NCBI GenBank assembly: GCA_031082005.1
Contig: JAVHLR010000001.1
Span: 997,251 to 1,061,250, forward strand
Direction of reading: 5' to 3'
DNA length: 64,000 nt
DNA from: Patescibacteria group bacterium
GTDB taxonomy: Bacteria; Patescibacteriota; Patescibacteriia; 2-12-FULL-60-25
Shown: positions 1 through 64,000 of the stretch, piece after piece
How the letters are laid out: every line of letters begins with the position of its first letter
Numbering within the stretch: the first letter of the stretch is position 1
Notes under the pieces: model-generated
What the model was told of the DNA's origin: nothing
Database searches by the model: none
The model's input: only the letters and a program-made list of their open reading frames with translations
Made by a program: the position numbers and the translations under genes

Positions 1-1
1 G

Positions 2-484
2 AACGGCGAAGTGACATCCGGGATCGGCGGAGGATTATGTCAGATGGCTAACTTGCTGCATTGGATGTTTCTGCACACCCCGCTCGTCGTGACCGAACGC
101 TTCCACCACGGTTTCGATGCCTTCCCTGATTCTGGCCGCACTGTCCCCTTCGGTACCGGCGCTACCCTCTTCTACAATTACGTCGATCTGCAGTGCCACA
201 ACCCGACGGATCAGACGTTCCAGATCACGGTTTGGGTCACCGACCAACATCTCAAAGGAGAAATCCGCTCCGACCGCGACACGCCGGAACGGTACCACAT
301 CAACGAACGAGATCACCACTATCTACGCCGTGCCACCGACGGAAAACACTTCCGCGCCAACAAGATATTCCGCGAACGTCGCGAAACCCAAACAGGCCGA
401 CGGATCGGCGAGGATCTGCTCATGGATAATTTCTGCGAAATGAAATACGAACCACCTGCGGACGCCAAAGTGGAAACAATCTGA
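2..484 (+). CDS. VanW family protein, C-terminal part (5' truncated by window edge)
   Basis: The reading frame is open from the first bases of the window, so the true start lies upstream; about 160 residues are visible. It carries the VanW hallmark: GGGLCQMANLLHWMFLHTPL, then a basic/aromatic stretch around ERFHHGFD, FPDSGRTVPFGTGA and YNYVDLQCHNPT. VanW-domain proteins are found near vancomycin-resistance genes and in many cell-envelope proteins, but their biochemical role is unknown. The end of the domain is followed by a charged tail. No downstream gene is coupled to it. Family identity is firm; function is not. Confidence 0.85.
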   Translation, partial: NGEVTSGIGGGLCQMANLLHWMFLHTPLVVTERFHHGFDAFPDSGRTVPFGTGATLFYNYVDLQCHNPTDQTFQITVWVTDQHLKGEIRSDRDTPERYHINERDHHYLRRATDGKHFRANKIFRERRETQTGRRIGEDLLMDNFCEMKYEPPADAKVETI

Positions 485-699
485 AATTCCAAAAACGAGG
501 GACAAGCCCCCACGGTTTTCATATTGCTTTTTTACCTCCCAGCGCAACAAAGTTTAATCCGCCCATTGCAGGCGGATATCGGGAGGAGGGGCGTTAGGCG
601 GCGGGCACGTGCAAAGCGCCCGCAGGACAATGAGCCACTGGCCTAAGAAACCAGCGTCGGAGGGTGGGGAGGGCCATCTTTTTTGCCCAAAAGTGATTT

Positions 700-813
700 G
701 CCATTCCAACTCGAGCCTCTTTTGTTTCTGGAGTTTTTGGCAGTCTCCTTCTCGGGTCAAAGCGAGATTCCTGCCGGTCCTAGGTGGGTGCTCCGACGAG
801 AGGTGGATTGGCG
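700..813 (-). ncRNA. Candidate structured RNA with 6S-like fold
   Basis: On the minus strand an extended -10 (TGCTATACT, 821-829) places a transcription start near 813. From there the RNA can fold as one long hairpin. The outer stem is GCCAATCC with GGAATGGC, followed by CCTCT with AGAGG. A large asymmetric central bubble comes next. A terminal stem then pairs GGCAG with CTGCC and TCTCG with CGAGA. A closed rod with an open middle is the layout of 6S RNA, but I cannot match the sequence to a known family. Further hairpins follow downstream to about 490, so the transcript may be near 320 nt. Confidence 0.4.
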
Positions 814-820
814 TTTGAAA

Positions 821-829
821 AGTATAGCA
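821..829 (-). promoter_or_regulatory. Extended -10 promoter for the candidate structured RNA
   Basis: TGC followed by TATACT on the minus strand. No good -35 is seen at 16-18 nt, which suits an extended -10 promoter. The predicted start coincides with the foot of the RNA hairpin. Confidence 0.4.
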
Positions 830-931
830 CGTTCTATTTATCGAGGTACGACGCGACCGATGGCTACTGCTTTTAGAAATTTTAAAAACAACTGGATAAA
901 CCAGCTGTTTTTATAATTCATCTTATTCAAT

Positions 932-1264
932 TCACCCTTTCGGAGCTGAATATGTCGGCTTGATTTCGACTTCTCCATCTCTCACTTCTATTTGAAGGCT
1001 CATCAACTTTTCGCTCAACGGAAGCGCTCTGATCTTAGCGGCAATGGCATTCAAATCTTCCAAATCATCGAATGCAATAATCCGAGGTTGGCCATTGACT
1101 TTAACATTTATTATTTCTTTGATTCTTTGCGCATCGTCAAAGGTTAGAGTCGCGCTGATTGATGAGCTCTTGTCGTTTGTCAATGAGTTAAATAGGGTCT
1201 GTGCAAATTCAAGAAATTTTTGAGACTGGGCATCATTCGTTTCTTGTTGAATAGACATAGGCAT
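932..1264 (-). CDS. Hypothetical protein, 110 residues
   Basis: I do not recognise this protein. It is soluble, acidic and helical in appearance, without membrane segments or cysteines. The middle (TFDDAQRIKEIINVKVNGQP) is followed by an alternating hydrophobic segment and an acidic C-terminal third. Two possible starts lie close together (1264 and 1258). The base composition is clearly richer in A and T than the housekeeping genes here, as is the gene at 1841, which suggests an acquired patch around the tRNA-Asp gene. It lacks a convincing Shine-Dalgarno sequence. Confidence 0.6.
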   Translation of the reverse strand: MPMSIQQETNDAQSQKFLEFAQTLFNSLTNDKSSSISATLTFDDAQRIKEIINVKVNGQPRIIAFDDLEDLNAIAAKIRALPLSEKLMSLQIEVRDGEVEIKPTYSAPKG

Positions 1265-1538
1265 TAACTGATTGTGTTATTAACAACATACTACTTCAAA
1301 ACGAAATAAAATTCCATTGACCATATTCACTTCACGTCTTAAAAAACACGACGCCCCAAAACGTCCGAATACCGTGTTCCGACACACCACCGACAGTATC
1401 ACACGTTTATTTTTCACCAATGCAGCGCCCCTCTGAATCAACGACGCATGATTTTCTCTCACTATTCCAGAAACCACATCAGCCCCAACTCTCTGGGGAT
1501 GACGTGTTTGACGCCGTTTACTGAACCCCAAAAGGGGG
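1265..1538. other. Intergenic stretch without a recognisable gene
   Basis: I see no supported gene here. A weak open frame on the minus strand (1280-1531) has unnatural composition and no start signal. A short AACCCC/GGGGTT inverted repeat lies at 1524-1540, immediately before the tRNA promoter. Confidence 0.5.
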
Positions 1539-1568
1539 TTGACTTATCTGTCTGCATAGGGCAATATA
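1539..1568 (+). promoter_or_regulatory. Promoter ahead of the tRNA-Asp pair
   Basis: TTGACT at 1539-1544, followed after 17-18 nt by an AT-rich -10 (CAATAT/AATATA). Transcription would start near 1575 and cover the degenerate tRNA copy and tRNA-Asp. Confidence 0.45.
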
Positions 1569-1597
1569 CGCTCACAAATTAAGACCCCATCGCGCAT

Positions 1598-1673
1598 GGG
1601 TGCGTGGTGTAGCCCGGTTAACACGCCCCGGTGTCCACCGGGGAAATCGAGGGTTCGAACCACGCATCATTCA
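1598..1673 (+). pseudogene. Degenerate tandem copy of tRNA-Asp
   Basis: The first 28 nt are identical to the tRNA-Asp gene 98 nt downstream, and the T-loop stretch ATCGAGGGTTCGAA is shared too. The anticodon arm differs: a perfect 5-bp stem (CCCCG/CGGGG) closes an 8-nt loop (GTGTCCAC) instead of the normal 7. The 3' side of the T-arm is 3 nt short, and only 6 of 7 acceptor pairs form, one of them G-U. There is no encoded CCA. It is most likely a decayed duplicate, although the intact anticodon stem is odd for random decay. Confidence 0.6.
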
Positions 1674-1695
1674 AAAACAAAAATAGTCCACGCTT

Positions 1696-1773
1696 GGGTG
1701 CGTGGTGTAGCCCGGTTAACACGTCTCCCTGTCACGGAGAAGATCGAGGGTTCGAATCCCTTCGCACCCGCCA
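1696..1773 (+). tRNA. tRNA-Asp (anticodon GTC)
   Basis: A full cloverleaf of 78 nt. The acceptor GGGTGCG pairs with CGCACCC, followed by discriminator G and an encoded CCA. The anticodon stem TCTCC/GGAGA holds the loop CTGTCAC with anticodon GTC. The T-arm contains GGGTTCGAATCCC. A terminator follows at once. Confidence 0.95.
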
Positions 1774-1781
1774 GCAGAAAT

Positions 1782-1802
1782 CCCGCGAAAGCGGGGTTTT
1801 TG
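1782..1802 (+). terminator. Rho-independent terminator after tRNA-Asp
   Basis: CCCGC-gaaa-GCGGG followed by a run of T, directly downstream of the tRNA 3' end. Confidence 0.85.
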
Positions 1803-1840
1803 ATTTGCGGCTTTATTTAGACTAAACTGCAGTTGAGTAA

Positions 1841-2443
1841 ATGAAACCTATGTCCAAATCCAATAAAATTGAGCTTCACACAGATGAGTATTCTGTCCCT
1901 AAAAACTGTCATACGGTTACAAAAAAGGTATTCAACGATTTGGGCTACGAGGTCTCAGACGCAAGGAGCGACACCCATGCAATCGGAGGCCCCAGTTGGA
2001 TAGCAAGCGACTTTGTTCTTTTCATCGGGAGTCACATATTTGACGCTGTTCTGGCGGCCCTTTTTGCAAAAGGTCTTGATAAAATAATTGAGGTATATAG
2101 ACAGACAAAAAATAATGCTTCAACGGCACACTTTTACATTTCTTCAGAACTGAGTGACGAAATCAATATTTATTTTGATCTCGACACTTATAACTACGAA
2201 AACGGAGAGGTGATCACTGACGAAAAAGAGATTGAAAAAGCTCTCAAAAAAATTCCAAGTGCATTAAAGCTGGTTGAGTCTGTATTATCAATAGATCTAT
2301 ATAAGCTACTGGGGGAGCCTAAATCTATCATTATGAATTATGATTTTCCCACGAAAGAATGGATAATCTTTGATCATGATTCAGATGCCTCCATATTTTT
2401 TGCCGATACGCCATTTGCCGCAGCACCAAAACCAAAATTTTAA
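1841..2443 (+). CDS. Hypothetical protein, 200 residues, AT-rich
   Basis: I do not recognise this protein. The N-terminal 50 residues are polar. Residues near 55-75 form one hydrophobic, amphipathic segment (VLFIGSHIFDAVLAALFAKG) that could be a membrane or interface helix. The rest is acidic with several Tyr/Asp-rich strands. An alternative start lies 3 codons downstream (1850). Lysine and isoleucine with A/T-ending codons dominate, unlike the surrounding genes, which fits recent acquisition next to the tRNA. No neighbour shares its transcription unit. Confidence 0.65.
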   Translation: MKPMSKSNKIELHTDEYSVPKNCHTVTKKVFNDLGYEVSDARSDTHAIGGPSWIASDFVLFIGSHIFDAVLAALFAKGLDKIIEVYRQTKNNASTAHFYISSELSDEINIYFDLDTYNYENGEVITDEKEIEKALKKIPSALKLVESVLSIDLYKLLGEPKSIIMNYDFPTKEWIIFDHDSDASIFFADTPFAAAPKPKF

Positions 2444-2494
2444 ATCAAAAACTTTGGACGCGTCAGTTCTGCTTTAAAAAAACCTCGGGATAAA

Positions 2495-2564
2495 AAGAAA
2501 AACCCCGCACTTATTAAGAGCGGAGCCTTTCCTCGTTTGCACACTTTCGGATTGCTCCGAAGTG
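2495..2564 (-). ncRNA. Candidate 70-nt small RNA
   Basis: A complete transcription unit without a gene. A promoter TTGCAA (2593-2598) with 17-nt spacing to TATTTT (2570-2575) predicts a start near 2563. The RNA opens with a hairpin (CACTTCGGA and TCCGAAAGTG around a 4-nt loop). A short unpaired linker (TGCAAACGAGGAAAGG) containing a purine-rich GAGGAAAGG stretch follows, and it ends in an intrinsic terminator. This layout is that of a trans-acting small RNA. The linker resembles a Shine-Dalgarno-type sequence. No family match is claimed. Confidence 0.45.
2496..2523 (-). terminator. Minus-strand terminator of a candidate small RNA
   Basis: Read on the minus strand: CCGCTCTT-aat-AAGTGCGG followed by GGTTTTTCTTTTT. 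No annotated minus-strand gene lies upstream of it, so it is best explained as the end of the small RNA at 2495-2564. Confidence 0.6.
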
Positions 2565-2671
2565 ATAAAAAAATACCATAGCCACAGAATGTTTGCAAGA
2601 CTGCCTATGAGCACCTGAATATCGAGGCGATAATGCTATAAAAAGCTTGATAATGAGCTATCATATATCGG

Positions 2672-3421
2672 ATGATATCCACACTTATGCCCAAGCAAAA
2701 AAATACCGCCACGTCGCTTTCGGCTCTGAAAAAAGAACTCAACAGACACGCCAATCCAGACAAGGCTGTCGTCCTGCGTCGCTTCTTCAAGACCGCCAAA
2801 GGCGAATACGGCGAAGGAGACAGGTTCATGGGCGTTGTCGTGCCAGATATCCGTCGCGTCGCTAAACGATTCCACACTCTAGACCTGGATTCAGTCCTTT
2901 CCCTCCTGCGTTCCCCAACCCACGAAGAACGTCTTTGCGCTTTGCTCATCATGGTGGATGATCACGCCAAAGGCGATTCCCTGACGCGCGAAAAAATCTA
3001 CCGTGCTTACCTCGCGAATACCCGTTTCATAAATAATTGGGACTTGGTGGATCTGACCGCTCCGCAGATCGTCGGACAACATCTCGCGGACAAACCACGC
3101 GACGTACTCTACCGCCTCGCTGGATCGAAACTCCTCTGGGACAGACGCATCGCCGTGCTCGCTTGCTTCTGGTTCATCAGACAAAGCGACTGCACAGACA
3201 TCTTGGAGCTGACGAAAAAACTCATGGCAGACAGACATGATCTGATCCACAAATCGCTCGGCTGGATGTTACGCGAGGTCGGCAAAAGATGTTCAGAAAA
3301 AACGCTCACTACATTCCTCGATGAACACGCGCCAGACATGCCGCGTACCATGCTCCGCTATTCCATCGAGCGTCTGGACGAGAAAAAAAGACGTCACTAC
3401 TTGGCACTTCCGCGGCGTTGA
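2672..3421 (+). CDS. AlkD-like DNA alkylation repair enzyme
   Basis: A 249-residue all-helical HEAT-repeat protein of the DNA alkylation repair family (AlkC/AlkD), glycosylases that remove alkylated bases such as 3- and 7-alkylpurines. Family features include GVVVPDIRRVAKRF near the N-terminus, NTRFINNWDLVDL in the centre (the Trp and Asp of the active-site cleft), the HKSLGWMLREVGKR helix and a C-terminal PRTMLRYSIERL. A TATCAT box 7 nt ahead of the ATG at 2672 supports this start; the ATG at 2687 is an alternative. A second alkyl-damage enzyme (ogt) lies at 51.2 kb. Confidence 0.88.
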   Translation: MISTLMPKQKNTATSLSALKKELNRHANPDKAVVLRRFFKTAKGEYGEGDRFMGVVVPDIRRVAKRFHTLDLDSVLSLLRSPTHEERLCALLIMVDDHAKGDSLTREKIYRAYLANTRFINNWDLVDLTAPQIVGQHLADKPRDVLYRLAGSKLLWDRRIAVLACFWFIRQSDCTDILELTKKLMADRHDLIHKSLGWMLREVGKRCSEKTLTTFLDEHAPDMPRTMLRYSIERLDEKKRRHYLALPRR

Positions 3422-3463
3422 CACGCCTGCTTATTTGCTGTTACCTCCTAGGCGGAGGAGGCC

Positions 3464-4312
3464 ATGGATTTTACGTTCCTTAAAAGTTGCGCCGACCTGA
3501 CCGAAGACCACTTCGCCGAAGCCGCCGAGACGCGCGAAGATGCCTATGAGTTCCTGCTCCGCTTAGCGGATATCTCCCAACCCCACAACGGGACATCGAC
3601 GACGATTCTCCGTTTCCTCTCGCGCGTAGCGATCGCCAGCCGCTGGGTCGATGGCGACGTCCGCATCCGCATCGATTTCGCCGGGGTCTTCCGGACGCGG
3701 TTGGTCTTCATGCGCAATCTGGGCGGCGACGAGTACGAAGTGCTCAAACGCATCGAGCTGGCCATAAGTTTCATGGAGTTCCGTGAGACCTGTAAGGAAG
3801 CCAAAGCGATCCGACCTTTCATCGTCACCGCAACGCGTTCGGCCGGTCAGGATATGCACATCACGTTGGACGCGCCTGAACAGATCAGACGCAGCAGCAT
3901 CCCCCCGCCAGGATTCATCGAGGCCCAGGCTCGGCTCGCCGAAAAACTCCGTCCACCGCCCATGCCTCGGCTTAAGCCGGAAATTGCCGCCGCGCTGGAG
4001 AAGATCCATCGACTGCGCAACGCTTCTGAAGTCGATCAAGAGAGCCCGCCCCCGCTTCCCATCACAACACCCATCGCCAGGATCAAGTTGACGAAACGTA
4101 CACCGTCGATGAGACAAAATGACGTCCAGCCTGCGACGGACAGGAACCCGGAAAGCCTCCTGCCCCTCATCCGACCCACCGAGCACCAACAGGCTCCGGA
4201 CAGCGCACGCAAACGTACACTTGCCTACGGCGCTCCTGCAGCGGAAAAACCCGCGACCACGCCACGACCCGACCAAGCCGATGATATCGACGACGGATGG
4301 GACGATGGCTAG
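3464..4312 (+). CDS. Hypothetical protein with proline-rich tail, 282 residues
   Basis: I do not recognise the N-terminal domain of about 150 residues, which alternates acidic helices with a strand-rich centre and has no membrane segment. From about residue 150 the sequence becomes rich in Pro, Arg and Ser, low in complexity and probably disordered, and it ends in an acidic cluster (DDIDDGWDDG). A strong Shine-Dalgarno (GGAGGAGG) sits 3-4 nt before the ATG at 3464, one of the few clear ones in this window. The gene is 42 nt downstream of the AlkD-like gene and may be co-transcribed with it. Confidence 0.7.
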   Translation: MDFTFLKSCADLTEDHFAEAAETREDAYEFLLRLADISQPHNGTSTTILRFLSRVAIASRWVDGDVRIRIDFAGVFRTRLVFMRNLGGDEYEVLKRIELAISFMEFRETCKEAKAIRPFIVTATRSAGQDMHITLDAPEQIRRSSIPPPGFIEAQARLAEKLRPPPMPRLKPEIAAALEKIHRLRNASEVDQESPPPLPITTPIARIKLTKRTPSMRQNDVQPATDRNPESLLPLIRPTEHQQAPDSARKRTLAYGAPAAEKPATTPRPDQADDIDDGWDDG

Positions 4313-4328
4313 GCTATACTCCGAACGC

Positions 4329-4352
4329 ACAGACAGGCTCTCGCCTGTCTGT
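4329..4352. repeat. Perfect 10-bp palindrome between convergent genes
   Basis: ACAGACAGGC-tctc-GCCTGTCTGT lies between the 3' ends of the gene at 3464 and ppsA. It could form a hairpin on either strand, but neither side has a T-run, so it is at best a weak bidirectional terminator. Confidence 0.5.
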
Positions 4353-4382
4353 CTCTATAATCATAAAATCTCGGACGCGTAC

Positions 4383-6785
4383 CTACTTCAGCCTTTTCAT
4401 TATCGCCATCGCCGTATCAGGATTCAGCGACATGCTGTCTATCCCCTCTTGCACCAAAAATTTCGCGAACTCCGGATAATCCGACGGCGCCTGTCCGCAG
4501 ATGCCGATCTTTGTCTTGCTCTTTTTTGCGGAACGTATGACCGCAGAAATCAACGACTTCACGGCAGGATTGCGCTCATCGTATAGATGCCTCACCAAAG
4601 CCGAATCCCGATCGACGCCTAGGGTCAATTGGGTCAAATCGTTCGAGCCGATGGAAAAACCGTCGAAGTATTTCGCGAATTCCTCCGCCAAAATCACGTT
4701 ACTCGGGATCTCCACCATCATGTAGATCTGCAATCCTTTGACGCCACGTCGCAACCCGTTCTCGCGCATCACACCCAACACCTGTTTAGCTTCTTCGACG
4801 GTCCGACAGAACGGGATCATCACGATTACGTTAGACAGTCCGAACACCTCCCTGACACACCGCAGCGCCTCGCACTCCAAAGCGAAAGCCGGTCTGTATG
4901 ACGGGTCGTAATAACGCGACGCGCCGCGCCATCCCAACATCGGGTTTGCCTCTGTCGGTTCGAACAGTTTTCCGCCTATGAGATTTGCATATTCGTTCGT
5001 CTTGAAATCAGACGTCCGGACGATGACGGGTTTGTCATAAAAAGCCGCCGCGATCTTCGCGATACCTTCCGCCAACACTGATACGAAATACTCTTTCGGA
5101 TTCCTGTATCCCAACGACAACTTATGGATCAAATCGCGCTCCCTATTCCCGACTTTCGACGGAGACAGGGCAGCCAACGGATGGATCTTTACGTGCTCAT
5201 TCAGGATGAATTCCATCCGCGCCAGACCCACGCCATCGACCGGTAAAACCGCGTTCTCGAATGCGATATCCGGATTACCCACGTTTATCATCACCTGGGT
5301 CTTGAGGCCCGACGGACGTTTCAAAGGAGTCCTCTTGATATCGAACGGCAAAATCCCGGCGTAGATATAACCCTCCTCGCCATGTTCGGCGCTTACCGTC
5401 ACATCCATGCCGTCCTTCAATTTCTGCATCGCTCCTGGCACACCGACCACGCATGGCACACCGAGCTCGCGCGAAACTATGGCGGCGTGGCACGTCCGTC
5501 CTCCCTCTTCAGTCACGATGGCTGCAGCCTGCTTCATGACCGGCACCCAGTCCGGATCGGTCATGTGCGCGACCAAGACTTCTCCCGGCTTGAAACGATT
5601 CATTTCCTTAGCTGATTTCAGAAGTCGCGCCTTACCCGCTCCGATTTTCTGGCCCACTGCCACTCCCTGCAGGATTGGTCTTGCCGCTGCTTTGAGACGG
5701 TACGTCTCCATGAAAGCCTTGGACTTTTGTGAAGCGACTGTTTCGGGGCGTGCTTGTACGATGAACAGCTTTCCGCTCTTGCCGTCTTTTGCCCACTCGA
5801 TATCCATGGGCCGCTTGGACTTGGCAGTCTGCGAAAAATATTTTTCTATCTCGACTCCCCACTTGGCCAGTTGCAAGACCTCTTCGTCATTCAATACCCA
5901 ACGCACGCGGTCTTTAGCGTCGATGGAAACCGTCTTGGTCATGCCATCTGCCGTCATCAATCGATGCGCGGCAGGTTGTGCATAAATTATCTTTTTATGT
6001 TTATTCCCCAAACGATGTTCGATCACTGACCTGAAACCTTTTGCCATCGTCGGTTTGTGCACCAGATACTGATCCGGATTCACCAAGCCTTTGACTACGC
6101 TCTCCCCCAAACCATACGAAGCATTGACCAGAATGACATCCGGGAAGCCCGTTTCCGTATGTAAAGTGAACATGACACCGGCCGCACCGATATCCGAGCG
6201 CACCATCTGCTGCACGCCGGCCGACAACGCGACTTTAAGATGATCAAAACCGTTCGCGACGCGATACGCGATCGCCCTATCCGTGAACAACGATGCGAAG
6301 CATTTCCTGACCGCATCGATCAGCATATCTTCGCCCTGCACGTGCAGGTATGTCTCTTGTTGCCCGGCGAACGAGACAGTCGGCAAATCTTCGGCCGTGG
6401 CAGAAGAACGCACTGCCACGTCAGCCGTTCTGCAATTCAAGCGCTGTGACAGGCTGGCATACCCCTTCAGGATTTCACGCGCGACCTTCTCCGGCATCTC
6501 CCCGGACATGAACGCCTCGCGGATGGCTTTTCCGCGGCTTGCCAATCCTCCTGCATCCTCCACATCCAAATCACGCAGATTATCTTTGATGATTTGTCTG
6601 AGTCCGTTAGCCTCGACAAAAGACCAATATGCCTGGGTCGTGACGGCGAACCCATCCGGGACAGGGATGCCCCTGGCTTTCAGACGGGAAAACATTTCTC
6701 CCAGCGCAGCGTTCTTTCCGCCGATGCGCGGGATGTCCTTCAACCTTAATTTCGAGAACGGGACACAGAAAATCGGATTATTCAT
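4383..6785 (-). CDS. ppsA: Phosphoenolpyruvate synthase
   Basis: An 800-residue pyruvate, water dikinase (pyruvate + ATP + water to PEP + AMP + phosphate), full length for the family. The N-terminal ATP-grasp domain (about 1-345) includes the GGKNAALGEM start motif and VRSSATAEDLP. The phosphohistidine swivel domain holds the catalytic His433 in GGRTCHAAIVSREL. The C-terminal PEP-binding barrel contains GICGQAPSDYPEF with its catalytic cysteine. It starts 4 nt after the stop of pyruvate kinase, so the enzymes of opposite direction at this node share a transcript. It would allow gluconeogenic flow from pyruvate. Confidence 0.96.
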   Translation of the reverse strand: MNNPIFCVPFSKLRLKDIPRIGGKNAALGEMFSRLKARGIPVPDGFAVTTQAYWSFVEANGLRQIIKDNLRDLDVEDAGGLASRGKAIREAFMSGEMPEKVAREILKGYASLSQRLNCRTADVAVRSSATAEDLPTVSFAGQQETYLHVQGEDMLIDAVRKCFASLFTDRAIAYRVANGFDHLKVALSAGVQQMVRSDIGAAGVMFTLHTETGFPDVILVNASYGLGESVVKGLVNPDQYLVHKPTMAKGFRSVIEHRLGNKHKKIIYAQPAAHRLMTADGMTKTVSIDAKDRVRWVLNDEEVLQLAKWGVEIEKYFSQTAKSKRPMDIEWAKDGKSGKLFIVQARPETVASQKSKAFMETYRLKAAARPILQGVAVGQKIGAGKARLLKSAKEMNRFKPGEVLVAHMTDPDWVPVMKQAAAIVTEEGGRTCHAAIVSRELGVPCVVGVPGAMQKLKDGMDVTVSAEHGEEGYIYAGILPFDIKRTPLKRPSGLKTQVMINVGNPDIAFENAVLPVDGVGLARMEFILNEHVKIHPLAALSPSKVGNRERDLIHKLSLGYRNPKEYFVSVLAEGIAKIAAAFYDKPVIVRTSDFKTNEYANLIGGKLFEPTEANPMLGWRGASRYYDPSYRPAFALECEALRCVREVFGLSNVIVMIPFCRTVEEAKQVLGVMRENGLRRGVKGLQIYMMVEIPSNVILAEEFAKYFDGFSIGSNDLTQLTLGVDRDSALVRHLYDERNPAVKSLISAVIRSAKKSKTKIGICGQAPSDYPEFAKFLVQEGIDSMSLNPDTAMAIMKRLK

Positions 6786-6789
6786 AAAT

Positions 6790-8241
6790 TTATTTCTCCA
6801 TTCCGACCCTGCGGATTTCGACGAAATTGATATGGCCCGAAACGCCTACCGGCTCGCCCGCGATGACGATCAGATCATCGCCTTTCTTCGCTTGTCCCGC
6901 GTCCAAAAGATGGATGATCGAACGGTCTATGAGCTCCTCGATGCTGCGGCAAGTGGGCAACACGAAAGGCACGACGCCCCAAGAGACAGCCAGCTGTCGG
7001 CAGACACGAGCTTCGTTGGTCGAGACAAGAATCGGCAGCTCTGGACGATACCGACTGACGATCCTTCCCGCCGAACCAGAGAGCGAAGCCACAAGGATCG
7101 CCTTGGCATCTGTGCTTTTCGCAAGAATCGCCGCGACATTCGAGATCGCCTCTTCCTCGGTCAGGAACTTCCTGATCTTTGGTGCAGCCACGTCATCGTA
7201 GTGCGAGCTCTCGGTGCGCCGCACGATACGCGCCATCGTCTCGACCGTTTCGATCGGATATTTTCCGGCGGCTGTTTCGCCCGACAACATGACCGCATCG
7301 GTATGGTCGATGACCGCATTCGCGACGTCAGAGACCTCGGCACGCGTCGGACGCGGGTTGCGGATCATCGAATCCAGCATCTGCGTCGCCACGATGACCG
7401 GCTTGGACGCTTCACGCGCCGCGTCGACCAGATGTTTCTGCACGAGCGGCACATCCTCCGCCGGGATTTCTATGCCCAAATCGCCGCGTGCCACCATGAT
7501 GCCGTCGACTACTTCGAGGATACTCTGGATATTATCGACAGCTTCGCGCTTTTCTATCTTAGCGATGATGCGAATCGTGGCCGTGACTTCTTTCTTCTGC
7601 TGTTTCTCGAATTTCTTGATCAGATATTTCAAGTCCAGGATCTCCTTGGCCGTACGCACGAATGACAACGCGACCCAATCCACATCCATCTTCACCCCGA
7701 ACTCCACGTCCTGTTTGTCCTTATCCGACAACGCGGAAGCACTAACCTTAGTCTCCGGCAAGTTGATGCCCTTGTGGGAAAATAGCGTACCGCCAGTACC
7801 GACCAGACAGGTGATATCCCTACCCGTGACTTTCACGACCTTCATATCCATCAAGCCGTCGTCCAGTAACAATCTCTGGCCAGGTTCCACGTCTTTATGG
7901 AGGTTGACGTAGGTCACCGGCAATTTCCCTTTGCTTAACTTAGCGCTCGTCGTCAAAACGACTTCTGAACCCGCCTTCAGTTCCACACCCTGTTTCGGCA
8001 AGTCCCCGACGCGTATCTTCGGACCCTGCAGATCCTGCAGGATCGCGACTGTCTCACCCAATTCAGCCGCCGCGCTCCTGATGGCTTTGATCAATTTTGC
8101 ATGGTCAGCATATGAACCATGGGAAAAATTTAGCCGCGCCATGTTCATCCCCGCACTGATCAGTTCTTTTATCTTTTCCTTACTCCCCGTCGCCGGGCCG
8201 ATGGTGCAGACGATCTTGGTGCGCTTGTTTTGTTTTGACAT
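6790..8241 (-). CDS. pyk: Pyruvate kinase
   Basis: A 483-residue enzyme converting PEP and ADP to pyruvate and ATP. The N-terminus (RTKIVCTIGPATGSKEKI), MARLNFSHG, the catalytic IAKIEKREAVDNI and the metal-binding VARGDLGIEIP all match the family. MLSGETAAGKYPIETV and a C-terminal allosteric-type domain are also present. It is the first gene of a two-gene unit with ppsA. A TTGCTA-16-TACAAT promoter puts the transcript start only about 3 nt ahead of the ATG, so the message is nearly leaderless. Confidence 0.97.
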   Translation of the reverse strand: MSKQNKRTKIVCTIGPATGSKEKIKELISAGMNMARLNFSHGSYADHAKLIKAIRSAAAELGETVAILQDLQGPKIRVGDLPKQGVELKAGSEVVLTTSAKLSKGKLPVTYVNLHKDVEPGQRLLLDDGLMDMKVVKVTGRDITCLVGTGGTLFSHKGINLPETKVSASALSDKDKQDVEFGVKMDVDWVALSFVRTAKEILDLKYLIKKFEKQQKKEVTATIRIIAKIEKREAVDNIQSILEVVDGIMVARGDLGIEIPAEDVPLVQKHLVDAAREASKPVIVATQMLDSMIRNPRPTRAEVSDVANAVIDHTDAVMLSGETAAGKYPIETVETMARIVRRTESSHYDDVAAPKIRKFLTEEEAISNVAAILAKSTDAKAILVASLSGSAGRIVSRYRPELPILVSTNEARVCRQLAVSWGVVPFVLPTCRSIEELIDRSIIHLLDAGQAKKGDDLIVIAGEPVGVSGHINFVEIRRVGMEK

Positions 8242-8250
8242 ATCCGTGCC

Positions 8251-8278
8251 ATTGTACCGCGAGCGGGAACAATAGCAA
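8251..8278 (-). promoter_or_regulatory. Promoter of pyk-ppsA
   Basis: TTGCTA at 8273-8278, a 16-nt spacer, then TACAAT at 8251-8256. The -10 lies 9 nt from the ATG, leaving almost no 5' leader and no Shine-Dalgarno. The -35 overlaps the T-run of the htrA terminator. Confidence 0.55.
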
Positions 8279-8314
8279 AAACACGAAACGCGCTCTTCCG
8301 AAAGGAGAGCGCGT
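8274..8314 (-). terminator. Terminator after htrA
   Basis: On the minus strand, ACGCGCTCT pairs with AGAGCGCGT around a 9-nt loop, followed by TTCGTGTTTTT. It lies between htrA and pyk. Confidence 0.75.
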
Positions 8315-8356
8315 CGAACGCCGCTTCGTGAGGATCAAAGAACCTCGAGAGACCCC

Positions 8357-9619
8357 TCAAGGCTTCATCTCATCCAGTTTTGCCTTGATCATTGTTTCCT
8401 CCCCCGCAGAATAGACCTTGAGCGTCACCTCATCCCCCACGGCGTGCTTTCCGACAAGTGATGACAATGAATGGTTTTCATCTATCGCCGTCCCGTCGAC
8501 CTCTAAGATGATATCGTTCTCTTTCAAACCAGCTTTATCGGCCGGAGAGCCAGGGGAAATGGCCAGTTCACTTCGATTTTCCCCGCGCATGATCAAAGCG
8601 CCGTGATCCACTTTAAGCTGGTTAGCTTTGATCAATTCCGGAGTCACCATGATGTAACGGACCCCTAGGAACGGTCGGGCGATGCGGCCGTCTTTATTTA
8701 TGCTGTCCAAATCACGCTTGATCACATGCGACGGTATGGCGAAACCTAAATTCTGACCACGGTCCGAGACTGCACTGTTCACGCCGACGACTTTCCCGTT
8801 CAGATCCAACAGCGGACCGCCGGAATTTCCGGGATTTATGGCTGCATCTGTTTGAATAGCTTCTTCGATGACTTCGGACTCTACTCCATCGCCAGCCACT
8901 ATCCTGCGGTTCAGCCCGGAAACCACTCCCTGTGTAACCGTATTCCTGAACTCGTCCAACGCATTGCCGATAGCGATTACCGATTGGCCAGGCATGAGTT
9001 GCGACGAATCGCCCAATTCGAGATAAGTGAATCTGACGTCACCAGCGTTCTCGACCTTGAGGAAAGCCAGATCAAGGACCGGATCAGCAGCCAAAAGTTT
9101 CGCGTCGTACGTCTTGTCTGTACTCATCTGGATCTTATAATGCACCTTATCTTGCGCCAAGCCATTAAACTGGACGACATGCTTGTTCGTGACTATCAAT
9201 CCGTCGGCTGACACGAAAAACCCTGATCCCCCGGCGATCCGCTGCGGCCCATCGGCTGACGGTACCTGCGGCACTTGCGGCTGCGGACCAAAAAATTGCT
9301 CGAATAAAGGATCTTGAAGATAAAATTGATTGTTTGCTTGCTGGCTCGGGATGTCCGCATACACCAAAACCGCCACCACGGCCGGCTGGGCCTGTTTGAC
9401 GACCTGCACGACACGCTCATCATCAGGTTTCTCCGCCGCCAACATCGGACTTTGCGGCTGGATGACTTTCTCCTCGCCGTTATCGACTGGCTTCTTTTGC
9501 ATCAGTAGAGAGATTTGCGGCCTGACGAATGGCGCCAAAGACAACACCAAGACAGCACCAAGCGCACCGCTCAAGACAGCCGCCGATAAATAGACAATTT
9601 TATTCTTCATATCCTCCAT
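8357..9619 (-). CDS. HtrA/Deg-type serine protease with PDZ domain
   Basis: A 420-residue S1C (trypsin-like) protease anchored by one N-terminal membrane helix (about residues 8-31) and acting outside the membrane in protein quality control. The catalytic triad is His147 (TNKHVV), Asp183 (VLDLAF) and Ser266 (NPGNSGGP). A single PDZ domain follows (about 310-415), with ISPGSPADKAGLKENDIILEV split over its core. The start at 9619 is chosen because TATAAT (9626-9631) lies exactly 6 nt ahead; the upstream ATG at 9625 would touch the -10 box. The gene begins 7 nt after nrdR. Confidence 0.93.
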   Translation of the reverse strand: MEDMKNKIVYLSAAVLSGALGAVLVLSLAPFVRPQISLLMQKKPVDNGEEKVIQPQSPMLAAEKPDDERVVQVVKQAQPAVVAVLVYADIPSQQANNQFYLQDPLFEQFFGPQPQVPQVPSADGPQRIAGGSGFFVSADGLIVTNKHVVQFNGLAQDKVHYKIQMSTDKTYDAKLLAADPVLDLAFLKVENAGDVRFTYLELGDSSQLMPGQSVIAIGNALDEFRNTVTQGVVSGLNRRIVAGDGVESEVIEEAIQTDAAINPGNSGGPLLDLNGKVVGVNSAVSDRGQNLGFAIPSHVIKRDLDSINKDGRIARPFLGVRYIMVTPELIKANQLKVDHGALIMRGENRSELAISPGSPADKAGLKENDIILEVDGTAIDENHSLSSLVGKHAVGDEVTLKVYSAGEETMIKAKLDEMKP

Positions 9620-9625
9620 ATGCAT

Positions 9626-9631
9626 ATTATA
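9626..9631 (-). promoter_or_regulatory. -10 box of a leaderless htrA transcript
   Basis: TATAAT 6 nt ahead of the ATG at 9619, overlapping the stop codon of nrdR. It would give a transcript starting at or next to the start codon. Confidence 0.5.
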
Positions 9632-10139
9632 AATCCAATCTCGTATTCGTACTACGGTTTTCTCCGGTCTTGTCTTTCCGCCGACGTCTTTTTGCCTTCA
9701 GCATATCCAACTCTTTTGAGAATGAATCGACGTCCTCGAACTGCCGATACACCGAAGCGAAACGGATGTATGCGATCTTATCGAAAGACTTAAGCCTGCC
9801 CATGACCAACTCACCTATCTCGGCGCTCGTCAGCTCGTTAGTCTTCTTCTTCTGGATATCCCTCTCGACCGCACTCAACAGAGTCCTGAAAGAAGCATCC
9901 GTGTACGGTCTTTTCTCCAGGGATTTCTTCAAGCCTTGTGCCAGTTTATCGCGCGAGTAAGCGTCATGCCTGCCGTCCCGTTTGACGACGACCAGATCCA
10001 AAAGTTCGACCTCTTCGCCGGTCGTGAAACGATAACCGCATTTTTCGCACTCCCTTCGCCTACGCACAGACGACCCTTCGCTGGAAATGCGCGAGTCTAT
10101 GACTTTGGTCTCTTCGTGACTGCAGATGGGACAATGCAT
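9627..10139 (-). CDS. nrdR: Transcriptional repressor NrdR
   Basis: A 170-residue regulator that represses ribonucleotide reductase genes when dATP is high. The N-terminal zinc ribbon has Cys3, Cys6, Cys31 and Cys34 (MHCPICSHEETKVIDSR, CEKCGYRF). An ATP-cone domain (about 49-140) follows, including VVKRDGRHDAYSRDKLAQGL. An open frame extends upstream to 10181, but the family always begins with the MHCPIC zinc ribbon. A TACGAT box lies 7 nt before this ATG. No NrdR box or nrd gene is visible in the window. Confidence 0.94.
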   Translation of the reverse strand: MHCPICSHEETKVIDSRISSEGSSVRRRRECEKCGYRFTTGEEVELLDLVVVKRDGRHDAYSRDKLAQGLKKSLEKRPYTDASFRTLLSAVERDIQKKKTNELTSAEIGELVMGRLKSFDKIAYIRFASVYRQFEDVDSFSKELDMLKAKRRRRKDKTGENRSTNTRLDL

Positions 10140-10146
10140 AAACAAA

Positions 10147-10172
10147 ATCGTACTCCGTACATCGTACTCCGT
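10147..10172. repeat. Tandem GTACNNN heptamers upstream of nrdR
   Basis: Read on the minus strand, about four 7-bp units follow each other (GTACGGA and GTACGAT alternating). The last unit supplies the TACGAT -10 box of nrdR. A second array of the same period is inside the gene at 33424. Confidence 0.6.
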
Positions 10173-10238
10173 GCCTGGCATACGGCCAAGCCTCTGGACA
10201 CGAAGCGACGAAGTACGAAATCAATATCCTCTCTTCCC

Positions 10239-11630
10239 TTACATCATTTTCTTACGGATGAAGGCGGGTATCTCCAATTCTTCCTCTTCTGTTTTGGGCG
10301 GCGATACGCGCGCGGGAGCGCTGGGCGGTTGCGGTCGCGAAGACTGAACCGGTGCATATGTCGGGGGCTGCACATGCGGCTGGATTGCGGCAGGCGCCGG
10401 ATCAGGCTGTCTTTGCTGTATCGTCGGCGCAGACGGCATCTGTTGCTCGTTCGCAGTTTGTGCCGCGTGATAGACAGACGGTTCTTGGCCATAGCGCGAT
10501 GTCGGCACAGCCGTCGGTTGGGCTGGAGCTGGCGCAGCAGTATGCTTGCCCGCGAAAGAGATCGTCTCCAAGGATTCACCGTAAGACCTGGGCGTAAAAG
10601 CACCCGAACCCAATACGTTCTTCTTGCCGGATGGTTGGCGTACTTCAAAACCGGTCGCGATGACAGTCACCTTCACCTCATCCTTCAGGACTTCATCGAT
10701 AATCGCGCCGAATATCACTTTAGCACTGGGATCCGTAGATTGCGTGATTACTTTTGCGGCTTCAGAGACTTCAAACATGGCCAAATTGGAACCGCCAGTG
10801 ATGGTAAAAAGGATACCTTTAGCCCCATCGATCGAAACCTCCAATAACGGCGACGCGATAGCTGCCTTTGCCGCTTCTGCCGCACGATTTTCCCCGCTCC
10901 CTCGGCCGATACCCATCAAAGCAGACCCGCGATCATGCATGATGGCGCGGACATCGGCAAAGTCGACGTTAATCAGACCTGGGACCGTGATGAGCTCCGA
11001 TATCCCCTGGACACCCTGTCGTAACACGTCGTCAACGATTTCGAATGCATCAAGCAGAGACGTCTTACGATCGATTATCTGCAATACCCGATCATTCGGT
11101 ATCGTAATGATCGTATCAACCACATCCGCCAATTTTTCATGCGCCGTGTCAGCGATCGCCCTGCGTTGCGCTCCCTCAAAAGTAAAAGGACGCGTCACTA
11201 CAGCGACGGTCAACGCTCCAATCTCTTTCGCCATCTCCGCAATCACAGGCGCAGCGCCTGAACCCGTACCGCCACCCAAACCGCAGGTGATGAACACCAT
11301 GTCAGCGCCTTTGAGTATTTCTTTGATCTCATTCTGCGACTCTTCGGCTGCTCGCGCCCCGACTTCGGGATCCATGCCGGCGCCAAGACCACGCGTCACG
11401 GTCTTTCCGATATGCAGCTTGACCGAAGCAGCGCTGTGATGCAGTGCCTGCACATCAGTATTCATGACGACGAACTCGACTCCGCGAATTTTCGAAGCGA
11501 TCATTCGGTTAATAGCAGAACCTCCGGATCCGCCGACACCGACCACTTTTATCTTGGCGAAAGTTTCAATTTCAGGTTTGATCTCAGGCATATGGTATTG
11601 AGCACCAAAAGTACTCATAAGTGGCTTCAT
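10239..11630 (-). CDS. ftsZ: Cell division protein FtsZ
   Basis: A 463-residue tubulin-like GTPase that polymerises into the division ring. The nucleotide-binding [11 protein letters not shown], the tubulin signature GGGTGSG (119-125) and the T7-loop region [10 protein letters not shown] are intact. A disordered Pro/Gln/Ala-rich linker (about 335-445) leads to the conserved C-terminal peptide ([13 protein letters not shown]) that binds FtsA. It lies 101 nt downstream of ftsA at the end of the long minus-strand run. Three in-frame ATGs (codons 1, 5, 14) leave the start uncertain; residues before about 20 are not conserved. Confidence 0.97.
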
Positions 11631-11731
11631 TGAGCCAAAATTTGAATCTTCTTACAAAGCATACAGAAGCCATGTACCACAGTCAAGACAAACAAAAAAC
11701 GCTTGGTTGAGCGTCTGTTTGGCTCCGCTTT

Positions 11732-13009
11732 TTATGGCATGAAAGATTTAAAAATCTTTTTGATCGGACTGCCGAGTTTACTCAACAGCTGCGTTCCCTT
11801 ACTGCCTAACCCGCCTATCGCGCTCAAGACGCTATCCTGCTCACGCCTCTCGTTCTCAAACGTCCACAAAACAAGTCCGACCGCTGTGCTGTACGCGGGA
11901 TCTTCGACTAACTCGGGCATCGAGCTGGTCATGTTCTGCGTCACTCCGTAAGCGCACGGCAACTTCAAGACGCGCTTCCCCACTTCCACCATACCTGGTA
12001 ACTTCGCACCCCCACCTGTCATGATGATCCCTGCGGGCAACATCCCTTGTCGATCTATCTTCTTGAGCTCCGCATCGACACGCTCAAAAATCTCTTCCAC
12101 GCGCGCTTCTATTATCTCTGACACATAGCGCAACGGGACTATCTCACTCTGTCCAGAACCGTAATCTATCAAATCAATATCCGCACCGCGTTTAGGCAAG
12201 GTCTCCGGGTTCGCTGTTCCGTGCATCACTTTAATGTTCTCTGCGGCATCCAGGGCTATCTTCAGACCGATGGCGATATCCGAAGTGATATGATCCGCAC
12301 CTAAAGGGATAGTGACTGCCTTCAATAATTCGCCGTTCTCATATACCGCTACTCCGGTGGTTGCCGCTCCGATGTTCAGGACGCACACACCCAACTCCTT
12401 CTGTCGAGTCGTACAGATGGCTTCGGCCGTCGCTAGAGGCGCATATACAAGATATGAGATATCCAAACCCGTGCGGAAAACCGCTTTTGTGATGTTCCTG
12501 ACCTGCGAAGACAAGCCCTGGACTATCACCGCATCGACTTCCAATCGGATGCCCTGCATCCCGATCGGATCTTTGATGCCGATCTGCCCGTCAACCGTAA
12601 AACTTCGCGGCAGGATGTGCAGTATGTCCTGGTTGGCCGGATTGACCAAAGCTTTAGCCGCCTCGACTACTCGTGCGACATCTTCGGGTCGGATATCCCC
12701 ATCTGTACGCGATACACCTATGACACCTTTGGCATCCTGTGATGAAATCGTCGTACCGCCCAAACCCACAGTCGCTTCCGGCAACGGCATACCGATCATG
12801 CGTTCCGCTTGCTCCAGGCAGGAAGAAATCGCGCTCACCGCATCTTCGAGCGCCGTAATATTGCCTTTGGCTATGCCTTGTGACGAAACCTCCGTCGCGC
12901 CGATCAGGTTCAGCCTCACCTGCTTGTCGGTACCAACGCTAAGTTGACCCACCGCGATACGGATTCGCGACGAGCCGAGATCAAGACCGATGATGAGGCG
13001 TTCTTTCAT
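11732..13009 (-). CDS. ftsA: Cell division protein FtsA
   Basis: A 425-residue actin-like ATPase that tethers FtsZ to the membrane. It shows the phosphate-1 loop (IIGLDLGSSRIRIAVG), the SHS2/1C-domain region with ISSQDAKGVIGVSR, the phosphate-2 loop region VLNIGAATTGVAVY and the adenosine motif GIIMTGGGAKLPGM. The last residues (SPIKKIFKSFMP) form the amphipathic membrane-targeting helix. The start overlaps the end of dgkA by 4 nt, implying translational coupling. Length is normal for the family. Confidence 0.96.
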   Translation of the reverse strand: MKERLIIGLDLGSSRIRIAVGQLSVGTDKQVRLNLIGATEVSSQGIAKGNITALEDAVSAISSCLEQAERMIGMPLPEATVGLGGTTISSQDAKGVIGVSRTDGDIRPEDVARVVEAAKALVNPANQDILHILPRSFTVDGQIGIKDPIGMQGIRLEVDAVIVQGLSSQVRNITKAVFRTGLDISYLVYAPLATAEAICTTRQKELGVCVLNIGAATTGVAVYENGELLKAVTIPLGADHITSDIAIGLKIALDAAENIKVMHGTANPETLPKRGADIDLIDYGSGQSEIVPLRYVSEIIEARVEEIFERVDAELKKIDRQGMLPAGIIMTGGGAKLPGMVEVGKRVLKLPCAYGVTQNMTSSMPELVEDPAYSTAVGLVLWTFENERREQDSVLSAIGGLGSKGTQLLSKLGSPIKKIFKSFMP

Positions 13010-13380
13010 ACAAGACGGAAAAGTTCACCGATATACGGCCAAATGACGAGTAATCCTATGACTAAAGAAAAAGCCGAAGCAACTAAAACCGCAGCAGCCA
13101 TGATGTCTTTGATGTCTTTCGCAAACGCGTGCAACCTTGGTTTCGACAAATCCACCAACCTTTCGACTGCGCTGTTCAGTAATTCTAGCACAAGAACGGC
13201 AGCTACTGCCAGCAGCAGGATCAGACGCTCATGTTCCTTGAGGGGCAGGACCAGCGCAATAAAAAAAACGACGGTCGCGGCGATCACCTGGATGCGAAAA
13301 CTCCGTTCACTCACGAATGCCAAGCGCAGGCCTCGCCAGGCATGTGAAAAACTTTCCCCCAATCCTTTCGTCAAGTTCAT
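13006..13380 (-). CDS. dgkA: Diacylglycerol/undecaprenol kinase
   Basis: A 124-residue, three-helix integral membrane kinase of the DgkA family. Gram-positive-type members phosphorylate undecaprenol and so recycle the lipid carrier for wall synthesis. Signature residues are LELLNSAVERLVDL and, on the next helix, KDIKDIMAAAVLV. Membrane helices span about 34-51, 53-72 and 93-118. It starts 1 nt after the ybeY stop and overlaps ftsA by 4 nt, so it is embedded in a division/envelope operon, which favours the undecaprenol role. Confidence 0.9.
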   Translation of the reverse strand: MNLTKGLGESFSHAWRGLRLAFVSERSFRIQVIAATVVFFIALVLPLKEHERLILLLAVAAVLVLELLNSAVERLVDLSKPRLHAFAKDIKDIMAAAVLVASAFSLVIGLLVIWPYIGELFRLV

Positions 13381-13381
13381 A

Positions 13382-13822
13382 TTAAGAAGCCAGATGCTGT
13401 TTCAGCAGACGTTCCTGAAGACGAAGCATCTTGCCTTTGTCGTCCCGTCTCTCATGGTCGAATCCCAACAGATGCAGCACACCGTGGACCAGGACGCGCA
13501 AGAGCTGTTCATCGAAGTCAACGCCGATTTCCCGAGCCGCATCTGCGACGTAACTCGGACAGATGAAGATATCACCCAATACCCTTACACCCGCCTTCTC
13601 CGGCACGGCCTCATCTACGGGAAAAGACAGAACGTCAGTTGACTTATCAATCTTCCGCCACTTCTTGTTCAGTTTTCTCATCTTGACGGGCGTGATGAAT
13701 ACGACGCTAAGGAAAACTTTCTTTTTTCCGCCTTTTTTGTCCAACACGGCACGAATCGCGCCCAGAAGAATTTTCTTCGGGATACCGACTGCGACCTCCT
13801 CGATCAAATCAATTTCAGTCAT
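13382..13822 (-). CDS. ybeY: Endoribonuclease YbeY (rRNA maturation factor)
   Basis: A 146-residue metal-dependent RNase involved in 16S rRNA 3'-end maturation and ribosome quality control. The zinc site is complete: HGVLHLLGFDHE with His113, His117 and His123. The STDVLSFP motif and the LGDIFICP strand are present. In other bacteria ybeY often neighbours dgkA, as it does here. It overlaps the upstream surface-protein gene by 4 nt, tying a ribosome gene to a secreted-protein operon. Confidence 0.95.
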   Translation of the reverse strand: MTEIDLIEEVAVGIPKKILLGAIRAVLDKKGGKKKVFLSVVFITPVKMRKLNKKWRKIDKSTDVLSFPVDEAVPEKAGVRVLGDIFICPSYVADAAREIGVDFDEQLLRVLVHGVLHLLGFDHERRDDKGKMLRLQERLLKQHLAS

Positions 13823-15183
13823 GGCGTGATATTACCTTCGGTGACAGGCGCACTCGGTATTCCGGTTTCCGTCACTCCCCCGTTACCCGACGATCCGCCG
13901 CCCGGCGAGGGGAAAACATCGATGGTCTGCGGTTGGTTGACGACGCCGGTTGTGGTCGCCGCAGGTTCGAACGGCAATGGAGCACCCGCTATCGGCGGTG
14001 CGATCTGGGGCATGCCTCTCAAAATCAAGGAGTTCAACATCATCGAATAGGTCGTGCGATAATTGATGAACTGCTGACCATCTATGTCATATTTGAATAC
14101 GAATATCTTGTCCTCCCACGGAATATACGTGGTCAAAAGATCTTTTCCGATGATTCCCTCATAACCTTGTTTGGATCTGAAGGCCAAAATCTCATTCCGC
14201 TGCACATCAGGATTCTTCTCCAAGTACCAATCGATCACCGACAATCTGCTCGGGTTGTCTTGGATGGTCAAGATGAACGTCTCGCCATGTCCGCTGTCCA
14301 ATGTTGCGGCAGTACCGTCCGCTTTGTCCATGTTCATCGTCCAGGTGCTTGGCACCTGCATCTCCCAGCCCACGCTACCTTTAAGCTCCTTGACCAGACC
14401 CGCATCGATCAAACGAGCAGGAGCTTGGCCGTTCGGATTATACAGATGGAATACCTCGTTCCCGTCCAAGAATCCGTCGCTATCGGTATCCGGGCTGTTC
14501 TTGCTCGTTTTGAAGAATTCTTCTTCTAAATCAGTCAGACCGTCGGAATCGCTATCTAAACCCGCCGGTGGGAGCTTTTGCTGCTCGGGCGGTGCTGGCG
14601 GCAATGGAGGCACCTGGACAGTAGATTCGCTCGATGGAGCGGAATCGCCGGACTGGTTGGAAGCGAACATGCGGTAACGGTAGGTCGTGTCCGATTTCAC
14701 CGAAACATCCAGGAAAGAGCTGCTGTTTGATGGCAAATTAGTCAAGCCGAAGAACGGACCCGCTCCTTCAGCACGCTCCAACCTAAAGCCCGCTTCATTG
14801 TCCGAAGAATCTGTCCAAGAAATCGCCACGCTCTGTGGGTTCGTTGAGGTGGCCGAAAAGTTCTGCGGCGCAGCCGGCGGAGGCACCGGAATGGGCTCCG
14901 GCGGCGCCACGACGACCGGTTGCGGGGCTGGTGCAGGCTTGGGGAAAAATAAATCCTGATTCAGGTAGACGAACGCTCCAGCCGCGCCTAACAACAAGAT
15001 GACCACCACTATTATGATCGGCAAAACATGGCTCTTCTTTGGTTTTTCCAAAGCCTGGTCAGGCATCCTTGCCATCTCCGGAGCTTTGGCTTTCAATGCC
15101 GCACCGTAAAATTTCTCCGGTATGACAATTATTTCCGGTTCTGCGGCGGGAGCCGTATTTTGTTTCATCTGTTCTTCAGGCAT
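13819..15183 (-). CDS. Membrane-anchored protein with FN3 and calcium-binding repeats
   Basis: A 454-residue protein with a short cytoplasmic N-terminus, one membrane helix (about 52-73) and a long outside part. A proline-rich spacer leads to a fibronectin type III domain (about 105-195; VAISWTDSSDNEAGFRLERA, YRYRMFASNQSG). Two thrombospondin type-3-like calcium motifs follow (DSDSDGLTDLEEEFF and DTDSDGFLDGNEV). A C-terminal domain (about 265-395) and a disordered Gly/Pro tail complete it. Its calcium motifs and C-terminal domain resemble the next upstream gene, so the two are paralogues. The function is probably structural or adhesive; no enzyme motif is seen. Confidence 0.8.
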   Translation of the reverse strand: MPEEQMKQNTAPAAEPEIIVIPEKFYGAALKAKAPEMARMPDQALEKPKKSHVLPIIIVVVILLLGAAGAFVYLNQDLFFPKPAPAPQPVVVAPPEPIPVPPPAAPQNFSATSTNPQSVAISWTDSSDNEAGFRLERAEGAGPFFGLTNLPSNSSSFLDVSVKSDTTYRYRMFASNQSGDSAPSSESTVQVPPLPPAPPEQQKLPPAGLDSDSDGLTDLEEEFFKTSKNSPDTDSDGFLDGNEVFHLYNPNGQAPARLIDAGLVKELKGSVGWEMQVPSTWTMNMDKADGTAATLDSGHGETFILTIQDNPSRLSVIDWYLEKNPDVQRNEILAFRSKQGYEGIIGKDLLTTYIPWEDKIFVFKYDIDGQQFINYRTTYSMMLNSLILRGMPQIAPPIAGAPLPFEPAATTTGVVNQPQTIDVFPSPGGGSSGNGGVTETGIPSAPVTEGNITP

Positions 15184-15268
15184 AAAAGGATGGGGTCATC
15201 ATGATTTTACCTTGCGGCGTCTTTTTTTTCTATACTCATCGACGCGTCGGCTTACAGCATTAAGGCTG

Positions 15269-16324
15269 CTACTGCAATCGCAATGAATTGATTATCGCGT
15301 CATACAATGTCCTGTATTCATAGGTCGTCGCGCCGTTCAGATCATACGTGACTGCGATGACGGCATCCCCGGAATATACGTACGTCGTCAACCCGTCCGG
15401 ACTTCGCATAGCGTCCAGACCGGATTTGGTCTTGAAGGGAGTCGTTTGAGGCAGATCGGACGATGCAGCCAAACTGAACACGAAACGCGCTGCCGATTCG
15501 GTCGTCAATATAGCCTGCATCACGGACTCGCCGTTCAACAACCACGTCTGCGGTCTCAAGAAAGACCAAGCGAAACTTTTGACCGGCGTCTTTGCCTCCC
15601 AGACAGCTGCGCTGAAATTAGGATCTGCGGACAGCTGTCGGCTTGCCGCGGATGGACTATACAGATTCACGGTTTCACTCCCATCTTTGAACCCATCCCC
15701 ATCCGTATCAGCTATTTGGTTATTCGTCCCCAACAACACCTCTTCGGCGTCCGTCAATCCATCCGCATCCGTATCAACACCTTCCGTCAGCACTACGCTC
15801 GCAGGAACAGATGTTTCGTCAGTCGGCATCGCCGGAGCTTCCGGTGGTGTCTCTGTCGTCGCAGTTTCGTTCGTGGACACCGGCAAAGGGATATTCGATC
15901 CAGCCGGTGGGATCGTCGTGACTTCATTCGCGGTAATCGGCGGCTGTTCGATGATTTCAGGTTGCTGCTGCGGAACCGTAGCTTCAGTCTTCTGCGGAGT
16001 GACGGTCGCGCTAGGTACGCTATCCTGTCGCAACAAGAAATACCACACCGCAAAAACGATTCCCCCTAACACGACCACTCCTGCGATGATCACTGCGATC
16101 AACGGCAACGCAGATTTATGCGGAGCGCTATAGATGTCCTGCGTATTCGCCGCTGCCTGAAGATCATCACCCACCACATTGACGTCGGCGAAGATGTCCT
16201 CCGGCTCCTTTTTCATCTGGCTCACCACGATGGGTTTCGGTTGGACTCCGGAAGGCGTCATCGGAGGGGGCGGGATCTGGTTCGCCGGTTCGACCGGCAA
16301 GTTCGGGGGTACGTTGTCAAACAT
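15269..16324 (-). CDS. Membrane-anchored protein with calcium-binding repeats (paralogue)
   Basis: A 351-residue protein: cytoplasmic N-terminus of about 70 residues, one membrane helix (about 72-95), a Thr/Pro-rich stalk, two calcium motifs (DTDADGLTDAEEV and DTDGDGFKDGSETV, about 185-225), then a C-terminal domain ending in TTYEYRTLYDAIINSLRLQ. It lacks the FN3 domain of its neighbour but otherwise has the same order of parts, which points to duplication. It starts 7 nt after the small membrane-protein gene upstream and is followed by an 85-nt gap. Confidence 0.78.
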   Translation of the reverse strand: MFDNVPPNLPVEPANQIPPPPMTPSGVQPKPIVVSQMKKEPEDIFADVNVVGDDLQAAANTQDIYSAPHKSALPLIAVIIAGVVVLGGIVFAVWYFLLRQDSVPSATVTPQKTEATVPQQQPEIIEQPPITANEVTTIPPAGSNIPLPVSTNETATTETPPEAPAMPTDETSVPASVVLTEGVDTDADGLTDAEEVLLGTNNQIADTDGDGFKDGSETVNLYSPSAASRQLSADPNFSAAVWEAKTPVKSFAWSFLRPQTWLLNGESVMQAILTTESAARFVFSLAASSDLPQTTPFKTKSGLDAMRSPDGLTTYVYSGDAVIAVTYDLNGATTYEYRTLYDAIINSLRLQ

Positions 16325-16331
16325 AATTTTT

Positions 16332-16634
16332 TTATTCGCTCAATAGTCCGTCATCTGAAATGATTATCGTCGGCTGTTGCGCCGTCACAGGCTCTCCTTG
16401 CTTGTACGGTTCCGCTTTCGGCGTCTTATCCAGCGGCGTCGCATATCTTACCTTACCCGTGGTTCGTTGTCCCGGAAGATTCTGCGTCTGCGGAGCTGGA
16501 GCAGTCCTGTTCTCCAAAAGCACAGTCGACTCTACCGGGGCGTTCCTGCTGCGCAAGAACAATACCAAGCCCACCATGGTCCCTAAACCAATGACGACGA
16601 TGGCTACATAAAAGATCAGAGTTTTCTTGTCCAT
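16332..16634 (-). CDS. Small single-pass membrane protein, 100 residues
   Basis: The chosen start (MDKKTLIFYVAIVVIG) lies 1 nt after the stop of the giant surface gene, so the two are almost certainly co-translated; an open frame reaching further up lies inside the giant gene. One N-terminal membrane helix (about 5-27) is followed by a polar, Pro/Thr-rich outside tail of about 70 residues. I recognise no family. Its place between surface-protein genes suggests an accessory anchor or stalk component. Confidence 0.7.
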   Translation of the reverse strand: MDKKTLIFYVAIVVIGLGTMVGLVLFLRSRNAPVESTVLLENRTAPAPQTQNLPGQRTTGKVRYATPLDKTPKAEPYKQGEPVTAQQPTIIISDDGLLSE

Positions 16635-16635
16635 A

Positions 16636-19600
16636 TCACCAGTTATATTTATGGTAGACCCACTCGTCCAACTTACCACATTGATAATCCGCCGTTTGTC
16701 CACACGCCGCCTCTGTATTAGCCCAATAACACGGGCCGATTGTAGGATGGAGGTGATTATTATTTGTCTTACTCACACAATAATTGTTCCCTCCGCCTTG
16801 AAAATTGCCAGACCATGCGCCCCAACCGTCCAGATAACTCGGTTTATTCGATGTTGGCGTGTTCTGCATAGTCGTCGTCTGATCCGTATCGCTGCCTTTC
16901 AATGCATTGACCTTTGCGATCTTTTCAAGCTTCGGACCTAAATATGCGATCTCCCATAACCATCCGGAACCCGTCGGTTTCTCCATGACCTGAAGCTCCG
17001 ATGCGCCCGCTAAAGTCGTTATAGCCGTATAAGCCTTGATATTACGTGAGGTGCCGGACAAAACGCTTTTGAAAGAAGAGGAGTCTCCCGGGCCAGCGCT
17101 AAGATTGAATTTTATCGAATCATCCTGATTCATTAATGCGGTATAGTTCGTCAGCACAGTAGTCGGACCATATCTGATCGGATTTGCACAATTCGCCAGA
17201 TTCGCATCATGACTGCATTTATGTTTCGTATCAGCACCACATTCCTTGCATGCCGTTTGGGTGCTGGTGCACACGGTCTTCTTCCTGTCGTTCTCTACAA
17301 CGACAGTGCAGCCACAACTGCTCAAAGTCTTACCTGCATTCGACAGACACCATTCCACTCCCTCAAAGGGACAACCGTTAGGATTATAATCATCTTCATC
17401 TTCATCATAGTTCCAGCCAGAAGTCTTCTCACCCACACGCCGCAAACAGACCATCCTGGTGTACGGCAGGTCATCGATCTTCCATGAGCCAGCCGAGCGC
17501 CAATTGATATCTCTGGCACAAGCAACGCCGCCCGCAGCTGGACGGTTGGTATATTCGCACGACATCGCAGTCTCTCCCGCATCGAAATCGACGACCGTAT
17601 AGGCCGCGGCGCTCGGCAATGTCGTATGGACCTTAAAACCCAAGGTGTCGCTACTCGGCTTCCACGTCATCGCCATATACGCGCGACCTCTTTCCGGACG
17701 CGGGAAGATATCGACATGCGGTACGGCATCGTAGTCTTCACCATTCAATACGCTCTTATAGGTATCGAAGCTGAACAGATCCGTCGTGAACGAGAAATAT
17801 CCACCATTCGAGCCTTCGTCCAAGTCATACGGATAAACCCAAGGACTGGCTCCTTCGCTGAAACAGTTGAAGCCCGGATGATCCTGTCCTGTACAGACGT
17901 TATCCTGGTACATGTCGATGACCAGACGATAATTCGTACAACTGGCGTTCTTATTGATGGTGATGAACTTATAGACACCGTCCTGATCGGTGAACATCTC
18001 GTCCACCTTGACCCCTTTATACATCAGACTGACACGGGCGTTCGGGATGACTTGCTGGAACACCGCATCATACACCCTGCCTTCGATGACACCATCACCC
18101 GGTTCGTCCGAACAACGCTTACACCCGCCGTAGTTGCAGTCAGAGGCGCAGGTAGCTTTGTTGGCCGAAGTATCTCCGTAATCGTAACCGAGCATGGAAC
18201 AAGTGACCGGATTGCCGCCAACGGTCAATCCCTGGCTACCGTCGCACTGCTCCGGGCCATTCTTGATACCGTCTCCGCAATACCCTCCAGCCGACGCCAT
18301 CAGCTTACACAGCGTGCTGCAAGACAAGCAGGACGAATCATAATCTGCGTTGCACGTGGTCTGACCGTTCTGTGAACCGGCGTCACACTCTTCTACCCCG
18401 ACGTTCAAAAGACCGTCTCCGCAGGTGTTTATTTCGCACTGGGAAGTACAAGCCTTCGTATCGCCGTTTGCTGCACCGTTGTCGCAAGCTTCGTTCAGAT
18501 CCTTGATGCCATCGCCGCAAATCCCGACCGGAACGCAAGCCGTCCAACCGCTCCACTTACACGAGCTGGCCGCCCCAGGCGCGTTGCAATTCCTTACGTG
18601 CTGTGTTTCGCGCTTCACTCCGTTGGCATCGACGACGTACACGCCATCGCAGGAATTTACCGTTGTCACAGTGATGGTATTGCCGTTCACATCCACATAT
18701 TGCGTACCGCTCTGCTGGCCGCCTCCGCCACCCGGTATGACCTGCTGACCCGGTATAACCTGCCACCCGCTACCCTTAAGCGGAATGATCGAGCTCCAAA
18801 CATTCAAGCCCTTCATGTAGATGATGGAGTTGATGCTTGAACTGCTCTGTGACTGTGGCGGCGGTGGCGCAGCCTGAACCTCTGGCACTAAGACATAGTT
18901 CAACCAGGCATCACCCAAGCCATTACCGAGCGAGGCCAGCGCGCCAAAAGCCCTATCTCCCAACTTCGCCACGGCTTTGCCGGCGCATTGCTTGCCCTGC
19001 GGACAATCAGCGCTCGTATCGCATAGCGTCGGCGGAGTCGTGCTGATGCAGAATGCCGATTTCGTCACCTCTGCGCCGCCATCGCATTCCTCCGAACCGT
19101 TGATTTCAGTATCTCCGCAATACGGACCGACGCCCTTACAGTTCGTAGCGCAAGTCGCCGCGTTATATTGATTACTCCATTGGCCATTGTCCGCGCCCTT
19201 GTCGCATATTTCGCCCGGCGACAACTGCGCATCTCCGCAGAAACCAGCATATCCCTGGCAAGTCGCGTTACAATGCCCGTATTTTCCGTTCTCTACACCT
19301 TCATCACACTTTTCGGAAGGGATACAACTCTCATTTGAGGAGCAGTCTAAATCAGTAAGGCAGCTCAAACCACCGATTCCTGAACAGACCTTATCCACCC
19401 TACCGTTTCCGCAAATCGAATCCTCCACGCAGGAAGGCAAATTCGGGTCGACGCTGTATTGGGTACACGCATTACACGCTAATTGGCGGTGGCCAGGTTT
19501 ACCGTTCACGGAACATTTTTCAGATTTCGTATCGCCCAACTCACAGATTTCGTTGTTGTTCATCACCCCGTCACCGCACACACCATTTTCCGCATACGCC

Positions 19601-22600
19601 TGATTAGTACAGACGTCCGCATACTTGAATGTTCCGCCGAACGGTCGGCAGGCATCTTGGATCACCGCGACACCCTGACAAACATCCGGCGCGGCACAGA
19701 CTCCAGCATCAAGAGTATAATCAGCCCCGCTATTCTTACACTGCTTGCAATCAGCAGGATTCGCACAAACCCGACACAGTACGTCTGAGGGATTCCCTTG
19801 AGCGTTTGCGCAATATCTGCCCACAGCACCCGGATTCACGCACTGATACATGGTACTAGGGAGTGCTGGATACCACCAATCTTTCTGGTTCTGCGTCATT
19901 GGCCTGACTTCGAACTCTGATGCCAACTCGTACTGCGTGCCGCCAGCCATAGAGCGATATTGATAGAGGCGCGAAACGGAGAACGGATTGCCCGTCTTAT
20001 AGGCTGGGCAGGTATATGTGAACGCTTTCGAGTCCCAACAAGTCTGCGGATCCAGATCCGGCGCATCAACCCACTCACCGTTGACCAAACGCTTGCCTGA
20101 ACACTTTCCGTTGTCACCACAATCCTTATCCGTCTGGCAGATTTTCCCATCTGCGCACTGTCCGCAAGTCAAGAACTTATCGACCGGATCGCTCGGCGGC
20201 GCGCCCAGGATTTTCCCGAACTCTTCGTCCCATGACGGCCATAACGAATTCGTCAGGCCCTTCAGATATGTACCGGTCTGGAGCTGTAGATATCTGCCCT
20301 GCCCGTCGCGCGTCTCGAAAAGGCGCTTGTTGATGGCCTGGAAATCAGCCATGCGCTGCGTATCGCGCGCCATCTTCAGTTTGTTCGCATCGCAGAACAC
20401 GTTACTCGCATCATCCAAAGGAGCACACTCCCAATCGGCCTTACACCGCTGCGGGATACCCTGGCTGTCCACATACACGTCGGTGTTTATGTACTGATTT
20501 GCATTCGTGGCGATATGGCAAGTATTGCTCTGTCCGATGATATTAATGTTGAAAGCCAGATACTGGATCAGCTGCTTGAATATCTCCTGCGTCACCTGCT
20601 GCGCGTCAGGATTCAGAGAGAAGACATAGATGTTCGAGTAGATCGACTCGTTGATTTCTGGCTGGTTTGCGGCATCGATATAGACCGTGTTACCGTCCTG
20701 CACCGCCGGGTAACCGTCGATAGTCAATGCTTTTGGTTTGCCCGTGAAGCCCTTCGAGTAATACCACTCAAGCGGCGAAAGATGCTGCGGGTTTTCCGCG
20801 ATGCGGATGCCGATACCATCCTGCTTCAGAGTCTCGTCCTTGAAGGTCAGAAGATACTGTCGAAGTATGCCGTTCGTCTTATCGACCAACGTACGCGGCA
20901 CCTGGTTGATGACTAGTTCCGGCAGATCGTCCGCCTGATCATGCTCCACACCCGCATCACGGCAATACATGGTGGAGAAGTTATAGAACACAGGCTTGCC
21001 GATATACGGATCGTTACCAACAAAGATGTTCGGCCTGACATTGGGCAGGTCAGCCCAACGATCATTCAACCAATCCTTGGCATCCGTGAACGGCGAGGTC
21101 TGTAATGAAGGCCACGGGTTTTCGCAAGCCAAGACCGCTACATGCGCGACTCCCTGAACTACCGAGCCTGTCGATGACGGGACATTCACTTCATCGTGCA
21201 CGACCTTAATCCCCGCTGTCAGTATGGCATGGCCATTGCGTTGTACTCCGCCCTCTTGTACCGAAACGAAGTGCCCCTTCGACATCGGCGGCTGAATCGG
21301 GAAACTCGGGCTGTAGTTCACCAAATCAGGGTCGCTCGTCGTCCAGACGTGCCAATCCCACTGATACTCTGCTGTCGTCGAGAGAGGTATGGCCGTCCCG
21401 TTCTGAAGCGACTGTGGTTCTGCTTGGAAATGCCTTTCCTCTGACTGGTTGTTCTTATTCACGAACAAGAAAGGATGCTGCTCGTCAGGCGGATCCTGCG
21501 TCACATCATAGATCGTCACAGTATTCAGCGTGCAGATCTGGCTTCCCGTCTTGAAATTCCATGTGATGTCGCCATCATGCACCACGCCGTCCCCCGTCTT
21601 GATGCCGTTCCGTTTGGCTTTATCCGAGTTGTCTGTCAGATCCTCATCACCCTTCAACCGGATGCGGTATAGGGTCGTGGCGTCCAAAGCATGATCAAGC
21701 GTATAGACGAACTTCGTAGATTCTTGTTGTTGGTCTACGGCAGTCAATTGCCCTGTCACTTTGCCGACGCACCACTTTTCGGCGACTGCCGGTTGTTTGA
21801 ACAGCCATGCGACCACCGAGCGCCAAACGCGCTTGATGAAATTCCATATTCCAGGCTGATCATCCGTCCTCAACACGACTTCCTGTGTGCCAGTGGGGCA
21901 ATTATTCGCCAAGTCAGGGCCTTGTGAAATCTCGAAATTATTCGTCACCGAGGTCGTATCCATCGGCTGATTGAACTCGATCTGGATCTGGACGTTGCGA
22001 CAAGCTTCGAACGGTGGCGGCGGTGGATATGCTTTTGCGACGATAGGTCGTAAGCGGCAACACCCGAAATCATCCAAGCCGCGCGGATTCATCAAGCTAT
22101 CCGGCGAACAGTTCGCTTCATCGTTATAACCGCACTGCAGACCATAAGTCGCTTTGCCCGTCTGTTCCATCAAGACTGCACTCAATTCGGATGACGATTT
22201 TCCGGTAGCCGGATCTGGCTCTTTGTCGCCGATGATCTTAGCCAGCTGGATCGCATCGATGCCGCTCTGGATATTCCCAAATTTCTTGTTCAAGACCGGT
22301 GAAAACGCAACAGCCGCATTTTTAGGCAAACCAAGATAAACCAGATTCGCAACGCTGTCGGATGATGCGCCTACTTCGCACTGTTCGCCCTTCTCCAGAT
22401 AACCGTTCCCGCAAAAACTCGGCGCGATCCCTGAAGGCACGCCCGAATAATACGCATCCGAGCCTTCCAACAGACAACTCGAGTCGCAACCATCCTTTGG
22501 CGTTGAATTTCCGTCATCGCAATCTTCCCCGACATCCAGCGTCGCGTTACCGCAACAGCTCGAGGCTTGTCCGGGCACACAGGCCAAAACCCCGGTGTGC

Positions 22601-25600
22601 AGACAGGAACCGCTATCGCAACCGGCCGCAAACACCGGGTTCCCATTGACCATCGTCGCTTCACATGTCTCGCCGGGTTCAATCATCCCATTGCCGCAGA
22701 CTGCAGCCAGGACACTTGCTGGTTCAGACGCTTCGTGCAGACAATCAGAACTGCATCCGTCACCGTCCGTGTTATTCCCGTCATCGCAGGCCTTCCCGTC
22801 ACCCAAGTAATCGCCATTACCGCAAGTCGTCTTACCCGCCTTGGCGCCGATGTATCGGCAATTCGCCGAACAGCCACGATAGCTGTTCATGGCACAGATG
22901 CCGCCCGCGTTTTCACATGCGGTTTTCGCGGCCGCACCTAAACAAAGGGAGTTCTCGGGCACCGGAGTCGTGCTGGTCGCCGTGCTTCCGCCGACACAAA
23001 TCGGCCCGAAATCACACGCTTCGCCTGACGCTACCTGGAGCACTCCATCACCGCACGTACCGCCCTGACCGACCGCTGAAACCGAACGGAACAGACATGA
23101 TTCTACGTCGCATTTATCCAGACCATCGACAGTCGGTTCGCATTCTTCGCCTGCCTTAGCTCCAGATGGCATCAGCTTGCAGACACTTCCCCGCGGCGTT
23201 TTTCCGCCAACGCAATAATGCACATCCGTCGTTTCGATCGAACCGTTGCCGCACATCGCCACTTTCCCGAACGTCCCGCCGGCACCCATAGCCAAACATT
23301 TTGACGAGCAGCCAATCGGCAACGAAGCCTTATCCGATCTGATGAGCGAAGCGGCTCGCCTGAAGAAATCCGCGACCAATAGATCGCTCGATGTCCAAGC
23401 GGTCCCATCTTGGTTGACCAATTGTTGTCCGTCAGCGCTGCACTTGTCAGGTGCGCTGTATGGCGTCGCCTCAAAAAGTTGTCTGGCGTCAACGCTGCTC
23501 TCGTACTTCTCTAACGGTTCGACATCGACACGCTCCGCTTTACAGAAAGCTCCCTCGCCCGGCATGACACGGAATGTCCACACGAAACCCTGGGCGTGGT
23601 TAGTCCCCGTCATCGGCACGCCATTCAATCCTTGGATACCCGTGTTTTCCTGGGTCACCGGATCGACGGCATTCGGTCCGCCACGCAACAACACACGATA
23701 AAAACCACCGGCCGCTAGCGGACTGTGGGATATCTCCAACACTGTATTTTCCTTCAGGTTCAAAGTAACATGCAATGGCTGCCCTAATTCAGACTCAAAA
23801 CAATTTTCGTTGAAACACTTCTGCACCTTCACGTTGTCGTAATCTAATGCAGTCGCACCGTCGAGCTTGGTCGAAAATTTTGCCCAAATCAATGCATTAC
23901 TGCAAGCTTCGTTGCATTTCGGGGCGTACTCGACTACCCGCGGCGGGATGAAATTGATGTACATGGCACCCTTACCCACCAAGCTGGATCCGCCTAAAGC
24001 AGCAAAAATGTCGACAGGTATATCACCAGTCTCGAAATGTCCCATGCCTTGCTGGTAACACAAACCGTAATTCAACGGTCCGCCTGTGTTATTCGTGACT
24101 GAACCGCGCGTATCCCCGGCTGACCAGTTCCAGTTGAAACGTTGGCAATCCAACACTATACACCTGTCCTGCGCATCCACCGGAATCGCCTGATAATCAA
24201 TCGACAATCCGGTTTCATTGAAGATATACGATCCAGGGGCGACAGTCACGGCACCGACTTGCGAGGATTCGGTCGTCGAACGCGTCTTGAACCTGAAACA
24301 ATAACCGTAAGTCTCGTTATTCTGTCCCATCCCGCATTCCTTATCTTCGATCATGTTCGCCCCCGTCTCACCCAACCCTTTGATGTTCGTAGAGGCGGTA
24401 ATCAAATATGTAGTGTCCACGGCGAACACGGCAGCCGGCGTCAATGTCACCACGTCCTGCTGTGTGCTCTCGTGAGTCAGATGTACAGTAAAATCCTGCA
24501 CCTCTTCCTTCGTATCGCATGGATCGCCCGAGCTGCCTTTACAGGCGAAAATCCTAAATGCGCTTTTTACGGCCGTCGTCGGCTCGAGTGGCTGCGAAAA
24601 ACGCATGACGATCGCCGCATCTATCGGAGCCTGTTCACCGCCTGCTCTACCGCTCCAAGGCGACGGTGATGGTGTCGGCGCCGGCGAAGCATCAGGCAAA
24701 CATTCCTCGATGACATACGGCGCCATTGGGATCAATCCGGTCGAAAGCTGCCAGGCGTATTCCGAATCTAAAGCGGCGACGGTACATGATTCACCGTTCG
24801 GTCTGCACTCACCTGTCGGACAGCACTGAAAACTACTGACTGGTCCGCAGATTTCCGGAGCCTCGTTGCAGTTACGGACTTGGAAATTGAAACCGTTGGA
24901 AGTCGCGCTGTCACGCTTCACCGTGACCGGACCGCTGACCGAATTCAGCGGCACGACGGTCTGGATCTCTTGAGTCGTATTTGACTTGACCAAAGCCTGT
25001 TTACTCAAGCTGAATGTCACGAAAGGTGCATCAGTGCCGAAGCGTTCGCCAAAAATCTTAGTTTCTGTTCCGATAGGTCCGACGGCAGGACTGATGGCGC
25101 AGATGCCTGGCTTAAGGGCTAAAGCGCTATTGATCACGAAAGGCAGTGCTGCCGATTCCTTATTGTCAGAACGCTTCACCTTGACCTGATACGTCCCATC
25201 CGGAACCGGTTGGCCATTCTTGAAAAGCGAAGGCACTTTGACCACGATCGTATCATCCCGCCAAAATCCTTCGCTGCAACCTGCGGGGAAACTCGTGTCA
25301 CCGATCGCCTCACGTTGATCCGCGGAAGTGAAAATGACCGTCCCCACGGTAAAGCCGAAATTCTTGCCGTACAGGGTCACGTACTGCTGAAGTGGACCCT
25401 CTGTCGGATCCAAACTATCCAATTGAGGCGCCTCCTCCAGGCTCTTCTCCAAAACAGTGAACTGTGACGGGTTACTGATCCCGACAGCTGTCTGGACCCA
25501 TACGCTATACGGTCCGTTGTTGACCACAGGAACCCTGAAAGTCACATTTGCGTCAGACCACGGCGAACCAGAGAGCTGTTGATCCAAAGAACCAAAAATC

Positions 25601-27294
25601 ACCTTGCCTTGTGTGTTTCCGAAACCTTGTCCGATAGCTTTCACGCTCTTCCCTACGCTATCCTCGACCGGATCAAGCGCACATAGTCCTGGATGCTCCG
25701 TATTATCGACGACATAATCAGCGACTGCCGGACCAGGCTCTTGATCCGTGCGATCCGCCAATCCGCTCGCCGAGTTGGAAAGTTCTATCGGCCCGGAAGC
25801 CGCACCTTCCGGCACAGCGATCGTGACCTGCGAATTGCTCCACGTCTGGCTACCGGCACTTACGCAGGCCGCAGGCGCAAAGGCTTGTTTATCATCTGCT
25901 GGCGTCGCTGGATCGCCCAAAAAAATCACCTTGCCGAGACTCGTGCCGAAATTCGTTCCAGCAATAGTCACGAAAGTGCCAGGCTTGCCGTTCAAGGGCG
26001 CAGCGCCTGTGATGATCGGCTTCTCCACGCAAACCCCTCCCTGACAAAAACCTGAAGCACATTGGTTGTTGTTAGTGCATGAACCCCCCGGACACGCTCC
26101 GCAATATTCGACGCTGTTCGGGTCACCGCCACAATCTATACCGGTTTCACCACCATCCTGGGAACCGTTAAAACAGTGCTCCGGGCGTACCATGACGGAA
26201 ACGTTCTGGCTCTGCGCTGTATTCGAGTCCAAATCAAGCGCTTTGGCTGATAATAGATGTTGTCCTAAGACAGAACCGGCTGTATCCCAAAAAGCCCGAG
26301 CATCGAAGGACAACGGCGTGTTCGTAGCGTTCGGTCCATCGTTCCCGATGTTGTCTGCCCCGTCAAAAAACTGGACCACGGCTACTCCGCTATCATCTGT
26401 CGCGTGGGCAAACACGTCGACGAAAAAATTCTGACGCACTGACATACCGTCCGTCGGATACGTGATGGACACATTCGGCCCCTGGACATCGATTAGATTG
26501 CCGATGCGCAAACGGGCTTCACATGGGGGAGCGAAACCGCCACACGCGATAGGTTGACCTTGCGCCGATTTAAGTCCAGGACCTACTTTCACTACATAAT
26601 CCGAATCTGCGTCGAAACATTTCCTGGCTTGATTCGGAGCAGGACAATCTTGTGACGAAGTAAGGGTGATCAAGGAGCCCTCTGTCTTTACGGTTATGCC
26701 GACAGTCGTCCCGCCATCTTTCACGACGGTCACAGCCGAAGCCGTAGCTTCATCCACAGCCTTGGTCAACAAAATCTTCACTTCTGTATTTCGCGGCTTA
26801 GCCGGATCGCTGCCTTGAGGCGTGATTGAGACGATCTTGAATGACGCGCTCCCCGTTCCCCCGCCAAAGCCGCCGGTATAGCCTGAACTCCCGCCACCGC
26901 CGACTCCGCCGCCTTCCTGCGTCGCTTGCAACAATTTTTCGATGACGTAACGCGTGATAGCCCAAGCCGACAAAACGATGATCAAACCGATGATGGCGTT
27001 GGTGATGACTTTTTTCGCCTTATCTACCTTCGCACTTTCACCTCCAGAGGTCATGTAAAGGAAACCTCCGTACAAAATCAGTCCGACCAGAACGATACCG
27101 ACGAGACCCAAAGCGATGTTAATGATGTTGGCGGCGATGGTACGCGGATCGGTGCTGGCGAGCTTCACTGTCTGCCCGACCTCCTGCAGTCCCGTATCCA
27201 CCTGTGCCTGAACCGGCAATGCGGTGAAAACGACCCCGCCAATCGATAATGCGAGGCCTAAAAGCACGGTGACGAACAAAATTTTTGCTTTCAT
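16636..27294 (-). CDS. Giant surface protein, 3552 residues, pilin-like N-terminus
   Basis: A signal-like N-terminus (about 1-30, ending PVQAQ) is followed by two membrane helices (about 55-85 and 95-120) around GGESAKVDKAKKVITNAIIG. This is the architecture of T4SS pilin-like proteins of this phylum. A Gly-rich hinge leads to a large outside part: SbsA/Ig-like domains (about 150-370 and 1755-1920), a TIG/IPT series (about 425-800), three Cys-rich blocks with repeated CGNG/CGDG...GE.CD units (about 378-425, 1340-1640, 2580-3060), and a carboxypeptidase-regulatory-like fold (about 3070-3120). Its ATG overlaps the upstream stop as ATGA. An adhesin or host-contact role is inferred. Confidence 0.85.
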   Translation of the reverse strand: MKAKILFVTVLLGLALSIGGVVFTALPVQAQVDTGLQEVGQTVKLASTDPRTIAANIINIALGLVGIVLVGLILYGGFLYMTSGGESAKVDKAKKVITNAIIGLIIVLSAWAITRYVIEKLLQATQEGGGVGGGGSSGYTGGFGGGTGSASFKIVSITPQGSDPAKPRNTEVKILLTKAVDEATASAVTVVKDGGTTVGITVKTEGSLITLTSSQDCPAPNQARKCFDADSDYVVKVGPGLKSAQGQPIACGGFAPPCEARLRIGNLIDVQGPNVSITYPTDGMSVRQNFFVDVFAHATDDSGVAVVQFFDGADNIGNDGPNATNTPLSFDARAFWDTAGSVLGQHLLSAKALDLDSNTAQSQNVSVMVRPEHCFNGSQDGGETGIDCGGDPNSVEYCGACPGGSCTNNNQCASGFCQGGVCVEKPIITGAAPLNGKPGTFVTIAGTNFGTSLGKVIFLGDPATPADDKQAFAPAACVSAGSQTWSNSQVTIAVPEGAASGPIELSNSASGLADRTDQEPGPAVADYVVDNTEHPGLCALDPVEDSVGKSVKAIGQGFGNTQGKVIFGSLDQQLSGSPWSDANVTFRVPVVNNGPYSVWVQTAVGISNPSQFTVLEKSLEEAPQLDSLDPTEGPLQQYVTLYGKNFGFTVGTVIFTSADQREAIGDTSFPAGCSEGFWRDDTIVVKVPSLFKNGQPVPDGTYQVKVKRSDNKESAALPFVINSALALKPGICAISPAVGPIGTETKIFGERFGTDAPFVTFSLSKQALVKSNTTQEIQTVVPLNSVSGPVTVKRDSATSNGFNFQVRNCNEAPEICGPVSSFQCCPTGECRPNGESCTVAALDSEYAWQLSTGLIPMAPYVIEECLPDASPAPTPSPSPWSGRAGGEQAPIDAAIVMRFSQPLEPTTAVKSAFRIFACKGSSGDPCDTKEEVQDFTVHLTHESTQQDVVTLTPAAVFAVDTTYLITASTNIKGLGETGANMIEDKECGMGQNNETYGYCFRFKTRSTTESSQVGAVTVAPGSYIFNETGLSIDYQAIPVDAQDRCIVLDCQRFNWNWSAGDTRGSVTNNTGGPLNYGLCYQQGMGHFETGDIPVDIFAALGGSSLVGKGAMYINFIPPRVVEYAPKCNEACSNALIWAKFSTKLDGATALDYDNVKVQKCFNENCFESELGQPLHVTLNLKENTVLEISHSPLAAGGFYRVLLRGGPNAVDPVTQENTGIQGLNGVPMTGTNHAQGFVWTFRVMPGEGAFCKAERVDVEPLEKYESSVDARQLFEATPYSAPDKCSADGQQLVNQDGTAWTSSDLLVADFFRRAASLIRSDKASLPIGCSSKCLAMGAGGTFGKVAMCGNGSIETTDVHYCVGGKTPRGSVCKLMPSGAKAGEECEPTVDGLDKCDVESCLFRSVSAVGQGGTCGDGVLQVASGEACDFGPICVGGSTATSTTPVPENSLCLGAAAKTACENAGGICAMNSYRGCSANCRYIGAKAGKTTCGNGDYLGDGKACDDGNNTDGDGCSSDCLHEASEPASVLAAVCGNGMIEPGETCEATMVNGNPVFAAGCDSGSCLHTGVLACVPGQASSCCGNATLDVGEDCDDGNSTPKDGCDSSCLLEGSDAYYSGVPSGIAPSFCGNGYLEKGEQCEVGASSDSVANLVYLGLPKNAAVAFSPVLNKKFGNIQSGIDAIQLAKIIGDKEPDPATGKSSSELSAVLMEQTGKATYGLQCGYNDEANCSPDSLMNPRGLDDFGCCRLRPIVAKAYPPPPPFEACRNVQIQIEFNQPMDTTSVTNNFEISQGPDLANNCPTGTQEVVLRTDDQPGIWNFIKRVWRSVVAWLFKQPAVAEKWCVGKVTGQLTAVDQQQESTKFVYTLDHALDATTLYRIRLKGDEDLTDNSDKAKRNGIKTGDGVVHDGDITWNFKTGSQICTLNTVTIYDVTQDPPDEQHPFLFVNKNNQSEERHFQAEPQSLQNGTAIPLSTTAEYQWDWHVWTTSDPDLVNYSPSFPIQPPMSKGHFVSVQEGGVQRNGHAILTAGIKVVHDEVNVPSSTGSVVQGVAHVAVLACENPWPSLQTSPFTDAKDWLNDRWADLPNVRPNIFVGNDPYIGKPVFYNFSTMYCRDAGVEHDQADDLPELVINQVPRTLVDKTNGILRQYLLTFKDETLKQDGIGIRIAENPQHLSPLEWYYSKGFTGKPKALTIDGYPAVQDGNTVYIDAANQPEINESIYSNIYVFSLNPDAQQVTQEIFKQLIQYLAFNINIIGQSNTCHIATNANQYINTDVYVDSQGIPQRCKADWECAPLDDASNVFCDANKLKMARDTQRMADFQAINKRLFETRDGQGRYLQLQTGTYLKGLTNSLWPSWDEEFGKILGAPPSDPVDKFLTCGQCADGKICQTDKDCGDNGKCSGKRLVNGEWVDAPDLDPQTCWDSKAFTYTCPAYKTGNPFSVSRLYQYRSMAGGTQYELASEFEVRPMTQNQKDWWYPALPSTMYQCVNPGAVGRYCANAQGNPSDVLCRVCANPADCKQCKNSGADYTLDAGVCAAPDVCQGVAVIQDACRPFGGTFKYADVCTNQAYAENGVCGDGVMNNNEICELGDTKSEKCSVNGKPGHRQLACNACTQYSVDPNLPSCVEDSICGNGRVDKVCSGIGGLSCLTDLDCSSNESCIPSEKCDEGVENGKYGHCNATCQGYAGFCGDAQLSPGEICDKGADNGQWSNQYNAATCATNCKGVGPYCGDTEINGSEECDGGAEVTKSAFCISTTPPTLCDTSADCPQGKQCAGKAVAKLGDRAFGALASLGNGLGDAWLNYVLVPEVQAAPPPPQSQSSSSINSIIYMKGLNVWSSIIPLKGSGWQVIPGQQVIPGGGGGQQSGTQYVDVNGNTITVTTVNSCDGVYVVDANGVKRETQHVRNCNAPGAASSCKWSGWTACVPVGICGDGIKDLNEACDNGAANGDTKACTSQCEINTCGDGLLNVGVEECDAGSQNGQTTCNADYDSSCLSCSTLCKLMASAGGYCGDGIKNGPEQCDGSQGLTVGGNPVTCSMLGYDYGDTSANKATCASDCNYGGCKRCSDEPGDGVIEGRVYDAVFQQVIPNARVSLMYKGVKVDEMFTDQDGVYKFITINKNASCTNYRLVIDMYQDNVCTGQDHPGFNCFSEGASPWVYPYDLDEGSNGGYFSFTTDLFSFDTYKSVLNGEDYDAVPHVDIFPRPERGRAYMAMTWKPSSDTLGFKVHTTLPSAAAYTVVDFDAGETAMSCEYTNRPAAGGVACARDINWRSAGSWKIDDLPYTRMVCLRRVGEKTSGWNYDEDEDDYNPNGCPFEGVEWCLSNAGKTLSSCGCTVVVENDRKKTVCTSTQTACKECGADTKHKCSHDANLANCANPIRYGPTTVLTNYTALMNQDDSIKFNLSAGPGDSSSFKSVLSGTSRNIKAYTAITTLAGASELQVMEKPTGSGWLWEIAYLGPKLEKIAKVNALKGSDTDQTTTMQNTPTSNKPSYLDGWGAWSGNFQGGGNNYCVSKTNNNHLHPTIGPCYWANTEAACGQTADYQCGKLDEWVYHKYNW

Positions 27295-29168
27295 GGGTTT
27301 AATATTGTTTTGCACTCCGCCGAACCCGGCTGGTATTTGCAGCAATTGGAGCCGATGCCATGACCGCATTTACGCCCAGGATTGAAACAATTCTGGTAAG
27401 CGTCCTGCACGCCAGAAGTGATGTACGGGTCATAGTAATTGAGGTTCGGGAAAGTCCCTGAAGGCATGAAAGGCCGATGGCCGATGGTCACCAGAGCTGC
27501 CTCCGGAATCTCCGGCGGTGTGACGTTAGTGTCGATATCCGACCCATCAGCCTTGACCATCTTCATGTTCACGACCCACCAAAAAGTATCCGGCAATTCT
27601 GTAGTCCCATGTGCATCTACGTATATGTTCTCCGAATTCAAAGTTGACGACTGGAGGAATGAATCGAACAAAGCTGTCACCGGCAAATCCAATGACACGT
27701 TCGAATTGGTGCCCAAAGTCGGATTCGCGTCCGGTGTGGTCTTCTGTATCACCGGCGGCGCTAGCTTGATGTCGTTAGAAGTCCCGAAAGACCAGATGTA
27801 ATTATCCGTCGGCGGGCCTTCGGCCGTGTCCCCATGGTTTCCATCAAGCGAATTACCGACCACGCTCACCAACCCGTCATAGCCGTTTGTCGTGAAGACC
27901 GCCTGCGGACCTGGTCCGTCCAAGGTCGCAGCCTTGGCGTTGACTTGGATCTGCGCATTCCCCGGCAGACAAAACACGTCACGACCGCATGAGTTCGTCC
28001 CGCATTTCGCGTCGCTCACGAATTCCACCGTCTTGTACTGGTTTGAGATCTTGAATTCACCCGTGACCGGAACCGGAGTCGTCGAACCGCTTGGGGTCGC
28101 CAGCACCTCGATATTCTGAAAATCTTCCGCTGTAGTGCCCTGCGCCGCAGTCGGATCCATCGCTTTATTGAAATTCAGCTGCACTACTATATTCCGCGCA
28201 TACAACCCCTCTGCCGGCGGAACGACTGCCGTCACATAAGGCGGAGTCAAATCCAACACAGTGGACACTTCAAACTGCCAGGAATACCGGTTATTAGGCG
28301 AACAGCTCAAAGCCGGCGAGCCGTCGAACTTGAGTATCCCGTTCCTATCCCCAATAAGCACGACCGTATATCCGATCTGTTCGCTCGGACTGCCGAGATA
28401 TTCCTGCGGTTTGAAGACAAAGGTCTTCAAATCTTTTGTGTATGCGACTTTTATCTTATCCGAACCCAAAGCAGCGTCCTCGCCCTGTGCCGTCCGATAA
28501 ATGAGGACATTATCGTCATTCAACGGCCACAATATCTGGGTATTGCTCGTAGCTTCAGTCCAATCCTTCATGATTGTCTCCGGCTTCATCGGCTCCTTGA
28601 ACGTCAAAATAATCGGGGAATTGCGCGGTACATCGCCGGCGTTCCTATCGGGCAAATGCGTCTCTATGATTCCTTTACCCAGACACGATGAACCAGGCGC
28701 TGACGAGAATTGCGACATCGGTCCGCCCGTACCGCCTGAACCGATACCCCCGAATCCCTCTCCACCAAAAATACCGAGGATATATGCGGTTATCGCCCAA
28801 GCCGAGGCGATGATGACAAGTCCGATTATCGAATTGCGTATCGTCGCTTGTGCCTTCTTCACTTTTTCCGGATCACCAGCCGCCGTCATCCACAGATAAC
28901 CGGCGTAGAGCATGAGCACCAGGAAAATCAACCCCAAGAACCCTAAAAAGATGTTTATGATCCTGCCAATGATAGTGATCAAATCCGATCCGCCAGCCAA
29001 CCCTGCCGTATCCCCGACCTGCTGGACATTCTCCACAGCAGCCGAGGTTTGGGCACGGATTTCGACTGGCAGCAACGTGACCACCAAGGCACTCAAGAGG
29101 GCGAAAAACAGCACCCGTCCGGTGGCAGTTTTCAAAAATGAAAAGAGGAACGCTCTATTTTTTTGCAT
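27291..29168 (-). CDS. Surface protein with T4SS pilin-like N-terminus, 625 residues
   Basis: It starts with a basic segment and a hydrophobic signal-like helix ending near EIRAQ. Two membrane helices follow around AAGDPEKVKKAQATIRNSIIG, matching the same region of the giant protein downstream, then a Gly-rich hinge (FGGEGFGGIGSGGTGG). The outside part has two SbsA/Ig-like domains (for example PRNSPIILTFKEPM and ARNIVVQLNFNKAMDP) and a Cys-rich end. The frame is open 29 codons further up, but the ATG at 29168 fits the signal sequence and the promoter at 29187. First gene of the long run. Confidence 0.8.
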   Translation of the reverse strand: MQKNRAFLFSFLKTATGRVLFFALLSALVVTLLPVEIRAQTSAAVENVQQVGDTAGLAGGSDLITIIGRIINIFLGFLGLIFLVLMLYAGYLWMTAAGDPEKVKKAQATIRNSIIGLVIIASAWAITAYILGIFGGEGFGGIGSGGTGGPMSQFSSAPGSSCLGKGIIETHLPDRNAGDVPRNSPIILTFKEPMKPETIMKDWTEATSNTQILWPLNDDNVLIYRTAQGEDAALGSDKIKVAYTKDLKTFVFKPQEYLGSPSEQIGYTVVLIGDRNGILKFDGSPALSCSPNNRYSWQFEVSTVLDLTPPYVTAVVPPAEGLYARNIVVQLNFNKAMDPTAAQGTTAEDFQNIEVLATPSGSTTPVPVTGEFKISNQYKTVEFVSDAKCGTNSCGRDVFCLPGNAQIQVNAKAATLDGPGPQAVFTTNGYDGLVSVVGNSLDGNHGDTAEGPPTDNYIWSFGTSNDIKLAPPVIQKTTPDANPTLGTNSNVSLDLPVTALFDSFLQSSTLNSENIYVDAHGTTELPDTFWWVVNMKMVKADGSDIDTNVTPPEIPEAALVTIGHRPFMPSGTFPNLNYYDPYITSGVQDAYQNCFNPGRKCGHGIGSNCCKYQPGSAECKTILNP

Positions 29169-29186
29169 GGCGAGTATTATGCGCCA

Positions 29187-29192
29187 ATTATA
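29187..29192 (-). promoter_or_regulatory. -10 box of the surface-protein/division run
   Basis: TATAAT on the minus strand, 18 nt ahead of the ATG at 29168. It is the only good -10 seen at the head of the run of ten genes that ends with ftsZ; internal promoters cannot be excluded. Confidence 0.45.
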
Positions 29193-29286
29193 CACCACAA
29201 AAGCACAAACAAACAGAAAGAGGATAATTATCCAGAGCGCTCTCAACCATATCACCGCCCTGGGTGTGGTGAAAATACATTCTTTA

Positions 29287-29314
29287 CCAAAAACGCCCCG
29301 GAAAAACCGGGGCG
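29287..29314 (-). terminator. Terminator after yqeY
   Basis: On the minus strand, CGCCCCGG-ttttt-CCGGGGCG followed by TTTTT. The stem also has a T-rich tail in the other direction. Confidence 0.85.
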
Positions 29315-29334
29315 CCTTTTCTATTTTTTATGCT

Positions 29335-29778
29335 CTAGCCTTTCAACAATCTCTCGACGACCTGTTTGACCAATGCTCCATCGGCTTGTCCGGCAAGTCG
29401 TTTCATGACTGCACCCATGACTTTTCCGGCATCCGAGACGGTCGCATTCATTTCGCCGATGACGATTTTACACGTCTCCTCGACTTGCGCTTCGCTCATC
29501 TGCTGCGGAAGATAGCCTTCGATGACCTCGATTTCCTTCGTCTGGCGTTCGGCCAAATCCGTACGTCCGGCTACGGTAAAATCGTTCAGCGCATCCTTAT
29601 ACTGTTTGAGCATGGTGCGCATGACCGCCACCGCATCCTGATCGGACAAGTCTTTGCCGGTTTCGATCTGCTTGTTCTTGAAAGCAGAGCGCACCAGACG
29701 CAGCGTCGCAAGACGCAGCTCGTCTCGAGCTTTCATCGCGATCTTCAAGTCTTCTTCGATGCGTTGCTGTATTGTCAT
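29335..29778 (-). CDS. YqeY family protein (GatB/Yqey domain)
   Basis: A 147-residue helical protein matching the YqeY family, which resembles the C-terminal tail domain of GatB that recognises tRNA. Conserved parts include the N-terminal QQRIEEDLKIAMKARDELRL, IEVIEGYLPQQMSE and the helical ending GKVMGAVMKRLAGQADGALV. YqeY is often next to rpsU, as it is here (4-nt gap). The exact molecular role is unknown. A terminator closes the pair. Confidence 0.92.
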   Translation of the reverse strand: MTIQQRIEEDLKIAMKARDELRLATLRLVRSAFKNKQIETGKDLSDQDAVAVMRTMLKQYKDALNDFTVAGRTDLAERQTKEIEVIEGYLPQQMSEAQVEETCKIVIGEMNATVSDAGKVMGAVMKRLAGQADGALVKQVVERLLKG

Positions 29779-29782
29779 GGTT

Positions 29783-30031
29783 TTATGCTTTGCGCTTACG
29801 TCGCTTGAACGTGTCTTCTTTTATCTGTCCGGTCTTGACTTGGTAGTCGTAGGTTTCGCGTTTTTCTTCGCGGTAAAGTGCGCTCTCCCGTCGTTTGTTG
29901 CGGCTGGCTTTCTTGGCTTTGAATCTGTTCTTTTTCGCCTGCAATATCTTTCCGCTGGACTGCAAATGACGCTGAAACCTGCGTAACAGCGCATCAAAAG
30001 CCTCGCCTTTTCTCTTTTTGACCTCACCCAT
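29783..30031 (-). CDS. rpsU: 30S ribosomal protein S21
   Basis: An 82-residue, very basic protein of the S21 family, which binds near the 16S rRNA 3' end. GEAFDALLRRFQRHLQSSG corresponds to the family core and is followed by Lys/Arg-rich helices. It is a little longer than the usual 60-70 residues because of the C-terminal extension. The ATG at 30031 is chosen because AGGAAGG lies 8-9 nt ahead; a GTG 9 nt upstream is less likely. It is first in a two-gene unit with yqeY. Confidence 0.9.
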   Translation of the reverse strand: MGEVKKRKGEAFDALLRRFQRHLQSSGKILQAKKNRFKAKKASRNKRRESALYREEKRETYDYQVKTGQIKEDTFKRRKRKA

Positions 30032-30127
30032 GGGGAACACCTTCCTTTCTTAAATAGGATTGCTAGTTATTTCGACGGTTGGATTTTATTCAAAAACCGC
30101 AGAAAAGTCAATGGTTTTGTCCGATCT

Positions 30128-31477
30128 TCAGCTCCGACCCAGTTTTTTCTTGATTTCCTGCACGATCTTCAAAGCATCTACGATTTCCTGGGTCCCTGAT
30201 TCCATGTCGCGGATGACAGCCGTTCCGTCCAAAACCTCCTTCTGTCCGATGATTATCGCGAACTTGACTTCCTTCTTGTTCGCCATCTCCATCTGCGCCT
30301 TGATCGAATCTTTGGAAAAAGCTTCGAACGCCGGGATACCTGCTTTCCGCAATTCCTCGAAGATGGCCAGCGCCTTCTTACGTCCTTGATCACCCAACTG
30401 CGCCACGAAAATTTCCGCTGCTTCGGTCGATACTCCAGCGCCTTGTTCCTTCAGCAGATTGGCGACACGATCAAGACCCATAGCCAAACCCACTGCCGGA
30501 GTGGCACGACCGCCCAGTAATTCAGCTAAACCATCGTACCTTCCGCCACCGCCCAAAGCAGACTGCGCCAATTCCTGATCCGAAGAGTTGGCGTAATATT
30601 CCCAAACTGTTTTGGTGTAATAATCCAAGCCGCGGACCAAATAAGGGTTAAGCTGGTAAGGCACGTTCATCTCATCCAACATCTCCAAGACTTTCATGAA
30701 ATGCGCCTTGGATTCCTCATCGAGCCAATCGATGATTTGCGGAGCCTCGGCTTTCATCTCGACGACCGCCGGATCTTTCGAATCGAGGATACGCAAGGGA
30801 TTCTTCTGCAGACGCTTCTTGTCATCTTCGGACAGCTTGCTGCGGCGCGAACGGAAAAAAGCCTGCAATGCGTCTCGATAGTTCTTGCGTGCTTCGGGCG
30901 TACCGATCGAGTTGATCTGCACGGTCGATTCTATGCCCAAATCCTTGAGCTGCTGATAACCGAGGTGCACCAACTGCGCATCAGCCACGGGGTTCGCATC
31001 GCCGATGATCTCACAGCCGAATTGGTGGAGCTGGCGATAGCGTCCATGTTGCGGACGGTCATGTCTGAACATCGGCCCGACATACCAAAACTTGACCGGT
31101 TGCGGCAGATTAAGCATGCCGTGTTGGATATAAGCGCGCATGACGGCAGCGGTCCCCTCGGGGCGTAACGTCACCTTCTCTCCACCCGGAGTCTCGAAAC
31201 TGTACATTTCTTTTTCCACGATATCCGTCTGCTTGCCGATACCACGGACGAATAACGCAGTCTCCTCCATGATCGGCGTATCTATGCGCTCGAAACCATA
31301 CGAAGAGGCGAGCTGGCGCGCACCGTCCCGGATCCTATCCCACACCGGCTGGTCGGCAGGCAAGATATCCCGCGTACCGCGGACAAGGTTAATCGGAGAA
31401 ACCGCTTTTTTCGCCGGTTCTGTCTTTTTGCTCTCCTTCGGCTTTTCCTTAGGTGTTGTTTTCTTCATTTTCGGCAT
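30128..31477 (-). CDS. hisS: Histidyl-tRNA synthetase
   Basis: A class II synthetase charging tRNA-His, about 449 residues. After a Lys/Pro-rich N-terminal extension come GTRDILPADQP, motif 2 region YVGPMFRHDRPQHGRYRQ, the histidine-specific LVRGLDYYTKTVWEY, motif 3 region AVGLAMGLDRV and a C-terminal anticodon-binding domain. The lysine-rich extension of about 30 residues is unusual, and its start is uncertain (31477 or 31468). It lies 13 nt after lepB and is probably on the same transcript. Confidence 0.96.
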   Translation of the reverse strand: MPKMKKTTPKEKPKESKKTEPAKKAVSPINLVRGTRDILPADQPVWDRIRDGARQLASSYGFERIDTPIMEETALFVRGIGKQTDIVEKEMYSFETPGGEKVTLRPEGTAAVMRAYIQHGMLNLPQPVKFWYVGPMFRHDRPQHGRYRQLHQFGCEIIGDANPVADAQLVHLGYQQLKDLGIESTVQINSIGTPEARKNYRDALQAFFRSRRSKLSEDDKKRLQKNPLRILDSKDPAVVEMKAEAPQIIDWLDEESKAHFMKVLEMLDEMNVPYQLNPYLVRGLDYYTKTVWEYYANSSDQELAQSALGGGGRYDGLAELLGGRATPAVGLAMGLDRVANLLKEQGAGVSTEAAEIFVAQLGDQGRKKALAIFEELRKAGIPAFEAFSKDSIKAQMEMANKKEVKFAIIIGQKEVLDGTAVIRDMESGTQEIVDALKIVQEIKKKLGRS

Positions 31478-31490
31478 AATATTTATTGGA

Positions 31491-32096
31491 TTACAGCGAG
31501 TAGTCCAGTTCATTAAATACCCTCCAACGTTCTGGCGGCCAACCCCTCAACCACACACGGCCGACTATCACATCTTTCTTGATCGGCCCGAACAGACGCG
31601 AGTCGAGGCTCGCGATGCGGTTATCGCCCAGCACGTAATATTCATCCGCTTTAAGCGTCACGGTGCGCGTCATGGTCGTATACTCCTGATCCAAATATGA
31701 AGTCTCGTCCAAAACCGTACCGTTCGGACTCTTGTCGTTATATATCTTGATCTGTCCTCCGGCTATTTCGACGGTCTCGCCAGGCAACCCGATGACACGT
31801 TTGATGAAAAATTGCTTCGGATCGTTGGGATAGCGGAACACGACGATCTCTCCGCGATCCGGGGTACGGAAACGATAGCTCAACTCATCGATGATCAGAT
31901 ACTCATGATCCCAAAAACTCGGTTCCATCGAAGCGCCTTTGACATAAAAGGGCTGGATCAGGAAGTAACGGACCGGAATGATGATGGCTAAAGAGATGGC
32001 TAGGACCTGTACGAACTCAATGACAAGACCGACTGTAAATCCAGCCGTATTCTTTGCACCAGTTTCTGCATTTTTACGCGAAAATGGGTTGTTCAT
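31491..32096 (-). CDS. lepB: Signal peptidase I
   Basis: A 201-residue type I leader peptidase that cleaves signal peptides outside the membrane. One membrane helix (about 20-46) is followed by the catalytic Ser56 in GASMEPS and Lys99 in FFIKRVIGLPGE. The structural YYVLGDNRIASLDSR box is also present. It serves the many exported proteins in the window. A TCGACA-17-TAATGT promoter lies 7 nt from the ATG, so the transcript looks leaderless. It is followed by hisS. Confidence 0.95.
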   Translation of the reverse strand: MNNPFSRKNAETGAKNTAGFTVGLVIEFVQVLAISLAIIIPVRYFLIQPFYVKGASMEPSFWDHEYLIIDELSYRFRTPDRGEIVVFRYPNDPKQFFIKRVIGLPGETVEIAGGQIKIYNDKSPNGTVLDETSYLDQEYTTMTRTVTLKADEYYVLGDNRIASLDSRLFGPIKKDVIVGRVWLRGWPPERWRVFNELDYSL

Positions 32097-32103
32097 GTGG
32101 GTT

Positions 32104-32132
32104 ACATTATCCTTTTTTTAGATGTCTGTCGA
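32104..32132 (-). promoter_or_regulatory. Promoter of lepB-hisS
   Basis: TCGACA (32127-32132), a 17-nt spacer, TAATGT (32104-32109), then 7 nt to the ATG. It is a one-mismatch -35 with perfect spacing. Confidence 0.6.
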
Positions 32133-32168
32133 GTAGGCAAAAAAGACACGCTGTGTCGCCGAAAAGCA

Positions 32169-33395
32169 CTAGCCCATCTTCCTCATCGCTCCCAGAATTT
32201 TATGCCTAAACCAGGCTTTTTCGATGAATTTTGCGTTATAAACGGCTAAACTCGCTATGATGGATTCAGTCGAACCCAAGGCGGCCAAGATCCAACCGTT
32301 TTTCGACAACTCCGGAAACAAACTGAACACCACGGCAGCGACCAACGGAGAACACATTGCGCCGAGGAACAAACCGAGCCTCGCAGGATTCAAGAAATCT
32401 TGCTTGAATGCCCAACGCGACAACGACTCCCCTGTCTTCAGCGCCATCTTCTTTTCATCGCACAGGGCGACATACGAACCTCGGTACATGAAGATAGATT
32501 GGATAGCCGTGACCAAAGAAAGCGCAACCGCAGAAAGGCCGAACACCACGCCTGCTGCCATGGGTCGACCGGCTTCCAATAATGGCTCCACTTGGAAGGC
32601 GCCATACGTCGCCGCGATAAAAACCGGCACGAGTATGCGCGATCGCTTGATCAACTGTCGCCAGGTGAATCCGGAACCACGCAGGGCGAACAGTTCGGCG
32701 ACTTCAGACAACACATCATCGGCGCTGGCGGCGAATATCTTTCCCAAACCAGACAACGCATGTTCCAAGACGTGGGCGATCGGACCGATGATGATCAGCG
32801 CCTTTATCACCGTCTGCGCCACTTCAGTCCGCGTATGGGCATTATCGAAGACTACACGGTGAACGATCGCATCGATAGCCAAAGGATACAGATCTTCATT
32901 GACCTCATGCATCAATTGCCGCTGCGTTTCGCTGATGCAGTTATTGTGCAGATCGACCAGAATTATCTTCTTGAATTCAAAACGTTTCTCGAGTATCAGT
33001 TTAGCCTCTTCATACAGGTTGACGCCTTTTTCTTCGGCTTCCCGCAATTCGTGTTCGCTGAACACCGGAAGCTCTTCGTTCCGCAGCAGATTCGGCAACC
33101 ACGGCACTATCGTATTATGCTGGGTCAACCGCGAGATCCTGTCGACCGCCACCAGCATCCTGTCCGGAGTATTGCCCACCGATCTGACGCCGATGCCATA
33201 GCCTGCTTCCAGTATCCCTCTGAAGGTCTCGAAGCGTGAAGGCTTCACCGCCAACACGTATCTGATCTCCAACGGCAACGAATCGTTCAACACCAATTCA
33301 GCCGGCGAAGTGACGACGTCGAGGGAATAACGATCGATTTTCGTGCCTTTACGCGCTGAAAAAAATCTTCTCCACCAAGGAACGCTGATTGACAT
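32169..33395 (-). CDS. Multi-pass membrane protein of unknown function, 408 residues
   Basis: I do not recognise the family. The first 240 residues are soluble and mixed helix/strand, with a polar region around KIILVDLHNNCISETQRQL, so a cytoplasmic domain is likely. From about residue 255 come about four hydrophobic segments (VPVFIAATYGAF, AGVVFGLSAVALSLVTAI, LGLFLGAMCSPLVAAVVF, and one near the C-terminus). No transporter signature is visible. A TATCAT box 7 nt ahead of the ATG supports the start and a leaderless message. Confidence 0.7.
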   Translation of the reverse strand: MSISVPWWRRFFSARKGTKIDRYSLDVVTSPAELVLNDSLPLEIRYVLAVKPSRFETFRGILEAGYGIGVRSVGNTPDRMLVAVDRISRLTQHNTIVPWLPNLLRNEELPVFSEHELREAEEKGVNLYEEAKLILEKRFEFKKIILVDLHNNCISETQRQLMHEVNEDLYPLAIDAIVHRVVFDNAHTRTEVAQTVIKALIIIGPIAHVLEHALSGLGKIFAASADDVLSEVAELFALRGSGFTWRQLIKRSRILVPVFIAATYGAFQVEPLLEAGRPMAAGVVFGLSAVALSLVTAIQSIFMYRGSYVALCDEKKMALKTGESLSRWAFKQDFLNPARLGLFLGAMCSPLVAAVVFSLFPELSKNGWILAALGSTESIIASLAVYNAKFIEKAWFRHKILGAMRKMG

Positions 33396-33402
33396 GGGAT
33401 AG

Positions 33403-33408
33403 ATGATA
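33403..33408 (-). promoter_or_regulatory. -10 box of a leaderless transcript (gene at 32169)
   Basis: TATCAT exactly 7 nt ahead of the ATG at 33395; the -35 region is weak. Confidence 0.4.
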
Positions 33409-33423
33409 CAAACAAATCCGCAC

Positions 33424-34164
33424 TTAGGCGAGCCCCTTCCACTCTTTGATGGCCTTTTCCCACCGCTCTAAAGTTCCGCAGTCATACCACTGTCCTTCCA
33501 ATTGGCAGCCCGCGAGTCTCCGCCCTTCCGCTAAGCCAGGAAACAGGTCTTTTTCGAGCATCATGAACCTGCTCGTCGCTGCGTCCCGCCGTGCCGCAGA
33601 CAAGACTGACGGCTCGATGACATACAGACCCGATGAGATCAAAGTCGATGGCGGTATCGCCGGCTTCTCATGAAAACGGATTATCCTGTCGCCCTCCATT
33701 TCGGCCACGCCGTACTCCGACGGATTAGGTACACGCACCAATGCGATCGTCGCTCCATGATCCAGATCCGTAGTTTTTTGCGTCTCATGGAATTGCGCCA
33801 GCTGTCCCAAATCCAACCCTTTCAACTCATCCCCGTTCGTGACGAAGACCGGCGCGTCACCCAGGTCGACTTCATGCACCAACGCCCCCATCGTCCCCAT
33901 CGGCTCCTTCTCTTCATGCAACCTTATCCTCGGTACGCGGTACGTAGTACGCGGTACGCCCTCTCCCCATTCCTCGAATCTGTTTTTCCACACCGTCGGA
34001 TAGATGACAGTCACCTCCTCGACGCCGTGTCTGGCAAAAAGGCAGAGCAACCAGGTCGCGATCGGCGTCCCCTGCACCGTCACCAGAGGCTTCGGTGTCT
34101 CCAAAGTCACTGGGCGCAGACGAGTCCCCTGACCTCCAGCCAAGATGATGGCGTGTTTGATCAT
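33424..34164 (-). CDS. Sugar-1-phosphate nucleotidyltransferase
   Basis: A 246-residue Rossmann-type transferase that makes an NDP-sugar from a sugar-1-phosphate. The N-terminal signature LAGGQGTRLRPVTLETPKPL is complete. VFVTNGDEL (metal-binding Asp), IIRFHEKP and the terminal EGQWYDCGTLERWEKA fit glucose-1-phosphate thymidylyl- and mannose-1-phosphate guanylyl-type enzymes. The substrate cannot be told from sequence. The start at 34164 is favoured because LAGGQG must lie near the N-terminus and TACAAT sits 8 nt upstream. A tandem heptamer repeat lies within the coding region. Confidence 0.9.
   Translation of the reverse strand: MIKHAIILAGGQGTRLRPVTLETPKPLVTVQGTPIATWLLCLFARHGVEEVTVIYPTVWKNRFEEWGEGVPRTTYRVPRIRLHEEKEPMGTMGALVHEVDLGDAPVFVTNGDELKGLDLGQLAQFHETQKTTDLDHGATIALVRVPNPSEYGVAEMEGDRIIRFHEKPAIPPSTLISSGLYVIEPSVLSAARRDAATSRFMMLEKDLFPGLAEGRRLAGCQLEGQWYDCGTLERWEKAIKEWKGLA
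33933..33959. repeat. Tandem GTACNNN heptamers inside a coding region
   Basis: Four 7-bp units (minus strand: GTACCGC, GTACTAC, GTACCGC, GTACCGA) lie inside the nucleotidyltransferase gene and encode VPRTTYRVPR-type residues. Same period and GTAC core as the array upstream of nrdR. Confidence 0.65.
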
Positions 34165-34216
34165 ACCTATACATTGTAGGCACATCAGACGAAGGGACGG
34201 AAGCGACATTTCGTCC

Positions 34217-34245
34217 TTGCCAAATGTCACTTCTTTAGATATATT
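34217..34245 (+). promoter_or_regulatory. Promoter of tRNA-Val
   Basis: TTGCCA (34217-34222), a 17-nt spacer, TATATT (34240-34245). The start is predicted near 34252, just ahead of the tRNA. The same two hexamers with the same spacing precede secE. Confidence 0.7.
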
Positions 34246-34258
34246 CTTCGGCACATAT

Positions 34259-34335
34259 GGACGTTTAGCTCAGTTGGTTAGAGCGTTCGATTCACATTCG
34301 AAAGGTCGCAGGTTCGAATCCTGCAACGTCCACCA
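34259..34335 (+). tRNA. tRNA-Val (anticodon CAC)
   Basis: 77 nt. The acceptor GGACGTT pairs with AACGTCC, followed by A and CCA encoded in the gene. The D-arm has AGCTCAGTTGGTTAGAGC. The anticodon stem TTCGA/TCGAA holds loop TTCACAT, giving CAC. The T-arm is CAGGTTCGAATCCTG. A terminator follows. Confidence 0.96.
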
Positions 34336-34343
34336 CGACGAAA

Positions 34344-34369
34344 CCCGCCAGAAAGGCGGGCTTTGTTTT
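34344..34369 (+). terminator. Terminator after tRNA-Val
   Basis: CCCGCC-agaaa-GGCGGG followed by CTTTGTTTT. Confidence 0.85.
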
Positions 34370-34413
34370 ACCGGCATTTTGAAAGAAAAACATGATTTTC
34401 CGCGTATTTATGT

Positions 34414-34419
34414 TAGAGT
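34414..34419 (+). promoter_or_regulatory. -10 box of the sigma-factor gene
   Basis: TAGAGT lies 7 nt ahead of the ATG at 34427, so the transcript should start at the start codon. No good -35 is seen, leaving room for control by an alternative sigma factor. Confidence 0.4.
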
Positions 34420-34426
34420 TGTACCT

Positions 34427-34996
34427 ATGCCGGACTATTCCGCACTAAGCGACACCGAGCTAGTTGCCCTGGCTTTACAGGATAAGGAGCATTTCCTCCC
34501 CCTCATGCGTCGTTATGAGGAGCGTCTTTTGCGCTACATCCGACGCATCTCCAACGCATCACTCCAAGACGCGGAAGACATCCTCCAAGAGATCTTCCTC
34601 AAGACCTACCTCAACCTCAACGGCTTCGACCGCAAGCTCAAATTCTCTTCGTGGATCTACCGCATCGCGCACAACGAAACGATGAGCCACTTCCGCAAAG
34701 TCAAAGCACGTCCGCAAGCGGCCGAGATCGAAGACGACGCATTCCTGAACTTAGCGTCTGATCTCGATATCAAAAAAACAGCCGAGACGAACGAACTGGC
34801 CGCCGGCATACATCGCGTCCTGGACAAGATGGACGGCAAATACCGCGAAGTCCTTATCCTCAAATATCTCGAGGAGCTGGACTACAACGAGATCTCGGAC
34901 GTCTTGCGCAAACCCTTAGGCACCATCGGCACGCTGCTCCGTCGCGCAAAAATAAATTTCAAGGACGAAGCACGCAAACTCAACCTGGAATTCTAA
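34427..34996 (+). CDS. RNA polymerase sigma factor, sigma-70/ECF type
   Basis: A 189-residue protein with only regions 2 and 4, the layout of ECF sigma factors. Region 2 shows DAEDILQEIFLKTYLNLNGF and FSSWIYRIAHNETMSHFRK; region 4 shows YREVLILKYLEELDYNEIS followed by the helix-turn-helix ending GTIGTLLRRAK. The frame is open further upstream through the tRNA gene, but the domain begins after MPDYSALSD. It directly precedes a three-helix membrane protein, the usual setting for a sigma/anti-sigma pair responding to envelope conditions. Confidence 0.9.
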   Translation: MPDYSALSDTELVALALQDKEHFLPLMRRYEERLLRYIRRISNASLQDAEDILQEIFLKTYLNLNGFDRKLKFSSWIYRIAHNETMSHFRKVKARPQAAEIEDDAFLNLASDLDIKKTAETNELAAGIHRVLDKMDGKYREVLILKYLEELDYNEISDVLRKPLGTIGTLLRRAKINFKDEARKLNLEF

Positions 34997-35000
34997 ACAT

Positions 35001-35759
35001 ATGGCAGACATCAGCGAAAAAGTATTGCACGAACTCGAGACGAAGCAGCTGGCGCCGCACAGCCGCTTGAGATTTTTGTTGAAGCGGGCTCTTCTCTGGT
35101 CGGTTTACACGCTCTCCATCCTGCTCGGCGGTCTGGCCACATCGGCCACGATCTATTTCATGAGCGACCGCGAATGGGGCCTCCTCCCGCGTCTGCGCAT
35201 GACTTTCCTCGACACGGTATTGACGGTGCTGCCGTTCTTCTGGCTCGCCTTGCTGGCCGCGCTTTTTGTCGCTGCCTACTTCGACTTCAAGCATACCGAC
35301 CGCGGTTATCGCATCCGCCCGGTCTACATCATCGCATCCAACCTGCTGCTCTCCGTTCTCCTTGGATTCACTTTCCACTTCGGCGGCATCGGCCAGACGC
35401 TCGACAACTATCTAGACCTGCGTATGCCCAGCTTCCCCAGCTCACTAGCCCAAAAACGCGCTATCTGGTCCCGTCCTGACGTTGGCCTGCTTTCGGGAGA
35501 GATTATCCAGGTTCAGATGGGTCCAAAGCTCTTATTGCTGGACTGGAACGGCGATACCTGGACCATCATCAACGACAACGCATTCTGGCCACCTATGATC
35601 GGAAACGCGACCGGCACGCCGATAAAAATCATCGGTCGCATGTTGGATGAAGATTCTTTCTACGCCGAAGAAATCAGACCCTGGGAAGCTCCGGTACACC
35701 GGCGTCCGCGCCTGAATCCGATGATGCGTCCCATGCCGTCACCACCGCCCATGCCTTGA
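35001..35759 (+). CDS. Three-helix membrane protein, likely anti-sigma factor
   Basis: A 252-residue protein starting 4 nt after the sigma gene. A cytoplasmic N-terminus of about 30 residues leads to three membrane helices (about 31-53, 69-92 and 108-128). An outside domain of about 100 residues follows (GEIIQVQMGPKLLLLDWNGDTW), and the end is Pro/Met/Arg-rich. No zinc-binding anti-sigma motif is visible, so the role rests on gene order and topology. A terminator follows at once, making a two-gene unit. Confidence 0.7.
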   Translation: MADISEKVLHELETKQLAPHSRLRFLLKRALLWSVYTLSILLGGLATSATIYFMSDREWGLLPRLRMTFLDTVLTVLPFFWLALLAALFVAAYFDFKHTDRGYRIRPVYIIASNLLLSVLLGFTFHFGGIGQTLDNYLDLRMPSFPSSLAQKRAIWSRPDVGLLSGEIIQVQMGPKLLLLDWNGDTWTIINDNAFWPPMIGNATGTPIKIIGRMLDEDSFYAEEIRPWEAPVHRRPRLNPMMRPMPSPPPMP

Positions 35760-35766
35760 AGTACAG

Positions 35767-35786
35767 CCCGCCACATGGCGGGTTTT
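35767..35786 (+). terminator. Terminator of the sigma/anti-sigma unit
   Basis: CCCGCC-acat-GGCGGG then TTTT, 8 nt after the stop. The -35 of prmC follows after 3 nt. Confidence 0.8.
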
Positions 35787-35789
35787 GGT

Positions 35790-35818
35790 TTGACTCGAGA
35801 CGATACTTGCCTCATCCT
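35790..35818 (+). promoter_or_regulatory. Promoter of prmC
   Basis: TTGACT (35790-35795), a 17-nt spacer, CATCCT (35813-35818), then 7 nt to the ATG at 35826. It fixes the start codon and predicts a leaderless message. Confidence 0.6.
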
Positions 35819-35825
35819 ACCGTTC

Positions 35826-36836
35826 ATGACGATCTCTGAAGCCATCACGAAAACCTCCGCGAAACTCCAGCCCGACCGCATCTCCTGCGCCGAAGAAAAA
35901 CATCTTGGCAGGCTTGAAGCGGAGATCCTGTTGTCGCACGCATTGAAACGCGATCGTGTATGGCTCCTCGCTCACCCCACCGAAAAAATTCCAGCCGCCG
36001 ACTTCCGAAATTTTTCCCGCCTCTTCTCCCGCCGTCTCAAACACGAACCCATCGCCTACATCCTCGGCAAAAAAGAATTCTTCGGCTACGACTTCATCGT
36101 CACCCCAGATGTCCTCATCCCAAGACCGGAAACGGAACTGATGATCGAAACGATAACTTCCGATTTTTTCTCTTTCCTCCCCGCTAAAGAATCGTCGGCG
36201 GAGGAAATTCTTGACCGAGGACCTGTTCGAGATAGACTGAAACGAGCCCCGCAGGCAAGAATTCGCCCCGCGGGGAGTTCTCCCCCTCTCATCGTTGACA
36301 TCGGCACCGGCTCCGGCGCCGTCGCCATCACGCTCGCCAAACAATTCCCTCAAGCCACAGTCATCGCCACAGACGCTTCCTCCGACGCGTTAAGAATCGC
36401 TCGGCAAAACGCGAAGCGGCTCAAAGCCGACAATGTGTCTTTTCTGAAAGCCGACCTGCTCAACACAAAGGTCCTCACCCGACTCCGATCGGTTTCCAAG
36501 AAATCCGATTCGCTTATCATCGCCGCCAACCTCCCCTACTTACCTGAATCGGATAAAAAAATCCTCGATCCTGATGTAGTGAAATTCGAACCATCCCAAG
36601 CGCTTTTCACCGGTCGTGACGGATTGGAGCTGATCATCAGGCTCCTCGATCAAATCGCCTTCAACAGACACGGACTGCCCTTCAGACGCATCGCCGTCTA
36701 TCTGGAGTTCGACCCGCCGCAAGCGCCGAAGCTGAAGAAGCTGGCGAAAAACCTTTTTCCTGCGGCGCAGATGGAAATCAAAAAAGACTTAGCCAAGCGC
36801 AACAGATTGTTATCGATTAAAGTAAATCGACAATGA
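35826..36836 (+). CDS. prmC: Release factor glutamine methyltransferase with in-frame palindromic insert
   Basis: A 336-residue SAM-dependent methyltransferase that methylates the GGQ glutamine of release factors. The N-terminal helical domain includes RLEAEILLSHALKRDRVWLL, then PIAYILGKKEFFGYDFIVTPDVLIPRPETE. The SAM-binding VDIGTGSGAVAITLA begins near residue 157, and the catalytic loop reads NLPYLP (NPPY in most relatives). Between RPETE and the SAM motif, where relatives have a short linker, lie about 25 extra residues ([20 protein letters not shown]). These are encoded by a copy of the palindromic element. The frame stays open throughout, so the gene is probably functional. Confidence 0.93.
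   Translation: MTISEAITKTSAKLQPDRISCAEEKHLGRLEAEILLSHALKRDRVWLLAHPTEKIPAADFRNFSRLFSRRLKHEPIAYILGKKEFFGYDFIVTPDVLIPRPETELMIETITSDFFSFLPAKESSAEEILDRGPVRDRLKRAPQARIRPAGSSPPLIVDIGTGSGAVAITLAKQFPQATVIATDASSDALRIARQNAKRLKADNVSFLKADLLNTKVLTRLRSVSKKSDSLIIAANLPYLPESDKKILDPDVVKFEPSQALFTGRDGLELIIRLLDQIAFNRHGLPFRRIAVYLEFDPPQAPKLKKLAKNLFPAAQMEIKKDLAKRNRLLSIKVNRQ
36198..36271 (+). repeat. Palindromic element, copy A (inside prmC)
   Basis: Core 36214-36255 matches the other copies (CGAGG, then GTTCGAGATAGACTGAAACG and AGCCCCGCAGG). The arms pair AATTCTTG with CAAGAATT, with imperfect GC pairing further out. The TG of the core is CC here. Only one of the three forward frames of the core is free of stops, and prmC uses that frame. 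Confidence 0.85.
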
Positions 36837-36872
36837 CGGATTAGATGCCATTCATGCTATCCTTTGGCTGTT

Positions 36873-39281
36873 ATGCCTGAAATGCCGCTTCATCCTTTTA
36901 CGCCTTCTCCAGAAAAAAAACGCATCGAAACATTCTCACGCGACCCCCGTTTAGCCGCCAAAGAGCGCCAGCATTTTCTTGAGGAGACCAAAAACGTCCT
37001 TAAAGGCTTTTTCGGTACGGACAAGATGCCACGCGAGCTTTTGGAGCAGACGCTGGCGATACGACGCGATATCACAGCTCGAGCCAAACAAGAAACCTAT
37101 ATCGAAGCTCTTGCGCCGGAAACCAATGACACAATCTTCGAACTAGCTAGCGATATCGCCCACTTCAAGACGGACGAAGAACTCTCCGAGGAGCGAGAAG
37201 CCGAACTCGCGGCAAACTTGTTGCTCTACTTCGACGCCTTCCGCGAAGCCGAAAATGCTCACGTTTTCCGCAACACTCTCCGCTCGACGAAACAGGAAAT
37301 TCTGGACGAAACGAAGAGCGGCAAACGTAGTTTTTATTCCAATGAGGACAAGGAAAAATTCCTTCAAGATGATTTTCCCGCAGAAATCCTTCTCCCTCGC
37401 CTTAAGGAAAAATACCGCAATGCAGGATTCAGCAATGAAGAGATCGACGAATTAGTCAAACTCTGTTCTATCGAAGATCTGCACGCGCTTCCCATCCATG
37501 AAATAAACACAATCAAACAGACCAGTGAACTATTCGCGCGCTACCTCAAAGGAGAACGTGGCAAATTCCTGGGGCTTTCCGTAGCGTTGATGGTTCCCGC
37601 GCTTATCCGCGGCGTAGCCCCCATGTTGTTAGCCGACGCCTTCAAGGGATCCGATGTCGACATCACGCATATCGCCCTTTACGGCTTGGCGGAAGTCGCC
37701 AGCGCGGGTTCGACGATCAAGATCAATGCCTGGTTCGAAAAGTTCATGCAAGAGAACATGTCCAAGGAAGGCGGCTTCAACGAATACATGGCCGAGAATT
37801 TCGCCTATCTCCCCGGAAGTACGATCAAGGACTTCGGCGAAGACGCGATCCGCCGTCGCGCCGGCAGCGCCCAATCTGGTTACGAGATGCTGATGCGTTC
37901 GGTCAGCTACAACGTACTGCCTACCGTAGTCACTCTTGCCACCAGCATCGCCGTACTCGCCTACAAGGACTACCGCCTGGCGATCGGCACAGCAGTCGGC
38001 GCCAGTCTGATGCTGGCTCTAGATAAGCAGGTGCAGAAATACGGAAAATTCTGGCAGAAACGTGAAGCCGTAGAGAAAAAATCCGATGAGCTCTCTCATG
38101 CCTTAAGTGAACAAATGAGCGCACACCTCGAGACTGTTCTAGCCGGAGAACGCGACGAGCTTATATCGCGTCTGACCGAGCTGATGCAAAAAACCCGTAC
38201 CGCAGGATCTGAAGAGAACATCTTGCGCAGTGTCCAAGATAATATCTGGCGCTTCTTCCACGCCTTGAACGCCGTAATCGCCGCCGGCATCGCTTATGCT
38301 ACAGGCGGAGGCTCCAGCAGTTTCGTTGCCGCGCTCGTCTATTCCGGGAACTTCAACGATGGGATGAACACACTCATGTCGACCAAACGGGAACTCTTGA
38401 AGGACATCCGCGCCATCATGGAGATGGAGCTGATGTTCAACGGTCATGCAAAAGAGGAAAAGGAACGCGAGGCTTCACGCATAGGCATGGATCAAGTGCA
38501 GGGAAACGACATCGTGCTTGACCGCATCTCTGTTCAATATGGGGACAGGAGAATCCTTGATAACGGGTCCGCCCACATCCCCGGCGGTTCGTTCTGCAGC
38601 ATCCAAGGCCAATCAGGCGGCGGGAAAAGCACCTTGCTCAAGATCATGTCTGGGTATTACGAACCGCAAAGTGGCCATGCGTATTTCGGCAACCGAGCGG
38701 CACAGAATGAAGGAAATCAAGAAGAATTGCACCCTGTACCGATAGGCGACATCAAAAAATCCGGCCCGGATGCGATTTATCGCAAGATCGCCTACCTCTC
38801 GCAGTTCCCCTTCATCTTCGAAGGCAGCATCCGTGAGAACCTACTCTTCGGCATCAAACAAGATGTCCCTGATGACGAACTCCGATCAGTCTTAGCGGAA
38901 GTCGGCTTGGCGCAGCGCTTCCCTGGCCTGGATGAGAAGCTTCACGGCGGGCGCGGAGACGCGGGCATCACATCAGGCGGCGAGACGTCACGCATCGGGT
39001 TAGCCCGCACCATCCTCAAGCTACGCACGGAAAAATCCCGTGTCGTATATCTCGACGAACCGACGGCTTCCGTCGATGTAGCGACAAAAAAAGACATCGC
39101 CGACATACTGAATACCGAAAAACAGAAGCATCCTGAAACGACCTTCGTCGTGATCAGCCACGATGGAGAATTCCTTGAACTTCTGGACTTGAATCAGACC
39201 ATCACCTCTTCCCGCGGCAAGTTGATGACCAAAAAACTCGAACGTCCTACTCCACCTCGATCTTTGCCCCCAGCTTCTTGA
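36873..39281 (+). CDS. ABC transporter, fused permease and ATPase
   Basis: An 802-residue exporter-type half transporter. A long soluble N-terminal extension (about 230 residues) is followed by a membrane domain with about six helices (about 230-500). The ATPase domain has Walker A GQSGGGKST (near 579), signature TSGGETSRIGLARTIL (near 700), Walker B VVYLDEPTASVD (near 724) and H-loop VVISHDG. The extension is not typical and unrecognised. The last residues (TPPRSLPPAS) are encoded by a 49-bp stretch that is an exact copy of the murA 3' end read antisense. The substrate is unknown. TGCTATCCT lies 9 nt before the ATG. Confidence 0.88.
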   Translation: MPEMPLHPFTPSPEKKRIETFSRDPRLAAKERQHFLEETKNVLKGFFGTDKMPRELLEQTLAIRRDITARAKQETYIEALAPETNDTIFELASDIAHFKTDEELSEEREAELAANLLLYFDAFREAENAHVFRNTLRSTKQEILDETKSGKRSFYSNEDKEKFLQDDFPAEILLPRLKEKYRNAGFSNEEIDELVKLCSIEDLHALPIHEINTIKQTSELFARYLKGERGKFLGLSVALMVPALIRGVAPMLLADAFKGSDVDITHIALYGLAEVASAGSTIKINAWFEKFMQENMSKEGGFNEYMAENFAYLPGSTIKDFGEDAIRRRAGSAQSGYEMLMRSVSYNVLPTVVTLATSIAVLAYKDYRLAIGTAVGASLMLALDKQVQKYGKFWQKREAVEKKSDELSHALSEQMSAHLETVLAGERDELISRLTELMQKTRTAGSEENILRSVQDNIWRFFHALNAVIAAGIAYATGGGSSSFVAALVYSGNFNDGMNTLMSTKRELLKDIRAIMEMELMFNGHAKEEKEREASRIGMDQVQGNDIVLDRISVQYGDRRILDNGSAHIPGGSFCSIQGQSGGGKSTLLKIMSGYYEPQSGHAYFGNRAAQNEGNQEELHPVPIGDIKKSGPDAIYRKIAYLSQFPFIFEGSIRENLLFGIKQDVPDDELRSVLAEVGLAQRFPGLDEKLHGGRGDAGITSGGETSRIGLARTILKLRTEKSRVVYLDEPTASVDVATKKDIADILNTEKQKHPETTFVVISHDGEFLELLDLNQTITSSRGKLMTKKLERPTPPRSLPPAS

Positions 39282-39293
39282 GCTTGCCGATGA
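39245..39293. repeat. 49-bp direct repeat, left copy
   Basis: Identical to 40491-40539. The left copy covers the 3' end of the ABC transporter gene; together they bracket the PRTase-like gene. Confidence 0.9.
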
Positions 39294-39296
39294 AGC

Positions 39297-40430
39297 TCAT
39301 CCTTGATGGTTATTTTCGTAAAATTCCCTCCCGGCTATCCTGCCGATTTCCTTCAAATCGGAGATGTACTGTAGCGCCTCCTTCCTTCTTTCCGGATCTT
39401 TTATCATCCTGCCGAAGGGACGATATCCTTTCTCAAGAATCTCGCGCCGAATTTCTTCGGTAGTCTTTTCCTCTAAAGAATCTAAGTTGTTCCAGGGTGG
39501 CGGGTCAGCCATTCTTTTTTTCTTCTTTGCGCTGTCGACGTTGCGTTTTAAAGTCACCCTTGGATACTGCTTCTTCACGGGGTGATTAAAGCGGCCAAAA
39601 TCCATGCTCGAATGCGAAACACCATAATCATTAATACCCGCATAATACAGATCAATATTCGGAAATGACTTCATCATCTCTTTGGTTGGTCCTCGAAGCG
39701 ACCTTGACCAAGTCATCTCGTCTGGATGCGAAATCTGACGCGGAGTAATCGGCTTATCATACTCATCGAAGATGATGATTCTAGCTGCGTCTGATTTGAT
39801 TCTATCTTTCAGGTATCTCGTTATTCCCTCTTGAATCTTCTCAAGGATCGGCAGTTCAGGATCTTCCGGAAAAACTCCGTCGGTTCTGCGATCGATACCG
39901 CCGCCCTGGAATAAAAAGGGATTCACGTCTATTGCATGATCATGTTCAGTCCATGACTCTAGCCTATAGAACACCGGGGCTTTCTCATCTGGATAAGCTG
40001 TTTTCCAAGCTTCCTTTATGGCATAGCCGTAAGGCACAGAACTCGTTTCGGTCAAAAAAACATAGTCCGGTCTGATATCGTGCCATTCGCTCAAAAGTCT
40101 CTTCAACGCTCTGACATTTTTTTCTCGAAAAACAAAAGGATCCTTATCTTTCCATACTTCCCGATCCGGGATGCCTGCATGCGGTGCGATGTCTTCGATG
40201 TCCCGAAGCTTGCTCTCTGCCTCTTGTTCCAGATATCTTAAATCGCCGCTCCCCTCTTTTATAGCTTGCTCAATCGCCCTAAGTTCACTCCTTCGTTTCT
40301 CATAAAGCTCGCGATGTAGCCGTACCTCCTCCGAAATCTCCTTTTCTTGAGGCTCTACCCCAATCGTACGTCCTACGGCTCTGCCCTCAATCTCGGTGCG
40401 CCCCTTATCCTGCGGCATTTTTTCAGACAT
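39297..40430 (-). CDS. PRTase-like hypothetical protein, 377 residues
   Basis: I do not recognise a named family. The N-terminal 90 residues are charged and probably coiled coil (SEEVRLHRELYEKRRSELRA). The middle has the order of a phosphoribosyltransferase fold: RPDYVFLTETSSVPYGYAIK, then VFYRLESWTEHDHAIDVNPF, then a hydrophobic strand ending in acids (AARIIIFDEYDKP), where PRTases bind PRPP. The PRPP loop itself is not canonical, so activity is doubtful. The gene is flanked by 49-bp direct repeats and looks inserted between the ABC transporter and murA. Confidence 0.6.
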   Translation of the reverse strand: MSEKMPQDKGRTEIEGRAVGRTIGVEPQEKEISEEVRLHRELYEKRRSELRAIEQAIKEGSGDLRYLEQEAESKLRDIEDIAPHAGIPDREVWKDKDPFVFREKNVRALKRLLSEWHDIRPDYVFLTETSSVPYGYAIKEAWKTAYPDEKAPVFYRLESWTEHDHAIDVNPFLFQGGGIDRRTDGVFPEDPELPILEKIQEGITRYLKDRIKSDAARIIIFDEYDKPITPRQISHPDEMTWSRSLRGPTKEMMKSFPNIDLYYAGINDYGVSHSSMDFGRFNHPVKKQYPRVTLKRNVDSAKKKKRMADPPPWNNLDSLEEKTTEEIRREILEKGYRPFGRMIKDPERRKEALQYISDLKEIGRIAGREFYENNHQG

Positions 40431-40490
40431 ACAGAAAAATATATCACTTTTATCTTACCGCTACGATTTTAACACGGGCTGTTCGATTTA

Positions 40491-40539
40491 TCCTACTCCA
40501 CCTCGATCTTTGCCCCCAGCTTCTTGAGCTTGCCGATGA
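40491..40539. repeat. 49-bp direct repeat, right copy (murA 3' end)
   Basis: Identical to 39245-39293. This copy covers the last codons and stop of murA and is presumably the original. Confidence 0.9.
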
Positions 40540-41806
40540 TATCCTCATATCCCCGCTCGATTATCTCGACTCCGGTGATGCGCGATTTGCCTTCGGCGAC
40601 AAGTGCCGCGATCAGGTAGCTGAATCCAGCGCGTAAATCAGGGATGCGTATATCCGCAGCCCGGAGCGGTGTCGGTCCGACGATGACGGCGCTGTGCCGA
40701 TAGTCACGGTGCTGATAGCGACACGGTTTAGAGCCGAGGCATTCGCTGTGCAACTGGATGTTCGCGCCCATCTGCTTCAACGCGTCCGTGTAACCGAAAC
40801 GGTTTTCGTACACCGTCTCATGCACTATCGAAACGCCCGTAGCTTGTGTCAACAGCATCACAAACGGCTGTTGCCAGTCCGTCATGAATCCGGGGTGCAC
40901 ATCAGTCTCGATGACGATCGGCCTAAGTTTTTTCGCGCCCATGAACCGCACGCCTTTCTCGGTTATCTCATATTCCACGCCGACTTTCCGCATGGCGTTC
41001 AGGAACGACAGGAGCGAGCCCTGACGCGCTTCTTCGATCAGCACATCGCCACCGGTCAATGCCGCCGCGACAGCGAACGAAGCCGCCTCAATGCGATCAG
41101 GGATGATGCGATGGTGCGCGCCGCCCAACCTCTCCACTCCTTCGATTATCCATGTACGGTTCGCTTCCAGATTGATGATGGCACCCATCGACTGTAATAG
41201 CATGGCGAGGTCTTTGATCTCCGGTTCGATAGCCGCGTTCTTGATGATGGTCGTGCCTTTAGCCAACACCGCGGACAGAATCACGTTCTCGGTCGCGCCG
41301 ACTGACGGAAAAGGCAGTTCGATGACCGCCCCTTTAAGTCCGGTCGTCCGCGCCATGTAGGTATTTCCCTCGCAAGAAATCGTCGCGCCCATCTTCTGCA
41401 ACGCCTCGACATGGAAATCTACAGTCCTTCCTCCGATACTGCAGCCGCCTAAAGACGGGATGACTGCCTTACCGAATCTGTGCAGCAATGGGCCGAGGAA
41501 CAGGATCGGTATGCGATTCTTCCCGCTGAAAGCTTCTGACACGCGTGAGTTCTTTAGCTTGCTTGCATCCAAAGTGACTTGATCCGCTTTCCGGCTGATC
41601 TTCACGCCCAAATCCTCCAGCATTTCAGCCGTCACGGCCACGTCCCCGATGTCAGGCGCGTTCGATAAAACCACTTTTTCGTCCGTCAACAAAGCAGCGA
41701 CCAATTCTTTGGTAGCCGCATTCTTGGCACCTGCTACTTTAACCGTGCCTCTAAGCGGTTTACCGCCGGTGACCAGATACGAACGTTCTTTTTTATTTTT
41801 TGTCAT
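40493..41806 (-). CDS. murA: UDP-N-acetylglucosamine 1-carboxyvinyltransferase
   Basis: A 437-residue enzyme of the EPSP-synthase fold that adds enolpyruvate from PEP to UDP-GlcNAc, the first committed step of peptidoglycan synthesis. The catalytic Cys122 lies in LGGCSIGGRTVD, so fosfomycin sensitivity would be expected. KVAGAKNAATKELVAALL is the N-terminal family motif, and the C-terminal end (LRAGFSYLIAALVAEGKSRI) is complete. The ATG at 41806 is chosen because TAAGAT lies 6 nt ahead; an ATG 2 codons upstream would sit on the -10 box. It uses the PEP supplied by ppsA. Confidence 0.96.
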   Translation of the reverse strand: MTKNKKERSYLVTGGKPLRGTVKVAGAKNAATKELVAALLTDEKVVLSNAPDIGDVAVTAEMLEDLGVKISRKADQVTLDASKLKNSRVSEAFSGKNRIPILFLGPLLHRFGKAVIPSLGGCSIGGRTVDFHVEALQKMGATISCEGNTYMARTTGLKGAVIELPFPSVGATENVILSAVLAKGTTIIKNAAIEPEIKDLAMLLQSMGAIINLEANRTWIIEGVERLGGAHHRIIPDRIEAASFAVAAALTGGDVLIEEARQGSLLSFLNAMRKVGVEYEITEKGVRFMGAKKLRPIVIETDVHPGFMTDWQQPFVMLLTQATGVSIVHETVYENRFGYTDALKQMGANIQLHSECLGSKPCRYQHRDYRHSAVIVGPTPLRAADIRIPDLRAGFSYLIAALVAEGKSRITGVEIIERGYEDIIGKLKKLGAKIEVE

Positions 41807-41812
41807 ATGCAA

Positions 41813-41818
41813 ATCTTA
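41813..41818 (-). promoter_or_regulatory. -10 box of a leaderless murA transcript
   Basis: TAAGAT exactly 6 nt ahead of the ATG at 41806. Confidence 0.45.
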
Positions 41819-41910
41819 TCCAAAATCGCCGTGACTGGCAATCGCACGAAGGCCCGAAGGTCGATATCATCTCATGCCGACAAAACGCACTGCCAGCTGA
41901 ATGATGACGT

Positions 41911-43059
41911 TTATTGCGTTTGGCCCGAAGTCGTCGTCGTTCCGGTTGTCGGAGATTCCATCGTATAGACCCGCGGATTCATGGTCACCTCTACCCAAGT
42001 CGTCCCACGATTGAGCAACGCGTCAGCTCCATCGACCGTTTCCCACCTGAAATTCTCGCCGGAAGTCCTGCGCCACACCAACTTGTCGGACCTACCGTCG
42101 CGATACAGCACAGCCGAACCTTTGCCGGTAGTCCGGATCTGCAGTCTGCCGACATTATCCAGGACCGAGCCGTCGGTCTCCAAGACGATTACGTTATGCG
42201 CAGTCACCACCTCGCCATCCTGATCCTTCTGGATCGACCCGCCCTCATACCTGACGTAGATATTCTTCTGCTTATCGAATTTCCATTCGACGTTATATGA
42301 ACCGCCATATTTCAAAGACGGACCATCTTTATCTCCGCGTACTGTTCCGGTCGTGGATTCCATCTGGGAATCATCTTTGTAGTGCCAAGCCGTAAAATGT
42401 CCGGTCGGCCACTTCTTGGCGGCTGCTGCGGACTGCAACAGATCCATCCGTGTATATGTGTTATGCGGCGCCGAACGCTTGGTCGAACGCCAAAAATATT
42501 TTCCGCTGGAGAACTCATCCAAATTCCTGAACCCGGAGATCGTCCCGATCTTCGTCAGCGCATCCGGACTCCCTCCGACGTGCGCATAAACGGCGTTGAA
42601 TCCGTCCGCTATGTCGACATAATACGGTCGTGCGCTACGCACCGGACCGATAGCGTCGACCGTCGAAGTGGCATCGAACAATAGCAGGTAACGCGTTATC
42701 CCTCCCTCGACCGGCATCTCAAAAACGATATTCGCCTTTGCTGGGCCCAACATGGGACGCGCATCTATTTGGTTCTCTACCATGACCGCAAAAGGCTGCA
42801 AACGTGATTCATCCGGCGTAACCAGCACTCCATCCAAAGACCGAGGGATCAAATCACCCGTCGTAGTCGTAACCTCTATCGTATCTGCAGTTGACGTTGC
42901 ATTCGCCTGCATGTTCCTTCTACCCTTGCCGGATACCGCAAACCACACCAAAGCTCCGATGGCAAAAACCAATAAAACGGCTCCCAGCGCCAAAATCGGC
43001 CAGGACCGTTTTATGAAGACCTCGATGGGTATTTTTATTTTCCGTGAATTCTCTTCCAT
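41911..43059 (-). CDS. DUF3048 (YerB-like) membrane-anchored protein
   Basis: A 382-residue protein with an N-terminal membrane helix (about 15-40) and a large outside part. The DUF3048 signatures are clear: PFAVMVENQIDARPMLGPA, VEGGITRYLLLFD, IGPVRSARPYYVDIA and YAHVGGSPDAL. B. subtilis YerB is a lipoprotein of this family; the function is unknown, with envelope roles suspected. Here the anchor is a helix rather than a lipobox. TATAAT lies 13 nt ahead of the ATG, giving a leader of only a few bases. The preceding intergenic region holds a 24-bp-arm hairpin. Confidence 0.88.
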   Translation of the reverse strand: MEENSRKIKIPIEVFIKRSWPILALGAVLLVFAIGALVWFAVSGKGRRNMQANATSTADTIEVTTTTGDLIPRSLDGVLVTPDESRLQPFAVMVENQIDARPMLGPAKANIVFEMPVEGGITRYLLLFDATSTVDAIGPVRSARPYYVDIADGFNAVYAHVGGSPDALTKIGTISGFRNLDEFSSGKYFWRSTKRSAPHNTYTRMDLLQSAAAAKKWPTGHFTAWHYKDDSQMESTTGTVRGDKDGPSLKYGGSYNVEWKFDKQKNIYVRYEGGSIQKDQDGEVVTAHNVIVLETDGSVLDNVGRLQIRTTGKGSAVLYRDGRSDKLVWRRTSGENFRWETVDGADALLNRGTTWVEVTMNPRVYTMESPTTGTTTTSGQTQ

Positions 43060-43100
43060 GTTGTTGGAATCAATTATAACCCTAACGCGACAAACTAAAA

Positions 43101-43188
43101 GGGTCCGGATTACGTTTTTTGTGCGAGGATCTTTTCACCCCAGCCAAGCTGGACGAATACCACAGCGCAAAAAACGTAACCCGGACCC
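43101..43188. repeat. Long inverted repeat between rplY and the DUF3048 gene
   Basis: Arms of 24 nt (43101-43124 and 43165-43188, two mismatches) flank a 40-nt loop. The loop begins GAGGAT and ends CCACA, and has a small inner hairpin (CCAGC-caa-GCTGG). Size, arm length and the GAGGAT...TTC opening resemble the palindromic element family, but most of the loop differs. It could also act as a terminator for rplY. Confidence 0.7.
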
Positions 43189-43195
43189 GATAAAA

Positions 43196-43873
43196 CTATT
43201 CTGCCTTTGCTTCTTCGGCCGCTTTCGCTTCTTCCGCGGCCTTCTTCTCCTCTGCCTCGGTCTTGATCGCACTCACATCGACAGTCTCGCCTTCCTCAAG
43301 CTTCTTCTGCTGTTCTTCGGTCAACGGAGCTTCGACGGTCGCGATAGTGCTGTTCGGATCGTTCATGATGGTCACGCCCTTCGGAGCGACGATGTCGCCT
43401 ACGGCAATTGAATCTTCAAAAGTCGCGAGCACAGCCAAATCGATTTCAATGGCGTGCGGCAAATCTCCAGGCAGACACTTGACCGTGACCTCGTCCAAAC
43501 TCTGGACCAAAGTACCGCCCAAACCTTTGACCGCCGATGATTCACCAATCAATTTGACAGGCACTTCCACCTCAAGCTCTTCATCCATACGGATCTGATA
43601 CAGGTCGACATGAGCCGGTTCCATAGTAATCGGATCTACCTGGACCTCTTTAATCAAAACTTTCTGCATCGGTTTCCCTTCGAGTTCGAGGTCGATCAAA
43701 GCGGAAGTACCCGCAGTCTTCAGGATGCGGCGAAACTCTCCGGCGTTCAACTCCAGATTCGAAGCCTCGGAGCCATGTCCGTACATGACTGCTGGCACTT
43801 TATTGTCTGCCAGGAGCGTTTTTGCACGGCGTCCGGTGGCGCTGCGTATGGCTGCTGTGAGCGAATATGTCAT
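43196..43873 (-). CDS. rplY: 50S ribosomal protein L25 (CTC form)
   Basis: A 225-residue long-form (Ctc) L25, which binds 5S rRNA. The N-terminal L25 domain (SLTAAIRSATGRRAKTLLAD, VPAVMYGHGSEA) is followed by the beta-barrel TL5 domain (VPVKLIGESSAVKGLGGTLV). An Ala/Glu/Lys-rich tail (about 195-225) is probably disordered. The start at 43873 matches the family N-terminus; the frame is open 7 codons further but only with a TTG. No Shine-Dalgarno is seen. Confidence 0.94.
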   Translation of the reverse strand: MTYSLTAAIRSATGRRAKTLLADNKVPAVMYGHGSEASNLELNAGEFRRILKTAGTSALIDLELEGKPMQKVLIKEVQVDPITMEPAHVDLYQIRMDEELEVEVPVKLIGESSAVKGLGGTLVQSLDEVTVKCLPGDLPHAIEIDLAVLATFEDSIAVGDIVAPKGVTIMNDPNSTIATVEAPLTEEQQKKLEEGETVDVSAIKTEAEEKKAAEEAKAAEEAKAE

Positions 43874-43913
43874 ATTCTTTGGTTCTTGGGACAAGTAAAA
43901 TAGTGGCCGAAGC

Positions 43914-44252
43914 TTACTTCATACCCTCTTTTCTGTCAAGCAATAATGCGCAAAATTCACGACTTTTGCCCAAAGCGGCATGGACGGCCAAACAGTCATC
44001 CGCAGAAACCGGTTCACACGAACTAAAACGCAAAGCATCACCCGCCTCCAGGTCAGTCAACATGCCGACCGAGCTTACCGCACCCATAGACTCCACGACC
44101 ACAGCCAAAACGGCGTGTCCGCAAGAAGGGCAGGTACAGTGGAAAAGCCTTGCGGGGCCGCTTTGTCCCAGCAACCTGACGACGGACTGATCGTACGCCG
44201 ACTGGCACAACGGGCAATGCCCCACAATCTTATTTGGGCTCAAATTATCCAT
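43914..44252 (-). CDS. Zinc-ribbon protein of unknown function, 112 residues
   Basis: The N-terminal half forms a likely zinc ribbon with CPLC (residues 13-16) and CPSC (about 41-44). The C-terminal half is helical, with two further cysteines. I recognise no family. TAGGAT lies exactly 6 nt ahead of the ATG at 44252, supporting both the start and a leaderless message. It stands alone between rplY and rodA. Confidence 0.7.
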   Translation of the reverse strand: MDNLSPNKIVGHCPLCQSAYDQSVVRLLGQSGPARLFHCTCPSCGHAVLAVVVESMGAVSSVGMLTDLEAGDALRFSSCEPVSADDCLAVHAALGKSREFCALLLDRKEGMK

Positions 44253-44326
44253 TCAATAATCCTACATCACAATCCACATTTCTTCCATCCGCCCCTCCCT
44301 TCCCACATTCTCCTCTTCCCCGATAA

Positions 44327-44410
44327 GTCCAGCGAATACATTTCTTTCGCAAGGATGTGTTCGAGGTAGACTAAAACGGCCCCGCAGCAACCGAAATTTA
44401 TGTGCTGGAC
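44327..44410 (+). repeat. Palindromic element, copy B
   Basis: Core 44350-44390 (AGGATGTGTTCGAGGTAGAC, then TAAAACGG and CCCCGCAG). Arms: GTCCAGC at 44327 pairs with GCTGGAC ending at 44410, with ATTTC and CG further in and a few mismatches. The right arm ends exactly at the stop codon of rodA, and the CCCCCC that follows other copies is here part of rodA. Confidence 0.85.
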
Positions 44411-45514
44411 TCACCCCCCACTCTTTCGCCCATGCACCGCGACCGATTGCACTAAACCGATGACGATGAACATGGTGACGATAGATGAGGCCGCGGCTGA
44501 CAAAAACGGCAATGGAATCCCGGTCACCGGCATCAGACCCAAATTCATCCCCGCATTCACCAAAAGATGGAACAGGATGAAAGCGCAAAACGCCACAGCT
44601 AAAATCCCGCCGAACGCATCAGAGCTCTGCATCCCGATCCTCAACATCCTCCACATCACGTAACCGAAAAGGCCGAGCACCAAAAGCAGGCCAAGGAAGC
44701 CCAACTCTTCACCAACCACCGCGAACATGAAGTCAGTCGATGCTTCAGGCAGAAAACGCAATCTTGCCTGCGACCCCTCTCCGATCCCCTTCCCGAAAAA
44801 ACCACCCGATCCGATAGCGATCCTCGCTTGTGTCACGTTGTATGCCGCGCCCAAAGGATCAGCTGCAGGATCCACGAACGACACGAGCCTGTCGCGTTGA
44901 TAAGGTTTCAACCCAAAATTCCATAAAAGAGTCGAACTGACCAGTGCCGTGATGAACAAAATCCACCATGCCCGTCGTGGCAAGCCGCAAAAAACCACAG
45001 TCGCACCCCAAATCGCAAGCAGCACCATGCCTGATCCGAAATCAGGCTGCAGCAGGACCGGAATCAGATAACCCAACAAAGCCACCCCGCTTCCGATGAA
45101 GATCGTCCAGTTCATCCGCTTGTGCGAATGGCGCGAAACATACGAAGCCAAAAAAACTGCCATTGTCACTTTCGCCAATTCGACCGGCTGGAAGGACAGC
45201 GACCCTACGACGAACCAACGCCCCCCGCCGTGTGCGCTCTTACCGACAATCAAGGCCAAAATCAAAAGAATGAAACCGAACGCATAAACCAACCAACCGG
45301 ACATCATGATGTGGCGATAATCCAAATACGATATCGCGACCATCGCCACAAGACCCAAACCCACCGCTAAAAGCTGTTTCTTAAACTGAAAAAAATCAGT
45401 CGCTTGCGACAAGTTGATGCCGTAGATAGACAAAAAACCGATGACCACGAGCATCAAAGACGTGAACATCAACGACCAGTCGTAACGCGAAAAAACTTTC
45501 AGCCATCTATCCAT
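44411..45514 (-). CDS. rodA: Rod shape-determining protein RodA (SEDS glycosyltransferase)
   Basis: A 367-residue SEDS-family protein with about ten membrane helices that polymerises peptidoglycan strands during elongation. Family motifs: GGGRWFVVGSLSFQPVELAK, QPDFGSGMVLLAIWGA, the extracellular loop ending EASTDFMFAVVGEELGFLG and the C-terminal MPVTGIPLPFLSAAASSIV. It lies 41 nt after the single-pass membrane gene and probably shares its transcript. No partner penicillin-binding protein is in the window. Confidence 0.94.
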   Translation of the reverse strand: MDRWLKVFSRYDWSLMFTSLMLVVIGFLSIYGINLSQATDFFQFKKQLLAVGLGLVAMVAISYLDYRHIMMSGWLVYAFGFILLILALIVGKSAHGGGRWFVVGSLSFQPVELAKVTMAVFLASYVSRHSHKRMNWTIFIGSGVALLGYLIPVLLQPDFGSGMVLLAIWGATVVFCGLPRRAWWILFITALVSSTLLWNFGLKPYQRDRLVSFVDPAADPLGAAYNVTQARIAIGSGGFFGKGIGEGSQARLRFLPEASTDFMFAVVGEELGFLGLLLVLGLFGYVMWRMLRIGMQSSDAFGGILAVAFCAFILFHLLVNAGMNLGLMPVTGIPLPFLSAAASSIVTMFIVIGLVQSVAVHGRKSGG

Positions 45515-45555
45515 GCCAAACAGCTTGCCACAATCGCCGTTGGCGGGAAAGATGT

Positions 45556-46440
45556 TTACTTGAAATATTCCGTCGGCAAAAACGCCGCAGGATCAAGTAG
45601 ATTCACTTGCGGTATTATCTCCGTCTTTGTCACGTTAGGCGGGCTGTCCGGCCACACGATCTGCATGTCACGCTTTTCGCCCGGAGAGAGATTCGTGACT
45701 TTTATCTGCTGGATGCCGATGATCGACGGTCCGCGATACAGTCGAATGAACAAATCCACGCCCCAAAAACCATATGCCCCATAGTTCTCAAGCTCAAAAC
45801 TCGTCTCCCCGACCTTCTTCGTGCCTAACGCGATATCCGGAAGATATTTGATGTCATTAAAATTCAACCTAAAGCGTTGCGCCGCGTAATCTTGGTATTC
45901 CCCGGGAACCAACGTCCTATCCAAGCGATGCCAGCGCATATTCTCGACCTGCAGGACTGCCGACTTCCCTCCACGAGTTTCCGGCTTGAAACCCAGCTCC
46001 GTCAGATGCTGCGCGCTTCCCGGCAAGACATATCCTCGTCGCACCGGCGTATCCTCACCCGACAAGTTGAACCGATAATCGAACTCCGCCCACCACTGGG
46101 TGTTCGGATTGATCGCCTCCACTTCCATATCGAATCGGTTATCCGTCGTCTGCAAGACCGTAACGTCAGATAACGATATACCCTGCGGCATATCCTGTTC
46201 CAAGGCCGCCAAAAGTTGTTGGTTGATGGCGATATCACGCGTCATCCTCGATTCGCGTGGATATGAAACCGCATAAGCATCAAGGATTCCCCACAGCGTA
46301 TAACCCCACAAAAGCACCGCTAATCCAATCAGCGTGCCATAACCTACCTTGCGCAACATCAGGCGATTACGCACCCAGAACGACGCCACCTTAAGTTCGC
46401 CTTGCGTAAAACCGCCAATCGGGACTTCTTCGGTTGCCAT
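45556..46440 (-). CDS. Single-pass membrane protein upstream of rodA, 294 residues
   Basis: I recognise no family. The N-terminus is cytoplasmic, one membrane helix lies at about 34-56, and the remaining 235 residues are predicted outside and rich in beta strands (FDMEVEAINPNTQWWAEFDYRF split over two strands). Two similar Ig-like halves are possible. TAAACT lies 8 nt ahead of the ATG at 46440. Position upstream of rodA hints at a role in elongation, but that is only gene order. Confidence 0.72.
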   Translation of the reverse strand: MATEEVPIGGFTQGELKVASFWVRNRLMLRKVGYGTLIGLAVLLWGYTLWGILDAYAVSYPRESRMTRDIAINQQLLAALEQDMPQGISLSDVTVLQTTDNRFDMEVEAINPNTQWWAEFDYRFNLSGEDTPVRRGYVLPGSAQHLTELGFKPETRGGKSAVLQVENMRWHRLDRTLVPGEYQDYAAQRFRLNFNDIKYLPDIALGTKKVGETSFELENYGAYGFWGVDLFIRLYRGPSIIGIQQIKVTNLSPGEKRDMQIVWPDSPPNVTKTEIIPQVNLLDPAAFLPTEYFK

Positions 46441-46503
46441 ATGCATACAGTTTATCACGTACCACCATCCCATGACAGAACAAACAGCTGCACAGATTCA
46501 TAA

Positions 46504-46538
46504 CCGAGGAATTGTGTTCAAAGCAAACTAAAACAAGC
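46504..46538 (+). repeat. Palindromic element, copy C (decayed core)
   Basis: CCGAGGA-TTGTGTTC-AAG-AAACTAAAACAAGC follows the element core with scattered substitutions and one insertion. No clear complementary arms remain. It lies 31 nt upstream of the intact copy D. Confidence 0.6.
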
Positions 46539-46568
46539 TCTACTATAAATAATTCCATTTTCCCCTTA

Positions 46569-48765
<2,197 letters not shown>

Positions 48766-48783
48766 TACATCGATGCAGATCAT

Positions 48784-48810
48784 GAAAGGCGAGCTAACTG
48801 CTCGCCTTTC
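48784..48810 (+). terminator. Hairpin after gyrB
   Basis: Perfect 11-bp stem GAAAGGCGAGC-taact-GCTCGCCTTTC, 18 nt after the gyrB stop; the T-run is short (TTTC). Confidence 0.6.
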
Positions 48811-48897
48811 AGGCAAAACGTCTTTACGCGGCTCGAACAGCCACAGAAAGCCACTCTGCTCGAACCTTGGACTCAACAAATCGAAGGCGATATCGAC

Positions 48898-48926
48898 TTG
48901 CCAAATCCACATAAACCTGCTATATT
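48898..48926 (+). promoter_or_regulatory. Promoter of secE-nusG-rplK
   Basis: TTGCCA (48898-48903), a 17-nt spacer, then TGC and TATATT (48921-48926). Same hexamers and spacing as the tRNA-Val promoter. The leader is about 31 nt with a GGGGAAGGGG stretch. Confidence 0.7.
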
Positions 48927-48964
48927 CCCGGCATTAGCCCTGGGGAAGGGGCTTTTTAAAAACT

Positions 48965-49315
48965 ATGAAACTCATCCAGCAAACAGTCGAATATCTTCAC
49001 GCCGTCCGCTCCGAGGTCAAAAAAGTCTCCTGGCCTTCTAAACGCGACACTCTGCGCTATGCCTCTTTGGTCATCGGCATCGGTGTGGCGACTGGCCTCT
49101 TTTTCGCCTTGTCCGACTACGGCTTCAACCAGCTCTTCGAGGCCACCATCTACAAGTGGGCTAAGCCTGCGCAAGAGATCCAACTGGACAACGTCAAGGA
49201 ACTTCCGCTGACCCCAGGTGCTGTCCAGACGGAACCCACGGCACCGACCACGCCCGACACCGGGACGATCGACCTGAACGATGCTAAACCGATTGAAACC
49301 CCGACTAACCAATAA
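48965..49315 (+). CDS. secE: Preprotein translocase subunit SecE
   Basis: A 116-residue SecE with the single-helix form: an amphipathic N-terminal helix with EVKKVSWPSKRDTLRYA, the membrane helix (about 35-53), and a longer C-terminal tail of about 45 residues rich in Pro and Thr. Most one-helix SecE proteins are 60-70 residues, so the tail is extra. It is part of the SecYEG channel. The order secE-nusG-rplK is the ancestral one. Confidence 0.93.
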   Translation: MKLIQQTVEYLHAVRSEVKKVSWPSKRDTLRYASLVIGIGVATGLFFALSDYGFNQLFEATIYKWAKPAQEIQLDNVKELPLTPGAVQTEPTAPTTPDTGTIDLNDAKPIETPTNQ

Positions 49316-49338
49316 TGCCGTTTTGATCCTTATCCGAT

Positions 49339-49887
49339 ATGCCTAAACAAACCCTCAACCTCGGCAAACGCTGGTACGCGATCCACACCTATTCCGGTTA
49401 CGAAGAGAACGTAGCCGACAACCTCAAGCGCCGTATCGAGACCCTCGGGATGCAGAACAGCATCTTCAATGTCCTGGTGCCGACCGAGAAAAAAATCAAG
49501 ATCAAGAACGGCAAGCGCAAGTTGGTGGAAGAAAAAATCTACCCGGGATATGTGCTGGTCGAGATGGAAGTGAACGATGAATCTTGGTACGTGGTCCGCA
49601 ATACGCCGAACGTCACCGGCTTCATCGGCACCGGCACCACCCCTTCACCGATCGACGACGCCAAAATCCAAGACATCCTCAAGCGCATGACTACGGATGA
49701 AGAGACCGCCTTTTCCATCGATCTGCAAATCGGCATGCCGGTCAAGATCGGTGACGGCCCGTTCAAAGGTTTTGAAGGCAAAATCAACGAAATCGACGGC
49801 TCTCGCGGTAAAGTCAAAGTGCTCGTCTCCATGTTCGGCCGCGAAACCCCTCTGGAGCTTGACTTTACGCAGGTCAAAAAGGTATAA
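49339..49887 (+). CDS. nusG: Transcription termination/antitermination factor NusG
   Basis: A 182-residue elongation factor. The NGN domain (KRWYAIHTYSGYEENVADNL, VEEKIYPGYVLVEMEV, VRNTPNVTGFIGTG) is followed by a KOW domain (GMPVKIGDGPFKGFEGKINE, KVLVSMFGRETPLELDF). Full length. It lies 23 nt after secE, and rplK follows after a 99-nt gap. Confidence 0.96.
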   Translation: MPKQTLNLGKRWYAIHTYSGYEENVADNLKRRIETLGMQNSIFNVLVPTEKKIKIKNGKRKLVEEKIYPGYVLVEMEVNDESWYVVRNTPNVTGFIGTGTTPSPIDDAKIQDILKRMTTDEETAFSIDLQIGMPVKIGDGPFKGFEGKINEIDGSRGKVKVLVSMFGRETPLELDFTQVKKV

Positions 49888-49986
49888 ATCCGGCGATTCT
49901 CGCCAGGGTTTCCGGGACGATGCGCTTCTCGTCGGCCCCGAACACCCTAACGAACAACGCGTTTACCTGTCACCAGACCCAAACTT

Positions 49987-50412
49987 ATGGCAAAAAAAAT
50001 CAAGACTCTCATCAAACTCCAGATCAACGGAGGCGCGGCCACCCCAGCCCCTCCGGTCGGTACGGCACTTGGCCCTCACGGCCTGAACATCGCTGAATTC
50101 TGTAAAAAATTCAACGATGCCACTTCCGACCGCCGCGGTGAAGTCGTGCCTTGCGTCCTGACCGTTTACGAAGATCGCACGTACGAATTCATCCTCAAGA
50201 CCGCTCCGGTAGCCGAGATGCTCAAAAAAGCAGCCGGCATCCAGAAAGGATCAGCCAAACCGTTGCAGGAAAAGATCGGCAGCGTGACGAAAAAACAAGT
50301 CCGCGAAATCGCCGAGAAAAAAATGCCTGACCTGAACTGCCACACTGTGGAAGCAGCGATGCGCCAAGTGGAAGGCACCGCCCGGAACATGGGCCTCAAC
50401 GTAACAGAATAA
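49987..50412 (+). CDS. rplK: 50S ribosomal protein L11
   Basis: A 141-residue L11, the stalk-base protein that binds the 23S GTPase-associated region. The N-terminal domain has [20 protein letters not shown] and the C-terminal domain has [20 protein letters not shown]. Unlike the usual rplK-rplA order, a terminator follows at 50422, and rplA is 2.7 kb away with its own promoter. Confidence 0.97.
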
Positions 50413-50421
50413 AAAATCCGA

Positions 50422-50458
50422 AACACCCGCTCCAGCACGTGGACGGGTGTTTTGTTTT
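50422..50458 (+). terminator. Terminator after rplK
   Basis: ACACCCG and CGGGTGT close a hairpin with inner TCC/GGA pairs, followed by TTTGTTTTG. Confidence 0.8.
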
Positions 50459-50468
50459 GTGGAAACTT

Positions 50469-50494
50469 GTCATGTCGTCCGCGAACGACATGAC
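50469..50494. promoter_or_regulatory. Perfect 10-bp palindrome abutting a -35 box
   Basis: GTCATGTCGT-ccgcga-ACGACATGAC. Its last base is directly followed by the -35 TTGTGC of the gene at 50533. It has no T-run, so an operator is as likely as a hairpin. Confidence 0.45.
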
Positions 50495-50524
50495 TTGTGC
50501 ACTAGCCTCACCGCGTACTAAACT
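50495..50524 (+). promoter_or_regulatory. Promoter of the gene at 50533
   Basis: TTGTGC (50495-50500), an 18-nt spacer, TAAACT (50519-50524), then 8 nt to the ATG. Confidence 0.45.
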
Positions 50525-50532
50525 GAACCTAT

Positions 50533-51174
50533 ATGGAAATACCGCATACGCCCGACCAAAAGCCCGTGACACCCGCCGAAACGCTTCCTCCAGGCGCAAA
50601 ACCCAAACGCAACCCGTTCTGTTGTCCCTGGTTCTACCTGATCCTCCTCACCTGTGCCTTGATAATCGGTGCCTTCCTTTATTCTGATTATCGGGCAGCT
50701 CATCCCCGCTCCACCCCGAACGCCACGACGCAAGGTGACGTACCTCAAATCGACACACAAGCTTCTTCCATCAGCGGGAATATTGAGATCAAACAAGCCG
50801 AAAGCAACCAAACATCTTCGACGACAGCCGAAAACCCAACAGATTCCGGACGTGAATACTCGGCCTACGGCTCTACGGTCAGACTGTTCAAAGATGAGTC
50901 GATATGGTTCAGCCCGGACGGCAAAACCGACATAATCAGGCTTACCGCAAAAGATTTTTCCGATTCCCGCTGTCCAGTCGATGCCGTCTGTATCTGGGAA
51001 GGTGAACGAGGCGTAGACATCGAAATCGTCCGCGAAGGCACCGAAGACGCGGCCTTCAAACTCTCGTTGAAGACGAAAACCAACCTCGTACAATCCGCAA
51101 AAGGCCATACCCTCACCCTCATCGCCATCGACGACGAAAAAGGCGGGACATATGCGGAAGTCAAAGTCGAATAG
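50533..51174 (+). CDS. Membrane-anchored hypothetical protein, 213 residues
   Basis: A cytoplasmic Pro-rich N-terminus, one membrane helix (about 31-52), a Ser/Thr/Gln-rich stalk, and an outside beta-rich domain (about 105-213). The domain contains SRCPVDAVCIWEGERGV, a two-cysteine motif seen in small secreted domains of unknown function. I cannot name the family. It overlaps ogt by 23 nt and is preceded by its own promoter with a flanking palindrome. Confidence 0.72.
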   Translation: MEIPHTPDQKPVTPAETLPPGAKPKRNPFCCPWFYLILLTCALIIGAFLYSDYRAAHPRSTPNATTQGDVPQIDTQASSISGNIEIKQAESNQTSSTTAENPTDSGREYSAYGSTVRLFKDESIWFSPDGKTDIIRLTAKDFSDSRCPVDAVCIWEGERGVDIEIVREGTEDAAFKLSLKTKTNLVQSAKGHTLTLIAIDDEKGGTYAEVKVE

Positions 51175-51457
51175 TCGTACGGTTAAGCAACATATCACGT
51201 CCCGGCAGACGGATTTTGCACGTCGCGTCTTTTCCGTCGTCTCCAAAATCCCTCGCGGCAAAACCTTGACCTACAAACAAGTCGCCTTACGCGCCGGCAG
51301 ACCTAATGCTTTTCGCGCTGTCGGAAATATTCTGAACAAAAACCACGACCCCTCCATCCCCTGCCACCGCGTCATCCGTTCCGACGGCAAACCCGGCGGT
51401 TACAACCGCGGAAGAAAAACCAAAATCCGGATACTAAAGTCAGAAGGCGCACTCTAG
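51152..51457 (+). CDS. Alkylated-DNA cysteine methyltransferase (MGMT DNA-binding domain)
   Basis: A 101-residue protein consisting only of the C-terminal DNA-binding/active-site domain of O6-alkylguanine-DNA alkyltransferases. The acceptor Cys71 is intact in IPCHRV, along with the helix-turn-helix (LTYKQVALRAGRPNAFRAVG) and GGYNRGRKTKIRILKSEGA. It can therefore be an active suicide repair protein rather than an ATL-type protein that lacks the Cys. It overlaps the upstream gene by 23 nt and so is translationally linked. Confidence 0.9.
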   Translation: MRKSKSNSRTVKQHITSRQTDFARRVFSVVSKIPRGKTLTYKQVALRAGRPNAFRAVGNILNKNHDPSIPCHRVIRSDGKPGGYNRGRKTKIRILKSEGAL

Positions 51458-51478
51458 CGACAAAACGCCCCACCCGAC

Positions 51479-51506
51479 TTGATTTTTCTTAATATCGATG
51501 TAAAGT
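51479..51506 (+). promoter_or_regulatory. Promoter of pyrF-pyrE
   Basis: TTGATT (51479-51484), a 16-nt spacer, TAAAGT (51501-51506). The leader is about 26 nt and contains AAGGAGAG, a clear Shine-Dalgarno. Confidence 0.55.
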
Positions 51507-51538
51507 CCCGCCAGGTCCTTTCAAGGAGAGTGTGTGTC

Positions 51539-52309
51539 ATGCCTGACCATCTGCAATCAGCCAGGGATTCCATCATCGTCGCAGTCGATACCGACGACCC
51601 GGGGAAAGCGCTCGACATCGTCCAGCCTCTGGTCGATCACGTCGGCGCTTTCAAGCTCGGACTCGAGTTCTGGACGTCCATGTGCGCCAATTTCGTCCTC
51701 GGCAGCGCCATCGACGTGGCCGCGTTCCACCCTGCATACCAGATGCTGTTCACCATCCTGAACGGCAAGACCATGCAGGACTGGAAGCTGAATGACATCC
51801 CCAACACCATGGGCAAAGCGACCAAGCAGGTTACGCGCCTCAAGCCCAGGTTCCTGACCGTCCACGCGGGTAGCGGAATGGCCGGCATGCAAGCTGCGGT
51901 CAAACAGGCCGCTGGTTCACACGTCTTGGCCGTCACCGTGCTGACCAGCTTCGCGGAAGACGAAGCCTTCCTCACCTTCGGTGCGCCGAGCAAAGCCAAG
52001 GTCATACAGTTCGCACGAAACGCCCTGCTCGCTGGATGCGACGGTATCGTCTGCTCACCGCAAGAGCTGCAGATTCTCGCCAAGTTCCCGGAGCTGTCCA
52101 AGCTCATGAAGGTAACGCCCGGCGTACGCCCGGCAGGCACCGACAAGGGCGACCAGGGACGGGTCATGACGCCCTACGATGCCATCAAGAGCCACGCAGA
52201 CTTCCTGGTCATCGGCCGTCCGATCACCGACGCGCCAGACCCGGTCGCGACCGCCAAGGCCATCGCAGAAGAGATGGCGGTAGCATTCGAGGAGAGCGAG
52301 AAGCGATGA
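51539..52309 (+). CDS. pyrF: Orotidine 5'-phosphate decarboxylase
   Basis: A 256-residue TIM-barrel enzyme producing UMP from OMP. The first strand IIVAVDTDDPGKALD, the catalytic DWKLNDIPNT (Lys and two Asp), VTVLTSF and the phosphate loop TPGVRPAGTDKGDQGR are all present. The start at 51539 follows AAGGAGAG; the frame is open further up through the promoter. GC-rich codon use is stronger than in the neighbours. It overlaps pyrE as ATGA. Confidence 0.93.
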   Translation: MPDHLQSARDSIIVAVDTDDPGKALDIVQPLVDHVGAFKLGLEFWTSMCANFVLGSAIDVAAFHPAYQMLFTILNGKTMQDWKLNDIPNTMGKATKQVTRLKPRFLTVHAGSGMAGMQAAVKQAAGSHVLAVTVLTSFAEDEAFLTFGAPSKAKVIQFARNALLAGCDGIVCSPQELQILAKFPELSKLMKVTPGVRPAGTDKGDQGRVMTPYDAIKSHADFLVIGRPITDAPDPVATAKAIAEEMAVAFEESEKR

Positions 52310-52956
52310 ACCCCGTCGAACAGCAGCTCGCCCTTGCGCTCATCGAAGTCGGCGCCATCAAATTCGGTGAGTTCAGGCTCAAGCTGCACGAGAAGAACCC
52401 GGATGCACCGCTTTCGCCGATCTACCTGAACTTGCGGACGCCAGACAATCCCAAGTCTGGTCCGCTCACGCCGCAGATCGTCGACACGGCCGCGCAGTGC
52501 ATGAGCCGGATCGCCCGCGACCTCGAGCATCACTTCGATCTGGTCGCTGGAGTCCCGCGCGCCGGCGACCCGTTCGCCGCCCGCCTCGCCGTGTACAGCG
52601 AAGTGTCGCTACTGAAATTGGACAAACACGAGGACGTCGACAAGCGTAATATTTCGCGCATCATAGAAGGCGCTTGGATGCCCGGAGGTAGCGTCCTTCT
52701 CGTCGATGACTTGATCACCCAGGCCGACAGCAAGCTCGAGGCCATCCGCGTCCTCGAAAAAAACGGCCTCCGGGTCAGGGATGCTGTCGTGCTGGTCGAC
52801 CGCGAACAGGGCGGCGTCACCGGACTGGCACGCTTCGGTTGCACCCTCCACACCATCTTCACCCTCACCGAGCTGCTTGACTTCTACGTCGCCGAAAGCA
52901 GGATACCTCCAGAAAAACGCGACAAAGTGCTCGAATACGTCAAAAACAATTCCTGA
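52306..52956 (+). CDS. pyrE: Orotate phosphoribosyltransferase
   Basis: A 216-residue PRTase making OMP from orotate and PRPP. The PRPP-binding motif reads SVLLVDDLITQADSKLEAI, and GVPRAGDPFAARLA and SPIYLNLRTPDNPKS match the family N-terminal half. It is coupled to pyrF by an ATGA overlap and supplies its substrate. The upstream pyrimidine genes (carB, pyrB, pyrC, pyrD) are not in the window, so orotate may be made elsewhere or taken up. Confidence 0.88.
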   Translation: MNPVEQQLALALIEVGAIKFGEFRLKLHEKNPDAPLSPIYLNLRTPDNPKSGPLTPQIVDTAAQCMSRIARDLEHHFDLVAGVPRAGDPFAARLAVYSEVSLLKLDKHEDVDKRNISRIIEGAWMPGGSVLLVDDLITQADSKLEAIRVLEKNGLRVRDAVVLVDREQGGVTGLARFGCTLHTIFTLTELLDFYVAESRIPPEKRDKVLEYVKNNS

Positions 52957-52992
52957 CGTACGACCGCACTCGCGATACGGCCCATCCCCCTT

Positions 52993-53028
52993 CCGCCCCC
53001 GAGTCCCTTGACTCCGGGGCGGTTTTCC
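52993..53028 (+). terminator. Terminator of pyrF-pyrE, containing the rplA -35
   Basis: A 13-bp stem with one mismatch (left arm 52993-53005, right arm 53010-53022) followed by TTTT. The loop and right arm contain TTGACT, the -35 of rplA. Confidence 0.8.
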
Positions 53029-53036
53029 GTTAGAGT
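53008..53036 (+). promoter_or_regulatory. Promoter of rplA
   Basis: TTGACT (53008-53013), a 17-nt spacer, TAGAGT (53031-53036). The start is predicted near 53043, giving a leader of about 54 nt. Confidence 0.65.
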
Positions 53037-53055
53037 GGCGGCATTAACAAATAAC

Positions 53056-53089
53056 GTGGGAGTCGCGTTGAACGCGACGACCGAACCAC
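53056..53089 (+). promoter_or_regulatory. Candidate L1 autoregulatory site in the rplA leader
   Basis: GTGG/CCAC closes an asymmetric internal loop (GAG opposite CGACCGAA) above which TCGCGT/ACGCGA forms a hairpin. L1 is known to bind a stem with such an asymmetric loop in 23S rRNA and in its own mRNA; the match here is by shape, not by sequence search. Confidence 0.4.
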
Positions 53090-53096
53090 TAAACGT

Positions 53097-53786
53097 ATGC
53101 CAAGAAGCAAACGCTACGCCGAGCTCAAGAAGCTCATCGACCCCAAGAAGGTCTATTCCCCGGCTGATGCCATCGAGCTCGCCAAAAAGACCTCGAACAC
53201 CAAATTCGATTCAGCCATCGAAGTCCATATCCATTTGGGTATCGACATCAAGAAAAGCGACCAACAGCTGCGCGCGACCATCGTCATGCCGCACAACATG
53301 GGAAAGAGCAAGCGCGTCGCCGCCTTCGTGCCTTCAGACAAAGAAAAGGACGCCAAAGACGCAGGAGCGGAGATTGTCGGCGCCGACGATCTGATTAACG
53401 AAATCGCCAAGACCGGCAAGATCGATTTCGATGTGGCTGTAGCCACACCGGACATGATGCCTAAGCTGGCCAAGGTCGCGAAAATCCTCGGCCCTAAAGG
53501 CATCATGCCTAACCCCAAGACGGAAACTGTGGGCACCAACGTCAAAAAAATGGTTGAGGAGCTGAAACGCGGTAAAGTCACGTTGAAAAATGACTCCACC
53601 GGCAACCTGCACCAAGCTGTCGGTAAAGTCTCGGGTGATTCCAGGGCTTTGCTCGAGAACCTCGAGGTGATCCTCGCCACGGTCAAGAAAAACAAACCAG
53701 CCAGCGCCAAAGGCGTCTACCTCAAAAACGTAGTACTGACCACTACCATGGGTCCTGGCATCAAGCTCGACACTTCGGCGATCTAA
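53097..53786 (+). CDS. rplA: 50S ribosomal protein L1
   Basis: A 229-residue L1, the mobile stalk protein and, in many bacteria, a translational repressor. It shows YSPADAIELAKKTSNTKFD, the central ILGPKGIMPNPKTETV and LKNDSTGNLHQAVGKVSG. It stands alone between two terminators, with its own promoter and a structured leader, rather than following rplK. That arrangement fits autoregulation separate from L11. Confidence 0.97.
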   Translation: MPRSKRYAELKKLIDPKKVYSPADAIELAKKTSNTKFDSAIEVHIHLGIDIKKSDQQLRATIVMPHNMGKSKRVAAFVPSDKEKDAKDAGAEIVGADDLINEIAKTGKIDFDVAVATPDMMPKLAKVAKILGPKGIMPNPKTETVGTNVKKMVEELKRGKVTLKNDSTGNLHQAVGKVSGDSRALLENLEVILATVKKNKPASAKGVYLKNVVLTTTMGPGIKLDTSAI

Positions 53787-53801
53787 TCGAAAATATCCCA
53801 C

Positions 53802-53827
53802 AAAAAAACGGTTCACCCCGTTTTTTT
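53802..53827 (+). terminator. Terminator after rplA
   Basis: AAAAAAACGG and CCGTTTTTTT around a 6-nt loop, 15 nt after the stop. Confidence 0.85.
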
Positions 53828-53844
53828 GTTTTCCTCGTCCCCCC

Positions 53845-53873
53845 TTGCCCTCAAGTTACGCAACCGCTAACGT
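53845..53873 (+). promoter_or_regulatory. Promoter of the NMP kinase-dut pair
   Basis: TTGCCC (53845-53850), a 17-nt spacer, TAACGT (53868-53873), then 9 nt to the ATG: nearly leaderless. Confidence 0.5.
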
Positions 53874-53882
53874 TCTTGCGAT

Positions 53883-54449
53883 ATGGCAAAAATCATCTTA
53901 GGTTTCGCCGGCATGCCCGGAGCGGGCAAAGGCACGGCCGCAAATTACATCAAAGAAAAATACGGCGCTTCCATGTTCCGCTTCAGCACAGTGTTGAGCG
54001 ACATCATCAAACGTCTTTCGCTTCCGGTCAACCGAGAGAACCTCATCAAACTCTCCGAGATCTTGCGCCACGGATTCGGTGAAGACATCTTGGCTCATGT
54101 CGTGGAAAGCGATGCATTGAGCGATTCATCTGATGTCGTAGTCATCGACGGCGTACGCCGTATCAACGACCTATCTGGCCTTGAACCTCTGTCTCAATTC
54201 AAACTCGTCGCTATCGATGCTCCTCCGGAAATCCGCTATCGACGCCTGATAAACCGTGGCGAACGCGCCGGCGAAAAAGATATGACCTGGGAACAGTTCC
54301 AAGCCGAAGAAAAAGCTCCGACCGAAGTGACTATCCAGCCAGTCATGGAACGTGCAGCCTACAAAATCAATAACTCCGGAGATCTAGACGCTTTATTTGC
54401 ACAACTCGACAAGATGATGGCAGAACTCAGAGCGCAACCAAGAGTATGA
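53883..54449 (+). CDS. Nucleoside monophosphate kinase-like P-loop ATPase
   Basis: A 188-residue kinase with the P-loop GMPGAGKGTAANYI (about 10-23), VVVIDGVRRINDL as Walker B-like strand and a lid with YRRLINRGERAGEKDMTW. The GxPGxGKG loop and size resemble (d)NMP kinases and dephospho-CoA kinase-like proteins. The start of dut overlaps its end by 4 nt (ATGA), so a deoxynucleotide substrate is a reasonable inference. Exact specificity is not readable. Confidence 0.82.
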   Translation: MAKIILGFAGMPGAGKGTAANYIKEKYGASMFRFSTVLSDIIKRLSLPVNRENLIKLSEILRHGFGEDILAHVVESDALSDSSDVVVIDGVRRINDLSGLEPLSQFKLVAIDAPPEIRYRRLINRGERAGEKDMTWEQFQAEEKAPTEVTIQPVMERAAYKINNSGDLDALFAQLDKMMAELRAQPRV

Positions 54450-54883
54450 AAGTAAGAATCACACGACTCCGCCCCGACGTCGCCATACCCGAATACAAGA
54501 CTGCAGGGTCAGCTGGTTTTGATTTGGCGGCAGCTGAATCGATAGTCGTGCAACCCAAACAAGCTTTTCCGGTGCCGACAGGTCTCGGCTTCGGCATTCC
54601 TGACGGGCATGTTTTATTTTTAACCTCCCGTTCGAGTCTTTACCTGAAGAAGGGTCTGGTTTTAGCTAACGGCATCGGCACAATCGATAGCGACTACCGC
54701 GGACCGAACGACGAAGTAAAAATTATAATCCGCAATCCAGGAGATGCCCCAGTTACTATCGATAAAGGCGAACGTCTGGTCAATGCCATCATCTTGCCTT
54801 ACATCCGCGCCGAATTAGAAGAAGGCCCAGCCGACTCCCCCGACCGCGGCGGACTCGGCTCCACAGGCGGCTACCACAGCTAG
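54446..54883 (+). CDS. dut: dUTP diphosphatase
   Basis: A 145-residue trimeric-type dUTPase giving dUMP and pyrophosphate. The five motifs are visible in order: AGSAGFDLAA, SRSSLYLKKG, GIGTIDSDYRGP, the region around KGERLVNAIILP, and RGGLGSTGGY at the C-terminus. Motif 5 has GLGSTGG where GFGSTG is usual. It produces the substrate for ThyX, whose gene follows after a palindromic element and a separate promoter. Confidence 0.92.
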   Translation: MKVRITRLRPDVAIPEYKTAGSAGFDLAAAESIVVQPKQAFPVPTGLGFGIPDGHVLFLTSRSSLYLKKGLVLANGIGTIDSDYRGPNDEVKIIIRNPGDAPVTIDKGERLVNAIILPYIRAELEEGPADSPDRGGLGSTGGYHS

Positions 54884-54924
54884 CGCATCCTTTCCATCCC
54901 CTCCGCTTTTCCCACCTCCTCCAG

Positions 54925-55014
54925 CACACGCAAGATGGTGCTTTGTCAAGCGAGGATGTGTTCGAGGTAGACTGAAACGAGCCCCGCAGCTGACAAAGCA
55001 CCATCTGGCGGGTG
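54925..55014 (+). repeat. Palindromic element, copy E
   Basis: The inner 16 bp of the arms are perfect (AGATGGTGCTTTGTCA at 54933 pairs with 54991-55006). Pairing continues outward for 8 nt with two mismatches, so each arm is 24 nt as in copy D. Core 54949-54990 reads GCGAGGATGTGTTCGAGGTA, then GACTGAAACGAGCCCCGCAG. CCCCCCC and CTCTTTC follow, as in other copies. Confidence 0.92.
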
Positions 55015-55042
55015 CCCCCCCTCTTTCTCTTGACACCATTGT

Positions 55043-55071
55043 TTGACCCTGCGTCGCCCGCTGGCTAAGGT
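55043..55071 (+). promoter_or_regulatory. Promoter of thyX
   Basis: TTGACC (55043-55048), a 17-nt spacer, TAAGGT (55066-55071). The leader of about 55 nt ends with AAGGAG 9 nt before the ATG, a clear Shine-Dalgarno. Confidence 0.6.
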
Positions 55072-55134
55072 AATGCCGTTCATTCAGAAGGCTTTCGTGT
55101 AAAAACGAGAGTCTTTATTTAAGGAGAACGTACT

Positions 55135-56697
55135 ATGCCAGAACCCACCAAACCCAAACTCGTCCTGCCCGCGGACCCCAACAAACGTCGGGTATATTGG
55201 CTGAACCGCATGGAGCGCAAGCTCGATGACGGCTCGACCATCACTTTGACGCCCTCGCCCGAAATCATCGCCGTAGCCTTGGCGAAGTGCTCGCGCAGCG
55301 ATACGCCGTTCGATCAGAACGTCTACGAGGCGACCGAAGCCAAAGCGAGCGAGTTCCACGAAAAATGGGTGGTTGGTTATGGCCATGGTTCGGTCGCCGA
55401 ACACGCCGTGCCGAGCGTAGCACTCGAAAACGTCTCGCAAGTCGTCATCAAGATCATCGAGGACTGCCGACTCTGCTCTTTCACCGAGAAGAGTTCGCGT
55501 TATCAGATCTTCTCTGCGGCCCGTTGCGTGACCCCGGCCAAAATCGCCGCGAGTCATCTGCGTCACGCCTACACCGGCACGGTCGAAGGATTGTATTCGC
55601 TGTACGAAGAAGCGTTACGCCGTCTGGACGGCTACATGAGGGAAAAGTTCCCTAACGAAACCGGCATCTCAGAAAAGGCGTATAGCGCGCAAATCAAAGG
55701 GCGCTCCTGCGATGTCGCACGCTATCTCCTGCCGTCGGCCGCTATGGCTGCGTTCGGTGTGACCGCTAATGCCCGCAACTGGGCGACCATCATCTCCAAG
55801 CTCTTATCCAGCCCACACGACGAAGCGCACGAAGTCGGACGCGAACTCATCGAGGCGTTGCACGGCGGTCCTGACATCGACCCCGAGGTCGCCATCATGA
55901 CCAAGCCCATCCACACGCTGCTCAAGTATGCAGGACGCAACGAATATCGAGCTTCGCTGCCCGGCACGTTGCGCAGTTTGTCCGACGAACTGCTACGGAA
56001 CGTCCCCATCGCAGGTCCAGTCGCGAACAACGAAAATCCCGTCGTCCTGTTGGCGGATGATCCCTTCGCCGAACTCCACGTCGCGGCTGCTCTCTTGGCC
56101 AGCCACAGCGATAGGCCGTACGCCGAAATCCTGTCAGCGCTTAAATCCCAGGGCTCGTTCGACATGATTGATCGCGTAATCAGCACCGCACTGCGCGATC
56201 GCGGACCGCACGATCCGGCACCACGACCCTTCGAGGACTCGACGTTCACCCACGAGATCGTCATCGACTACGGCGCATGGCGCGACATCCAACGTCATCG
56301 TATCTGCTCTCCGCTGAACCAGACCCTTGGAGTGGAATTGGGTTACGACGTACCGCAGGAAATCACGGATATCGGACTGGCTGACGACTTCCACGCGCTC
56401 ATGACCCGCGTCAAAGAACTGCACAAGCAGCTGGTCGCCGCCGGGCTCGAGGTCGAAGCGGAATACGCCGTTCCCATGGCTTTCCGTCGTCGCCTCATCG
56501 TGAGTTGGAACGTCCGCGAGCTGTTCCACTTCATCGAGTTGCGCTCCGGCTCCAAAGGCCATCCCTCGTATCGCCGCATCGCACAAGAAGTCTGGCGCAC
56601 GGTAAACGAGACCCACCCGCTCATCGCCAAGCATATCCGCGTGGACATGTCTGCCGCCACGACCTCGACTCTCGGTGCCAAACCGAAGGGTTTTTGA
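55135..56697 (+). CDS. thyX: Double-length FAD-dependent thymidylate synthase
   Basis: 520 residues, about twice the usual ThyX size, built of two ThyX-like halves. The N-terminal half has AEHAVPSVALENVSQ, then EDCRLCSFTEKSSRY (109-123) where the family has RHR..S..E.S.RY, and VTANARNW (209-216). The C-terminal half keeps the RHR (387-389) in RHRICSPLNQ but lacks the SRY end, and has SWNVRELFHFIELRSG. Each half therefore keeps a different part of the signature. ThyX makes dTMP from dUMP using methylene-THF and NADPH. No thyA is seen. Confidence 0.88.
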   Translation: MPEPTKPKLVLPADPNKRRVYWLNRMERKLDDGSTITLTPSPEIIAVALAKCSRSDTPFDQNVYEATEAKASEFHEKWVVGYGHGSVAEHAVPSVALENVSQVVIKIIEDCRLCSFTEKSSRYQIFSAARCVTPAKIAASHLRHAYTGTVEGLYSLYEEALRRLDGYMREKFPNETGISEKAYSAQIKGRSCDVARYLLPSAAMAAFGVTANARNWATIISKLLSSPHDEAHEVGRELIEALHGGPDIDPEVAIMTKPIHTLLKYAGRNEYRASLPGTLRSLSDELLRNVPIAGPVANNENPVVLLADDPFAELHVAAALLASHSDRPYAEILSALKSQGSFDMIDRVISTALRDRGPHDPAPRPFEDSTFTHEIVIDYGAWRDIQRHRICSPLNQTLGVELGYDVPQEITDIGLADDFHALMTRVKELHKQLVAAGLEVEAEYAVPMAFRRRLIVSWNVRELFHFIELRSGSKGHPSYRRIAQEVWRTVNETHPLIAKHIRVDMSAATTSTLGAKPKGF

Positions 56698-56713
56698 CCT
56701 ACCTCCGCCAAAG

Positions 56714-56746
56714 ACGCGATCCGACCGGAACGGATCGCGTTTTTCG
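56714..56746 (+). terminator. Terminator after thyX
   Basis: ACGCGATCCG and CGGATCGCGT around a 7-nt loop, followed by TTTTTC. Confidence 0.85.
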
Positions 56747-56769
56747 TTTCTGTCTGGTAGCATGATGTC

Positions 56770-57435
56770 ATGCCATACGGAAAATTCATCGTCATCGACG
56801 GAACCGACGGCTCCGGGAAGACCGTCCAAGCCAACCGCCTAATCGAACATCTTCGCGCGTCAGGACGCGAAGCCCAACTACTGGACTTCCCGCGCTACAC
56901 CAAGCCTTCTGCCTACTTCGTTGAACGCTATCTGCGCGGCGATTACGGAGGCGTCAACGACGTCGGACCCAAAGCCGCGTCGCTTTTTTTCGCCCTTGAT
57001 CGATTCGATGCGTCAGCGGATATCCGCGCCACCCTGGAACGTGGTGCAATCATCATCTCGAACCGCTATGTGTCAGCCAACAAAGGCCATCAGACGGGTA
57101 AAATTTCCGACTCTGAAGGACAAGCGGCCTTCGTCGCCTGGCTGAATGAAGTCGAATACGACTGGCTTAAGATACCCAAACCTGATCTCACCCTGCTGCT
57201 TCATGTCCCGGCCGAAATCGGATTCGAACTCTCACGTTCTCGCGACGGCGAAAAGACCGACATACACCAAAAAGACATCGAACATCTCCGTGCCGCAGAA
57301 CGCGCCTATCTCCGGTTGCCGGAAATCGACAAGGTAGAGAATTGGCAGTCGATCGAATGCACAATCGAAGGAAAACTCTTGCCAATCGATGAGATACACG
57401 AGTTGATCTGGAAAAAAGTCGAAACGCTTCTTTAG
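56770..57435 (+). CDS. tmk: Thymidylate kinase
   Basis: A 221-residue P-loop kinase phosphorylating dTMP. It has VIDGTDGSGKTVQANRL (P-loop, about 8-24), the DRF/D-type catalytic region ALDRFDASADI, IIISNRYVSANKGHQ and a lid with LSRSRDGEKTDIHQKD. TAGCAT lies 6 nt ahead of the ATG, so it can be transcribed separately after the thyX terminator. With dut and thyX it completes the route from dUTP to dTDP. Confidence 0.94.
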   Translation: MPYGKFIVIDGTDGSGKTVQANRLIEHLRASGREAQLLDFPRYTKPSAYFVERYLRGDYGGVNDVGPKAASLFFALDRFDASADIRATLERGAIIISNRYVSANKGHQTGKISDSEGQAAFVAWLNEVEYDWLKIPKPDLTLLLHVPAEIGFELSRSRDGEKTDIHQKDIEHLRAAERAYLRLPEIDKVENWQSIECTIEGKLLPIDEIHELIWKKVETLL

Positions 57436-57465
57436 CAGCTCGCAATCATCACCTCGCAAAACGGA

Positions 57466-57494
57466 ATGACAAAACGTTGATATTTTGCTATCTT
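57466..57494 (+). promoter_or_regulatory. Promoter of the membrane-protein gene at 57503
   Basis: ATGACA (57466-57471), a 17-nt spacer, then TGC and TATCTT (57489-57494), and 8 nt to the ATG. Confidence 0.55.
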
Positions 57495-57502
57495 TGCACG
57501 AT

Positions 57503-58249
57503 ATGGATACAAAATTGATCGGCACTTGGTCACTCATCAAAGAATCATGGAATTCCTTCACGAAGACCTGGAGTCAGACCACGAAAATCTCCATCTGGTT
57601 CGTCTACATCGGTTTTATCGAATTCATCGACCTGGCAATGGTGAAATTCGCTCCCTGGATGGCTCCGACGTATCTCCTCATCATCATCCTGGTAGGCGTC
57701 GGCGCACTCTGGGTCACCATCCGCCTGATCCTCTCCGTGCTTAAGGAAGAAGAAAGTAAATCACAAGACGAAAAAGCAGACCAAAACCTTGCCTGGGAAC
57801 TCATCCTGCCGGTCGTCTGGATCGCTTTATTGCAGACCCTTGTGCTATTCGGGGCGTTTTTGCTTTTCATCATCCCTGGCATCTACCTGATGATCACACT
57901 CTCGTTCACGCAATTGATCGCTGTCGACCAAGGCATAAAAGGGACCAAAGCCCTATCGGCATCGCACGACCTCGTGAAAGGCCGCTGGTTCCAGGTCTTA
58001 TGGAGACTTTTCTTCGGAGGCCTGGCTCTTTCCGTCCCCCTCTTCGTGCTCATGATCGTCATCTACGCCATCCTAGGCTATGCTGTCGGCCCGAACCGCT
58101 TCCTGCTGCTCATCGCCTCCAAAAACCCTGATCCGCTGTTCAGCGGCACCATGACGATGGTGAATAGCGTACTCCAGGCGGCATTCGTCCCACTGTTCGT
58201 CATCCTGCAAGTCAAGCTGTATAAAGCTCTGCAGAAAATAAAAGCTTAG
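57503..58249 (+). CDS. Multi-pass membrane protein of unknown function, 248 residues
   Basis: About five membrane segments: roughly 22-40, 48-72, 98-125, 160-192 and the last near 215-240. The FIIPGIYLMITLSFTQLIAV and GTKALSASHDLVKGRWFQVL stretches resemble the membrane domain seen in glycerophosphodiester-phosphodiesterase-associated and DUF975-like proteins; I do not assign a function. The frame is open six codons further up, but the promoter lies there. It stands alone between tmk and a palindromic spacer. Confidence 0.75.
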   Translation: MDTKLIGTWSLIKESWNSFTKTWSQTTKISIWFVYIGFIEFIDLAMVKFAPWMAPTYLLIIILVGVGALWVTIRLILSVLKEEESKSQDEKADQNLAWELILPVVWIALLQTLVLFGAFLLFIIPGIYLMITLSFTQLIAVDQGIKGTKALSASHDLVKGRWFQVLWRLFFGGLALSVPLFVLMIVIYAILGYAVGPNRFLLLIASKNPDPLFSGTMTMVNSVLQAAFVPLFVILQVKLYKALQKIKA

Positions 58250-58255
58250 ATCTCA

Positions 58256-58336
58256 ACCACCCCCACCCCCTCCTCATCCGAGAAGGGGAGATTTAACTTT
58301 TTACTCCCTCCTTGATTAAGGAGGGGCGGGGGTGGT
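58256..58336. repeat. GC-rich palindromic spacer before gatB
   Basis: Outer arms ACCACCCCCACCCCCTCCT and AGGAGGGGCGGGGGTGGT (58256-58274 and 58319-58336) enclose two smaller hairpins (CTCC...GGAG and CCCTCCTT-gatt-AAGGAGGG). It can form a cruciform. Unrelated in sequence to the palindromic element family. Confidence 0.8.
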
Positions 58337-58401
58337 GAAGCTCAGATATTAGCATCCCTACGATTTGCCAATCCTTCGCTTAATCCGTAAGCTATTCGCG
58401 T

Positions 58402-59937
58402 ATGAAACTGCTTCCCATCATCGGGCTTGAGGTCCATGCCCAACTCAAGACGGAATCCAAAATGTTCTGTTCGTGCCCCAACGTCGGCGATTCAGCCCAA
58501 CCGAATACAGCCGTCTGCCCTGTCTGTACCGGCCAACCAGGCGCACTACCCGCATTAAACGAAAAGGCGCTCGAGCTTGGGGTCAAGGTAGGCCTGGCAC
58601 TGAACTGTGCGATACCCGACAAAGCAGTCTTTGATCGCAAAAACTATTTCTATCCAGACCTGCCCAAGGGATACCAGATTTCCCAATTCCACTTCCCCAT
58701 CGCCCTGAACGGGCGCATCGAAATCGACGTGCCCGGACAAAAGCCTCCGCGCGACAGGATAACAATCGGCATCACTCGTGCCCATCTCGAAGAAGATGCC
58801 GCGAAAAATTTTCATGCCGGAGGAGACGAACATGCGACATATGTCGACTTCAACCGCTCCAGCACTCCCCTGATCGAGATCGTCACCGAACCCGACATCC
58901 GTTCCGCCCTGGAAGCCAAAACGTATCTGCAGGAGCTGCGTGCAATCTTACGCACCATTGGAGCCTCCGATGCTGACATGGAAAAAGGCCAGATGCGCTG
59001 CGACGCCAACATATCCCTCATGGCGGTCGATGACGCTAACATGCCGCTGCAGAACGCATTGAACCCGAAAATCGAGGTAAAAAACCTGAATTCATTCCGC
59101 GCCGTGGAAAGGGCTTTGGAATACGAAATCAAACGCCAGACCGAACTCTACGAATCAAATCTGCTGCCCATCGGATCGACCCGCGGTTGGGACGAAAACA
59201 AGGGCGAAACCTTCGAACAACGCACCAAAGAGACTTCGGCGGATTACCGCTATTTCCCGGAACCAGACTTACCGCCCCAAGACATGGTAACTGTTCGCGA
59301 AAAGTGGGAGGGGCGTTTACCCGAATTACCCGCCGCGAAACGCTTAAGATTGCAGGAGGAATTCTGGTTCACGCCCGCTGATGCCGCGTTCCTTGTGGCG
59401 AACGACGGTTGGGCGGACTATGCTGAACATGTCATGGGCGAACTCGGTGGATGGTTGGAGTCGACAGATGACTCGAATGCATCTGCCGGCGAGCTCATGA
59501 ACGAAAACAAGAAAAAAATCGCCAAGCTTGCCGGAGGCTGGCTGACTTCGAAACTCGCCGGATCGATGGCGGAACGCAACATCCAGATCTCGGATCTCAA
59601 GATCGAAGCCGAAGATTTCGCCGAATTCCTCAAAATACTTTATCAAGGCGAGATCAACAGCTCCAACGGACAGAAGTTGCTGCAGCTCATGGTGGACACA
59701 GGCAACGATCCATCCCACATCATGGAAGAGCACAACCTCGGCCAGAACATGCCTGAAGGCGAACTCAAATCGATCGTCGAACTTATCGTCAAAGAGAACC
59801 CCGACAAAGTAGAGCAGATAAAAGCCGGCAAAGTAGCGGTCTTAAAATGGTTCGTCGGCACGATCATGAAAGCCACCGAAGGCCGCGCAAATCCGACCAA
59901 AGCAGAAGAGGAAGTCAGACGCATGCTTTCGCTCTGA
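58402..59937 (+). CDS. gatB: Aspartyl/glutamyl-tRNA amidotransferase subunit B
   Basis: A 511-residue GatB that converts Asp-tRNA(Asn) and Glu-tRNA(Gln) to the amide forms with GatA and GatC. The N-terminus PIIGLEVHAQLKTESKMFC, zinc cysteines in CSCPNV and CPVCTGQPGALP, RKNYFYPDLPKGYQISQ and the C-terminal YqeY-like tail domain (GEINSSNGQKLLQLMVD) are all present. gatA and gatC are not nearby. The 130-residue gene follows after 11 nt. Confidence 0.96.
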   Translation: MKLLPIIGLEVHAQLKTESKMFCSCPNVGDSAQPNTAVCPVCTGQPGALPALNEKALELGVKVGLALNCAIPDKAVFDRKNYFYPDLPKGYQISQFHFPIALNGRIEIDVPGQKPPRDRITIGITRAHLEEDAAKNFHAGGDEHATYVDFNRSSTPLIEIVTEPDIRSALEAKTYLQELRAILRTIGASDADMEKGQMRCDANISLMAVDDANMPLQNALNPKIEVKNLNSFRAVERALEYEIKRQTELYESNLLPIGSTRGWDENKGETFEQRTKETSADYRYFPEPDLPPQDMVTVREKWEGRLPELPAAKRLRLQEEFWFTPADAAFLVANDGWADYAEHVMGELGGWLESTDDSNASAGELMNENKKKIAKLAGGWLTSKLAGSMAERNIQISDLKIEAEDFAEFLKILYQGEINSSNGQKLLQLMVDTGNDPSHIMEEHNLGQNMPEGELKSIVELIVKENPDKVEQIKAGKVAVLKWFVGTIMKATEGRANPTKAEEEVRRMLSL

Positions 59938-59948
59938 TGTCCTGAAAT

Positions 59949-60341
59949 ATGGAAAAAATAAAAAATCTGCCGCCTTTTACGCCAGAACAGACAAAAAGTT
60001 TCAACAGTTTCGATGAAATTTCAAAAGATCCAAAACACGAGGGTCTGCGTCCGGACAGACAGTACGCAGGAGGCCATCCTGACGAGACCGTGATAATCGC
60101 CGGTAAACGATACAAAAAAAGACCCGCGCTGACCGTCGAGACGAACAGTCAGGACGAAGACAACCAACGCAGACCGTACACCGAAAAAGAATACTACTCG
60201 CACTCTACGCCGGGCGTAGGTCCTGGACCAGGCTGGGATTTCCGCAGAAGTTATCTGGAAGACGGATGGAATATCGACGACGGCAAACCAGACCATTTAT
60301 CGGATTTACCGCTTTATGAGCTGATTTCGGATGAAGAATGA
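59949..60341 (+). CDS. Hypothetical charged protein, 130 residues
   Basis: I do not recognise this protein. It is highly polar, without membrane segments or cysteines, and rich in Pro, Asp, Glu, Arg and Tyr. Stretches such as YAGGHPDETVIIAGKRYKK and the acidic C-terminus suggest a largely unfolded or small binding protein. It begins 11 nt after gatB and is probably on the gatB transcript; it ends 6 nt before the convergent miaA. Confidence 0.65.
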   Translation: MEKIKNLPPFTPEQTKSFNSFDEISKDPKHEGLRPDRQYAGGHPDETVIIAGKRYKKRPALTVETNSQDEDNQRRPYTEKEYYSHSTPGVGPGPGWDFRRSYLEDGWNIDDGKPDHLSDLPLYELISDEE

Positions 60342-60347
60342 AATCTT

Positions 60348-61307
60348 CTATCCGCACAACGAGCCATAACCCAACCATTCCCCCACTGCTTTCACGGCCT
60401 CATCTTTTTCCTTGAACCACAAAATCCGGCTATCCCGTTTGAACCAAGTCTCCTGTCTTTTGGCGTATCTATGGACCGAGCGCTTCGTCATCTCGACTGC
60501 CCTCTCGAACGATTCCTCTCCTTTGATATATTTCAAAAGCTCGCGATAACCGATCGAGGTCATGGCCGGCGCATTCTCCGGAATGCCCTTGATTTGCGCT
60601 GAACGGATCTCTTCGATCCAACCATCCTTCAACATGCTGTCGATTGACTTATCGATCCGCTGATAAAGCTCTTCGCGCGGATGCCTGATGCCTATCTGCA
60701 ATGCTTCGACCAAAGGTTTGCCCAATTTCTTCTGTTTGGTAAACGGCTTCCCGGAAAACGTCGCTACCTCGAGCGCCCTGATGACACGCCGCGGGTTCTT
60801 GAGGTCGACTGCTTGCGAAGCATCCGAATCCAATTTCAACAGCAGCTCAACCAATTCGGACAGGGGCTTTTTTTCATATGCCGCGCGCAAAGCCGGCTGT
60901 GGCGGAATCTGCGGGAAGGAATAATTATCGACTAACGCTTTTATGTACAGACCCGTCCCTCCTACAATCAATGGGACGTGTTTACGTTTGCCGATGCCGC
61001 GGATGGCTGTCATAGTCTTGTCCCGCCATTCGGTCACGGTGAACATCTTCCGCGGATTCAAAAAATCCATCAGATAATGCGGCACCCCCTGCACCATGAA
61101 AGCGCGTTGTCCTTCATACCTACCGCTCTTACCCGGTGGCTTGCCTGTACCGATATCGAAACCTTTGAAGATCTGACGAGAATCAGCGTTTATGATTTCT
61201 CCGCCAAAATTCTGTGCCAGCACCAAGCCCAAATCCGTCTTGCCGGAAGATGTCGGACCGACCACGAAGACCACCCTAGGTAATGCTTTTGCCGCCTTAT
61301 CCTTCAT
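60348..61307 (-). CDS. miaA: tRNA dimethylallyltransferase
   Basis: A 319-residue enzyme adding a dimethylallyl group to A37 of tRNAs that read UNN codons. The P-loop VVGPTSSGKTDLGLVLA (about 15-31), NADSRQIFKGFDIGTGKP, VGGTGLYIKALVDN and the C-terminal RYAKRQETWFKRD are the family signatures. The frame is open 30 codons further up inside miaB, but homology begins at KALPRVVFVVGP. It starts 4 nt after the miaB stop, so both modifying steps are coupled. Confidence 0.95.
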   Translation of the reverse strand: MKDKAAKALPRVVFVVGPTSSGKTDLGLVLAQNFGGEIINADSRQIFKGFDIGTGKPPGKSGRYEGQRAFMVQGVPHYLMDFLNPRKMFTVTEWRDKTMTAIRGIGKRKHVPLIVGGTGLYIKALVDNYSFPQIPPQPALRAAYEKKPLSELVELLLKLDSDASQAVDLKNPRRVIRALEVATFSGKPFTKQKKLGKPLVEALQIGIRHPREELYQRIDKSIDSMLKDGWIEEIRSAQIKGIPENAPAMTSIGYRELLKYIKGEESFERAVEMTKRSVHRYAKRQETWFKRDSRILWFKEKDEAVKAVGEWLGYGSLCG

Positions 61308-61311
61308 GCGT

Positions 61312-62634
61312 TCATGATAACAATCTGCCCAGTAAACGCCATGTCTGCGCCTCGAAAATGTGTACGGGTACGATTTTACCGACCAACGAACCATCATCCG
61401 AGTCGAAAATGGTCAGTTTAAGGTGTTCGGAATTTCCGCTGGCTTTTCCGCCCTCCACCTTCTCAACCAGCACCTTAACAACCTTATCCACATAGGCTTG
61501 GTTTTTCTCCAAAACGATCTTTTCCATCAGCGCCTGCAGGGTATTCCAACGCTGTCGCTTTGTCTCAACCGACACGTCATCCTTGTGCAATTTTACGGCC
61601 AAGGTCCCGCTCCTTTCGCTGTATTGTGCGGTATAGGAGATGTCGAACGCGCAGCGCTCATACAGATCTACGGTCTCGGCGAAATCCTCATCCGTCTCGC
61701 CGCAAAAACCAACGATGATATCAGTCCCCAGGGCAAAATCAGGATAGCGGCCCTTGATCTTGCCGATGATGTCCAGGTACTGCCTGCGCTGATATTTCCT
61801 GTTCATCCTTTTTAGTACCACGTCTGAACCAGACTGGACCGGCAGATGCAGAAATCGCACCTGTTTCGGCAAGCCTAACGCAGCGACGACTTCGTCCGTC
61901 ATGTTAGAAGGATAAGCGGCAGTCCAATTCAGTCTCTCGAGTCTTTCTATCTGGTTGATTTCCCACAGCAGGGCGGCGAAATGATCGCTAAACGGATTCT
62001 CCGCAGAAAAACTCTCTGGGTCAGGCGCGCGATATGCATTCACCGCCTGACCTAACAATGTAATCTCTAGTACCCCACCATCCACGGCCTCCTGCGCTTC
62101 CTGCAGGATGTCCCTCACCGGACGGTTGCTCTCCAACCCTCTTGCATACGGCACGACGCAATAAGTGCAAAAATTATTGCACCCGGTCTGGATCGTCACG
62201 TAGGCCTGTGCCGAGGGCAAACGAAGCGGCCTGATCTTGAGATAATCGACTTCTGCCCCATTTCCGTTCGCCAACTCCGGCCGCAACTCCGCGATCCAAC
62301 GCGGCAGATTGACCATATCCCTTGTCGGAAAAAACAAATCGACATATTGCAGACGTTTCTTCAACGCTCCATCATGGTCGCGCCCTGCCATGCACCCCGT
62401 CACAGCCACGATGAGTTTCGAATTTTTCTCCTTAAGCTCCTTATAATCCTTCATCTTGCCGAAGATCCTCTCTTCAGCGCTCTGTCTTACGGAGCAGGTA
62501 TTCATCAGTATCAAGTCAGCTTCAGATTCGACATCGGTCGCGCTGAAACCAATGCCCGACAACAGACCCGCGATCCTCTCGGAATCATTTTTGTTCATCT
62601 GACAACCGAACGTGACGATATGATATTTTGGCAT
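61312..62634 (-). CDS. miaB: tRNA-2-methylthio-N6-dimethylallyladenosine synthase
   Basis: A 440-residue radical-SAM methylthiotransferase that thiomethylates i6A37. The N-terminal domain binds an auxiliary cluster (Cys11 in TFGCQMNKND, Cys47 in MNTCSVR, Cys81 in VTGCMAGR). The radical SAM motif is Cys152, Cys156, Cys159 in TGCNNFCTYCVVPYARG, followed by LLGQAVNAYR and a C-terminal TRAM domain. It precedes miaA, which makes its substrate. Confidence 0.95.
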   Translation of the reverse strand: MPKYHIVTFGCQMNKNDSERIAGLLSGIGFSATDVESEADLILMNTCSVRQSAEERIFGKMKDYKELKEKNSKLIVAVTGCMAGRDHDGALKKRLQYVDLFFPTRDMVNLPRWIAELRPELANGNGAEVDYLKIRPLRLPSAQAYVTIQTGCNNFCTYCVVPYARGLESNRPVRDILQEAQEAVDGGVLEITLLGQAVNAYRAPDPESFSAENPFSDHFAALLWEINQIERLERLNWTAAYPSNMTDEVVAALGLPKQVRFLHLPVQSGSDVVLKRMNRKYQRRQYLDIIGKIKGRYPDFALGTDIIVGFCGETDEDFAETVDLYERCAFDISYTAQYSERSGTLAVKLHKDDVSVETKRQRWNTLQALMEKIVLEKNQAYVDKVVKVLVEKVEGGKASGNSEHLKLTIFDSDDGSLVGKIVPVHIFEAQTWRLLGRLLS

Positions 62635-62696
62635 GTCTTTGATTGATGGAACCTATCACAAAAATTTTCCCGTGGCCAGTCAAGGCGCAATCTGTA

Positions 62697-62702
62697 TATA
62701 AT
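62697..62702 (+). promoter_or_regulatory. -10 box of the zinc-ribbon gene
   Basis: TATAAT on the plus strand; the gene at 62731 follows with an AAAGGATAAT ribosome-binding stretch. The -35 is weak. Confidence 0.5.
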
Positions 62703-62730
62703 GATATACGGCACGAACAAAAGGATAATC

Positions 62731-63177
62731 ATGGGAACTTTCGCGCAGTGCCCCCGATGCCATGGATTTCTCTTGCCGGTTTCACATGTCTGCGTGAATC
62801 CAGTCTGCAGCACCAATCGACCGACGGCAAGACCCAACACGAGCAAGCCCGCCGTCGACGCCGAAAAGACTGCCGGAGAAGGAAAACCGAAGAATCCGTG
62901 CAGTTTCTGTCGCAAAGACATGCCGGACAAGGCTCGTTACTGTCCGCATTGCCGCGCGCCGACTCGACCCTCGGCTACGGCAGCCTACCACGTCTGGGAG
63001 CACTCCCATCTCGTGCCGCCGCCATTGCCGCGAATAGACGAAGATGACGACGGGATGGAGACTGCTCCCCCGACGCACCCGGATGCGGGACACAGCGGTT
63101 TCCGCAGAAAAGTCGCGCAGAGCGATGACGATCTTGAGCCGAAAGAGGCTTCCTGCGGCGGCAAGAAACCCCGCTGA
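62731..63177 (+). CDS. Double zinc-ribbon protein, 148 residues
   Basis: Two zinc-ribbon-like cysteine clusters: CPRCHGFLLPVSHVCVNPVC (about 7-26) and CSFCRKDMPDKARYCPHC (about 56-73). A Pro-rich and acidic tail, probably disordered, follows. The family is unknown; paired ribbons of this type often mediate protein or nucleic-acid contacts. The ATG at 62731 is chosen because AAAGGATAAT lies just ahead; the frame is open 10 codons further up. Confidence 0.75.
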   Translation: MGTFAQCPRCHGFLLPVSHVCVNPVCSTNRPTARPNTSKPAVDAEKTAGEGKPKNPCSFCRKDMPDKARYCPHCRAPTRPSATAAYHVWEHSHLVPPPLPRIDEDDDGMETAPPTHPDAGHSGFRRKVAQSDDDLEPKEASCGGKKPR

Positions 63178-63197
63178 CCAGGCTCCGTGCCCTCCTT

Positions 63198-63228
63198 GAC
63201 CCGCCCGACTCCTGGCGGGTCTGACTTT
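63198..63228 (+). terminator. Terminator after the zinc-ribbon gene
   Basis: GACCCGCC-cgactcct-GGCGGGTC followed by TGACTTT. Confidence 0.7.
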
Positions 63229-63232
63229 AAGC

Positions 63233-63238
63233 TATAAT
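63233..63238 (+). promoter_or_regulatory. -10 box of a leaderless small gene
   Basis: A perfect TATAAT 6 nt ahead of the ATG at 63245. Confidence 0.55.
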
Positions 63239-63244
63239 GCCTTC

Positions 63245-63412
63245 ATGCCAATCACCGCCGAACAAAAAAACGTAATCAAGAAAATCCTCGTCGATTACCA
63301 TCAACGCACGAGGCAGATCGTACACGGCTTCAGGCACAAAGCCGTCAAAGCCGTAGAGGAAGTCGATCGACGCAAGGTCCAAGGGATCAAAGAAAAAATC
63401 CAATCAGTCTGA
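63245..63412 (+). CDS. Small basic protein, 55 residues
   Basis: A short gene (MPITAEQKNVIKKILVDYHQ at the start, ending KIQSV). It is one or two amphipathic helices rich in Lys, Arg, His and Val, without cysteines. Support for it being real: a perfect TATAAT exactly 6 nt ahead of the ATG, a terminator closing the previous gene, and codon use like the neighbours. I recognise no family. It ends 49 nt before the convergent enolase gene. Confidence 0.6.
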   Translation: MPITAEQKNVIKKILVDYHQRTRQIVHGFRHKAVKAVEEVDRRKVQGIKEKIQSV

Positions 63413-63461
63413 TCTTATCGCCGATCAAATCAGAAAAACGATAATCCCAAAATCGAAATTT

Positions 63462-64000
63462 TTACTTTTTCTTCAGCTCTTCCTCTATCGCCAACAACCG
63501 GTTATATTTCTCTACCCTCTCCGACCGCGATAAGGATCCCGTCTTGATGTGTTCCGCCCCGCTGGCCACGCAAAGGTCCGCGATGAACGTGTCGTCCGTC
63601 TCTCCCGAGCGGTGCGAGATGACGACCGCGAACTTAGCCGCTTGAGCCATCCGTATCGCCTCCACCGTCTCGGTCAACGAACCGATCTGGTTCAGCTTGA
63701 TCAAGATCGCGTTAGCGGCCTTCTCTTTGATGCCCCGTGCCAATCGTTCGATGTTCGTGACGAAAAAATCATCTCCGACGATCAAAGATTTTTTGCCCAA
63801 CGAGGGTAAGGATTTTTTCCACGCATCCCAATCGTCCTCCGCGAACGTATCCTCGATGGAAAGCAACGGAAATCTCTTCTGCCAAGACACATAACGAGCG
63901 GTCAGCTCATCCGAAGTATATTCTTTCCCGCCTTCAGCCTTAAAGACATAGACCCTGCGCTTCGCGTCATAAAATTCGCTCGACGCGACATCCGTCGCCA
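63462..64000 (-). CDS. eno: Enolase, C-terminal part (5' end outside window)
   Basis: About 178 residues of the enolase barrel are visible; the frame stays open to the window edge (residues before SWQKRFPLLSIEDTFAEDDW read as ATDVASSEFYD...). Catalytic-site stretches: SIEDTFAEDDWDAW, IVGDDFFVTN, ILIKLNQIGSLTETVEA (the catalytic Lys), VISHRSGETDDTFIADL and GAEHIKTGSLSRSERVEKYN. It converts 2-phosphoglycerate to PEP, upstream of pyk and murA in metabolism. Family assignment is certain. Confidence 0.95.
   Translation of the reverse strand, partial: ATDVASSEFYDAKRRVYVFKAEGGKEYTSDELTARYVSWQKRFPLLSIEDTFAEDDWDAWKKSLPSLGKKSLIVGDDFFVTNIERLARGIKEKAANAILIKLNQIGSLTETVEAIRMAQAAKFAVVISHRSGETDDTFIADLCVASGAEHIKTGSLSRSERVEKYNRLLAIEEELKKK

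Follow-up and report, generated by a model that had tools for sequence, protein, structure and literature searches.

The window analysed here is a 64,000-nucleotide stretch (positions 997251-1061250 of contig C3) of a 1.31 Mb patescibacterial genome in seven contigs, referred to below as G000, and it includes prmC, the gene for the release-factor glutamine methyltransferase, on the forward strand at 35826-36836. The product of 336 residues probably begins with the ATG at 35826, within a reading frame that is open from 35775. Database matches to this protein put the genome in the Patescibacteria, the closest named one coming from a Candidatus Paceibacterota MAG. It is recognised in Pfam by PrmC_N (PF17827, 3e-16) and methyltransferase domains and matches the HemK/PrmC entry 2b3t in the PDB by sequence, and its predicted fold matches the PrmC-RF1 complex of that entry with a TM score of 0.90 on the target. 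Motif I (DIGTGSG), the NPPY-type motif (here NLPY) and the reading frame are all intact, and N235, P237 and Y238, together with the GTGSG of motif I, are invariant in the PrmC alignment, in agreement with the statement of an earlier note on this DNA that the catalytic motifs are kept.

Within prmC lies an inserted hairpin element with a minimal extent of 36198-36271 (forward strand, residues 125-149), as judged from its genomic copies, its absence from PrmC of relatives and the low pLDDT of this segment; the true boundaries may be at about 36180-36285. Its conserved core, CGAGGACCTGTTCGAGATAGACTGAAACGAGCCCCGCAG, occupies 36216-36254 and is flanked by the left arm (36198-36215) and the right arm (36255-36271) of a degraded stem, both identified by arm pairing. 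Positions 36198-36220 and 36249-36271 form 23-nt inverted arms that are 74% complementary; 15 of the 23 register positions are paired, in contrast to the stems of most intergenic copies, which pair perfectly or almost so over 22-29 bp, and the RNA folding z-score is -2.4 for the prmC copy and -5.3 for an intergenic copy at 46.6 kb. The core contains stops in two of its three forward frames (TGA and TAG) and prmC takes the open one, as the earlier note had observed. That note also assigned about 25 residues to a core at 36214-36255; those 42 nucleotides encode only 14, and it is the whole 74 nucleotides that encode 25.

Comparison with other PrmC proteins places the insert in a linker that is usually short. 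The distance from the RPETE motif to SAM-binding motif I is 53 residues in G000, compared with 23, 19 and 15 in the relatives G001, G008 and G013; most of 20 aligned PrmC proteins have a linker of 15-23 residues, and the full range is 15-53. The domains on either side align without loss, with 54-68% identity for the closest relatives. A conserved segment of similar length in orthologues, which the earlier note regarded as evidence against an insertion, is absent from the three short-linker proteins, and the extra length that it expected is present, although at about 30-34 residues rather than 25. When a shorter PrmC is used as query, the match splits at the linker in only four of the 144 class genomes sampled (G000, G049, G082 and G111), and the largest gap among these split matches, 135 nt, is that of G000. 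The AlphaFold2 model has a mean pLDDT of 91 with values of 76, 53, 56 and 56 across residues 111-150 (53-56 in the blocks of 121-150), such that the loop anticipated from structure prediction appears as a low-confidence region at residues ~113-150, the remainder being a confident PrmC fold. The short linkers of the orthologues and the predicted loop together indicate that a dispersed palindromic repeat was captured in frame here, lengthening the hinge that joins the N-terminal and methyltransferase domains by roughly 30 residues.

That the repeat is dispersed is evident from the genome itself. The 74-nt prmC element used as a query finds 25 other genomic places (23 with E at or below about 1e-3), the best match being 93% identical over 59 nt with E 1e-19; the prmC core shows no differences in 39 positions from that of an intergenic copy at C3 776709, and at most four from any core of equal length. 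The presence of a repeat in the prmC frame is thus confirmed by the sequence, the dispersed copies and the intact frame, and we are confident that a dispersed palindromic element inserted into prmC and was captured in frame in this lineage. PrmC linkers do vary in length over the range given above, as would be expected if the linker of G000 were a native long one that resembles the repeat by chance, but this reading is refuted by the copy number, the strength of the best match and the identity of the core to an intergenic copy, and we regard it as next to impossible. A mosaic or assembly artefact could in principle have placed the repeat in prmC, since the genome is a draft in several contigs and repeats can misjoin; it is nonetheless very improbable, as neither arm of the prmC copy matches any other copy, the frame runs unbroken through each junction and the related genome G003 has kept the gene order around prmC. 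Among about 34 copies, prmC holds the only one internal to a coding sequence, with two others extending ~6 codons into gene 3' ends. Open reading frames at 772622 and 1041230 were considered as coding captures and rejected because both read antisense across DNA that is intergenic or belongs to a gene on the opposite strand, and those of G000 at 235231 and 803029 that overlap copies look spurious.

An iterated profile recovers 27 core copies in G000, with the consensus TTCTTAAGCGAGGATGTGTTCGAGATAGACTGAAACGAGCCCCGCAGCGAAGAA. Several lie in the window on the forward strand, including an intergenic copy with a 24-bp perfect, locus-specific stem at 46569-46658 (C3 1043819-1043908), where the orthologous G003 site carries a subfamily-2 core; an intergenic copy between two forward-strand genes at 54924-55015 (C3 1052174-1052265), common to G003 at 314.9 kb; and a degenerate intergenic copy at 44342-44390 (C3 1041592-1041640), where the G003 site has a truncated copy. 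An inverted-repeat scan adds a 21-bp stem with the divergent core GCGAGGATCTTTTCACC..CCACAGCG at 43101-43188 (C3 1040351-1040438, forward strand), which may represent a further core variant, a third subfamily. Each element consists of a core of ~39 nt on a stem of ~25 bp, with an inner stem of ~8 bp that is partly common to copies and an outer stem of ~18 bp that is locus-specific: cores are 93% identical between copies and the outer arms 31%, which is near chance. The arms nevertheless pair with their own partners, at 70% of positions in register (23 copies) compared with 36% for shuffled partners and 28-49% when slid. In a set of 39 copies, chosen from the two genomes G000 and G003 because they have arms, there are 39 mismatches in 903 arm positions. 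Arm mismatches show no strand preference (17 G-T, 13 A-C).

The flanks are pyrimidine-rich on the forward strand in most copies, and the right side often reads CCCCTYYC. Similar flanks are found at C3 776.7 kb and at prmC in a relative without the element, and the flank may thus reflect a target preference; no target duplication is evident in the copy flanks. Inverted repeats of 16 bp or more number 36 in a genome scan, and 22-23 of these carry the core, and nearly all long-loop hairpins in the genome belong to the family. The same scan contains no empty hairpin with matching flanks, so pre-existing hairpins were rejected as targets, and copying of the arms from elsewhere in the genome was likewise rejected, a search of G000 and half of G003 having given no matches except at orthologous loci. 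Rfam 15 has no covariance model that matches the element at gathering score, and viral contigs gave no match and hence no phage link. Elements also stand in tandem, two or three together, at G003 C1 440.0-440.3 and 568.8-569.0 kb and at C3 803.2-803.4 kb; the tandem neighbours at G003 440 kb are alike in core and flanks and differ in their stems.

The copies are strikingly uniform in direction, with a single orientation in 26 of the 27 arm-bearing copies of G000 and in all 13 of G003, and those between two forward-strand genes keep it in five of five cases. Nearly all lie on the half-chromosome with a steady GC skew, the flat-skew half holding few or none in either genome; whole-genome pattern searches list no copies in G003 800-1200 kb. 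We also observe in both species that one half has a strong GC skew and gene-strand bias and the other is flat (C3 0-600 versus 600-1240 kb; G003 C1 1200-1522 kb). Orientation tracks replication, its direction being read from the skew, and not the neighbouring genes. Where a copy has a minus-strand gene to its right, the foot of the hairpin falls, in about ten cases, between -18 and +9 nt from the stop codon of that gene, although single distances are approximate because the gene calls are simple ORF calls. At C3 776683-776773 and 827882-827972 the last ~6 codons of the upstream gene and its stop lie inside an arm; the G003 protein ends differently at 776.7 kb, and C-termini may therefore have been captured too.

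An alternative is that the hairpins are functional nucleic-acid elements, spread and maintained by selection as hairpins at mRNA 3' ends or as a polar signal for replication, the prmC copy being a functional one that overlaps a gene. The position of about ten hairpin feet near stop codons, the strong replication polarity, the family's near monopoly of long-loop hairpins and the conservation of arms and core of shared copies between species, at a silent-site identity of 47%, all favour it. The presence or absence of copies, however, varies at many sites between G000 and G003, the five copies between forward-strand genes are reversed relative to transcription, and the balance of G-T and A-C mismatches leaves selection on an RNA from one strand unsupported. 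The flanking sequence, rich in purines when read on the minus strand and C/T-rich and C-led on the plus strand, has no U tract, which excludes an ordinary intrinsic terminator, and the prmC copy sits within a gene. We consider a functional origin of this kind unlikely. The conservation of shared copies does suggest that certain intergenic copies have a use, or at any rate have been kept, and the label 'selfish', which the earlier note had used, is accordingly not proven.

At least seven copies in G000, all on the forward strand, belong to a sister subfamily whose core is CGAGGACTGTYTGAG..CGAGTTCCGCAG and whose inner hairpin varies. A joint pattern matched 14 of 286 class genomes; the sister subfamily is sparse in other families of the class and occurs in one further phylum genome among those sampled, and its copies outside the genus mostly have their own stem at each locus, while subfamily 1 was found by genome pattern search only in three species of the host genus. 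Core type is exchanged between G000 and G003 at three orthologous sites (C3 948.4, 1043.8 and 1070.8 kb). At the last of these (C3 1070744-1070835, G003 290.4 kb) the arms are the same and the inner core is replaced by a CCCCGCCGCTCGCGAGC.GCGGGG hairpin, a tip exchange on a conserved stem.

The stems of shared copies bear directly on the possibility that the copies are simply old, the arms having drifted with compensatory change around a conserved core. Massive arm covariation across copies would fit such a history, as would changes on both arm sides in some orthologues (C3 1052.2 kb) and the site at 923.8 kb, where both arms have changed and are only 42% and 36% identical although core and flanks are kept. 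Yet at five orthologous sites in G000 and G003 the arms are 79-93% identical, in a small and partly selected sample chosen where they could be aligned, whereas fourfold sites in 103 neighbouring genes are 47% identical. Drift to chance would therefore need far longer than the split of these species, and the subfamily-1 core was found only in the host genus. Stem conservation so far above that of silent sites implies either that stems already differed when the copies arose or that they have since been replaced, drift to chance within the genus being unlikely; great age alone strikes us as an improbable account.

The hinge of PrmC has taken up other repeats as well. It is at least 29 residues long in six of the 20 aligned proteins, and long hinges were compared with genomic DNA for G000, G003 (L084), G011 (L085), L078 and G049 (L088). 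The G003 hinge is a palindromic repeat, ATAACCCCACCCGACCTCCCCTTAAGCTAAGGGGAGG.., of which G000 has four copies and G003, over its first 800 kb, two others; that of G011 is a different repeat, found at several sites in G011, G003 and G000; and that of L078, a Paceibacterota MAG, is a repeat with 17 other matches within its own genome. The G049 hinge has a 91% match to one other place and is thus a two-copy segment, part of which might be read as the 5' half of a tRNA. These sequences are unrelated to one another, as far as seen. The PrmC hinge is therefore a recurrent capture site: in three relatives it carries dispersed repeats, three in all, that are unrelated to the G000 element, and in a fourth relative the two-copy segment. 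Such use by at least three unrelated repeats marks it as a tolerance hotspot with no special affinity for the G000 element. That a single hinge has been used again and again is the most surprising of these observations, and it makes the hinge a natural record of repeat DNA absorbed into protein. Separately, C-terminal loops of PrmC in G015 (L109) and G021 (L103) contain the peptides HPDRGAKRRAEGSLRRDPSAPLGMT and CHSRAGGNP, which by eye resemble translated common palindromic repeats.

Taken as a whole, the evidence is best explained by a dispersed element that was captured in prmC and is tolerated at the hinge, a reading that we consider likely. The enzyme presumably still works, since the hinge is exposed and variable and the insert occupies its sole stop-free forward frame, and the capture would be a matter of tolerance, not of selection. 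What moves is probably the core with the inner stem (~39-54 nt), the outer stem of ~18 bp being specific to each locus. Because orientation is fixed relative to replication and not transcription, the likeliest route is that insertion uses a single template strand at the replication fork and that the stem is formed or perfected at the target by fold-back copying, although we hold this mechanism to be somewhat less likely than not. A more general formulation, of a kind of mobile hairpin, so far seen in Patescibacteria, of which the tip alone is inherited and a well-paired stem of ~20 bp is made at each insertion during replication, is speculative and somewhat doubtful; if true, such tip-only inheritance would give the element its fixed replication polarity and its preference for gene 3' ends. 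Three observations count against the overall explanation: the prmC core is perfect yet its arms are poorly paired, unlike a neutral insert that was once perfect; the arms at 923.8 kb differ wholly despite the kept core and flanks; and no transposase candidate was found. A hairpin may be selected against within coding sequence, which would be one way to account for the degraded prmC stem. Searches of G000, whose completeness is estimated at 100%, found no Y1 transposase (PF01797) at E<=1, compared with matches in 10 of 14 control genomes, and no reverse transcriptase. The locus-specific stems and the replication polarity raise a testable question on the origin of such hairpins.

REP and BIME sequences associated with RAYT (Y1) transposases are short intergenic hairpins near stop codons, mobilised as single strands, with stems common to copies. 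The G000 element resembles them as a short intergenic hairpin near stop codons and differs in that its stems are not common to copies and its genome lacks a Y1 transposase. Integron attC sites have hairpin stems of variable sequence with a few conserved positions and a replication-strand bias; here there are no gene cassettes, and the conserved part is the tip rather than the foot. Fungal mitochondrial double-hairpin elements are also mobile, with variable stems, and lie in and between genes, but they are organellar, have two hairpins and differ in sequence. MITEs are small, non-autonomous elements with inverted repeats from which in-frame fusions are possible (PMC10969869), whereas the terminal inverted repeats of the G000 copies, judged by their divergent outer arms, are not common to them. 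In-frame capture is best known from Rickettsia, in which palindromic elements (RPE) of ~150 bp lie in frame in unrelated protein genes (PMC10969869), and the parallel that the earlier note drew holds for a dispersed palindromic repeat in frame in a protein gene, by behaviour rather than by demonstrated descent. RPE belong to a different phylum, and the large share of copies inside open reading frames that would be expected of an RPE is not seen here: the G000 element is nearly all intergenic with a single internal coding capture, in a gene tied to translation termination. Its core strings are absent from the searched literature, which also holds nothing on Patescibacteria and REP. In-frame capture of a palindrome is thus known in kind from RPE and, within that literature, new for the host group, and the form of the element, a conserved core on locus-specific stems with a fixed replication polarity, is unlike RPE and is new.
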